42,697 nt of DNA, taken from positions 1 to 42,697 of the forward strand of contig JAIFNA010000010.1 of the NCBI GenBank assembly GCA_020048055.1. The letters run 5' to 3'. This document shows positions 1 through 42,697 of the stretch, piece after piece. The stretch's first letter is position 1, and each line of letters begins with the position of its first letter. The position numbers were made by a program, and so were the translations under genes. The notes under the pieces are model-generated. The model had not been told where the DNA came from. It made no database searches and was given only the letters and a program-made list of their open reading frames with translations. Source of the DNA: Arcobacter sp. Its GTDB lineage: Bacteria; Campylobacterota; Campylobacteria; Campylobacterales; Arcobacteraceae.

Positions 1-161
1 ACCATTAACAGTAGTTGTGTGTATAGAACATCTCTTTAAACTTTGGTAGAGACAAGCTCCCCTGTGTTTAAGGACGGGAATTATAATGGGTAGTTGCTTA
101 GAGGTTGCTTAATGTGTAAGGGAGATTTGGAAAGTTTTTAAAATATTTTATTATATTTTAA
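1..161. other. Gene-free GC-rich segment, possible structured RNA
   Basis: No open reading frame or RNA family is recognised here. The segment stands out by composition: positions 45-78 hold 19 G/C in 34 bases (56%), while intergenic DNA elsewhere in the window is mostly A/T. Short complementary tracts could nest: 39-45 (AAACTTT) with 131-137 (AAAGTTT), and 57-61 (CTCCC) with 120-124 (GGGAG). GC enrichment of non-coding DNA in an AT-rich genome is a common mark of structured RNA, so a partial small RNA gene running off the window start is possible. This is inference; strand and ends are unknown. Confidence 0.3.
93..111. repeat. Short tandem direct repeat GTTGCTTA x2
   Basis: The octamer GTTGCTTA occurs at 93-100 and again at 104-111, separated by GAG (period 11 bp). 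It lies within the GC-rich gene-free segment. It may be two halves of a structure, a protein-binding pair or chance. Confidence 0.5.
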
Positions 162-183
162 AAATCCCATATTTTAGGGATTT
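162..183 (-). terminator. Intrinsic terminator after mtnN
   Basis: Perfect 7-bp stem AAATCCC (162-168) / GGGATTT (177-183) with an 8-nt loop. Read on the minus strand it is followed by a run of T and then A/T-only DNA, the form of a Rho-independent terminator. It lies about 40 nt past the mtnN stop and would end the fabD-mtnN transcript. Confidence 0.75.
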
Positions 184-224
184 CTAATTTTATGATTTTA
201 ATAAGCAAGAGTTAATATTCTCAA

Positions 225-917
225 TTATTGAAGTTTTTTTATGATTTTAATTAAAAATTCTGCAGAATTTTTAGCACTTGTTTCCAAAAATGCATCAAAA
301 TTAAACCCAGCATCCATATCCGCTGTATCACTAATAGCTCTTAAAATTAAACATGGTACTTCCAAAGCATCACAAACAACTGCGACACTAGCACCTTCCA
401 TTTCTAAAGCATCTGCATTAAAAGTTTTTTCTATAAAAGCTTTTCTCATTTCATCGCAAACAAATTGATCACCTGTTGCAATAATCCCCTCTATTATAGA
501 GATATTATTCTCTTTTGCAACTTCCAATGCAATCTCTTTTAATTTTTTATCCGTATTAACATAGACATTTCCACCTGGAACATATCCATATGGATGACCA
601 AATGCTGTAATATCTAAATCGTGTTGTGAAAGTTGGTTTGCTACAATTAAGTCACCAATTTTTAATTTTGGATTTATACCGCCTGCAACTCCACTAAATA
701 ACAGTGCATCACAAGCAAATTTTTGAATCATTGTTGAAGCTGTTAAAGTTGAAAATACTTTTCCAATTTTACTGTATGCAATTACTACATCAAGTTCACC
801 AAATTTTGCTTCATAATATTTATTATTTGCATACTCAACAACATTTATATCTGTAAAATATTCTAATAAAGGGGTAATTTCTTCTTCCATTGCACCCATA
901 ATTGCTAATCTAGTCAT
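225..917 (-). CDS. mtnN: 5'-methylthioadenosine/S-adenosylhomocysteine nucleosidase
   Basis: A 230-residue nucleosidase (MTAN/Pfs) of the usual length. It hydrolyses the glycosidic bond of methylthioadenosine and S-adenosylhomocysteine, feeding methionine salvage and S-ribosylhomocysteine production. In Campylobacterota the same enzyme is known to cleave 6-amino-6-deoxyfutalosine in menaquinone synthesis. Visible motifs are the N-terminal GAMEEE with a catalytic Glu, the FSGVAGG loop, the EMEGA substrate-binding motif and the ISDTAD segment with the catalytic Asp. Its start overlaps the end of fabD by 8 nt, so the two are probably translationally coupled. It is the last gene of the run and is followed by a terminator. 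Confidence 0.96.
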   Translation of the reverse strand: MTRLAIMGAMEEEITPLLEYFTDINVVEYANNKYYEAKFGELDVVIAYSKIGKVFSTLTASTMIQKFACDALLFSGVAGGINPKLKIGDLIVANQLSQHDLDITAFGHPYGYVPGGNVYVNTDKKLKEIALEVAKENNISIIEGIIATGDQFVCDEMRKAFIEKTFNADALEMEGASVAVVCDALEVPCLILRAISDTADMDAGFNFDAFLETSAKNSAEFLIKIIKKLQ

Positions 918-1839
918 TTAAAACTTCTAAAACTTCTTCTAAGGTTTTTATATCGCTAACATTATATGTTGGGACACTTACCCCTTTTTTATTCAAACCT
1001 TTTAATACATTTCCATTCCCAAACTCTATAAACATATCAACTTTATCCATTGTTTCTTGAATTGATTGCTTATATAATACTGGCATTATCAATTGACTTG
1101 ACAATAATGAAACCGCTTCATCTTTTGTATTATATGGTTTTGTTGTTACATTTGATATTACTGGAACTTCAAAAGTATCATTCATTTTTTCTAAATATGG
1201 TACAAGTTTTGCAATTGCTGATTCTAAAATTGGACAATGGCTAGCAACACTCATTGGTAAAACTATCGCTCTTTTGGCACCTGCTTCTTTAAATGTATCT
1301 ACAAGAGATTCTAGGTCACTTTTGCTACCAGCTAATACAACCTGTCCATCACTATTATAATTTGCAGCCCAAACTTTTTTTCCTTTCTCTCTCTCTTGCG
1401 CACATAAAGCCTCAACTGCATCGTCTTCCATGCCCAAAAGCGCCATCATTCCAGCACCTATTCCATCACAAGCTTCACTCATAAACTCACCTCTTTTGTG
1501 TGTAAGTTCAATAGCATCAAGAAAGTCAATACCGCCCGCAGCACATATGGCTGAAATTTCCCCAAGAGAATGTCCCAATACAAATTCAGGTTTAATATCT
1601 ATTTTTGATTTAAAAATTTCAAATGCTATCATGCTCACAAGTAAAATTGCTGGTTGTGTAAATTGTGTTTTATTTATCTCATCATTTTCTTCAAACATCA
1701 ATTTTTCAAAATCGACATCTATTTTGTTACTAGCTTGTTTGATTAATGATTTTGCCAATTCGCTATTTGTATAAAAATCTTTACCCATTCCAACAGACTG
1801 ACTTCCTTGACCTGGAAATATAAAACCTACTTTTTTCAT
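910..1839 (-). CDS. fabD: Malonyl-CoA:ACP transacylase
   Basis: A 309-residue FabD that moves malonyl groups from CoA to acyl carrier protein, the entry step of type II fatty acid synthesis in the cytoplasm. The N-terminal FPGQGSQ motif, the GHSLGE nucleophile elbow (catalytic Ser) and the SVASHCP segment with the catalytic His are all present. The ATG at 1839 follows an AAAGGT ribosome-binding site. It lies downstream of the slyD terminator, so it probably has its own promoter in the roughly 50 nt between terminator and start; I could not pick a convincing -10 there. Confidence 0.97.
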   Translation of the reverse strand: MKKVGFIFPGQGSQSVGMGKDFYTNSELAKSLIKQASNKIDVDFEKLMFEENDEINKTQFTQPAILLVSMIAFEIFKSKIDIKPEFVLGHSLGEISAICAAGGIDFLDAIELTHKRGEFMSEACDGIGAGMMALLGMEDDAVEALCAQEREKGKKVWAANYNSDGQVVLAGSKSDLESLVDTFKEAGAKRAIVLPMSVASHCPILESAIAKLVPYLEKMNDTFEVPVISNVTTKPYNTKDEAVSLLSSQLIMPVLYKQSIQETMDKVDMFIEFGNGNVLKGLNKKGVSVPTYNVSDIKTLEEVLEVLND

Positions 1840-1891
1840 TTATTACCTTTTATTTAAATTATTTTCTCTTATTTCTACCATTAAAATTAGA

Positions 1892-1924
1892 AAAACTCCT
1901 ATTTCAAATTGAAACAGGAGTTTT
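1892..1924 (-). terminator. Intrinsic terminator after slyD
   Basis: Nine-bp arms AAAACTCCT (1892-1900) and AGGAGTTTT (1916-1924), with an additional inner TTTC/GAAA pairing. On the minus strand a T-run follows. It sits 24 nt after the slyD stop and would close the long atp-tol-slyD transcript before fabD. Confidence 0.85.
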
Positions 1925-1947
1925 AAATCTATAAATATTTGTAAAAA

Positions 1948-2556
1948 TTAACTATTTTTGCAACCATGACCGTCATGCCCACCACAACATTCATGCTCTT
2001 CGCCGTGCTTTTCACCCTCACAACACTCAACTTCTTTATGGCTATGAGAATGTGACCCGCATGATCCTCCACCACAACAACCACCGCTAGACATTCCGCC
2101 GACTATTCCAGTAGCAAGCTCTTCATCAGTTGCAACCCTAGTTCCCATAACAGTAATTGTAAATACTAGTGTTTTTCCTGCTAAAGGGTGGTTGTAATCT
2201 ATTGTAACCTCCTCATCATCAAATGATTTAACAACCACTTGTACAGTCTGACCATCATCGCCACTACCATAAAGAACCATGCCATTATGTAATTCAATTC
2301 CAGCAAATTGCTCTTTGGGTAATGATTGAACAGCCTCATCATTGTACTCTCCATATGCTTCTGCTGGACTTACTGTAATTTCGTGAATTTTATTTGTTTC
2401 CAACCCTATCATTTGGGTTTCAAGACCTGGAATAATATGCCCCATTCCCATAATGAATTCTAGAGGATCATTTCCAACATTACTATCAATTACCTCTTTA
2501 GTTTCTGCATCAATCAACTGATACTCCATAGCAACTACATCATTTAACTTAATCAT
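1948..2556 (-). CDS. slyD: FKBP-type peptidyl-prolyl isomerase SlyD with metal-binding tail
   Basis: A 202-residue SlyD. Residues 1-70 and 130-150 form the FKBP fold (GMGHIIPGLE, AYGEYND), with the insert-in-flap chaperone domain between. From residue 160 the tail is packed with metal ligands: 8 Cys and 7 His in about 40 residues, including CC pairs and alternating His. SlyD is a cytoplasmic prolyl isomerase and chaperone; in other bacteria the His/Cys tail binds Ni(II) and helps hydrogenase maturation. The ATG abuts the preceding stop (TAAATG), so it is co-translated with the Tol-Pal coordinator gene, an arrangement also found in Campylobacter. Function as a prolyl isomerase is secure; the nickel role is by family. 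Confidence 0.95.
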   Translation of the reverse strand: MIKLNDVVAMEYQLIDAETKEVIDSNVGNDPLEFIMGMGHIIPGLETQMIGLETNKIHEITVSPAEAYGEYNDEAVQSLPKEQFAGIELHNGMVLYGSGDDGQTVQVVVKSFDDEEVTIDYNHPLAGKTLVFTITVMGTRVATDEELATGIVGGMSSGGCCGGGSCGSHSHSHKEVECCEGEKHGEEHECCGGHDGHGCKNS

Positions 2557-3657
2557 TTATTTTTCCTTTTTTTTAGTTTTTATCTTTTTGGAAGCTTCTT
2601 TTGCCTCATCTGTATCTGGATATATATCTATAATTGTTGTATAAAAATTCATCGCATTATCTTTTTCATTTAAGCTATCAAAACATAAGGCACTATGTAA
2701 AAGTAAGGTAGGAATATAGGGTGCTTTATCATCAGAAATCATACTTTGCTTATAAAATTGTATAGCCTCCTTGTATAGTCTTTTATTAAATTTGATCTCG
2801 CCCAAATAAAAATTAGTTTCTGCAACTTTATACTTTTGCTCCAAAAGATTTTCTAGTACAGGTAAGGCTTTTGTAAAATACCTAGTCTTAACTAACTCAA
2901 TTGCTTTATCATGCGATTCTTTGTTTTGAGTTTTTTTATCAGTTTCCTTACCTAGACTATCAGAAGAACTTTTTTCATTTTTTTCTAACTTTTCAATCTT
3001 CTCAGACTTATCAATTTTTGAAATTTTTTCTACTTTTTCAACTGCTTTTGACACAGCTAGCTGGCTTACTTTATTGTTTGACTTATTAACAAAAGAAACA
3101 AGTTCGTCAAACTCTGATTTTTTAATGTAATCAGAATTAATCTTATTCATGATAGCTACAAGTTTAATATTTGATTCTTCCAAGATTTTATTATTTTGTT
3201 TTTGTGCCAAAATAAATGCGTCAAGTTTTTTGTCCAAAAGTTCCAATTTACTAATTGCTGAATCTACCCTATTTGATACAATAATATTTTGCTCTTCAAT
3301 TTTTGCTTCATTATTTTTAACATTTAGTTTAGTATTGTTATATTTTTTACTATCAGATTCTATAATTGTTCCAATACCCTCTATCTTTTGAAACAACTCA
3401 TCTTGTTTAAAATTTAAAGCATCAATTTTTATCGATAATGAGTTTATTTTTTCACTTTGAGAAGATGATAAAGAATCAACTTTGGATGATAAAGTATTTA
3501 TTTTATCATTATTTGCAACAGACATTTTTTCCGCCTTAGTTAAGCCATATGGAGTTTTATTGTCTGTGTTTCCTGCATCAAATACTGAAACCTCTTGTCC
3601 ATTTAAAGCCAAAACAAAAAGAGAAGCTACCAGTGAATATTTCATATTTCGTTTCAT
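2557..3657 (-). CDS. cpoB: Tol-Pal coordinator CpoB/YbgF-like TPR protein
   Basis: A 366-residue periplasmic protein with an N-terminal signal peptide (about residues 1-20), a long heptad-rich coiled-coil region (about 40-200), a Lys/Glu-rich low-complexity linker (about 205-245) and C-terminal TPR units (about 250-360) typical of YbgF. In E. coli, CpoB links the Tol machine to peptidoglycan synthesis by PBP1B. It is longer than the roughly 260-residue E. coli protein because the coiled coil and linker are expanded. It begins 2 nt after pal, the standard place for this gene. Assignment rests on position plus architecture; sequence identity with E. coli is likely low. Confidence 0.85.
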   Translation of the reverse strand: MKRNMKYSLVASLFVLALNGQEVSVFDAGNTDNKTPYGLTKAEKMSVANNDKINTLSSKVDSLSSSQSEKINSLSIKIDALNFKQDELFQKIEGIGTIIESDSKKYNNTKLNVKNNEAKIEEQNIIVSNRVDSAISKLELLDKKLDAFILAQKQNNKILEESNIKLVAIMNKINSDYIKKSEFDELVSFVNKSNNKVSQLAVSKAVEKVEKISKIDKSEKIEKLEKNEKSSSDSLGKETDKKTQNKESHDKAIELVKTRYFTKALPVLENLLEQKYKVAETNFYLGEIKFNKRLYKEAIQFYKQSMISDDKAPYIPTLLLHSALCFDSLNEKDNAMNFYTTIIDIYPDTDEAKEASKKIKTKKKEK

Positions 3658-3659
3658 AA

Positions 3660-4295
3660 TTAAGGTACCAAATAATGATCTACGCGTCGGTTTTTAGCCC
3701 AACACTCAGCCGTTTGTTCTTTGCAAATTGGGTTACTTTCACCATAGCTTAAAGTTACAATTCTATCAGAAGAAATGCCTCTATTTATTAAGTCGTTTTT
3801 AACAACGCTTGTTCTTTTTAAACTTAATGCGTAATTGTATTCGTCTGTTCCCCACTCATCACAATTGCCCTCTAGTTTAATTTTAAAACTACTATCTTTT
3901 TTGGATACATTGTTGATTTTAAATGAATTGTCTGCTGAAATTTGTAAATTTTCTTCAGTTAGTGTAAACATATCAAAATCAAAATGGATTGATTTTAAAA
4001 CTACATCTTCACCATTGATTTTACTTGTTGTTGTGTTGTATAAGTTATCCACAACCTTACTGTTTTGATTCTGTCCATCTGTAATTGTGGAAACAATATT
4101 GTCACCCATTTCGTCATGATCAGATTTTGGCGTTTTTGTATCATTAAAACTACCAATTAAATTATCTTTTTCATTAAAAATTTGTTGTTTAGCAGGATCA
4201 TTTTTAAATGCTACCACCTCTTTTTTTGTCGAGCAACCACTAATCACAAATGATGCAGAGATTACAAGAAATATATTCACCCATTTTAAACCCAT
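3660..4295 (-). CDS. pal: Peptidoglycan-associated lipoprotein Pal
   Basis: A 211-residue outer-membrane lipoprotein. The signal peptide ends in a lipobox (ISGC, Cys about residue 21), followed by a flexible linker to about residue 100 and an OmpA-like peptidoglycan-binding domain (IHFDFD, then LEGNCDEWGT, then KNRRVDHYL). It tethers the outer membrane to peptidoglycan and is moved to division sites by TolQRAB. The AAAGGAG ribosome-binding site and ATG are well placed. A 55-nt gap to tolB, the largest inside the tol cluster, contains a perfect 14-bp palindrome at 4328-4341 and could hold an internal promoter. Confidence 0.95.
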   Translation of the reverse strand: MGLKWVNIFLVISASFVISGCSTKKEVVAFKNDPAKQQIFNEKDNLIGSFNDTKTPKSDHDEMGDNIVSTITDGQNQNSKVVDNLYNTTTSKINGEDVVLKSIHFDFDMFTLTEENLQISADNSFKINNVSKKDSSFKIKLEGNCDEWGTDEYNYALSLKRTSVVKNDLINRGISSDRIVTLSYGESNPICKEQTAECWAKNRRVDHYLVP

Positions 4296-4327
4296 ATCTA
4301 CTCCTTTAATTTATAATTGTACAATAC

Positions 4328-4341
4328 AAAACTTAAGTTTT
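4328..4341. repeat. 14-bp perfect palindrome between tolB and pal
   Basis: AAAACTTAAGTTTT reads the same on both strands. It lies in the 55-nt tolB-pal gap, about 30 nt before the pal start. It is too short to terminate on its own and has no poly-T. It could be a binding site near an internal promoter or an RNA-processing element. Confidence 0.4.
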
Positions 4342-4350
4342 ATAGCCACT

Positions 4351-5607
4351 CTACCAATCCAGCGATTGTAATTTACCACTTTTTAGAGGGAACAGAAAAC
4401 TCTTATTGTAATTTAATCTGATAACCCCAAGCGAACTATTTCCTTTGATATTTTTCAAAAATAACAAAGATTCTCCGTCTGATGAAAATTTAGGAAATTG
4501 ATTTATACCTTGTGTTGTCAACTTCTTCAATGAATCATTCTGAGTTGATATAAGATATAAATTAAATTCATTTCCACTATCTCGTCCAGAATAAACAATA
4601 GAATTATTAAATGTACTAACTTGACTATTATTATTTCCTTGAAAAACAAGTCTTTCAATATTTCCATCCTCAATATTAATTGAAAAAATATTTGGTTTAC
4701 CAAGTCTATCCGAAACAAACACAATAGATTTTTCCGAAGACAAAAAATTTGCCCCTACATCAATTCCAGAATATTTTGTAATTCTTGTTGATTTTTTAGT
4801 ATTTAAATCGTATAAATATATATCTGGCTGCCCATCCGGAGCCATTGTTAAAAGCAATTTTGTGCCATCTTTACTAACATCAGAACATACCATCATCCCA
4901 TCAGACTTAATAATCTTTTCGGATGTTTTACCATATAAGTCTTGCTTAATCAAAGTTGGATAAAGGCTGTCATAAGTAGTATAGTAAAAACTTTTTTGTG
5001 AATTATTAGCCCATTTTGGGAAAATATTTAATCCGCCAGATACCACAACTTTTTGATAAGACAGTGTGTAATCAGCAACTATAATTTCACTCTTTTTTGA
5101 ATTTACATATTTTGAAAATATAATAAATCTATCCATCCAATCAATCGATGGAGCATTAAGATCTTTATTAATACCAATTGCCATCCTATGAGCCAAAAAT
5201 GGGTATCTTTGAATATCCGATACAGAATATGTCACCTTCTTTTTTGATGTTTTTGTATTAATATCATTAAGAATAACCTCTACAACTAAGCTATTGGTTG
5301 TTGCCTTTTTAATTTCAAAGAAGATTACAATATCATTATTTTTAAAATTGTTTGATTCAAAATCAATCTTAGTGTCTATATTTTGATGTTTAATGTCATT
5401 CGATTCGATATTAAAATGCCCACTAACTGTAAGGTCATTTTCAAAAACTTGCTTAATCTTCTCACTCAAAACATTATCTACACTATTTTCAGTTGGAACA
5501 ATGATTGTTTTTGGGATTACATTACTTTTTCTTACAATATCAATCTCTGCATCAACTGCGCCGAGGGAATTAATAAGCAACAATACCAATAATAATACTT
5601 TCAACAT
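4351..5607 (-). CDS. tolB: Tol-Pal system beta-propeller protein TolB
   Basis: A 418-residue periplasmic protein of normal TolB length. A signal peptide occupies about residues 1-20, then an N-terminal alpha/beta domain (about 20-160), then a six-bladed beta-propeller built of PD40-type repeats with recurring SKDGTKLL, PDIYLYDLNT, FVSDRLGKPNI and SSDGESLLF segments. TolB binds Pal and is released by TolA, recycling Pal to the septum. The start has an AAAAGGAG ribosome-binding site. It lies 19 nt after the TolA-like gene. Confidence 0.95.
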   Translation of the reverse strand: MLKVLLLVLLLINSLGAVDAEIDIVRKSNVIPKTIIVPTENSVDNVLSEKIKQVFENDLTVSGHFNIESNDIKHQNIDTKIDFESNNFKNNDIVIFFEIKKATTNSLVVEVILNDINTKTSKKKVTYSVSDIQRYPFLAHRMAIGINKDLNAPSIDWMDRFIIFSKYVNSKKSEIIVADYTLSYQKVVVSGGLNIFPKWANNSQKSFYYTTYDSLYPTLIKQDLYGKTSEKIIKSDGMMVCSDVSKDGTKLLLTMAPDGQPDIYLYDLNTKKSTRITKYSGIDVGANFLSSEKSIVFVSDRLGKPNIFSINIEDGNIERLVFQGNNNSQVSTFNNSIVYSGRDSGNEFNLYLISTQNDSLKKLTTQGINQFPKFSSDGESLLFLKNIKGNSSLGVIRLNYNKSFLFPLKSGKLQSLDW

Positions 5608-5626
5608 CTGAACTCCTTTTATATAA

Positions 5627-6382
5627 TTATTCTTTATTGGGCATAAAATTAATTTTAATCGTTTTAGTTAATTTATCTGGGGGGATTGGATAAATTTCAG
5701 CTGTTTGATTTTTTAAAAATTGCCTTATTGCTTCATCAACTTTTACATTTCCTGAAACATTTAGCATGCTAAAAGTAAAATTGCCTACACTATTAATTGT
5801 AACATTTGCGGAGACGAAATACTTTATATCTGTTGAGAACGGGTGATGATACCATCTTGTTAATATCATTTTATTTATTTTTGCATAATACGAATCAAAA
5901 TTTCCTTGGGCTTGACTGCTCTTATTTGAAGTATCACTAATAGAAGGTGATTTAAAATCAACAAGCTTAGAAATTGCGAATTCCCCTGAAGACTTTTCTT
6001 TGATTAATTTTGATTCAAATCTTTCATTAGGTTGCATTGATTGCGGAATATTTTCATTTGTAGTTTGCTTATCATTATTTTTTAAAGTATTGCCACTAAT
6101 TTTTGAAAATAAATTTTTAACAGCATCTTTATTAATCTCTTTTAGTTCAGAAATTTGTTCTTTTGTAACTTGCTCTGGCGTAATATTTTGCTCATTATTG
6201 CTATTAGAACTTTTTTCCTCAGCTTCAATTCGCTGATCAAGATCAATAACAATTTCGCTTTTTATTTTTTGCGGTTCATTTTGAGTGTCATATGAGATAT
6301 AAAAAAATACACCAAGCACAATCATTAAGTAGGTTGCTATTGATACTACAATAGAGACTAAAAATATAAATCTAGACTCCAT
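5627..6382 (-). CDS. tolA: TolA/TonB-family energy transducer
   Basis: A 251-residue protein with one N-terminal transmembrane helix (about 7-30), an acidic and Asn/Gln-rich periplasmic stalk (about 40-160) and a TonB/TolA C-terminal domain (about 165-250; YYAKINKMILTRW start, IKINF end). It carries proton-motive energy from TolQR across the periplasm to TolB/Pal. Position between tolR and tolB makes TolA the best call; the stalk lacks the Ala/Lys-rich helix of E. coli TolA and the protein is much shorter. Its start overlaps tolR by 11 nt. In some Campylobacter annotations this position is labelled TonB-like. Confidence 0.85.
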   Translation of the reverse strand: MESRFIFLVSIVVSIATYLMIVLGVFFYISYDTQNEPQKIKSEIVIDLDQRIEAEEKSSNSNNEQNITPEQVTKEQISELKEINKDAVKNLFSKISGNTLKNNDKQTTNENIPQSMQPNERFESKLIKEKSSGEFAISKLVDFKSPSISDTSNKSSQAQGNFDSYYAKINKMILTRWYHHPFSTDIKYFVSANVTINSVGNFTFSMLNVSGNVKVDEAIRQFLKNQTAEIYPIPPDKLTKTIKINFMPNKE

Positions 6383-6764
6383 CTGTAATTAATGAAACCT
6401 TGTAAAAACCAGCATCTTTTATAACCTTTAGTGTATTCATAACATCATTATAAAGCAAATTTTTATCGGCACGAATTTGTATCTGCGTCTCTTTATTTGT
6501 ATTTCCCATAAGTGATTTAAAACTATTCTGAAATACAATAAAGCTGTATTGCTTACCTTCAAAATCAACAATTTTATCGTTTCTGATAGAAATTTTAATA
6601 TTTTGTATATTTGAAATTTCTGTTTTGGCACTACCATTTGGTAATTTTAAATTCTCTTCATATTCCATTGTTGGAGCTGTTATCATAAGGATAGCCAATA
6701 AAACCAACATTACATCAACAAGTGGTGTAATGTTTAATTCTGGCTTTTGATTAAAATCATACAA
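6372..6764 (-). CDS. tolR: ExbD/TolR biopolymer transport protein
   Basis: A 130-residue inner-membrane protein with one transmembrane helix (about 11-31) and a periplasmic dimerisation domain. The conserved Asp of the helix (PLVDVML, D17) is the proton-carrying residue of TolR/ExbD. The start is TTG at 6764, supported by AGGAG six nt upstream, which lies inside the last codons of tolQ. With TolQ it forms the proton-driven motor. Placement in a tol cluster favours TolR over ExbD. Confidence 0.92.
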   Translation of the reverse strand: MYDFNQKPELNITPLVDVMLVLLAILMITAPTMEYEENLKLPNGSAKTEISNIQNIKISIRNDKIVDFEGKQYSFIVFQNSFKSLMGNTNKETQIQIRADKNLLYNDVMNTLKVIKDAGFYKVSLITDGV

Positions 6765-6766
6765 TT

Positions 6767-7330
6767 TTAGCTCCTAGCTAAAACAATATTTATTTGGGAC
6801 TTAACATAAGTATTTAATATGTAAATCTTTCGGTTAAGAATTTGATGAAAGGTATACGCCAATATTGCAACCAATATTCCAGCTGCAGTAGCAACGAGTG
6901 CTTCACTTATTAGTGGAGCTATTAAACTGAAACTAACTTTATCAACATTTTTAAAACTTGAAAATGACTCTAAAATACCTACAACGGTTCCAAAAAGTCC
7001 AATAAATGGAGCCGTTGAAGCTATTATAGACTGCCATGAAAGCCCAGAGCTAGCATCTCTGATAACTGATATTTCGTAAACATCCAGCATCTCGCTTGTA
7101 CTATCTTTCAATTCTATATATGTACCTAGTGTTGATAATGGGTTAATTTTAGAATTATTTTTCATTAAAGAAGAAAGAGAATGAAATTCTTTTTTTATTG
7201 AGTCATTAAGGGATAATAATTTATATGTAAAAATCCATAAACTTAACATAAAATATAGAGACAATAGAGCTAAAACTAATAAAGTAATAGCCGAACTGTG
7301 CTCTAAATATTTTGAAGCTATTTCAAGCAT
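6767..7330 (-). CDS. tolQ: TolQ/ExbB proton channel protein
   Basis: A 187-residue MotA/TolQ/ExbB family protein with three transmembrane segments: about 14-36, 97-122 and 137-163, the last two forming the conserved channel region (GLFGTVVGI, LVATAAGILVAI). It is shorter than E. coli TolQ (about 230) but typical of Campylobacterota. It starts only 4 nt after the ATP synthase epsilon gene, so production and use of proton motive force are placed on one transcript. No strong ribosome-binding site is visible, suggesting coupling to atpC. Confidence 0.93.
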   Translation of the reverse strand: MLEIASKYLEHSSAITLLVLALLSLYFMLSLWIFTYKLLSLNDSIKKEFHSLSSLMKNNSKINPLSTLGTYIELKDSTSEMLDVYEISVIRDASSGLSWQSIIASTAPFIGLFGTVVGILESFSSFKNVDKVSFSLIAPLISEALVATAAGILVAILAYTFHQILNRKIYILNTYVKSQINIVLARS

Positions 7331-7334
7331 ATAA

Positions 7335-7718
7335 CTACTTAAAAGATGCTATTTTAGCTTCAACTGCAGCCATAGATACAGAAGCATCTTGAACAGAATT
7401 AACTAAATTTTTCGCTTCTTCTATTTTATCAGCCAAACCAGATGTGTCGTTTGAATTTAATGATACTGCACCATCAACTAAAACATCTACACTTGTTTCA
7501 CTAATTTTTGCATAACCCCAATTGATAGCTATTGCATCAGTTGTATCATCAAGATTTAAAATCTCAATAACACCAACAGTTAATGGCGAAACCAACAATG
7601 AGTGATTTGGTAAAACACCAAATTCACCATCTTTACCAGGTAACACTACAGATTTAACTTCATTTGAAACTATCTCACCTGTTGGTGTTACAATTGATAA
7701 TCTAATTGTATTATCCAT
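7335..7718 (-). CDS. atpC: ATP synthase epsilon subunit
   Basis: A 127-residue F1 epsilon subunit. The N-terminal beta-sandwich (about 1-85; VVLPGKDGEFGVLPNH) is followed by a C-terminal helical region (about 90-127) that in the family regulates rotation. It is a part of the central stalk with gamma. Its length is near the usual 130-140. It follows atpD by 15 nt with an AAAGGT ribosome-binding site. Confidence 0.97.
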   Translation of the reverse strand: MDNTIRLSIVTPTGEIVSNEVKSVVLPGKDGEFGVLPNHSLLVSPLTVGVIEILNLDDTTDAIAINWGYAKISETSVDVLVDGAVSLNSNDTSGLADKIEEAKNLVNSVQDASVSMAAVEAKIASFK

Positions 7719-7733
7719 TTTTTACCTTTTAGC

Positions 7734-9134
<1,401 letters not shown>

Positions 9135-9142
9135 CTAATTTA

Positions 9143-10033
9143 TTATTTAAGCGCTTCAACACCTGAAATGATTTCAATCAATTCAGTTGTAATTGCGGCT
9201 TGTCTTGCTTTATTAAATTGCACCGTTAAATCATTAACTCTTTGTTTAGCATTATTGGTAGCATTATCCATAGCCTGCATTCTAGCACTATGCTCTGCTG
9301 ATAATGAATCAATAAGCGAATAAAACATATTGAATTCAACATATTTTTTTACTAATTCATCTAAAACATCTTGTTCATCATCTTCAGGTTCAATTTCAAT
9401 CATAGAATCACTAGCTTTAATAGTTTCACAATGTATATCAATTGGTAATAATGTCTTAACTTTCAATTCTTGTGTTAGCATATTTTTAAAACCATTATAA
9501 ACTAAAACAACTTTATCAGTTTGCTCATCTATAAAATCTTCAAATACAGCAGATACAAAATGACTAGCTTTTTCATAAGTAGGAGCAGATGAAACACCAA
9601 TTTCTTTTTGTAACATCTCTACATTTTGAAAATTAAAATAATCTATACCTTTTCTACCAACAGCTCTTAAATTAACCTTAACACCACTTTGTGAATAGTC
9701 TTTAATAAGATTTCTAACCTCTCTGATTGTAGCCATATTAAACCCACCACAAAGTCCTTTGTCAGCAGTAACAAAAATAATATCAACAACTTTAACATCA
9801 CTGTGTGTATTAAATGATCTACCCAAATCAAGATTATCATCTTTCATTTTATTTAAATTCGATGCAATTTCACTCAATACTTCATTTATTTTACCAGCAT
9901 AACTTTTTGCTTGTTGTGCCAACTGTTGAGTTCGTCTTAATTTAGCAGAAGAAACAAGTTTCATAGCCTTTGTTGTCTTCTGTGTATTTTTAACACTTTT
10001 AATTTGTCTCGAAATATCTTTTAAGTTAGCCAT
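9143..10033 (-). CDS. atpG: ATP synthase gamma subunit
   Basis: A 296-residue central-stalk subunit. The conserved N-terminal helix (IKSVKNTQKTTKAMKLVSSA) and C-terminal helix (QFNKARQAAITTELIEIISG) form the antiparallel coiled coil that turns inside the alpha3-beta3 head; the Rossmann-like middle contains the TADKGLCGG motif. It lies 11 nt after atpA. Confidence 0.98.
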   Translation of the reverse strand: MANLKDISRQIKSVKNTQKTTKAMKLVSSAKLRRTQQLAQQAKSYAGKINEVLSEIASNLNKMKDDNLDLGRSFNTHSDVKVVDIIFVTADKGLCGGFNMATIREVRNLIKDYSQSGVKVNLRAVGRKGIDYFNFQNVEMLQKEIGVSSAPTYEKASHFVSAVFEDFIDEQTDKVVLVYNGFKNMLTQELKVKTLLPIDIHCETIKASDSMIEIEPEDDEQDVLDELVKKYVEFNMFYSLIDSLSAEHSARMQAMDNATNNAKQRVNDLTVQFNKARQAAITTELIEIISGVEALK

Positions 10034-10044
10034 GGCTATTATCC

Positions 10045-11562
10045 TTATTTTGCACTAAAAATAGTTTTAAATTCTTTAATAGCAGCTTCTAGTTGCTCTT
10101 TAATTTCATTATCTATTGATTTTTTAGCTTCTAAGCCAGATAAAATATTTGAATATTTTTGCTCAATAAATGGATGGAATTCATTTTCAAATCTTACAAC
10201 ATCTTTTGGATCAATATCATCTAGGAATCCATTAACACCAGCATAAATTATTGTAACTTGTTTTTCAATAACAAGTGGTTTATTAACACCTTGTTTTAAG
10301 ATCTCAACCATTCTTTGTCCTCTTTCAAGTTGAGCTCTTGTTGATGCATCCAAATCTGAAGCAAATTGTGCAAATGCAGCAAGTTCTCTAAATTGTGCAA
10401 GATCTAATTTTAATGTTCCTGCAACTTGTTTAGTTGCTTTAATTTGTGCAGCACCACCAACTCTTGATACAGATAATCCAACATTAATTGCAGGTCTAAT
10501 ACCAGAATTAAACAGATCCGTTTCAAGGAATATTTGTCCATCAGTAATTGAAATAACATTTGTTGGAATATATGCAGCCACATCTCCAGCTTGAGTCTCA
10601 ATGATTGGTAGTGCAGTCATAGATCCAGCACCATTTTCATCATTTAACTTAGCAGCTCTTTCAAGTAATCTTGAGTGTAGATAAAATACATCTCCTGGAT
10701 ATGCTTCTCTACCTGGAGGTCTTCTTAACAACAGCGACATCTCTCTGTATGCAACTGCGTGTTTTGATAAATCGTCATATATAATTAAACAATGTTGTCC
10801 ATTATCTCTGAAATATTCACCCATGGTTACACCAGTATATGGAGCAAGGAATTGTAATGCTGAAGCCTCTGATGCTCCTGCATTTACAATTGTTGTGTAT
10901 TCCATTGCACCAGCTTCTTCTAATGCACCTACTACATTTGCAACGCTTGAAGCTTTTTGACCAATAGCAACATAAATACATTTTACATTTTGCCCTCTTT
11001 GGTTAATAATAGCATCAAGTGCAACAGTTGTTTTTCCAGTTTGTCTATCACCGATGATAAGCTCTCTTTGACCTCTTCCAATTGGAACAAGTGCATCAAT
11101 AGCTTTAATTCCGGTTACAAGTGGCTCATGTACTGATTTTCTAGCCATAATTCCTGGTGCTTTTTCTTCAACAAATCTTTTCTCATTAGATTCAATTGGA
11201 CCTTTACCGTCAATTGGTTCACCTAAAGCATTTACAACTCTACCTGAAATATTTGGTCCAACTGGAACTTCCAATAAAACACCAAGTCTTTTGCATGAAG
11301 AACCTTCTCTAAGACCAGCACTTGAACCTAAAATAACAATACCAACTGAAGTTTCTTCTAAGTTAGAAGCAATCCCTTTGGCACCATTTTCAAATTCAAC
11401 AATTTCACCAGCCATTACATTTTTAATTCCGTAAACTTTTGCTATTCCGTCTGCGAAAGATATAATCTTTCCAGTTTCGTTTATATCAACATTTAATTCA
11501 AAATTATCAATTCTTTCTTTGATAATTGAACTAATCTCATCTGCTTGAATTTTAGTACTCAT
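10045..11562 (-). CDS. atpA: ATP synthase alpha subunit
   Basis: A 505-residue regulatory F1 subunit. The P-loop GDRQTGKT is at 171-178; the arginine-finger region lies in the conserved [11 protein letters not shown] segment. It alternates with beta in the catalytic head. Full length. An AAAGGAG-type ribosome-binding site precedes the ATG, 18 nt after atpH. Confidence 0.99.
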
Positions 11563-11580
11563 TCATAATCTCCTTTTTTT

Positions 11581-12111
11581 CTAAACTGCTTTTAAAATAT
11601 ATTCAATCATTTGAGATTTGAATTTATTTTTTTCAAAACCAATCTCAACACCTAAACCATCAATTTCAACTTTTATACCGTCATAACCAGAAACTTCATT
11701 ACTTAGATATAAATTAACACCAAATTTATTAGAAAATTTTGCCTGTAAATCAGAAACATACTCACTAGTCAACGGAACATTTGAATGGATAACACCTTTA
11801 TATTGGTTAGTTAAAACCGAATACTCTTTGTTTAATTCCTCAGCGATAGAAGGTATAATTAATAATTTTCTATTTTTACCAAGTAAAATTAATAAATTAT
11901 TCACCAAATAATCATTATTTCCAACAAAAGATAATAAAAGATCAACTTTATTATATGTAGTAACATCAATTGAATTAATAATATCTAGAAATTTATCGCT
12001 TGAATACGCTGATGCTATAAATTGTAATTGTTCATTGATAATCTTTATATGATTTAATTCTCTATCTTTAACCAATGCTTTAACATATCTTTTAGCTATT
12101 AAATTACTCAT
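11581..12111 (-). CDS. atpH: ATP synthase delta subunit
   Basis: A 176-residue stator subunit that joins the F1 crown to the b subunits. The N-terminal ARYVKAL-type helix (IAKRYVKALV) and the C-terminal VDGLGVEIGF-like segment are the family signatures, the rest being poorly conserved as usual. The ATG directly abuts the atpF stop (TAAATG), so translation is coupled. Confidence 0.94.
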   Translation of the reverse strand: MSNLIAKRYVKALVKDRELNHIKIINEQLQFIASAYSSDKFLDIINSIDVTTYNKVDLLLSFVGNNDYLVNNLLILLGKNRKLLIIPSIAEELNKEYSVLTNQYKGVIHSNVPLTSEYVSDLQAKFSNKFGVNLYLSNEVSGYDGIKVEIDGLGVEIGFEKNKFKSQMIEYILKAV

Positions 12112-12624
12112 TTATGCAACCTTTTTTAAGATAATGTTTTGAAGATTATCTCTGCTAATCGATATATTTTCATCACTAAACAATTGAGTTAGAACTTCTT
12201 TAGTTACATCTTTTTTAGCTTTTTTTGTCTCTAAATCAATTTTATCATTAAAACTTTTTGTAAGAATATTAATCTCATTATCAAAAGAAAGTTCCAACTT
12301 ATTTTGAATAGAAATTGTATCTGCAACAGCATCTTTCACTAGATTAGCTGCAATAATTTTAGCATTTTCTAGTTCTGCTTTTGCCGCTTCTATTTTTTTA
12401 TTTGATTCTTCAAGTTTGAGTTGCACTTCATCTAATTGATTTTGTATCGACTTAGTTCTTCCGCTAAAAAAATCTTTGATTTTGTCTGCTAATAAATAAT
12501 AAACTATAGCAACAAAAATAAAGAAATTAACTGTTCTAGGTACAATATCTGTTTGAATATCTTCTCCAGCCATAGACACCACTGGTATCAAAATAGCAAA
12601 AATAAATAACCATCTTTTTTTCAT
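12112..12624 (-). CDS. atpF: ATP synthase b subunit
   Basis: A 170-residue stator b subunit. I place the start at the ATG at 12624 because AGGTGG lies five nt upstream; the longer in-frame GTG at 12633 has none. The N-terminus resembles a signal peptide (hydrophobic to about residue 20, then AGEDIQT), followed by a transmembrane helix (about 29-48) and a long charged coiled coil. An extra N-terminal hydrophobic stretch before the b-subunit membrane helix is also seen in other Campylobacterota b subunits, as far as I recall. Paired with the b' gene just upstream it forms a heterodimeric peripheral stalk. Confidence 0.92.
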   Translation of the reverse strand: MKKRWLFIFAILIPVVSMAGEDIQTDIVPRTVNFFIFVAIVYYLLADKIKDFFSGRTKSIQNQLDEVQLKLEESNKKIEAAKAELENAKIIAANLVKDAVADTISIQNKLELSFDNEINILTKSFNDKIDLETKKAKKDVTKEVLTQLFSDENISISRDNLQNIILKKVA

Positions 12625-12633
12625 ATTCACCAC

Positions 12634-13056
12634 CTATATTGAGCTAAGCTTAGCTGATAATTTTTCTTGGAACTGAGGCATACTTTCAAGCAAAGAACTC
12701 TTTAATGAGTTTTTTTGAAAATGCAAATCTTCCACGAAAGAAATATATTTTGAATCTAATTCATTTCTAAAACTAACTATTTTAGATTCACCCAAAGCTT
12801 TTGCTTCAGCATAAGCATTTTCACGAATAGAAGAAGCTTCTTGTTTAGCTTTTGCAATAATACTTTGACTCTCTTTTGCCAAACCATCAATTTCATCTGC
12901 ATTATTTCTAACAGATTCTAAGTCTTTTTTAATAGACTCATCTCTATCTTCAATATGTTTGAATAGTGGTTGGTAAAGGCTTCTGTTTAGTTGAAATAAT
13001 ACAACCAAGAATATTATTGCGGAGCTAATTAATAATATTGGACTTATGTCTAACAT
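12634..13056 (-). CDS. atpF': ATP synthase b' subunit
   Basis: A 140-residue second stator subunit: one N-terminal membrane helix (about 5-25), the family LYQPLFKHIEDRD segment at the membrane exit and a charged coiled coil to the end. Two different b-type subunits, rather than a homodimer, are known from Campylobacterota, cyanobacteria and alphaproteobacteria. It is the first gene of the atp run and has a GGAGAG ribosome-binding site. The a and c subunit genes (atpB, atpE) are not in the window. Confidence 0.92.
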   Translation of the reverse strand: MLDISPILLISSAIIFLVVLFQLNRSLYQPLFKHIEDRDESIKKDLESVRNNADEIDGLAKESQSIIAKAKQEASSIRENAYAEAKALGESKIVSFRNELDSKYISFVEDLHFQKNSLKSSLLESMPQFQEKLSAKLSSI

Positions 13057-13091
13057 CTATCTCTCCATAACATTTTTTTACAGTTTAGAAA

Positions 13092-13115
13092 TCCAATTTA
13101 TACAAACAAATTGGA
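13092..13115. repeat. Inverted repeat in the atp upstream region
   Basis: Perfect 8-bp arms TCCAATTT (13092-13099) and AAATTGGA (13108-13115) around an 8-nt spacer, 36 nt before the atpF' start. It overlaps the proposed -10 hexamer at 13097-13102, so it could be an operator. As a hairpin after parB it would be a weak terminator, since only TTTCT follows on the minus strand. Confidence 0.5.
13097..13102 (-). promoter_or_regulatory. Candidate -10 box for the atp-tol operon
   Basis: On the minus strand this reads TATAAA, preceded by T-rich DNA as in Campylobacterota sigma-70 promoters, which usually lack a -35 box. It lies 40 nt before the atpF' start, leaving room for a leader with the GGAGAG ribosome-binding site. 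TACAAT at 13132-13137 (minus), inside the second inverted repeat, is an alternative. Confidence 0.4.
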
Positions 13116-13121
13116 CAAACC

Positions 13122-13138
13122 TTTGATATTGTATCAAA
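13122..13138. repeat. Second inverted repeat in the atp upstream region
   Basis: Perfect 7-bp arms TTTGATA (13122-13128) and TATCAAA (13132-13138) with a 3-nt centre. It is 7 nt from the first inverted repeat. A 17-bp dyad this tight looks more like a dimeric regulator site than a terminator, because no T-run follows. The regulator is unknown. Confidence 0.45.
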
Positions 13139-13162
13139 TATTACTTATATGTTTAATTAATT

Positions 13163-14023
13163 CTACAAATCTTTTTGAAAATAATTCAATATTTTTTCAA
13201 TATCTTCATCAGAATTTATACTTATTTTAATATTATTTTTGTTTATTTTTATTATAAGTTTATCTCTAGTAAATCTATCGACTAAAGAATCAAATCTACT
13301 CAAATTAAATTTTTGTACTACAAGATTTGTTTTTTCACTTGGAATAGTTTCCACATTTCTGTCTTTTATATTTTTCACCAAAGCTTCTGCTTCACGAACG
13401 CTTAATCTTTGACCGACAATCGAATCTGAAACAAATTTCTGCTCATCTTCTTTTAATCCAACAATTAATTTTGCATGTCCATGAGAAATTTTATTTGCAG
13501 AGATTAATTGCTGAACATACACACTTAGTGTCAAAAGCCTTAGTGTGTTAGTTATTGAGCTTCTACTTTTAAAAACCATATTTGACAACTCTTCATGAGT
13601 AATATTGTACTCATTAATTAAACCAGCATAAGAATAGGCAATCTCAAGAATATTCAAATCATCTCGTTGTATATTTTCAATTAGTGCATATTCTCTTAAT
13701 TTTTTCTCGTCAATATCAACAATAATTGCTTTAACGGTTTTAAGATTTGCTAATTTTGAAGCTCTAAATCTTCTTTCACCTGCAATTAAAATGAATTTAT
13801 TTTCTTTTCTTATTACAACTACTGGTTGCAACAAACCATGAGTTACAATTGATCTAGAAAGTTCTTCAAGTTTTTCTTCATCAAATATTTTTCTTGGCTG
13901 ATAAGGATTCGGCTCAATTCTACTTAATTCAATCTCTTGAACCATATTTTTTTTGTCAATATTATTTTCATAAGCCGCTTCAACTTCACCTAAAATTTCA
14001 CTCAAACCTCTACCTAGTGCCAT
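13163..14023 (-). CDS. parB: Chromosome partitioning protein ParB
   Basis: A 286-residue ParB/Spo0J family CTPase. The N-terminal LGRGLSEIL tail binds ParA; the CTP-binding GERRFR motif is at 82-87 and ENIQR at 116-120; a helix-turn-helix (about 135-180) recognises parS; the C-terminus dimerises. It loads on parS as a sliding clamp and directs origin segregation. It follows parA by 4 nt and ends the rplU-to-parB group. No canonical 16-bp parS was seen in this window by eye. Confidence 0.97.
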   Translation of the reverse strand: MALGRGLSEILGEVEAAYENNIDKKNMVQEIELSRIEPNPYQPRKIFDEEKLEELSRSIVTHGLLQPVVVIRKENKFILIAGERRFRASKLANLKTVKAIIVDIDEKKLREYALIENIQRDDLNILEIAYSYAGLINEYNITHEELSNMVFKSRSSITNTLRLLTLSVYVQQLISANKISHGHAKLIVGLKEDEQKFVSDSIVGQRLSVREAEALVKNIKDRNVETIPSEKTNLVVQKFNLSRFDSLVDRFTRDKLIIKINKNNIKISINSDEDIEKILNYFQKDL

Positions 14024-14027
14024 TACT

Positions 14028-14804
14028 CTATCCTAAAATTGATTTTGCAAGATTTTCATATGCCTGTGTTCCAATCGCTGTTGGATCATAAAGCATAATT
14101 GGCTTTCCAAAACTTGGACTTTCGGCTAACTTTATATTTCTTGGAATTACAACATAAGAATCGTTTGATAGCTTAAAAAGTTTACTCTCAAAATGTTTTG
14201 CAAGATCTGCAAAAACTTGTTTCGCTAAATTATTCTGAGCGCTATACATTGTTGGCAAAAAACCTTTAATTTCAAGTTGGCGATTGATTGTTTGTTTAAC
14301 TAACTTAATTGTATTTAAAAGTTGAGCCAAACCCTCTAAAGCAAAAAATTCACATTGAATTGGGATAATGACAGAATTTGCTGCACTTAACGTATTGATT
14401 GTGATTGGTCCTAATGCTGGTGGAGAATCTATTAAAATGTAATCATAATTATCTTTAATTACATCAATACTGCGCTTTAAAACAAGCTCTCTATCTTTGT
14501 GATTTTTATAAAATTCTTTTTCAATGCCAACAAGTCCAATATTTGAAGGAGCTAATTTTAAAGTATCTATTTCAGTATCAAGAATAATATCTTCTAATGT
14601 TTTAGTCCCCAACATCACATGGTAGATATTATACTCATAAGTATCCCTTCTAAAACCAAGTGATGTAGTTGCATTAGCTTGTGGATCAGCGTCAATTAAT
14701 AATACTTTTTTACCCTCTAATGCCAAAGCTGCACTTAAATTAACAGCTGTTGTTGTTTTACCAACTCCACCTTTTTGATTTGCTATTGCTATTACTTCTG
14801 TCAT
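14028..14804 (-). CDS. parA: Chromosome partitioning ATPase ParA/Soj
   Basis: A 258-residue ParA. The deviant Walker A KGGVGKTT sits at 11-18 after the NQ pair, followed by DADPQANAT and the Walker B region ILIDSPPALG. It lacks the N-terminal HTH of plasmid ParA, so it is the chromosomal (Soj) type. It moves ParB-parS complexes along the nucleoid. Start and birA stop overlap as ATGA, which implies translational coupling. Confidence 0.97.
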   Translation of the reverse strand: MTEVIAIANQKGGVGKTTTAVNLSAALALEGKKVLLIDADPQANATTSLGFRRDTYEYNIYHVMLGTKTLEDIILDTEIDTLKLAPSNIGLVGIEKEFYKNHKDRELVLKRSIDVIKDNYDYILIDSPPALGPITINTLSAANSVIIPIQCEFFALEGLAQLLNTIKLVKQTINRQLEIKGFLPTMYSAQNNLAKQVFADLAKHFESKLFKLSNDSYVVIPRNIKLAESPSFGKPIMLYDPTAIGTQAYENLAKSILG

Positions 14805-15436
14805 CTTGAACTATACACCTTTTTATTATTAATCATAAGAGAACCATCATCTAATAAAGTAGCATCAGATAGGGAAACTTTTTCTTGATTTATTGTTGTT
14901 TTAAAATTTTTACTTATCGGGAATTCTAGCTGAAACTTACTAAATATACTCTTCCAAAGTGGTTTCATTTCTATACTAGAAAAATAATCTCGCAGTAAAA
15001 TATTATTATCAATTTTCACATCTAGCTTCCCATATTCAGGTGAAATTTCAATCAAATTCAAGCCTATTCCACAAAATAGTAAATCTTTCTTTATAGTAGT
15101 AATTGTTCCACCAATTTTTTTATTGTCAATATAAAAATCATTTGGCCACTTAAGCCAAACATTGGAACCATAAGACTTCAAAATCTCTTTTAATAAAAAA
15201 CTAAAGTAAACAGAAGCTGATTCCAATTTTAAATCAAAAGGGAGTGTATCTTTTGAAATTACAAATGAAAAATAGAGATTTCCGCTTACCCCATCCCATG
15301 AATTATCCCTACTTCCGATTCCATTGGTTTGATTTGAAGTAGCAACAGCTAATGTTGATCGAAACCCATTTTTCAATATATAATCGATTAAAAATTTATG
15401 TGTAGAGTCAACTTCATCTAAAACAATAATATCCAT
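14801..15436 (-). CDS. birA: Biotin-protein ligase BirA, monofunctional
   Basis: A 211-residue class I biotin-[acetyl-CoA carboxylase] ligase. The biotin-adenylate loop (NGIGSRDNSW, about 38-47) and the KWPND motif with the catalytic Lys are present, followed by IGGTI. It has no N-terminal helix-turn-helix, so unlike E. coli BirA it should not repress biotin genes. It attaches biotin to the AccB carrier. The C-terminal SH3-like domain is very short. Confidence 0.94.
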   Translation of the reverse strand: MDIIVLDEVDSTHKFLIDYILKNGFRSTLAVATSNQTNGIGSRDNSWDGVSGNLYFSFVISKDTLPFDLKLESASVYFSFLLKEILKSYGSNVWLKWPNDFYIDNKKIGGTITTIKKDLLFCGIGLNLIEISPEYGKLDVKIDNNILLRDYFSSIEMKPLWKSIFSKFQLEFPISKNFKTTINQEKVSLSDATLLDDGSLMINNKKVYSSR

Positions 15437-15439
15437 AAT

Positions 15440-16369
15440 TTAGTTTAAGATATCACCAATATTTAATCTTGCGCCTCTAATATATTCAATAACATTTAAT
15501 GTTTTCTTTGATGGAGCCTGAACTTCATAAATTGCCAAACAACCAACAGCACAGCCAACAACTATGCAATCGCCTTTTATTTTTATAATTTCCCCAGACC
15601 TATAAGTTTTTCGCTCATTTTCAACCAAACATGATTTAATTTTAAGCCCAGATTCCAAATAAATCCCTGGCCAAACTTTATATCCTTTGTATTTTTGATA
15701 GATAATATTTGCATTATCAAAACAAACCAATCCCTCATCTTTAATAATTTTATGACAATAACTCACTTGGGTTTGATTTTGTTTTTTTGGTGCTATTTGT
15801 TCGTATTGCTCCAATACTTCAATAGTTAATTTCGCAGCTAATTTCGCAAGATAATTAAATAAATCCTCAACAAACATAACAGGAGTTATTTCCATGTATT
15901 TGTAACCCAAAATATCTCCACTATCAAGTCCAGCTTCCATCATCATAGCAGTAACGCCTGCGAACTTATCATTATTTAAAAGTGACTGTTGAATAGGACT
16001 TGCCCCTCTATATTGTGGCAAAAGTGAAGCGTGAAGATTGATACAAGGTGCAATATCTAAAATATTTTGAGGTAAAATTTGACCATAAGCTGCAACAATA
16101 ATAAAATCAGGATTATAAGATTTTATAGTCTCAAAAACACCAGCTTCCCTTAATGAATTTGGTTGATATATTGTAGAAGTAAAATTATTATTTATCGCGA
16201 ACTCTTTAATATGAGGCATTGTTAAAACTTGATTTCGTCCTACTTTTTTGTCTGGTTGTGTAAAAATAGCAACGATGTTATAACTACTGCTTAATAACTC
16301 TTTTAAAATAATCGTTGCATACTCTGGTGTACCCATAAAAATAATTTTTTTTTCAATATTATTTTCCAA
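15440..16369 (-). CDS. fmt: Methionyl-tRNA formyltransferase
   Basis: Fmt formylates initiator Met-tRNA with 10-formyl-tetrahydrofolate. Motifs are IIFMGTPEYA near the start and NLHASLLPQYRGASPIQ (catalytic Asn/His region), then a C-terminal OB-like domain. I choose the TTG at 16369 as start, giving 309 residues: it has AAGGA seven nt upstream, and it places the MGTPEYA motif about 12 residues in, as in homologues. The longer ATG at 16399 (319 residues) has no visible ribosome-binding site and would overlap proB by 41 nt rather than 11. Confidence 0.95.
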   Translation of the reverse strand: MENNIEKKIIFMGTPEYATIILKELLSSSYNIVAIFTQPDKKVGRNQVLTMPHIKEFAINNNFTSTIYQPNSLREAGVFETIKSYNPDFIIVAAYGQILPQNILDIAPCINLHASLLPQYRGASPIQQSLLNNDKFAGVTAMMMEAGLDSGDILGYKYMEITPVMFVEDLFNYLAKLAAKLTIEVLEQYEQIAPKKQNQTQVSYCHKIIKDEGLVCFDNANIIYQKYKGYKVWPGIYLESGLKIKSCLVENERKTYRSGEIIKIKGDCIVVGCAVGCLAIYEVQAPSKKTLNVIEYIRGARLNIGDILN

Positions 16370-17120
16370 ATAATGTTCCTTTAGTGTGTATTCCATCAAT
16401 CAAAAAACTTCTCGCATCACTCAAATCAAATCCACTTGCTAAAAACATCTTTTTATTAACTTCTAATAAAATAGAAGCTGCTTTTAATTTTGTAACAATA
16501 CCGCCAGTTGCAAATTCATTATTTGCACTATGTTCCGCTTCAAGTTCATCTTGAGAAATATTAGAAATATTTTTTTGCAATAATGCCTTAGGGTTAGTTT
16601 TTGGATTATCATCATAATATCCATCTATATCTGTCAAAATAACAAGTAACTCATTTCCAAAATGTTTTGTTACATGAGCAGATAATTGATCATTATCACC
16701 AAAAACAAGCTCTTCGATAGCTGTAACATCATTTTCATTAATAATTGGAACCACATTATTTCTTAATAGTTCAAAAATAGCGTCTTTTGCATGATTCAAT
16801 CTAGTATCGTCACTAAATAAACTCGCCTCAATTAAAACTTGGGACGACAAGATATTATGAACTTCAAAATGTTTTCTATAAGTTTCCATTAAAAGTGGTT
16901 GTCCAATAGAGGCCAATGCTTGTTTTTTAGCAACTATTTTTTTATCTAACTTTAAAAGTGTGTATCCAGAAGCAACTGCCCCAGAACTAACCAATATCAC
17001 ATGGTAAATTTTTTGAAGCTCAGCTATAAAATCAACCAAATTTTTTAATCTATCGAGCGCTAAATTTCCATTTTCGCTCAACACGGCACTTCCAACTTTA
17101 AGTACAATTATTTTCTTCAT
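16359..17120 (-). CDS. proB: Glutamate 5-kinase without PUA domain
   Basis: A 253-residue amino-acid kinase fold protein, the first step of proline synthesis (ATP-dependent phosphorylation of glutamate). The N-terminal VLKVGSAVL, SSGAVASG and the NENDVTAIEE and FGDNDQLSAHV segments are the family motifs; GGIVTKLKAA follows. The C-terminal PUA domain of E. coli ProB (367 residues) is absent, as in Helicobacter and Campylobacter. proA and proC are not nearby. It lies 17 nt after obg. Confidence 0.96.
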   Translation of the reverse strand: MKKIIVLKVGSAVLSENGNLALDRLKNLVDFIAELQKIYHVILVSSGAVASGYTLLKLDKKIVAKKQALASIGQPLLMETYRKHFEVHNILSSQVLIEASLFSDDTRLNHAKDAIFELLRNNVVPIINENDVTAIEELVFGDNDQLSAHVTKHFGNELLVILTDIDGYYDDNPKTNPKALLQKNISNISQDELEAEHSANNEFATGGIVTKLKAASILLEVNKKMFLASGFDLSDARSFLIDGIHTKGTLFGK

Positions 17121-17137
17121 AAGACCAACTTTTACGA

Positions 17138-18229
17138 TTATTTGTTTAACTTTATTAAATCATATAGTACATATTTTAAGCTATCAATATTTTTATGGGT
17201 AGCTGATGATATTGGAAGTATAAAAAATGGAAGTTCCATACTTAATTTACTATATGTCAAATCTTGTATAAAAAATGATTGTTCTTTAGCAAAACCATAA
17301 TTGTTTAGCGTAGAATTTTCTAATGATATACCCTTAATAAATTCTTCAATTTTTTCATTTAATTCATCAGGATCAATTGCATCTGTTTTTGTAAGCGCTA
17401 TTGCATATTTTCTTTTTCCAAGTTCAGATGAAAATTTATTTATCTCCTCTTTTAAAACTCTGTACTGAGCTATCATATCTCTATAATTTGCCATATCAAT
17501 CATATATAGTAAAGTATCAGTTCTTTCAATATGTCTTAAAAATTCCAATCCAAGACCTCTTCCATCACTTGCACCATCAATAATTCCAGGAATATCAGCC
17601 ATCACAAATGAGTTGTATTCACCAACCTCTACAACTCCAAGTTTGGGTGTAAGTGTTGTAAATTCATAGTTTGCAATCTGCGGTGTCGCGTTTGAACAAA
17701 CCGAAATAAGTGTTGATTTTCCAACATTTGGATAACCAACAAGACCAACATCTGCAATTAATTTTAATTCCAATCTAATAGTTTTTTCAACGCCAGCAAG
17801 TCCTGGTTGACAATATGTAGGGGCTTGATTCCGTGAGTTTCTAAAGTGAAAATTGCCCATTCCACCTTTTCCACCCTCCAGAAGTGTTGTTTTTTCACCT
17901 TCATGCAATAAATCAAGCAACAACTCCCCTGTCTCATCATCAAAAACTTGCGTTCCAGGTGGCACTCTTAAAATTAAATGCTCCCCTGTTTTTCCAGTCA
18001 TTCGACTACCCATACCTGGTTGTCCATTTGCTGCTCTTACTGAATTTCTCCCTTTGTACCAAGATAGTGTATCGGTGTTGTTATCTACTTCAAAAAAGAC
18101 ATCTCCACCTTTTCCTCCATCTCCACCATCTGGTCCACCATTAACAACACCTTTTTCAGATCTAAAAGATGAGCAACCTCGCCCACCTTTGCCAGAACCT
18201 ATGACTATTTTTACTTTATCTATAAACAT
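17138..18229 (-). CDS. obg: Ribosome-assembly GTPase Obg/CgtA
   Basis: A 363-residue GTPase for late 50S assembly and the stress response. The glycine-rich Obg fold (about 1-158) precedes the G domain: G1 GYPNVGKST at 165-173, G3 DIPG at 212-215, and G4 TKTD further on. There is no extended C-terminal domain. It follows rpmA, the usual rplU-rpmA-obg order, but a strong terminator sits between rpmA and this gene with only about 24 nt left before the start. Confidence 0.98.
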
Positions 18230-18253
18230 TTTTTACCTTTTTCTTTTTGCCAT

Positions 18254-18290
18254 AAAAAAAGGGTACCACAGCCAAGCCATAGCACCCTTT
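18254..18290 (-). terminator. Strong intrinsic terminator between rpmA and obg
   Basis: Outer arms AAAGGGT (18258-18264) and ACCCTTT (18284-18290) continue inward with G-C, A-T and wobble pairs to a 3-nt loop, about 15 bp in all. On the minus strand seven T follow the stem. It should end the rplU-rpmA transcript, or act as a partial attenuator for obg. Confidence 0.88.
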
Positions 18291-18310
18291 GTTTATTTGA
18301 AAGTCTTCAA

Positions 18311-18565
18311 TTATGCAGCGTAAACTGAAACTTTTTTTCTCTTTTTGTCTTTAATTTCAAATTTAACTACACCGTCAATTAATGCATAAATAGTATGATC
18401 TTTACCGATACCTACATTAGAACCAACATGAACTTTTGTCCCTCTTTGTCTAATTATGATATTTCCTGCTCTTACTACTTGTCCGCCAAATTTCTTAACA
18501 CCTAATCGTCTTCCTGCTGAGTCTCTATTATTCTGAGTACTTCCCTGACCTTTCTTGTGAGCCAT
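18311..18565 (-). CDS. rpmA: 50S ribosomal protein L27
   Basis: An 84-residue L27 of normal length, with the conserved [10 protein letters not shown] start and the [12 protein letters not shown] segment. Its N-terminal tail reaches the peptidyl-transferase centre. There is no N-terminal prepeptide of the Firmicutes type. It lies 10 nt after rplU and is followed by a strong terminator. Confidence 0.98.
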
Positions 18566-18575
18566 CTATTTCTCC

Positions 18576-18884
18576 TTAAGCAGCTATGTTAGTAATTCTT
18601 ACTTGTGTGAAGCTTCTTCTGAAACCTCTTTTAAGCTTACTATCTTTTCTTCTTCTTTTTTTGAAGCTGATAACTTTTTTATCTCTACCTTCAACAATAA
18701 CTTCAGCCGTAACGATAGAATTCGCAACATCTGCACCAACTTTAAGTGCAGCTCCATCATTAATAGCTATAACATCTGTAAATTTTACAGTTTCTTTTGG
18801 TTCTAGGCTTAGTTTGTCAATATTTAAGATATCACCTTGTGATACTTTGTATTGTTTTCCACCCGTTTTGATAATTGCATACAT
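18576..18884 (-). CDS. rplU: 50S ribosomal protein L21
   Basis: A 102-residue L21 of normal length: [14 protein letters not shown] start, the [16 protein letters not shown] basic stretch that binds 23S rRNA, and QVRITNI at the end. It is the promoter-proximal gene of the long minus-strand block, transcribed divergently from the thioredoxin-like gene. Confidence 0.98.
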
Positions 18885-18913
18885 TGATATACCTTTTGAA
18901 ATTTATGAAGCGA

Positions 18914-18919
18914 ATTGTA
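18914..18919 (-). promoter_or_regulatory. Candidate -10 box for rplU-rpmA
   Basis: On the minus strand this reads TACAAT (5 of 6 to TATAAT), about 29 nt before the rplU start, leaving a short leader with a ribosome-binding site (AAAGGT). T-rich DNA lies upstream and no -35 box is seen, as is usual in Campylobacterota. Confidence 0.45.
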
Positions 18920-19042
18920 TCTATTTTAAGTTTAAAGTTTCTTTAATGAAACGGTGATTTTTCATAAGTAAAAAAAGAAGCAAAAGTAGTTTAAACTTTT
19001 TAGATTAAAATACTACCCAAAATAAATTGCAAGGAGTTAAAA

Positions 19043-20050
19043 TTGTCAAAAACAATTAAATTTATAACTATTTTCCTACTAAGTGTAGCACTATCTCATG
19101 GTGCATCAGTTGGTAAATTTTCAGGTGGAAGTGAACATGAAGTGCCAAGTTGGTTTAAACAAAGTTTTTTAGATATTAACGAAGATGTTATAGAAGCAAC
19201 AAAAAACAACAAACATCTTATGCTTTTTATAGACCTTGATGGCTGTCCATACTGTACTAAAATGCTTAATGAAAGTTTTTTTGCAACTAACCCAACAAGT
19301 GATTTTATAAAAAAACATTTTGATGTTGTAAATCTCAATGTAAAAGGTAGTAGAGAGGTTACTTGGGATGAAAAAACTACACTCAGCGAAAAAGACCTAG
19401 CAATTAAATTGGGAGTTGAATATAGTCCAACTGTTCTATTTTTAGATGAAAATAAAAAAATAGTTTTACGACTAAATGGTTATAGATCTGCTCCAAATTT
19501 CAAACTTATCTTAGAATATGTAAACGGAAAACACTATCTAAAACAAAATTTATCTGAATTTCTAGCAAATGTGAAAAACAAAACACTGTACAAACCAATA
19601 GCAAACAAAATGTTTCAAAAAATTAAAGACTTATCAAATATAAAAACACCTGTTGCAATAATATTTGAAGATGGTAGCTGTACCCAATGTGACTATTTCC
19701 ACAACACTACACTTAAAAACAAAGATGTTATAAGTGAGTTTAAAAAATATACCGTTGTTAGATTTGATGCAAATTCGGATGAAGAGTTTATTGGAGTTGA
19801 TGGAAACAAAACTACACCAAAAAAACTTATAAAATCTATCAACCTTGATTATCGACCTGGTATTCTTTTGTATGATGATAAAAAACTTATATCAACAGTT
19901 GATGCTTTACTTTTTAGTTTCCATTTTAAAGAGTTGCTTCGTTATGTAAGTGAAAAAGAGTATAAGTATTTTGGTGGTTATTTGGAATATTTAAGCACTA
20001 GACAAAAAGAACTTACAGAAGCTGGAGTAAGTATAGATATTTCAAAATAA
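19043..20050 (+). CDS. Periplasmic protein with two thioredoxin-like domains
   Basis: A 335-residue protein starting at TTG, supported by AAGGAG six nt upstream (19031-19036). A signal peptide (about 1-21, ending SHG-A) sends it to the periplasm. The first thioredoxin domain (about 40-165) has CPYC at 68-71 and a cis-Pro in YSPT (129); the second (about 180-320) has CTQC at 213-216 and a likely cis-Pro in YRPG. The first half resembles the SoxW/DUF255-type thioredoxins. It is probably a thiol-disulfide reductase or a relay between two redox sites. Partner and substrate are not evident from its neighbours. Confidence 0.85.
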   Translation: MSKTIKFITIFLLSVALSHGASVGKFSGGSEHEVPSWFKQSFLDINEDVIEATKNNKHLMLFIDLDGCPYCTKMLNESFFATNPTSDFIKKHFDVVNLNVKGSREVTWDEKTTLSEKDLAIKLGVEYSPTVLFLDENKKIVLRLNGYRSAPNFKLILEYVNGKHYLKQNLSEFLANVKNKTLYKPIANKMFQKIKDLSNIKTPVAIIFEDGSCTQCDYFHNTTLKNKDVISEFKKYTVVRFDANSDEEFIGVDGNKTTPKKLIKSINLDYRPGILLYDDKKLISTVDALLFSFHFKELLRYVSEKEYKYFGGYLEYLSTRQKELTEAGVSIDISK

Positions 20051-20055
20051 AAGCC

Positions 20056-20079
20056 TGCAAAAGCTTTTAAGCTTTTGCA
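20056..20079 (-). terminator. Stem-loop enclosing the ridA stop codon
   Basis: Perfect 11-bp arms TGCAAAAGCTT (20056-20066) and AAGCTTTTGCA (20069-20079) about a 2-nt centre. The arm on the ridA side encodes its last residues and the stop codon (20067-20069) lies at the tip. A moderate T-rich stretch follows on the minus strand. It sits between convergent genes and could stop both transcripts. Confidence 0.65.
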
Positions 20080-20444
20080 ACAGCAATAATATCCATTTCA
20101 AGAAGTGCATTTTTAGGTAAAGTCTTAACGGCAACGGTACTTCTAACAGGTTTATGATCACCAAAAACCTCACTCATTATAGAGTTTACAATCCCAAAAT
20201 CATTCATATCAGTAAGAAAAATTCCAACCTTTACTACATCGTTAAATGTTCCACCAGCCTCTTCTAAGATAGCTTTTAAATTTTCAAAAATTTGAACTGT
20301 TTGTTTTTTAACATCATTTTCTATCATCTCCCCAGATGGCGTAAGAGCTATTTGTCCAGATGTAAATAACATCCCATTTACTTTAACAGCTTGTGAATAT
20401 GGACCAATTGCGGCTGGAGCTTTATTTGTATGTAAAAATTCCAT
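20067..20444 (-). CDS. ridA: RidA/YjgF-family imine deaminase
   Basis: A 125-residue RidA that hydrolyses reactive enamines and imines from PLP enzymes (for example 2-aminoacrylate). Signature elements are APAAIGPYSQAV near the start, FTSGQIAL, and the C-terminal RSTVAVKTLPKNALLEMDIIAVA with the catalytic Arg. AAAGGG precedes the ATG. It lies 45 nt after dnaG, probably on the same transcript. Confidence 0.96.
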   Translation of the reverse strand: MEFLHTNKAPAAIGPYSQAVKVNGMLFTSGQIALTPSGEMIENDVKKQTVQIFENLKAILEEAGGTFNDVVKVGIFLTDMNDFGIVNSIMSEVFGDHKPVRSTVAVKTLPKNALLEMDIIAVAKA

Positions 20445-20489
20445 TTTTTCCCTTTTATTTAAATTTTTGCGATTTTACTAAAAACAAAA

Positions 20490-22124
20490 TTAAATCATCT
20501 CAATTCTATCTATTTCACCTTTTTTAATAAAATCAATATTGTCTTTCAACACCCTTATTTGTCTTGCTTTCTCTTTAAAATTTATCTCTTTATTATTTGA
20601 TATCATTTGTAATTTTTTATTGTAGTATGGAACTAAAAGTATCATTAATTGACTTTTTAACTCATCTACTTGATAAACTTTAACCTCATCTTGCAGCAAA
20701 ATTCCCCTTAATGATGAATCATCTTTATCATCCAAAAACAAATTAAACTCATTTCTGTGTGTTTGAAACATCTCTTCATTTATAACGTTCAAAACCATAT
20801 TTATTAAAGAATCTGTTTCTAGCAAAGTTTTGATAATGCTAAGCTCAGCAATATCGATTTGACTTAAATTTGTCCTTCTGGTTTTTTGCTTCTCGCTTGT
20901 TAAGCTTACTAGATTTGAATTGATATTTAATTTACTTGAAACATAAGAGAGATACGATTGTTGCATTATTGGAGATAAATGTTTAAAATACTCATTTATC
21001 TCATCTAATGCTTTTTGTTTTTCATTTGGATTATTTAAATCATGGGAATTACAAATAAAATCTATACAAAATTCTGCAAATGGTTTTGGGTGCAAAAACA
21101 TCTCATTTAATATATCCGTTTGTCTATTTTGCACCATATCAGCTGGGTCAACCCCATCTTTAAATATCACAATTCCGCCATCATAACCATGTTGGCTAAG
21201 TAAGTTACTAGCTTTAAAACCTGCATTTAATCCAGCACTATCTCCATCATAAGCTAAAATAATTTTTGGTTCACCCCTTTTTAGAAGCGGTAAATGCTCA
21301 TTTGTAAGTGCTGTTCCTAAAGTTGCCACTGCTGTTTTAAAACCAGCTTGGTGAAGCATAATAACATCAAGGTAACCCTCTGTAATTATTATTTTATGCT
21401 CTTTAAAAATATACTCTTTTGCTAAGTTGTACCCATAAAGCAATTTACTTTTATTGAAATATTTAGTTTGTGGAGAGTTTATATATTTTGCATTGTGTCC
21501 ACTAATTGTCCTACCACCAAAGCCGACAAGTTGACCATTTGGTGTGTAAATCGGAAAAGTAATCCTGTCAATGAATCTTGCAAAAATACCATTTTGCCCA
21601 TAGTCAATAAGTCCAAAATCTTTCCCGTCAGCCAAATTTAAAAAGTTATTTTTTAGATAATGAATAGTTTCATTTGATGATGGAGCAAAACCCAATTCAA
21701 ATTTTTCAATTGAAAAAGATGAAATACCCCTTTTTTGTAAATAATCCAAAACCTCACTGTTAGTTACAAGTAATTTTTGATAATAACTATTTAACTTTTC
21801 AATTACACCATAATCTTGTTTTTTATAATTATCGTCATATTCTAGTGAAAAATTTGAAATCATCGCTAGTTTTTCAATCGCTTCAGGATAGGTAAGTTTT
21901 TCAAACTCCATAATAAATTTTATGGCATCACCACCAACGCCGCACCCAAAACAATGGTAAATTTGCTTTGATGGACTTATCACAAAAGATGGAGTTTTTT
22001 CACCATGAAATGGACAACAAGCCTTAAAATTTGCACCACTTTTTTTAACCTGTATAAAACTTGAGAGTATATCAACTATATCGATACTATTTTTGAGATT
22101 TTCAATTGAAGTTTTTGTAATCAT
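20490..22124 (-). CDS. dnaG: DNA primase
   Basis: A 544-residue primase that makes RNA primers at the replication fork. The zinc-binding domain has C37-x2-H40 and C58-x2-C61; the catalytic core has ITEGYLDVI and the Toprim LAYDGDSAG motifs; the C-terminal part (about 420-544) should bind DnaB and is poorly conserved. The start agrees with homologues, since the IDIVDILSSFI helix begins about 13 residues in. There is no Shine-Dalgarno sequence: the ATG lies 7 nt after an extended -10-like element. Confidence 0.97.
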   Translation of the reverse strand: MITKTSIENLKNSIDIVDILSSFIQVKKSGANFKACCPFHGEKTPSFVISPSKQIYHCFGCGVGGDAIKFIMEFEKLTYPEAIEKLAMISNFSLEYDDNYKKQDYGVIEKLNSYYQKLLVTNSEVLDYLQKRGISSFSIEKFELGFAPSSNETIHYLKNNFLNLADGKDFGLIDYGQNGIFARFIDRITFPIYTPNGQLVGFGGRTISGHNAKYINSPQTKYFNKSKLLYGYNLAKEYIFKEHKIIITEGYLDVIMLHQAGFKTAVATLGTALTNEHLPLLKRGEPKIILAYDGDSAGLNAGFKASNLLSQHGYDGGIVIFKDGVDPADMVQNRQTDILNEMFLHPKPFAEFCIDFICNSHDLNNPNEKQKALDEINEYFKHLSPIMQQSYLSYVSSKLNINSNLVSLTSEKQKTRRTNLSQIDIAELSIIKTLLETDSLINMVLNVINEEMFQTHRNEFNLFLDDKDDSSLRGILLQDEVKVYQVDELKSQLMILLVPYYNKKLQMISNNKEINFKEKARQIRVLKDNIDFIKKGEIDRIEMI

Positions 22125-22131
22125 AGAGATG

Positions 22132-22140
22132 ATTGTACCA
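22132..22140 (-). promoter_or_regulatory. Extended -10 element just before dnaG
   Basis: On the minus strand this reads TGGTACAAT, an extended -10 (TGn then a 5-of-6 hexamer). Only 7 nt (CATCTCT) separate it from the dnaG ATG, so transcription would begin at or next to the start codon. No GGAG-like sequence is present, which fits a leaderless mRNA. dnaG could also be read from the upstream gene. Confidence 0.4.
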
Positions 22141-22174
22141 AAACCATTTTATTTCTTGGCTTTGGCAATTTGTT

Positions 22175-23128
22175 TTAATTTGCTACAGCTGGAGCTACCT
22201 CTGCTGGTGCGGCTTCTTTGGCTAAATCCTCACCGCTAGTAGCATCGTATGGTTCAGCTTCTTGTGCAACTGGCACTTCTGCAACTGGTGCATCTTGAAC
22301 AGTTTGCTCTGCATATATTGTTCTAAGCTCTTGAACTGCATCAAATTCTGTATTTTCCACAACAGAACTTTTAAGCCCCCAACCTATCAAAACAGATATC
22401 AATATCCCTGTAAAAATGATTGCTGCTAAAATTTTCTTGTCTGTTGAGTTGTATTCGTCCGATTCAGAATCAACTGCTCTAGTATTTTTTTCGATTCTTA
22501 GCAGAACTAAAATCATAACAAAAAGTGCAAAAATAACAACACCACCGCCAAGAACACCATAAGCTAAAGTTTTGTTTGTTTGAGAGGCTATATTTTTTTG
22601 ATCCGCCAAAGCTTGCTCATGGTTAAATTTACTTTTAAACAGTGCTAAATAAACATCTATTTGATTAAAAAGCTTATCTTTTTTAAAGCCCAAGACAAGA
22701 CCATCAAGTTGAGCAAGGACACTTATTTTTGTTTTGTTATCATAATCAATCACCGCCCCTAAAATATTATCAACCATTCTCCCTAAGTCAGCATTGTAAT
22801 TTGGACTAGTTGAGCCAATCTCCTGTATTGTAAAAATCTTCTTAGCAATAGATTCCGCTAGTTTTCTAATCTCACCTTGCTCGTTATCTTCTACAAGTTG
22901 CGTATCTGATTTTACTTCTTTATTAGTTGGTTGCGACTCAACCTTTAAAACACTATCTATCTCCTCTTTTACAATCTGTATATTGTTTGGCTCAGCAGTT
23001 AATGATGAGTCAATAGATGTGTACAATCCACCAATAATAGCAATCAATGCAAAAAATGCAACAAAAAATGTGATTGTTCTTACAATCCTAAAAAATACCT
23101 TCTTCTCTATTCTCTCTAACAATGTCAT
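22175..23128 (-). CDS. Unrecognised three-helix membrane protein
   Basis: I do not recognise this 317-residue protein. A basic N-terminus precedes helix 1 (about 17-37); a predominantly helical soluble region follows (about 45-185); helices 2 (about 192-211) and 3 (about 232-252) are separated by a short acidic loop; the tail is rich in Ala, Pro, Glu and Val (about 280-317). I chose the ATG at 23128 because GGAG lies six nt upstream; an in-frame ATG at 23140 would add MELF but overlaps that GGAG. It lies 50 nt before dnaG and may be co-transcribed. The tail composition suggests a flexible extension. Confidence 0.75.
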   Translation of the reverse strand: MTLLERIEKKVFFRIVRTITFFVAFFALIAIIGGLYTSIDSSLTAEPNNIQIVKEEIDSVLKVESQPTNKEVKSDTQLVEDNEQGEIRKLAESIAKKIFTIQEIGSTSPNYNADLGRMVDNILGAVIDYDNKTKISVLAQLDGLVLGFKKDKLFNQIDVYLALFKSKFNHEQALADQKNIASQTNKTLAYGVLGGGVVIFALFVMILVLLRIEKNTRAVDSESDEYNSTDKKILAAIIFTGILISVLIGWGLKSSVVENTEFDAVQELRTIYAEQTVQDAPVAEVPVAQEAEPYDATSGEDLAKEAAPAEVAPAVAN

Positions 23129-23238
23129 AAATAGCTCCATCTTAAAATTTTGGAATCATACTTCCATTAACCAACATACTCCCTTAAGTTAAAATTTATC
23201 ACACTTATCATCTTTTGCTACCATAAGTATAAGTTCGT

Positions 23239-23244
23239 TATAAT
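23239..23244 (+). promoter_or_regulatory. Candidate -10 box for the lapB-rnhA-rnc-aroC operon
   Basis: Exact TATAAT, 28 nt before the TTG start at 23273, with AAGGAAC (23261-23267) between. T-rich DNA lies around it and no -35 box is visible. It would serve the four-gene plus-strand operon. Confidence 0.65.
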
Positions 23245-23272
23245 CATTTTTTTAAATTTTAAGGAACTTTTT

Positions 23273-24322
23273 TTGAATAGTTTAGTTGTGGATTATCGTG
23301 ATCCTATTTTTGGAATATTTACAATCTTTCTAATAATATTTGTAGCATCTTTTCTTACCTATGCTTACAATATCTACATTGAGCGAAAATCAAGAAAAGA
23401 GTACAGAGATTTTGTCAAAAAATTTGAACTAGGTGATTTAAAAGAGGATGACTATATAAACCTTTACACAACTTACAATCTCCCATTTGACTCTATAATT
23501 TTACTAGCTTCGTCATTTCTTCACAAAGGGGAATACAACAAGGCAGTTTCAGTATATCAAGCACTTTTATTGCATGTAAAAGAACCTGTAAAAAAAGAGG
23601 AGCTTTTGGAACTTTTAGGGAAAACTTACTTTAGGGGTGGATTTTTGCAAAGAAGTAAAGATGTTTATTTTAAAATTTTAAAATTTTCTCCACGAAACAA
23701 ACAAGCACTATTTCATCTCCTTTTAATTCATGAAAAACTAAAAGATTATGAAAAAGCAAAAGATATTTTAGAATCACTCGATGAGATTGATGAAGATGTA
23801 AAACTTGACAAATTGTACCTTAAAGCACTTACAATAATTGATGATGTAAAGTTACAAAATAGTGAAAAAACATCTTTACTACTCGAAATTTATAACAAAA
23901 ATAAAATCATCGAAAGGTTACTTTTACAGTTTTTATTACGATTTGATAAAGGGTATTTTTGGGAAAATATCACCCAATTTGATATGGTTAAAATTATAGA
24001 CCTACTTTGGTATCTTGATTTTAGTGATATTGATTTTGATATTGTAAAAACCGATAAATTCTTAACAGATCTATACAGTGCAAAAGGGTATGTCAAAAAC
24101 AGCCAAAGAAGTGATATTTTTGAACTTAGCGTCCTTATCTCTACAAAAAATTCCACTTTAGATGTCAATCTTGATTTGAATTTTTATTTTATTTGTAATA
24201 AATGTAAAAAAACAGCCCCAATGTATGAAACAAGATGCCCACATTGTTATTCCATTTTGACATTAAAAGCAAAACCACAATTAAGCAAAGGTTACTATGA
24301 AAAAAATTCATCTTTACAGTGA
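23273..24322 (+). CDS. LapB/YciM-like TPR protein with C-terminal rubredoxin-like zinc knuckle
   Basis: A 349-residue protein starting at TTG (AAGGAAC upstream). It has one N-terminal membrane helix (about 11-33), then TPR-type helical repeats (about 45-300), then C308-x2-C311-x10-C322-x2-C325. That architecture and the exact cysteine spacing match E. coli LapB (389 residues), which tunes lipopolysaccharide synthesis by steering FtsH-dependent LpxC turnover and helps assembly of LPS. The neighbourhood (rnhA, rnc, aroC, with lptB convergent) is conserved in Campylobacter, where the protein is usually labelled hypothetical. Whether it regulates LpxC here is unknown. The end overlaps rnhA by 26 nt. 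Confidence 0.82.
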   Translation: MNSLVVDYRDPIFGIFTIFLIIFVASFLTYAYNIYIERKSRKEYRDFVKKFELGDLKEDDYINLYTTYNLPFDSIILLASSFLHKGEYNKAVSVYQALLLHVKEPVKKEELLELLGKTYFRGGFLQRSKDVYFKILKFSPRNKQALFHLLLIHEKLKDYEKAKDILESLDEIDEDVKLDKLYLKALTIIDDVKLQNSEKTSLLLEIYNKNKIIERLLLQFLLRFDKGYFWENITQFDMVKIIDLLWYLDFSDIDFDIVKTDKFLTDLYSAKGYVKNSQRSDIFELSVLISTKNSTLDVNLDLNFYFICNKCKKTAPMYETRCPHCYSILTLKAKPQLSKGYYEKNSSLQ

Positions 24323-24731
24323 TGGTAGTAGCTTGGGTAATCCAGGTGCTGGTGGCTGGGGAACTATCTTAAAATATGGCAATAACACAAAAGAATTAAG
24401 TGGAAACAAACCAAACACAACAAATAATATAATGGAGTTAACAGGTGTAATCGAAGGGTTAAAAGCACTAAAAGAGCCTTGTGAAGTGGAAGTTATAAGT
24501 GATAGCAAATATGTTGTACAAGGGATAAATGAGTGGTTAAAAAATTGGGAAAAAAACAATTGGAGAACAGCTTCAAAATCACCTGTTAAAAATCTTGAAC
24601 TTTGGCAGGAGTATCTTGAAGTATCAAAAAAACACAAAATTTTTGCTATTTGGGTAAAAGGACATGCTGGACATATTGAAAATGAAAGGTGTGATATTTT
24701 GGCTAAAAATGAAGCTGAAAAATTACGATAA
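24297..24731 (+). CDS. rnhA: Ribonuclease HI
   Basis: A 144-residue RNase HI that degrades RNA in RNA-DNA hybrids. The catalytic carboxylates are visible: D9 (YSDGSS), E47 (IMELTG), D69 (SDSKYV) and D133, with His123 in GHAGHIENERCD. AAAGG lies in front of the ATG, inside the end of the preceding TPR gene. Confidence 0.97.
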   Translation: MKKIHLYSDGSSLGNPGAGGWGTILKYGNNTKELSGNKPNTTNNIMELTGVIEGLKALKEPCEVEVISDSKYVVQGINEWLKNWEKNNWRTASKSPVKNLELWQEYLEVSKKHKIFAIWVKGHAGHIENERCDILAKNEAEKLR

Positions 24732-24752
24732 AAATTAAAACAAAGGAAAATT

Positions 24753-25427
24753 ATGAAGAAATATACACATCTTGAGAAGTGTTTGGGTTATCAGTTTACA
24801 AACAAAAATCTGATAATCGAGGCTCTAACTCATAAAAGTTTTAAAAAAGCATACAACAACGAAAGGCTAGAATTTTTAGGTGACGCTGTTTTAAACTTAA
24901 TTGTTGGGGAGTTTTTATACAACAAATTCCCAAACTCACACGAGGGTGATTTATCCAAAATACGCGCTAGCTTGGTTAATGAAAAAGGTTTTACAAAACT
25001 TGCTAACGCAATTGAACTTGGTGAATATATATATCTTTCAGAAGCAGAAGAGAGAAATAACGGAAGAACTAAAGCTTCTATACTTTCTGATGCTTTTGAA
25101 GCTATTATGGGGGCTATTTATCTTGAAGCTGGGCTTTTAGTTTTAAAACCTATCGTACTTGATTTATTACTTAAAAACTACGACAATATCAATCTTGATG
25201 AACTTTTTAGTGATTACAAAACAGCTCTTCAAGAGATAACTCAAGCTAAATTTGGAGCGATACCTGTTTATAAATTAGAAAATGCAACTGGACCTGACCA
25301 TCTTAAAGTTTTTGAACTTTCACTTTGGATTGGTGATAAACTTTATGCAACAGCTAGTGGAAATAGTAAAAAATTAGCTCAACAAGCTGCCGCTAAAATC
25401 GTTTTAAAACAACTACAAGGTGAATAA
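24753..25427 (+). CDS. rnc: Ribonuclease III
   Basis: A 224-residue RNase III cutting double-stranded RNA, including rRNA precursors. The endonuclease domain holds the [11 protein letters not shown] signature (about 38-48) and the second acidic site in [15 protein letters not shown]; a double-stranded RNA-binding domain covers about 153-222 and ends in the [13 protein letters not shown] motif. AAAGGA precedes the ATG. Confidence 0.98.
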
Positions 25428-25428
25428 T

Positions 25429-26505
25429 ATGAATAGTTTTGGGAGAAAATTTAGATTTAGTACTTTTGGAGAAAGTCATGGTGTGGCACTTGGTTGTCTT
25501 GTTGATGGTGTCCCTGCTGGGATAAAAATCGATTTAGAATTTATCCAAGCACAAATGGATAAGCGAAAACCAGGACAAGATAAAACTCAAACACAAAGAA
25601 AAGAAGATGACAAAATAGAAATTTTAAGTGGAGTTTTTGAAGGGTTAAGTACAGGTACGCCAATCGCAATGGTACTTTACAACGGAAATCAAAAAAGTGG
25701 TGATTATGAAAATGTAAAAAATATTTTCCGTCCCGCTCATGCTGATTTTACATATTTTCACAAATATGGAATCCGAGATTATAGAGGTGGTGGGCGAAGT
25801 AGTGCTAGAGAAACAAGTGCAAGAGTTGCAGCTGGAGCTATTGCTGAACTTATTTTAAGGGAAGTTGGAATAGTTGTGCAAAGTGGAGTTTGTGAGATTG
25901 ATGGTATAAAATGTGAAAATTATGACTTTGAGTACGCACAAAATAGCCCTATCTTTTCACTTGATAAAGATAAAGAACAACTACAATACGATGCAATAAT
26001 AAATGCAAAAAATGACCATGATAGTGTTGGTGGTGTGGCACTTATTAGAGCTTTAAATGTTCCAATTGGACTAGGGGAACCAATCTATTATAAACTTGAT
26101 AGCTTGATAGCTGATGCTATGATGAGTATAAATGCTGTTAAGGCTATTGAGATTGGTGATGGATTTTTAAGTAGTAATATAAGAGGTAGCCAAAACAATG
26201 ACCAATTAACAAAAGATGGCTTTAGCTCAAACCATAGCGGTGGAATTTTAGGTGGAATTAGTAATGGCGATGAGATAGTTACAAAAGTATATTTCAAACC
26301 AACACCATCAATTTTTATCGAACAAAATACTATAAACACAGATAAAGATGAAGTGAAATACAAACTAAGTGGAAGACATGACCCTTGTGTTGCTACAAGA
26401 GGAAGTGTTGTTGCGAAAGCTATGATGAGTATTGTTTTGGCTGATATGTTGCTTTTAAATATGGGTTCAAAAGCTGAACATCTAAAAGCTATTTATAAAA
26501 AGTAA
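25429..26505 (+). CDS. aroC: Chorismate synthase
   Basis: A 358-residue chorismate synthase converting EPSP to chorismate with reduced FMN, the last shikimate step. Motifs FGESHG, RKPGQDK, GRSSARET and SGRHDPCV are intact. I use the ATG at 25429, one nt after the rnc stop, because AAGG lies eight nt upstream; the in-frame GTG at 25420 has no ribosome-binding site and would overlap rnc. Last gene of the operon. Confidence 0.98.
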   Translation: MNSFGRKFRFSTFGESHGVALGCLVDGVPAGIKIDLEFIQAQMDKRKPGQDKTQTQRKEDDKIEILSGVFEGLSTGTPIAMVLYNGNQKSGDYENVKNIFRPAHADFTYFHKYGIRDYRGGGRSSARETSARVAAGAIAELILREVGIVVQSGVCEIDGIKCENYDFEYAQNSPIFSLDKDKEQLQYDAIINAKNDHDSVGGVALIRALNVPIGLGEPIYYKLDSLIADAMMSINAVKAIEIGDGFLSSNIRGSQNNDQLTKDGFSSNHSGGILGGISNGDEIVTKVYFKPTPSIFIEQNTINTDKDEVKYKLSGRHDPCVATRGSVVAKAMMSIVLADMLLLNMGSKAEHLKAIYKK

Positions 26506-26537
26506 AAAATTTTAATAAATAAATTTTCTCTCAAATA

Positions 26538-26562
26538 TGAGGATTAAAAAACAAAATCCTCA
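26538..26562. terminator. Stem-loop at the lptB/aroC convergent junction
   Basis: Arms TGAGGATT (26538-26545) and AATCCTCA (26555-26562) with a 9-nt loop. The lptB stop (26544-26546) falls at the stem-loop junction and one arm codes for its last residues. Neither strand has a good T-run after it, so it may act in mRNA 3'-end protection rather than termination. Confidence 0.45.
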
Positions 26563-27269
26563 CCCAAATAATGCTCTTTCACAAGTGGATTATTTTTTAT
26601 CTCATCAGAAGTTCCACTAGCTAATACACTTCCAGCTTTCATAACATAAGCGCGATCACAAATTTGTAAAGTCTCCCTAACATTGTGGTCTGTTATAAGA
26701 ACACCTATTCCAATATTTTTTAAACTAGCGATTATATCTTGAATATCCCTAACAGCAATAGGATCAACCCCAGCAAAAGGTTCATCAAGAAGCAAAAATT
26801 TTGGACTTGCAACTAAAGCTCTTGCAATTTCAGCTCGTCTTCTCTCCCCTCCGCTAAGACTTATCCCGTTTCTTTGACGAATTGGCTCGATATTAAAAAG
26901 CTCAAGTAACTCCTCAATTTTTCGTATCCTATCGTTTTTATTTTTGATAGATATTTCAGCAGCCAACATAAGATTATCTTCAACACTCAAATCTTTAAAA
27001 ATTGAAGATTCTTGTGGCAAATACCCTATCCCTTTTAATGCCCTTTTATGGAGTGGATATGACGTAATATTTTCATCATCAAAAATAATCTCCCCACTAG
27101 ATGGTGGCACAAGTCCACAAATTGTATAAAATGAGGTTGTTTTCCCAGCTCCATTTGGACCAAGAAGCCCAACAACTTCACCACTACTAACATACAAACT
27201 AATGTCGTGTAATATGTGAGTTTTCCCTATGTTTTTTTTAATATTTCTAGCTTCTAATCTATGCTTCAA
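26544..27269 (-). CDS. lptB: LPS export ABC transporter ATP-binding protein
   Basis: A 241-residue ABC ATPase. Walker A GPNGAGKT is at 37-44, the signature LSGGE at 138-142, Walker B LLLDEP near 160-164, then GVDP and the switch His in LITDHNVRE. This full set, including the GVDPIAV stretch, is typical of LptB, which powers LPS extraction by LptFG. The start is TTG at 27269, overlapping tsaE by 11 nt; only a weak GAGAG lies upstream. lptF/G/C/A are not in the window. Confidence 0.95.
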
Positions 27270-27690
27270 TCGTATATTCTCTCAATTCATCTAATTTTTT
27301 AATTTTTATTTTAAGATGCCTAAACCCATATTCATCTAAAATATTTTCAAGTTTTTCATCCCCCCACTCAACAAAATGGATGCCATCTTTTTCAAACTCT
27401 TCTAGTATTCCCAAAGATACAAACTCACTAAGTGTTTTATTATAAATATCATAATGAAAAATAGTTTCACCATAAACAGATTGTAAAGAGAAAGTTGGAC
27501 TTGTTACCAAATCATCACAACCAACATGTTTTACAAACTCTTTAACTAAAGTTGTTTTACCACTTCCAAGATCACCCATCAATAAAACAACAATATTTTT
27601 ATTTTTAATAATATTTTGCAAATAAGATGCGACACCTAAAACTTCAAAAGCGCCACAAACAAAAACTTCTTTTTTTAAAACCATACCCAT
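27259..27690 (-). CDS. tsaE: tRNA threonylcarbamoyladenosine biosynthesis ATPase TsaE
   Basis: A 143-residue TsaE (YjeE). The P-loop [10 protein letters not shown] is at 39-48, followed by TSPTFSL and, near residue 105-109, HFVEWG, all family hallmarks. It cycles the TsaBD complex that makes t6A37 in ANN-decoding tRNAs. The mtaB product, encoded in another operon of this window, acts on that same t6A base. Confidence 0.96.
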
Positions 27691-27704
27691 TTAACTTCTA
27701 ATCT

Positions 27705-28685
27705 TTAAAGTTCATTACTTACTTTTATAATCTGTTCAAGTTTTTCTAAAGCTTTTCCACTGTCAATTGCATCAATTGCCATATCAACACCCTCTTCTGT
27801 TGAACTAACCCAACCCTCAACTAAAAGTGCAGCTGCTGTATTTATTATCACGATATCTCTTTTAGCGCCCCTTATCTCTCCACTTAAAACACCTCTTGTG
27901 ATTGAAGCATTTTCATTTGCATCACCACCTAAAATTTCACTTTTTGGGTAAAAATCAAAACCATATTCTCTAGGGTCAAAAACGAACTCCCTTACAGTTC
28001 CCCGTTCAACAAATGCAGCATAGGTAACATCACTAATACTAATCTCATCCATTCCATCAGCAGAACTTACTACCATCGCCCTTTTTACATGCAATTTTGC
28101 TAATGCCTCAGCTACAATCGGAACAAATTTTTTATCAAAAACTCCAATCAATTGTTTTTTAACATTGGCTGGATTGCTAAGTGGTCCTATGATGTTAAAA
28201 ATTGTACGATGGGAAATCTCTTTTCGTATTGGCATAATATCTTTCATAGCAGGATGATGATTAATTGCGAACATAAATACAAAACCAGTCTGTTCAAGCA
28301 TCTCTACTTGTTTTGGCAGTGTGAGTGTTAAATTTACCCCTAAAGCTTCAAGCATATCAGCACTTCCACTATTACTTGTAATGCTTCTGTTTCCATGTTT
28401 TGCCACAAAACAACCACAAGCTGCTAATAAAATAGATACTGTTGTTGAGATATTAAAGCTATTGCTTTTATCTCCACCTGTTCCACAGTTATCAACAAGT
28501 CGTTCTGTCATCTTTGGATCAAAATTAAGTGGCACCATATGTTCTCGCATAGCACTTGCAGCACTTGCAATCTCTTCACTTGTCTCCCCTCTTTCATATA
28601 GTTCAATAAGATATTTTTTTACCTCACTTGGCTCTAGTCTATTTTCAAAAATATCATCGAATTTTAATTTCGCCCTACTAAACAT
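27705..28685 (-). CDS. trpD: Anthranilate phosphoribosyltransferase
   Basis: A 326-residue TrpD joining anthranilate and PRPP in tryptophan synthesis. The DNCGTGGDKSNSFNIST PRPP-binding loop, KHGNRSITSNSGSAD and the NHHPAMK segment are conserved. It is a stand-alone TrpD, not fused to TrpG, and no other trp gene is near. The ATG overlaps the end of the S4 gene by 8 nt; its GGAGG ribosome-binding site lies in that gene's last codons. Confidence 0.97.
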   Translation of the reverse strand: MFSRAKLKFDDIFENRLEPSEVKKYLIELYERGETSEEIASAASAMREHMVPLNFDPKMTERLVDNCGTGGDKSNSFNISTTVSILLAACGCFVAKHGNRSITSNSGSADMLEALGVNLTLTLPKQVEMLEQTGFVFMFAINHHPAMKDIMPIRKEISHRTIFNIIGPLSNPANVKKQLIGVFDKKFVPIVAEALAKLHVKRAMVVSSADGMDEISISDVTYAAFVERGTVREFVFDPREYGFDFYPKSEILGGDANENASITRGVLSGEIRGAKRDIVIINTAAALLVEGWVSSTEEGVDMAIDAIDSGKALEKLEQIIKVSNEL

Positions 28686-28941
28686 TTTTTCCTCCTATTT
28701 GAACTACATATTCATTTTGTTTTGACTTTGGTGTTGATTTTGTTACTGGAATTTGTAGAACTTTAAACTCATCACTATACTCAAGATATTGCAATTTGAT
28801 AACATCTCCAACTTTAACCTCTTTTGACTTTTTAACAGAGATATTATTTAAAAATACTACATTAGACTCAAGCATATCTTCAGCTACTGCTCGCCTTTTT
28901 GTTATGTTGACTGTGTTTAGAAATTTATCAATTCTCACCAT
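28678..28941 (-). CDS. Small S4-domain RNA-binding protein
   Basis: An 87-residue protein that is essentially one S4 domain (about 1-55; VRIDKFLNTVNITKRRAVAEDML) plus a short basic tail. It belongs with the Hsp15/YbcJ-type small S4 proteins, which bind structured RNA or ribosomal particles; which one cannot be told. It has an AAGGAA ribosome-binding site, is divergent from argG and is coupled to trpD. Confidence 0.88.
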   Translation of the reverse strand: MVRIDKFLNTVNITKRRAVAEDMLESNVVFLNNISVKKSKEVKVGDVIKLQYLEYSDEFKVLQIPVTKSTPKSKQNEYVVQIGGKNV

Positions 28942-28965
28942 ATTTCCTTACTTAAAATAAAGGGG

Positions 28966-28971
28966 ATTGTA
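28966..28971 (-). promoter_or_regulatory. Candidate -10 box for the S4-trpD-tsaE-lptB operon
   Basis: On the minus strand this reads TACAAT, 24 nt before the S4 gene start, with AAGGAA in the short leader. It faces away from the argG promoter candidate only about 10 bp distant, so the two would compete or be co-regulated. Confidence 0.5.
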
Positions 28972-28980
28972 ACCTACTTT

Positions 28981-28989
28981 TGATAAAAT
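28981..28989 (+). promoter_or_regulatory. Extended -10 element for argG
   Basis: TGATAAAAT fits an extended -10 (TGn plus a 5-of-6 hexamer), 26 nt before the argG ATG, with GGAG at 29007-29010 in the leader. No -35 box is visible. Confidence 0.5.
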
Positions 28990-29015
28990 AAAGAAAATTA
29001 AAATTTGGAGAAATT

Positions 29016-30257
29016 ATGTCAAAAAAAGAAGTGAAAAAAGTAGTTCTTGCTTACAGTGGTGGGCTTGATACAAGTATTATTTTAAAATGGTTACAAGATG
29101 TTTACAATGCTGAAGTTATAACTTTTACAGCTGATCTTGGTCAGGGCGAAGAGGTTGAGCCAGCTAGAATTAAAGCTTTATCTTGTGGAATCAAACCTGA
29201 AAATATTTTTATCTTAGACATAAAAGAGGAATTTGTAAAAGATTATGTTTTCCCAATGTTTAGAGCAAACGCGATTTATGAAGGGGAGTATCTTTTGGGA
29301 ACTTCAATAGCAAGACCACTGATAGCAAAAAAACAAATTGAAATAGCAAACAAAATGGGAGCAGACGCAGTAAGTCATGGAGCAACAGGTAAAGGAAACG
29401 ATCAGGTGCGATTTGAACTTGGTTATTTGGGGCTTAGACCTGATATTACGGTTATTGCACCTTGGAGAGAATGGGAACTTAATAGCAGAGAAAGTTTACT
29501 TGAATATGCAAAAAAACACGGTATCGAAATTGCCCAAAAACACCTTGATAAAGATGGAAATCCAGCAATTAGTCCATACTCAATGGACGCAAATCTGCTT
29601 CATATCTCTTATGAGGGATTGCACCTTGAAAATCCTGCAAATGAACCTGAAGAATCTATGTGGCTTTGGACAACATCGCCAGAAAATGCTCCAGATGAAG
29701 CTGAGTATATAACGATAGAGTACAAAAATGGTGACCCAGTTGGACTCAACGGGGAACTTTTATCTCCAGCAACACTTTTAGCAAAATTAAATGATTATGG
29801 CAATAAGCATGGAATTGGACGACTTGATATTGTTGAAAACAGATATGTTGGTATGAAAGCTAGAGGATGTTATGAAACTCCAGGTGGAACAATTATGCTA
29901 AAAGCCCATAGAGCAATCGAATCTATCACGCTTGATCGTGAAGCTTCACATTTAAAAGATGAGATGATGCCAAGATACGCTAAGTTAATCTATCAAGGAT
30001 ACTGGTTCTCACCTGAAAGAGAGATGCTCCAAGCTGCGATTGACAAAACTCAAGAAAATGTCGAGGGGTCTGTAAGACTAAAACTTTACAAAGGAAATGT
30101 GATGGTTGTAGGGAGAACTTCTCCAAAATCACTCTTTAGTGAAGCTCACTCAACATTTGAAAAAGATGAAGTTTACAATCAAAAAGACGCGGCTGGATTT
30201 ATTAGACTTAATGCTCTAAGATTTATCATCGCTGGACAAGTTAGAGATAGAAAATAA
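29016..30257 (+). CDS. argG: Argininosuccinate synthase
   Basis: A 413-residue enzyme condensing citrulline and aspartate with ATP. The N-terminal PP-loop AYSGGLDTS is at 12-20, followed by [15 protein letters not shown] and the conserved [13 protein letters not shown] region. Full length. It is the first gene of a three-gene plus-strand operon; argH is not nearby. Confidence 0.98.
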
Positions 30258-30275
30258 TTTAGAAAAAGAAACAAT

Positions 30276-30815
30276 ATGATTTTAAAATTTAAAAAATGGT
30301 TTCCAAAAATCAGCTCGAAAGCTTGGATAGCTCCAAGTGCTGATGTAATAGGAAATGTCAAAATAGGAAAAGATAGTTCAGTTTGGTTTGGAGTAGTTAT
30401 AAGAGGCGATGTTCATAAAATACGAATAGGAAAACGAACTTCAATTCAAGATTTATCGATGATTCATGTCACACACTACAAAAAAGAGGATATGAGTGAT
30501 GGAAATCCAACGATTATCGGTGATGATGTAACTGTTGGGCATAAAGTTATGCTTCACGGTTGTACCATAGAAAACGGCTGTTTGATTGGGATGAGTGCTA
30601 CTATTTTAGATGGAGCAGTAATTGGCGAAGGCTCAATCGTTGGCGCACATTCACTTGTCACTTCAAATAAAGTGTTTCCGCCACATAGTTTGATTATGGG
30701 AAGTCCAGCTAAAGTTGTTAAAACTTTAAATGATGAAGAGGTTGCAAACTTAATAGCTCATGCTGGGCGATATGTGAAATTTAAAGAGGAATATCACACA
30801 GGCTTAGAAAAATAA
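30276..30815 (+). CDS. Gamma-carbonic anhydrase family protein
   Basis: A 179-residue left-handed beta-helix protein built of hexapeptide repeats. The three metal-binding His of gamma carbonic anhydrases are present at H64 (IHVTH), H89 (VGHK) and H94 (LHGC). It resembles the YrdA/PaaY group, whose members bind zinc but are not always active anhydrases. The stop and the ycaO start overlap in TAATG, so the two proteins are made together. Its ribosome-binding site is weak. Confidence 0.92.
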   Translation: MILKFKKWFPKISSKAWIAPSADVIGNVKIGKDSSVWFGVVIRGDVHKIRIGKRTSIQDLSMIHVTHYKKEDMSDGNPTIIGDDVTVGHKVMLHGCTIENGCLIGMSATILDGAVIGEGSIVGAHSLVTSNKVFPPHSLIMGSPAKVVKTLNDEEVANLIAHAGRYVKFKEEYHTGLEK

Positions 30816-32434
30816 TGAAGCTTCTAGGAAAATCAGCCTCACTAGAAGTTACACTAGAAAATATGCTAAATGCTATAAATAAACTTGATATCAACACAAC
30901 TTTATCTGCCGAGATTCATCCTCTTCAAAACTGTTTTTCAATTAATCTTTCTTTTGATGATGCACCACAACTAATCTACTCAAACGGTAAAGGCAACACA
31001 CAAGATGCCTCACTAGCAAGTGCTTACGGGGAGTTTATTGAGAGACTACAAACGAATAATTTTTTTAGTGATTTTTATTTGCCAAACCGTCAACATTTTA
31101 AAGATGAGATGTTGTTTGATTTTAAAGAGGAATATTTAACAAAAGAACTAAGAGCCATTTACAACCCAAATGGAGAGTTGGTTGATGAGGATTTTATAGA
31201 TTTTAATAGTGACATTGAAGATAAAATTGTAGCTTTGCCATTTAAAAAGCTATCCACAAACGAAACTGTATATTTTCCACAAAGTCTAATTAGCAACTTA
31301 TATGTTAGCAATGGATTAGCAAGTGGAAATACAAGCCAAGAGGGGCAAGTTCAAGCACTTAGTGAAATAATTGAAAGATTTGTAAAAATAAAGATTATAA
31401 AAGAGGGATTATCACTCCCCATCTATCCAGATGAAACTATACAAAAATTAAAAGTACTTAATGATGATATAAAAACACTACAAAACAATGGTTACATTGT
31501 AGATGTTCTTGATGCAAGCTTGGGTGGCGCTTATCCTGTTACTGCAATCTCACTTATAAATCCAAAAAATAGTACGATTTTTGTATCTTTTGGTTCCCAT
31601 CCAATTTTAGAAGTTTCACTCACAAGAACCATGACTGAGCTTATGCAAGGGAGAGATTTAAGCAAACTTGATAGCTTTGAGATGCCAACTTTTGATATGG
31701 AACTGATACAAGATAGTTCAAATATTGAATCACATTTTGTAGATTCAAATGGGAAAGTTGGCTTTTTATTTTTAAGCAAACAAAAAAGTTTTGATTTTTC
31801 ATCGTGGAATTTTAGTGGTACAACGATTGATGATGAGTTGGAATTTTTAAAGCAAATCATTAAAAATGAAAATAAAGAGATTTATCTAAGGGAATATTCT
31901 CAACTAGGATTTTATAGTTGCCACATTATTGTCCCAAATTTTAGTGAGATTTATGACTTTGAAGATTTAATCTATAACAATAAAAGTACTGCAAAACAAA
32001 TCAGACAAATGGTTTTAAATTTTCAAGATTATGAGTGCGATGAGATACTTGACGCTATTGTTTCACTTGACAATACAATAGATGTTGGAAAATATATTGG
32101 TGTTATTTTTCAAAATCCTTTTACAATCTTAGAGTTTAAAATTCAAATGTATATATTAAATGATGAGCTTGAAGAGGCTAGAGATTTACTTTTATTTAAT
32201 GAAAATATAGAGTTTAAAAAACTATCAAAAGTGCTTTGTGAACTTATTATTTTAGATAGTGAAAATTTAGATTTTGAAAACTTTAAAGATGGACTTTATG
32301 CTATTTTTGGAGAAATTTATGTAACTAAAGGATTAAATATCATAGCTGCGAAAGAGTATCTAATCGATACAACTTTGAGTGTTCAGTATGAAAATATTTT
32401 AGCTCTTTATGATAACTTGAAACAATTGGACTAA
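30815..32434 (+). CDS. ycaO: Stand-alone YcaO-domain protein
   Basis: A 539-residue protein close in length to E. coli YcaO (586). The YcaO ATP-binding elements are visible: ASAYGEFIERLQ (about 67-78), QALSEIIERF (about 180-189) and a third acidic element in TRTMTELMQ. The C-terminal part (about 400-539) is helical and TPR-like; there is no C-terminal PxPxP as in azoline synthetases. E. coli YcaO is linked to beta-methylthiolation of ribosomal protein S12. YcaO enzymes in general activate amide oxygens with ATP. No precursor peptide or RiPP partner gene is adjacent, so a housekeeping role is favoured. Coupled to the carbonic anhydrase-like gene. Confidence 0.88.
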   Translation: MKLLGKSASLEVTLENMLNAINKLDINTTLSAEIHPLQNCFSINLSFDDAPQLIYSNGKGNTQDASLASAYGEFIERLQTNNFFSDFYLPNRQHFKDEMLFDFKEEYLTKELRAIYNPNGELVDEDFIDFNSDIEDKIVALPFKKLSTNETVYFPQSLISNLYVSNGLASGNTSQEGQVQALSEIIERFVKIKIIKEGLSLPIYPDETIQKLKVLNDDIKTLQNNGYIVDVLDASLGGAYPVTAISLINPKNSTIFVSFGSHPILEVSLTRTMTELMQGRDLSKLDSFEMPTFDMELIQDSSNIESHFVDSNGKVGFLFLSKQKSFDFSSWNFSGTTIDDELEFLKQIIKNENKEIYLREYSQLGFYSCHIIVPNFSEIYDFEDLIYNNKSTAKQIRQMVLNFQDYECDEILDAIVSLDNTIDVGKYIGVIFQNPFTILEFKIQMYILNDELEEARDLLLFNENIEFKKLSKVLCELIILDSENLDFENFKDGLYAIFGEIYVTKGLNIIAAKEYLIDTTLSVQYENILALYDNLKQLD

Positions 32435-32447
32435 AATCTACTTAGTC
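32429..32447. terminator. Small stem-loop holding both convergent stop codons
   Basis: Arms GACTAA (32429-32434) and TTAGTC (32442-32447) with a 7-nt loop. The ycaO stop (32432-32434) is in one arm and the mltA stop (32438-32440, minus) is in the loop. It is short and has no T-run, so any role is tentative. Confidence 0.3.
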
Positions 32448-33535
32448 TCATTTGGCAACAGTATATACATCTCACCTTTTTCTTTCATATTTCCAGCCAA
32501 CTCTTTTGCCTCTCTTCCAAAACCAAAAAAGAAATCAGCTCTTATTTTACCTTTGATAGCTCCGCCTGTATCAGCTGCTATCATAAGCCTTTCAATTTTT
32601 TCTTTTGAAAGTGGATGTTTTGTTTTTAAAAATACAGGATAACCAAGTGGTATCGAGTTTGTATCAACTGCTAAATTTCTCCATCCTAAAAGTGGAACAC
32701 CAAGTGAACCTGTTGCAATTTTATTTGATTCATTAAAGAAAATATAGCTCTCATTTATATTTAAAACATCATTAGCCTTGGTTGGATTTTCGTTTAGCCA
32801 TTTATGGATAGTTTCCATTGAAATACCACCTTTTTGAAGATGACCTTCTTTTAAAAGATACCCTCCAATTGCCATATATTTTCGCCCATTTTGTCCATCA
32901 TATCCAACATTTATAGTCTCATTTGTATCAAGCAAAACCCTTCCACTTCCTTGAATATGAAGCGAATAAAGTTCTAGCTTATCATCAACATAACATATAA
33001 CTTCAAAATCATTTCCTTCTTCTATCTCTTTTCTTGTTGGATATGGGACAACTTTATTTCCATCTAGTTTACCTCTTAAAACCATACCCTTTAAGCTTGG
33101 TTGAATAGATGATAGCTCGACACTAATCAAATCTTTTGGCGTTTTGTAAATTGGGTATTTATATCTTTCACTTTTTGTTCTACTTCCATACAAAAGTGGT
33201 TCATAATATCCTGTTATAAGTCCTGTATCATTTAATTCATCATCATAAAGCTTGTACGGAGTGAAATTTGTAATAAAAAAGTCTTTAGCATTGCTTGTCT
33301 TTTGTGCAATATCACACATTACTTTTAGTTTATTTTTTGGTCCCGTGCAACCTTGTTTAAATACCAAAAAAGCCTCATCAATATCATCTTCAAAAAATGA
33401 TGTCAATTCATTCCAGTTTGTTTTTTTTAGATTTGTGTGTGAAACATTTTCCATTTTTGAGATTTCTAGCTGATTTGTGCAGCCACTAAAAAATGAAGTG
33501 AAGATTAGAAAAGTTATAAAATATAGGAACTTCAA
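32438..33535 (-). CDS. mltA: Membrane-bound lytic murein transglycosylase A
   Basis: A 365-residue lipoprotein with signal peptide and lipobox (FFSGC, Cys about 19). The MltA domain (LITGYYEPLL onward) and the C-terminal 3D domain (AADTGGAIKGKIRADFF, with the catalytic Asp) cleave peptidoglycan glycan strands to 1,6-anhydro ends. The start must be the TTG at 33535, or an equally non-standard codon a few triplets upstream, because the signal peptide contains no other Met; there is no Shine-Dalgarno sequence. Last gene of the aroB operon. Confidence 0.94.
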   Translation of the reverse strand: MKFLYFITFLIFTSFFSGCTNQLEISKMENVSHTNLKKTNWNELTSFFEDDIDEAFLVFKQGCTGPKNKLKVMCDIAQKTSNAKDFFITNFTPYKLYDDELNDTGLITGYYEPLLYGSRTKSERYKYPIYKTPKDLISVELSSIQPSLKGMVLRGKLDGNKVVPYPTRKEIEEGNDFEVICYVDDKLELYSLHIQGSGRVLLDTNETINVGYDGQNGRKYMAIGGYLLKEGHLQKGGISMETIHKWLNENPTKANDVLNINESYIFFNESNKIATGSLGVPLLGWRNLAVDTNSIPLGYPVFLKTKHPLSKEKIERLMIAADTGGAIKGKIRADFFFGFGREAKELAGNMKEKGEMYILLPNETK

Positions 33536-33554
33536 AGATAAAATAGAATCTTAA

Positions 33555-34505
33555 TTAAAAGAAATCTATCCCCCCATCTGGCTCTTCAAATCTTACAATT
33601 CTGTCTCTTCCGTTGTGCTGTGCTTCACTTAGTGCAATTTCTGCTTTTCTTATTACTTCGTTAATATCACTTGAATCTTGTGGAAACATAGATACACCCA
33701 TACAAACAGTTTTTTTAAATTCATCATCATAAGGTGAAATCAAATAGGCTTCATTTAATTCATCTTTAAGTGATTGTGCCAATTCTAATGTTTTCTCTTC
33801 ATCTGAGACATTTATAAGTAATATCAAAAACTCTCCGCCTCCAAATCTAACTGCAATATCAGAACTTCTAATATTTGTTCGTATGACATCAGCATAAAGT
33901 TTTAAAAACTTATCCCCAAAATTTCTCCCATGCTCATCGTTAACGGCTCTAAATCTATCAATATTTACAATTACAACCGCCAAATTCATCTTCTCTCTAA
34001 GTGCTAATGGTATAAATTCTTTCATATCTTCATCAAAGGACTGTCTATTTTTTAGTTGGGTAACATGATCGATAAATGCTGAACTATGAAGTTCCCTTAA
34101 TACATATTTAATATATAAAACATTTGCAATTTCATCTAAAAAACTATCAAGATATACTTTCTCAAATGGGATAAAATCTTTATTTTCCATAACAATTTCT
34201 ATCATACCGAGTTCACTTACATTATAAAGAAATAAATATGGGGAAACAATTTTATCTCCATTTTCCCACTTAATCGTGCTTAAATTATTTACAATATATG
34301 TGATTTTATAATTTGATATTTTAAATTCATCATGCAAAACAGTACATATCTGCTTGTAAACACTTGCAATTTCTATTGTTCTTAACAATTCAACTTTTAC
34401 AGTATTTATTTTAGTAAGATGCTCTATAACTTTTTTTACCTCATCAAGGTGTTTAGCATCAACTAAATTGTCTAATTGGCTGATTAATGTTTTGTATTGT
34501 TTCAT
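33555..34505 (-). CDS. GGDEF-domain protein with degenerate GGGEF signature
   Basis: A 316-residue cytoplasmic protein. Residues 1-140 are an unassigned helical/GAF-like sensory region; the GGDEF domain covers about 145-310. The domain start (DHVTQLKNR), the first metal-site Asp (NIDRF, D183) and the ND..G motif are intact, but the signature is GGGEF at 222-226 in place of GG(D/E)EF. The third residue normally binds a catalytic metal, so diguanylate cyclase activity is probably lost. The inhibitory I-site RxxD (RSSD, 213-216) is kept at the standard five-residue distance, so it may bind c-di-GMP as a receptor. The codon is GGA, one transition from GAA. It lies 25 nt after mtaB. Confidence 0.9.
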   Translation of the reverse strand: MKQYKTLISQLDNLVDAKHLDEVKKVIEHLTKINTVKVELLRTIEIASVYKQICTVLHDEFKISNYKITYIVNNLSTIKWENGDKIVSPYLFLYNVSELGMIEIVMENKDFIPFEKVYLDSFLDEIANVLYIKYVLRELHSSAFIDHVTQLKNRQSFDEDMKEFIPLALREKMNLAVVIVNIDRFRAVNDEHGRNFGDKFLKLYADVIRTNIRSSDIAVRFGGGEFLILLINVSDEEKTLELAQSLKDELNEAYLISPYDDEFKKTVCMGVSMFPQDSSDINEVIRKAEIALSEAQHNGRDRIVRFEEPDGGIDFF

Positions 34506-34530
34506 AAAATTTATTATTCCTTTTATTTAT

Positions 34531-35793
34531 TTAAAAAATTGCCAAAGTCTTATTAAATCGTACATCATAATTTAATAATTGTATCCAATCGCCAACCAAA
34601 TCAGCTTTACTTTCAACCTCAATAAGATTAAAAAACTGATCGTAGCCCAGAAACTTTCCATCTTTTTCGCTCTCAATAAGTACATCAAGTGCAGTTTTAT
34701 TTTGTCTAAAACTAAAATTTTTCTCATCAATAATATGAGCTAATTCAGCTAATCTTTTTTTTGCAACATCTCCATTTACTGCTCCACTCATACTTGCCGA
34801 TGGAGTGCCGTCTCGTTTGCTGTAAGTAAATCCATGAAGATGTGTAAGTGGAAATTTCTTCACATTTTCCATTGCATCTTTCCATATAGCTTCACTCTCA
34901 CCAGGGTGTCCAACTATAAAATCTGTCCCCAAAGCATAACCTTTGTTTGCAATAAATTCAAAAAGTTCCAAATCACTTTTTAGTTTATTTCGTCTATTCA
35001 TAATATTTAACATCTCTTTTGTTGTGTGTTGAAGTGCGATATGGAGATGTTTTGCCATCCATGTTTCATCTAAAAGTTCTTTAAACTGAGGTGTAATCTG
35101 GATAGGCTCAACACTTCCCAAACGAACTCTTCGCACCCCTTTTATGAGAGAAATTTTTTGAAGCAATAATGCCAATCCATCTTTCCCTTCAACCCCTTTT
35201 CCATAGCTACCAAGGTTTGTACCAGTTAAAATAAACTCCCCAAAACCGTTCGTTGCCAAAAGTTTGATTTGCTCTAAGATTTTATCTTCACTATAACTTC
35301 TAGAATCACCCCTCACAAATGGGATAATGCAATAATTACAACGAAAATCGCAACCCTCTTGAATTTTAATAAACGCCCTACTTTTACCAAGCATCTGCTC
35401 AATAATCGTATTGTCTATATGATTTAAATCCCCAGCTTCAAAAAAGCGATCATCATTTTTTAGAAGTGTATTTATTTTTTCTTTTTCACTTGCACCAAAA
35501 AGTGCATCAATTTTTGATTCTTTAAAAAGATTTTCCCCTTTTGTCCAAACTCCACAACCTGTAAAAATCACACGAGGATTTTTAGGGGATTTTTTAAGAC
35601 TATTTATATAACCCCTTGCCGTGCTATCTGCACTATTTGTAACTGTACAAGAATTTATAACCACAATATCGGCTTCAAGTTCATCAAATGTAACATCAAA
35701 ATCTTCCAATTTTGACATCATAATTTGGCTATCAACTACATTTGTACGGCACCCAAAGGTTTTAAAATATACTTTTTGTTTTTTCATTATCAT
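34531..35793 (-). CDS. mtaB: tRNA t6A37 methylthiotransferase MtaB
   Basis: A 420-residue radical-SAM methylthiotransferase. The N-terminal domain carries three cluster cysteines (C15, C49, C80), the radical-SAM site is C148-x3-C152-x2-C155, and a TRAM-like C-terminal region is short. The sequence type (KTFGCRTN, INSCTVTN, GCDFRCNYC) matches MtaB, which turns t6A37 into ms2t6A37, better than MiaB or RimO. The ATG abuts the mscS stop; an ATG two codons on is an alternative. It depends on t6A made with TsaE. Confidence 0.92.
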   Translation of the reverse strand: MIMKKQKVYFKTFGCRTNVVDSQIMMSKLEDFDVTFDELEADIVVINSCTVTNSADSTARGYINSLKKSPKNPRVIFTGCGVWTKGENLFKESKIDALFGASEKEKINTLLKNDDRFFEAGDLNHIDNTIIEQMLGKSRAFIKIQEGCDFRCNYCIIPFVRGDSRSYSEDKILEQIKLLATNGFGEFILTGTNLGSYGKGVEGKDGLALLLQKISLIKGVRRVRLGSVEPIQITPQFKELLDETWMAKHLHIALQHTTKEMLNIMNRRNKLKSDLELFEFIANKGYALGTDFIVGHPGESEAIWKDAMENVKKFPLTHLHGFTYSKRDGTPSASMSGAVNGDVAKKRLAELAHIIDEKNFSFRQNKTALDVLIESEKDGKFLGYDQFFNLIEVESKADLVGDWIQLLNYDVRFNKTLAIF

Positions 35794-37455
35794 CTAGTTA
35801 GCACTCGGTCCATCAAAAAGTCCGTGAGCAACACCGCCAGGGAGTAGATTTTCAGCCCCTTCAACACTATTTGCAACCCTTAATGTTTGTGTTGGGTACG
35901 CGATTATTATGTCATCTTCTTTCATATAAGCATCAAGTATCTCCATACTTATCTTGCTTCTAAGTCCCAAAGTTGAGTATGAATTTGTGTAATACCAAGA
36001 AGATATAACAATCCCATAAGGTTCGATAAATGAGAAAATTCTAGGTTCTGGGTTTGTATTTCTTAAAACATATCTTGATTTTAGTTTACTCATCCTTTTT
36101 CTTGTCAAATCTGTAAAACCACGAGAATTATGTACAACTATCTCGGTTGCTATCTCTACTGCTTTTTGATGGTTTGAATCAAATGTGATATAAAAATCTA
36201 TCCCATCCCAAACAGTACGAAGCCCATCATAAGTGTAATTAGAGATTAAATCTGTAAAAATATAGTTATTTGGGACAAAAAACACTCTCCCAGATCTTCT
36301 ACTTTTAGTATAAGTTGTAAGTGTTACATCTTCTCTTACTGTCATTTTAAAAAGTGAAATATCAAGCACATCTCCAACCATCTCAGTCCCATCTCTACTA
36401 ACTCTAATCCTATCCCCAACCCTAACAGCACCACTTGTCATAATAACAAACCAGCCAAAAATTGACATAAACCAATCTTTTAAAGCAATAGCAATACCAG
36501 CTGATGCAAATCCTAAAACAGTTACTAAATAAGATGCATTTTCAATATACGAGAAAAGCAAAATAAAAATAGATAAAAAAATAAGTAAAAAATTGATGAG
36601 TTTATTTGAGGTGTACAATGAATCATCATCTGTCATATATTTTCGCAAACCATACTTGATACCAAAACCAAGCACTAACAAAAAGAAAATTACAAGTGAT
36701 AATTTTACAGTTCTGTTTATTTCATTTGATATTTTTTCATTTGCTTCTTGTTTGAGTTGGTCTATCTTTCTGCTATAAACTTCACTTGTAGTTGAAACAA
36801 TATCAGCAACCATAGTAAAATCATTTAGTCGTTTTTGAGCAACTGCCATCTCATTTGATAAAGTAACTGAAGTATTGTTTCCATCAAGTTCAGAAAGTTG
36901 TCTATAAATCCCCATCTCCTCAAGTAAAATCTTCACTAAGTTATCAATCTGCGAATTTATCTCTTTATAATTTTTTACATTTTGATCAAGTTTTTGTATA
37001 AAAGAGTAACCTTCAATAATACTAAATGGATTTGAAACGGTTGGCATCACTTCAATTTCTGGTGGCTTTATCAATTTTCCAATTGGTGAATCTTTATATT
37101 CATCTATCAAGGAGAGCTCATTTTCTTTTATTTTTATCTTATTTGTAAGCTGATATGAAAGCTCTTTGTACTTTACACCCTCCCAAGTGCTATATTTTTT
37201 TGCATCAAACTTCACTTGTTCAAGCTCGGCTTCGATACTTCTATAAGCTAGATAATTGTTGTATCTCTTAATCCAAATATTTGTTTTGATATTTTCATTA
37301 AGGTTGTTGATATTTATCTGTAATTTTGATTTTTCACTCTGAACGGCTTCATTTTTTATCATCTCATCTTGAATTTGTTTTGATTTTGTTGTATCAGCTC
37401 CAAATCCACTTTCAAAAAGGAAAACAAGGAAAACAATTATTTTTATAAACTTCAT
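35794..37455 (-). CDS. MscS-family mechanosensitive channel
   Basis: A 553-residue protein with a signal peptide (about 1-19), a long periplasmic coiled-coil domain (about 20-240), three or four membrane helices (about 250-350) and the MscS pore and beta domain: FASAGIAIALKDWF then GAVRVGDRIRV. The cytoplasmic part ends near 530. It is larger than E. coli MscS (286) and like the medium-sized paralogues with an extracytoplasmic domain. It releases solutes on hypo-osmotic shock. The ATG abuts the aroB stop and its AAGGA lies in the aroB end. Confidence 0.92.
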   Translation of the reverse strand: MKFIKIIVFLVFLFESGFGADTTKSKQIQDEMIKNEAVQSEKSKLQININNLNENIKTNIWIKRYNNYLAYRSIEAELEQVKFDAKKYSTWEGVKYKELSYQLTNKIKIKENELSLIDEYKDSPIGKLIKPPEIEVMPTVSNPFSIIEGYSFIQKLDQNVKNYKEINSQIDNLVKILLEEMGIYRQLSELDGNNTSVTLSNEMAVAQKRLNDFTMVADIVSTTSEVYSRKIDQLKQEANEKISNEINRTVKLSLVIFFLLVLGFGIKYGLRKYMTDDDSLYTSNKLINFLLIFLSIFILLFSYIENASYLVTVLGFASAGIAIALKDWFMSIFGWFVIMTSGAVRVGDRIRVSRDGTEMVGDVLDISLFKMTVREDVTLTTYTKSRRSGRVFFVPNNYIFTDLISNYTYDGLRTVWDGIDFYITFDSNHQKAVEIATEIVVHNSRGFTDLTRKRMSKLKSRYVLRNTNPEPRIFSFIEPYGIVISSWYYTNSYSTLGLRSKISMEILDAYMKEDDIIIAYPTQTLRVANSVEGAENLLPGGVAHGLFDGPSAN

Positions 37456-38487
37456 CTAAAATCCTTTAAGAACTTCTATAACATCGCTCTTTTTAATTTC
37501 ATCTGTTATCTTAACATCACCTATTCCAAGGGGTAAAATAAATTTGATTTTATCATCAAGTGATTTTTTATCAAGGAAAAAATGGTTGTAAAAATCTTCA
37601 ACATTATCAATTTTATATGTTGTTGGTATCTCATAACTATCAAGTAAATCTTTAATACTTTTAGCTTGAAGCTCACTCAAAAGTCCAATTTTTACCGCCA
37701 AACTATTTGCCATCACCATACCAATTCCAACAGCTTCACCATGGAGATATTTACTATAATTTGTCTCATTTTCTATCACATGCCCAAAAGTATGTCCATA
37801 ATTAAGTGCTGCCCTTAATCCTTGCTCTTTCTCATCAACACTAACAACATAAGCTTTTGTCTTTACGGATTTTTCAATTGCTTTTGCAATATTTTTTTCA
37901 TTATCAAGTCGGTTTAGAAGGAGCCACTCGAAAAATTCTCCACTAAAACAAACAGCCATTTTTATAATCTCAGCAACACCTGCACCAAACTCTCTTTTTG
38001 GTAGAGTAGTTAAAAAATATGGGTCGATATTTACCTCTCTTGGTTGATGAAATGCGCCAATTAGGTTTTTTCCAAATTTATTATTTATACCAGTTTTTCC
38101 ACCAACACTAGCATCAACTTGACTAAGAAGGGTAGTTGGAATCTGAATAAAGTCAATCCCCCTTTGATAAATAGAAGCCGCAAAACCTGTCATATCACCA
38201 ATTACGCCACCACCAAAAGCTATCAACACTGAGCTTCTATTTAATTTATGTGTGAAACAATGATCCAAAATCATCTCTAAAGTTTCCATAGTTTTGTACT
38301 CTTCGCCATCAGGTACACTTACAACAGAGACCTCATTTGCTTCAAGTTTTGACAATAGATATGGAAGATGAAACCCACTCACAGTTGGGTTTGTGACGAC
38401 AACAACTTTACTTTTTAGTTTTATATTTTTTAGTTTATCGATATATATATCGTAAGATGTGCTAGGAAGTGTGATATTAACTGTCAT
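37456..38487 (-). CDS. aroB: 3-dehydroquinate synthase
   Basis: A 343-residue NAD- and metal-dependent enzyme turning DAHP into 3-dehydroquinate. The GGGVIGDMTGFAAS loop, the PTTLLSQVDASVGGKTGIN motif and the metal His in NYGHTFGHVIE are intact. Promoter-proximal gene of the aroB-mscS-mtaB-GGDEF-mltA run. Confidence 0.98.
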   Translation of the reverse strand: MTVNITLPSTSYDIYIDKLKNIKLKSKVVVVTNPTVSGFHLPYLLSKLEANEVSVVSVPDGEEYKTMETLEMILDHCFTHKLNRSSVLIAFGGGVIGDMTGFAASIYQRGIDFIQIPTTLLSQVDASVGGKTGINNKFGKNLIGAFHQPREVNIDPYFLTTLPKREFGAGVAEIIKMAVCFSGEFFEWLLLNRLDNEKNIAKAIEKSVKTKAYVVSVDEKEQGLRAALNYGHTFGHVIENETNYSKYLHGEAVGIGMVMANSLAVKIGLLSELQAKSIKDLLDSYEIPTTYKIDNVEDFYNHFFLDKKSLDDKIKFILPLGIGDVKITDEIKKSDVIEVLKGF

Positions 38488-38506
38488 TTTGTATCCAAAA
38501 ATTGAT

Positions 38507-38512
38507 TTTATA
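38507..38512 (-). promoter_or_regulatory. Candidate -10 box for the aroB operon
   Basis: On the minus strand this reads TATAAA, 19 nt before the aroB start, giving a very short leader with at most a weak GGA in front of the ATG. It is back-to-back with the pepD promoter. Confidence 0.4.
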
Positions 38513-38549
38513 AGTGACTAGATTTTAACGAAAACTTACTAAAAATAGA

Positions 38550-38555
38550 TATAAT
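38550..38555 (+). promoter_or_regulatory. -10 box 7 nt before pepD (leaderless)
   Basis: Exact TATAAT ending 7 nt before the pepD ATG at 38563; the spacer is CCCGCCC. With normal promoter geometry transcription would start at or beside the A of ATG. There is no Shine-Dalgarno sequence and no better -10 upstream, so a leaderless mRNA is likely. Confidence 0.55.
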
Positions 38556-38562
38556 CCCGCCC

Positions 38563-39852
38563 ATGATTTTAGAACTATTTAAACAAATTACAAAAATACC
38601 AAGATGTAGTAAAACACACCAACCATTTATAGATTTTATGGTTGGTTTTACAAAAGAAAACGATTTTGTTTGTGAAATTGATGATGCAAAAAATATCCTT
38701 TGCTACAAAAAAAATGGTAAACGAAAACTTTGCCTACAAGCACACTACGATATGGTTTGCTTAAGCGATGGGAAAATCCCACAAATTGTAGAGATTGATG
38801 GGTATCTAAGTGCTATTGATTCAACCTTGGGGAGCGATAATGGAATTGGTTGCGCTTATATGTTGGCACTTATTTTAGATGGGTACGATTGTGAATACCT
38901 TTTTACAAGCGATGAAGAGATCGGGTTAATTGGTGCTAATAATCTTACTTTAGAACTACAAGCTTCATATATGTTAAACCTCGATAGTGAAGAGGAGGGG
39001 CGAATTTGTATCGGTTGTGCTGGTGGAATTGATATTTTTGCCACTTCACAAGATGGTAAAATTGTTCAAAATTTAGAAACTAAAACACTCTATGAACTAA
39101 CTATTGATGCACTTAATGGTGGACACAGTGGAGTTGATATAGATAAAAATATCCCAAATGCGATTAAATTAATAGCCCAAACAATTAAAGAGTGTGACGG
39201 AGAAATTATCTACATAAACGGCGGGGAGAGAATCAACTCAATCCCAAAAAAATGTAAAGCGATAATTGCAACCTCAAATGAGCCAAAAGCGATTCACCAA
39301 AATATGAAAATAGTAAAAATAGATGGCACAAGTGAACACTATAAAAGATTTGACAACTCTATTTTAGAGTTTCTTTATAATTTTGAAAATGGTGTGAGAG
39401 AAACAAATAGCGACCTAAATATTCCACAAACATCGATCAATTTATCTATTATTGAAACAAAACTTGACTCAATCATTATTTCATTAAGCGGAAGAAGTAT
39501 GGATAATGATGAACTAACAAAACTTAAAAACAATACAATAGATGAAGCAAAATCTTTTGGTTTTAGTGTTGAAACAAATGGGAAATATCCAGCTTGGAAA
39601 CCAAACAAAAATATATTTTCTGATATAGTTTTAGAAATTTACAAAAAATATGATGAAAATGTATCTTTTGAGGCAGTTCATGCTGGACTTGAATGTGCGA
39701 TATTTAAAGATAAATATCCAAAAATATTGATAACTTCAATTGGACCAAACATCTATTTTCCGCATAGCAACAGAGAAAATTGTGATATTGCTTCAGTTTA
39801 CAGAGTTTTTGAAGTATTAAAAGAGATAACAAACAAAATAAATAAAAATTAA
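38563..39852 (+). CDS. pepD: Aminoacyl-histidine dipeptidase-type M20 peptidase
   Basis: A 429-residue cytosolic di-zinc aminopeptidase of the PepD (Xaa-His dipeptidase) group. Metal ligands are seen in LQAHYDMV (His, Asp), TLGSDNGIG (bridging Asp), FTSDEEIGL (catalytic Glu pair), NLDSEEEG and, near the end, a His in the IYFPHSNRE segment. It is a little shorter than E. coli PepD (485). The start fits homologues even though it has no ribosome-binding site. Confidence 0.94.
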   Translation: MILELFKQITKIPRCSKTHQPFIDFMVGFTKENDFVCEIDDAKNILCYKKNGKRKLCLQAHYDMVCLSDGKIPQIVEIDGYLSAIDSTLGSDNGIGCAYMLALILDGYDCEYLFTSDEEIGLIGANNLTLELQASYMLNLDSEEEGRICIGCAGGIDIFATSQDGKIVQNLETKTLYELTIDALNGGHSGVDIDKNIPNAIKLIAQTIKECDGEIIYINGGERINSIPKKCKAIIATSNEPKAIHQNMKIVKIDGTSEHYKRFDNSILEFLYNFENGVRETNSDLNIPQTSINLSIIETKLDSIIISLSGRSMDNDELTKLKNNTIDEAKSFGFSVETNGKYPAWKPNKNIFSDIVLEIYKKYDENVSFEAVHAGLECAIFKDKYPKILITSIGPNIYFPHSNRENCDIASVYRVFEVLKEITNKINKN

Positions 39853-39870
39853 ACAAATTAAGGGGAAAAA

Positions 39871-41136
39871 ATGGATTATTTAAAAATACAAGGGGAGTCA
39901 ATAATAAAAGGGGAGATTGCAATTACAGGTGCAAAAAATGCAGCTCTCCCACTTTTGGCTTCAACAATATTAGCTTCAAACAATGTAGTTATTTCAAATT
40001 TACCAAATGTAGTTGATATTAAAACGCTTCTAAAACTATTAAGAATGCTTGGTGCAAAGTTTGACCATAAAGTTAATGACATTACAATAAATACAAGTGA
40101 GCTAGACAAAACAGAAGCTACTTATGATATTGTAAAAACAATGAGAGCTTCAATTTTAGTTTTAGGACCTTTACTTGCTAGATTTGGGCATTGTGAAGTT
40201 TCACTTCCTGGTGGTTGTGCTATTGGACAAAGACCTGTTGATTTACACCTTAAAGCACTTGAACACATGGGTGCAGTAATTGAGATTAAAAGTGGGTATA
40301 TAAAAGCAACTGCTCCAGATGGACTAAAAGGGGCTACAATTGTATTTGATAAAATCACAGTAACAGGAACTGAAAATATAGTGATGGCAGCAGCACTAGC
40401 ACATGGAAATACAACAATTATAAATGCAGCAAAAGAACCTGAAGTTGTGCAACTTTGTGAAGTTTTAAGAGATGCTGGAGTTGAAATTAGTGGAATTGGT
40501 ACAAATACACTAGAGGTCAAAGGGAGCGGTGGAAAACTTTTAGAATTTAAACCATTTAGTGTTATCCCTGATAGAATTGAAGCTGGAACTTATCTTTGTG
40601 CTGGTGCTATTACAAATAGTGTATTAAAAGTTACAAATGTAATCCCAAAACACCTAGAAGCTATGCTTGTAAAATTTGAAGATATGGGCTTTAAAATAGA
40701 AAGAGAAGAGAATGCTGTAACAATTTTACCTGCAACAAAAATCAAACCAATCCATATCACAACAACAGAATATCCAGGATTTCCAACAGATATGCAAGCT
40801 CAATTTATGGCTGTTTGTACTATTGCAGAGGGTGTAAGTATCATAGATGAAAAACTATTTGAAAATAGATTTATGCATGTTAGTGAACTTTGCAGAATGG
40901 GGGCAGATATTAGTTTAAACGGAACAGTTGCAACAGTTGTAGGAACTCCAAATAAACTGTTTGGAACAGATGTTATGGCTACTGATTTAAGAGCTAGCAG
41001 TGCATTGGTTTTAGCTGCACTTGTAGCAAATGGTGAAACAAAAGTTCACAGAATCTACCATCTTGATAGAGGATATGATAGATTAGAAGAGAAACTTACA
41101 AATCTTGGTGCAAATATACTTAGAGAGAAAGAATAA
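39871..41136 (+). CDS. murA: UDP-N-acetylglucosamine 1-carboxyvinyltransferase
   Basis: A 421-residue MurA, the first committed step of peptidoglycan precursor synthesis. K22-N23 ([10 protein letters not shown]) and the fosfomycin-target C116 ([11 protein letters not shown]) are present, so it is predicted fosfomycin-sensitive at the target level. AAGGGG precedes the ATG. It lies 18 nt after pepD and ends in a stem-loop. Confidence 0.98.
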
Positions 41137-41149
41137 ACTTTCTCTCTAA
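41120..41149 (+). terminator. 12-bp stem-loop with the murA stop codon in its loop
   Basis: Perfect 12-bp arms TTAGAGAGAAAG (41120-41131) and CTTTCTCTCTAA (41138-41149) around AATAAA. The murA stop codon TAA (41134-41136) is in the loop and the 5' arm encodes the last residues. No T-run follows, so it is not a textbook terminator. Confidence 0.6.
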
Positions 41150-41180
41150 ACTATACAAATAATATTAAGTTATATTTTCA

Positions 41181-41186
41181 TACAAT
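41181..41186 (+). promoter_or_regulatory. Candidate -10 box for the chemoreceptor gene
   Basis: TACAAT, 40 nt before the ATG at 41227, in T-rich DNA, with AAGGA at 41214-41218 as ribosome-binding site. A flagellar sigma-28 or sigma-54 promoter is not evident. Confidence 0.4.
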
Positions 41187-41226
41187 CTTATCTACACAAA
41201 AAAGTCAATCAAAAAGGACATAAAAA

Positions 41227-42697
41227 ATGACAATTAAACAAAAATTATTACTAGGAATAGGTGCCATTATTAGTATCTCAACTATATCTGCAATAGTAAA
41301 CGGTACAAATCTGAATACAATTACAAAATTAAGTCATCAAACAGCTGATGAATCAATTCCATTTGCAATAATTGGTGCTGATGCAAAATACCAAAGTTGC
41401 CAAATACAACAGTTTGCAACAGATAGCTCATTAACAAGAGATGCTGAAGTGATGAAAGAAGCTGAAAATGCACATGCTATTTTAATGCAAGATTTAAGTA
41501 AATTTGAAGAGATGTTCAAGGCTGAAGGTGACACAAAAGCTTTGGCTGAAGTTGAAAGTATTAAAAGTGAAGCTACTGCTCTTTTAGAAACTGGTAAAAA
41601 AATGGCATTGGCTTATAAAAATAGTCAAGAAGATGGTGATAAAGTGATGGAGGAGCTAGATAAAATAACTGAAGTTTTGGCAAAAAATGTAGAGAAACTT
41701 GAAAAAACACAAGTAGATGAAGCGACAACGAATTCATCTACTTTAAATGATAAAGCACAAGTAACTTTGGTGTTAAATATTATTTTTGGTGCTATTTGTT
41801 TAGTTGTTGGTATTACAATTGGTTTACTTTTGACAAGAGATATATCAAATGGATTAAACAAAATTCAAACTGGTCTTGATTCATTTTTTAACTTTTTAAA
41901 TAAAAAATCTTCAAAAACTGTACTAATAGATATTAAATCAGATGATGAATTTGGCAACATGGCAAATATAATCAATCAAAATATTAACCATACAGAAAAT
42001 ATGCTTTTGACCGATGACAAACTTTTAAATGAAGCAAAAACTGTTATTGAAAAAGTAAAGCGTGGATGGTATTCACAACATATAGAAGGTAGTACATCAA
42101 ACCAAAGTTTAAATGAATTTAAAAATGATGTAAATGAGATGATAAAAGCTTCAAAAGAGCATTTTGAAGAGATGAATACAATGCTTGAACAATATTCAAA
42201 ATACGATTACAGAACAGAGCTAAAAGTGAACAACATAGAACAAGGTGGTGTTTTTGAAACCTTAGTAAATGGTATCAATAAACTAAGGGAATCAATTAAT
42301 GAGATGCTTAGGGAAAATAAACAAAATGGGCTCACGCTAGAAAACAGTAGTAATGTTTTATTACAAAACGTAGACACATTAAATAAAAATTCAAATGAAG
42401 CGGCAGCTGCATTAGAAGAAACTGCAGCTGCATTAGAAGAAGTTACAAGCAACATCTCAAATAACACATCTAATATTATAAAAATGTCAGTATTGGCTTC
42501 AAGTGTAACGAAAGCTTCTAATGAAGGTAAAGAGTTAGCAAACCAAACAACCCAGGCTATGGATGATATCAATAAAGAGGTTAACGCAATAAATGAAGCT
42601 ATTACAATAATTGATCAAATTGCATTCCAAACAAACATCTTATCACTTAATGCAGCAGTAGAAGCAGCAACAGCAGGTGAAGCAGGAAAAGGATTTG
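41227..42697 (+). CDS. Methyl-accepting chemotaxis protein (3' end outside window)
   Basis: An open frame of 490 codons running off the window. Helix 1 (about 7-25) and helix 2 (about 179-203) flank a helical periplasmic sensor (about 27-177) of the four-helix-bundle type. After the membrane come what look like three successive HAMP-like units (about 205-254, 269-308, 317-361), then the methylation and signalling helices, ending within the highly conserved tip (IDQIAFQTNILSLNAAVEAA, starting near 462). It controls CheA in chemotaxis. Ligand unknown. The start is the ATG after AAGGA. Only the last part of the signalling domain is missing. Confidence 0.93.
   Translation, partial: MTIKQKLLLGIGAIISISTISAIVNGTNLNTITKLSHQTADESIPFAIIGADAKYQSCQIQQFATDSSLTRDAEVMKEAENAHAILMQDLSKFEEMFKAEGDTKALAEVESIKSEATALLETGKKMALAYKNSQEDGDKVMEELDKITEVLAKNVEKLEKTQVDEATTNSSTLNDKAQVTLVLNIIFGAICLVVGITIGLLLTRDISNGLNKIQTGLDSFFNFLNKKSSKTVLIDIKSDDEFGNMANIINQNINHTENMLLTDDKLLNEAKTVIEKVKRGWYSQHIEGSTSNQSLNEFKNDVNEMIKASKEHFEEMNTMLEQYSKYDYRTELKVNNIEQGGVFETLVNGINKLRESINEMLRENKQNGLTLENSSNVLLQNVDTLNKNSNEAAAALEETAAALEEVTSNISNNTSNIIKMSVLASSVTKASNEGKELANQTTQAMDDINKEVNAINEAITIIDQIAFQTNILSLNAAVEAATAGEAGKGF

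Follow-up and report, generated by a model that had tools for sequence, protein, structure and literature searches.

A -10 element adjoining the start codon suggests a leaderless pepD mRNA in a genus of the Arcobacteraceae

How is translation started on a gene whose apparent promoter leaves no room for a leader? The question is raised by a peptidase gene in the 42,697-nt stretch of Arcobacter sp. DNA that we analyzed (the window). The 429-residue ORF (38563..39852, plus strand) starts at an ATG (38563-38565), and its product scored 30.3 bits against Pfam M20, above the cut-off of 24.6, and 290.7 bits against TIGR01893 (aminoacyl-histidine dipeptidase PepD), below the cut-off of 343.75; it is therefore called a PepD-like M20 peptidase (pepD). 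The first-pass annotation had described an exact TATAAT 7 nt before the ATG, a CCCGCCC spacer and no Shine-Dalgarno (SD) sequence. This description was borne out: the -10 element TATAAT occupies 38550-38555 and the C-rich 7-nt discriminator CCCGCCC occupies 38556-38562 on the plus strand, and none of the cores AGGA, GGAG, AAGG or GAGG was present 5-16 nt upstream of the ATG. Pairing with the anti-SD came to -0.4 kcal/mol, against a median of -5.0 kcal/mol for starts without the motif. The -10 spacing would place the transcription start at 38562-38563 on the plus strand, most likely on the A of the ATG (38563), a placement that also draws on the usual preference for starting on a purine. The TATAAT is preceded by GA, which fits the gnTAnaAT form given for epsilonproteobacterial leaderless genes in PMC3847290; the pepD sequence combines this form, 5-9 nt from the start, with an ATG and no SD.

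The divergent neighbor of pepD is aroB (37456..38487, minus strand). The gap between the two genes is only 75 nt (38488-38562) and ends in TATAAT-CCCGCCC-ATG; both promoters must lie in it, or else transcription comes in from a more distant site. On the minus strand of the gap, TAAAAT is found at 38527-38522 and again at 38510-38505, and could be a -10 element of aroB, in which case the divergent promoters would crowd the gap. Downstream, murA (39871..41136, plus strand) lies 18 nt beyond pepD, and the two genes are probably co-transcribed. In contrast to pepD, murA has its own likely SD, AAGGGG (39860..39865, plus strand), an ordinary contrast inside one apparent operon. A simple sigma-70 scan, which requires a -35 element, listed no site at pepD, and Rfam gave no RNA element in the window.

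Since TATAAT is frequent in AT-rich DNA, the hexamer alone proves nothing, and its position was therefore tested. TATAAT occurred 51 times in the window against 72 in shuffled sequences, making it rarer than chance if anything, and TATAATN{4,12}ATG was not in excess over the whole genome (387 matches, the reversed control giving 449). The distance test was anchored on ORFs. It covered 439,894 bases with a GC content of 31%, or 22% of the genome with the window counted in, and 398 ORFs of at least 120 aa, with overlaps over 30% removed, the most upstream start taken and 4343 internal start codons as background. A -10-like hexamer lay 6-7 nt before the start of 19 of the 398 ORFs where 3.2 were expected (p=3e-8), and an exact TATAAT did so in four (0.37 expected, p=0.003), these counts being approximate as the true ORF starts are not known. 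None of the 19 leaderless-type ORFs had an SD-like motif, compared with 220/398 overall; ATG starts were found in 17/19 compared with 305/398, a small difference. The leaderless class is visible in this distance test only, not in the counts of the hexamer or of TATAATN{4,12}ATG. A second genome of the genus (G007) had the geometry in 9/270 ORFs (1.8 expected, p=3e-4). Two other genera gave 9/339 (p=0.065) and 5/333 (p=0.4) in the same test, little or no excess, which makes the class an uneven one across the family.

The pepD gene was found in 52 of the 60 genomes searched, including its own. TATAAT-N7-ATG precedes it in six of the eight genus genomes, again counting its own, and one more (G002) has N8; all seven leaderless-type members start with ATG. 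The eighth member, G004 (locus L007), has AGGAGG upstream of pepD, no -10 element at 5-9 nt and a different upstream neighbor, aroB beginning about 2.9 kb away. When six of the seven leaderless-type members (G005 being too short upstream) were compared without gaps at -60..-16, 13-21 of 45 positions were identical, except for one pair with 25 and one with 34. In these sequences, the -10/ATG geometry is kept in 7/8 genus genomes while the upstream DNA has largely diverged. Downstream of pepD, murA is present in all seven genus loci with a contig long enough to include it and in no locus of the other relatives; aroB adjoins pepD in 3/7 genus loci (L001, L004, L006). In G002 (L181) the -10 element lies inside a perfect 7-bp inverted repeat, GATTTGG-TATAATG-CCAAATC, perhaps an operator or a chance occurrence. 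Close relatives of the locus also stand in two public records (L062, L064) under the names Helicobacter pylori PMSS1 and Desulfosporosinus, titles that look mislabelled.

Outside the genus the picture is different. The named loci are the best 80 of 100; six of them are the genus loci L061-L066, and the other 74 (L067-L140) were taken as outside the genus. An SD precedes 56 of these 74, 15 start with TTG and 4 with GTG (19/74), and a -10-like hexamer lies 18-32 nt upstream in 27. L121 is the only one of the 74 with a hexamer 5-9 nt upstream; the spacing there is N9, and the locus has an SD as well, with a second -10 element at 26 nt. A protein tree of 57 rows placed six leaderless members in one clade (100/100), while G002, represented by a fragment, paired with G004 elsewhere (89/84); this placement makes one gain with one loss, or two gains, both compatible with the tree.

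A search for TATAAT followed by seven G/C gave only two sites in the genome (none in the reversed control), both directly before an ATG. One is pepD and the other is panC (C1:148065-148896, minus strand; L213/L222), whose upstream sequence reads TATAATCCGCCCC-ATG and whose identity is given by TIGR00018 (313.7 bits against a cut-off of 212.75). Among the eight genus genomes panC was found in six, five of which have TATAAT-N7-ATG, and G002 has a weaker TACACT-N6-ATG. In the five relatives outside the genus that gave a match, the first codon is TTG in three and ATG in one, and one was not read. We consider panC a second leaderless candidate on these grounds.

The 6 nt after the -10 element contain 2.05 C on average in leaderless-type spacers, compared with 0.99 in leadered mRNA promoters (n=81, p=0.002) and 0.94 at chance sites (p=0.004). 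Leaving out pepD and panC lowers the figure to 1.71 but does not abolish the enrichment (p=0.016 against chance sites and p=0.010 against leadered promoters), and the contrast is seen again in G007 (2.22 against 0.64, p=0.001). The tRNA promoters of the same genome are richer still, with 2.73 C per 6 nt in a rule-based count for which 15/30 tRNA loci had a usable -10. Together with those of other Arcobacteraceae (L183-L212, L233-L262), they have a common C-rich discriminator resembling TATAAT-YCCAYTCC. The string TATAATYCCRYYCC occurs in 29/41 family genomes, with one reversed-control match in all; of 30 such loci fetched, ARAGORN placed a tRNA immediately downstream in 23, and Rfam a partial tRNA in one more. 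A 16S search of the genome gave no match, although its completeness is given as 99.99; the assembly probably lacks the rRNA genes or has them masked, and the stable-RNA comparison covered tRNA promoters. In Escherichia coli, stable-RNA promoters such as rrn P1 have GC-rich discriminators and are stringently controlled. The C/G-rich stretch between the -10 and the presumed +1 of pepD looks alike in composition, and pepD is protein-coding, unlike rrn P1.

It is possible, at perhaps one chance in four, that promoter regulation of the stable-RNA type is what maintains the C-rich spacer, leaderlessness being a by-product of the adjoining start codon; this is compatible with a leaderless pepD, so the odds of the two are not exclusive. 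The C-rich tRNA promoters and the tRNA genes behind most TATAATYCCRYYCC loci speak for it. However, the pattern was noticed post hoc and in small numbers, and the enrichment of leaderless-type spacers was not significant in G012 and G016 (p=0.27 and 0.12). The pepD spacer resembles the tRNA promoters of its own genome in composition, but it does not match YCCRYYCC over 8 nt, the eighth base being the A of the ATG, and ARAGORN and Rfam found no tRNA at 6/30 fetched TATAATYCCRYYCC loci. On a simpler reading, the composition could instead reflect purine avoidance: with pyrimidines directly ahead of the ATG, the polymerase would find no earlier purine to start on. Somewhat more speculative is the idea that genes of this genus (pepD with murA, panC and others) might have become leaderless when the start codon was joined directly to a C-rich discriminator like that of tRNA promoters. 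A single short element would in that case fix the start site, with no purine directly ahead of the ATG, together with growth-rate control of transcription and leaderless translation. Searches of the discriminator literature listed nothing on a C-rich link between tRNA and leaderless promoters.

A promoter further upstream is conceivable, so that pepD would have an ordinary leader lacking an SD and the TATAAT at 38550 would be unused. The absence of an SD proves nothing by itself, as 178/398 sampled ORFs have no SD-like motif at their most upstream start, and AT-rich DNA offers other weak -10-like strings. We nevertheless hold this to be unlikely, as TATAAT and its spacing are kept amid diverged upstream DNA and only 75 nt separate pepD from the divergent aroB. 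That the true start codon lies elsewhere and leaves a normal leader is very improbable: the likely start is 1-5 codons further upstream in 72/74 homologues taken as outside the genus, yet no in-frame ATG, GTG or TTG lies between the upstream stop and the pepD ATG, in its own genome as in G002, a scan of 14 codons found none in the six other genus loci (L064 having a shorter upstream sequence), alignments to homologues begin at query residue 1, 2 or 3 with one partial match as the exception, and the next possible start is codon 26. The first-pass annotation had also held that the start fits homologues, which stands for the beginning of the alignments and needs correcting for the outside-genus starts.

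Our preferred explanation, to which we give a probability of about 0.87, is that the housekeeping sigma factor transcribes pepD from an extended -10 promoter, with transcription starting on the A of the ATG or on the preceding base. The mRNA would then have no 5' leader, and initiation would rely on the 5'-terminal AUG rather than on SD contact. The leaderless form would be the state of this genus, relatives mostly having a leader with an SD. Counting against a leaderless pepD are the AGGAGG of G004, the N8 spacing of G002, the uneven presence of the class in the family, the lack of any TATAATN{4,12}ATG excess, and the Campylobacter jejuni predictions of leaderless genes that turned out leadered (one) or unclear (14).

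How does such a gene compare with known leaderless systems? In Mycobacterium tuberculosis leaderless transcripts are reportedly extensive, going by the title of PMC3898074. They resemble the proposed pepD mRNA in starting at the start codon; in the Arcobacteraceae genome, by contrast, the class comprises 19/398 ORFs, about 4% above background. Closer cases come from Campylobacter jejuni, where 19/471 mapped 5' UTRs are shorter than 10 nt and 12 of these 19 begin exactly at the start codon; an ATG, a TAnAaT element and the lack of an SD are common to all 19, and species differ in the leaderless state (PMC3847290). Ribo-seq in C. jejuni supported six leaderless candidates, showed one predicted case to be leadered and left 14 unclear (PMC11955535). 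The leaderless mRNAs of C. jejuni and Helicobacter pylori are like pepD in having gnTAnaAT about 5-9 nt before the ATG, no SD and variation between species. They were mapped by dRNA-seq, whereas pepD is known here from sequence alone, and pepD differs in its C-rich spacers and in an arrangement that most of a genus retains. Neither "pepD" nor "dipeptidase" is mentioned in the main text of PMC3847290. Searches for leaderless genes of Arcobacter or Sulfurimonas listed no further paper on the subject, and one for Epsilonproteobacteria listed PMC11955535 as well.

The geometry kept in the genus, the genome-wide -10 excess and the C. jejuni precedent all support the reading of pepD as leaderless, which the first-pass annotation had proposed and which is very probably right. 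Leaderless genes are already known in this phylum; what is added is that the arrangement is genus-wide and that its discriminator is C-rich and tRNA-like. With leadered orthologues, one of them inside the genus, pepD would be a conserved leaderless case in which both modes of initiation can be compared on the same gene. A C-rich promoter element that the tRNA genes of this genus have in common with its leaderless genes would be testable by starvation experiments.
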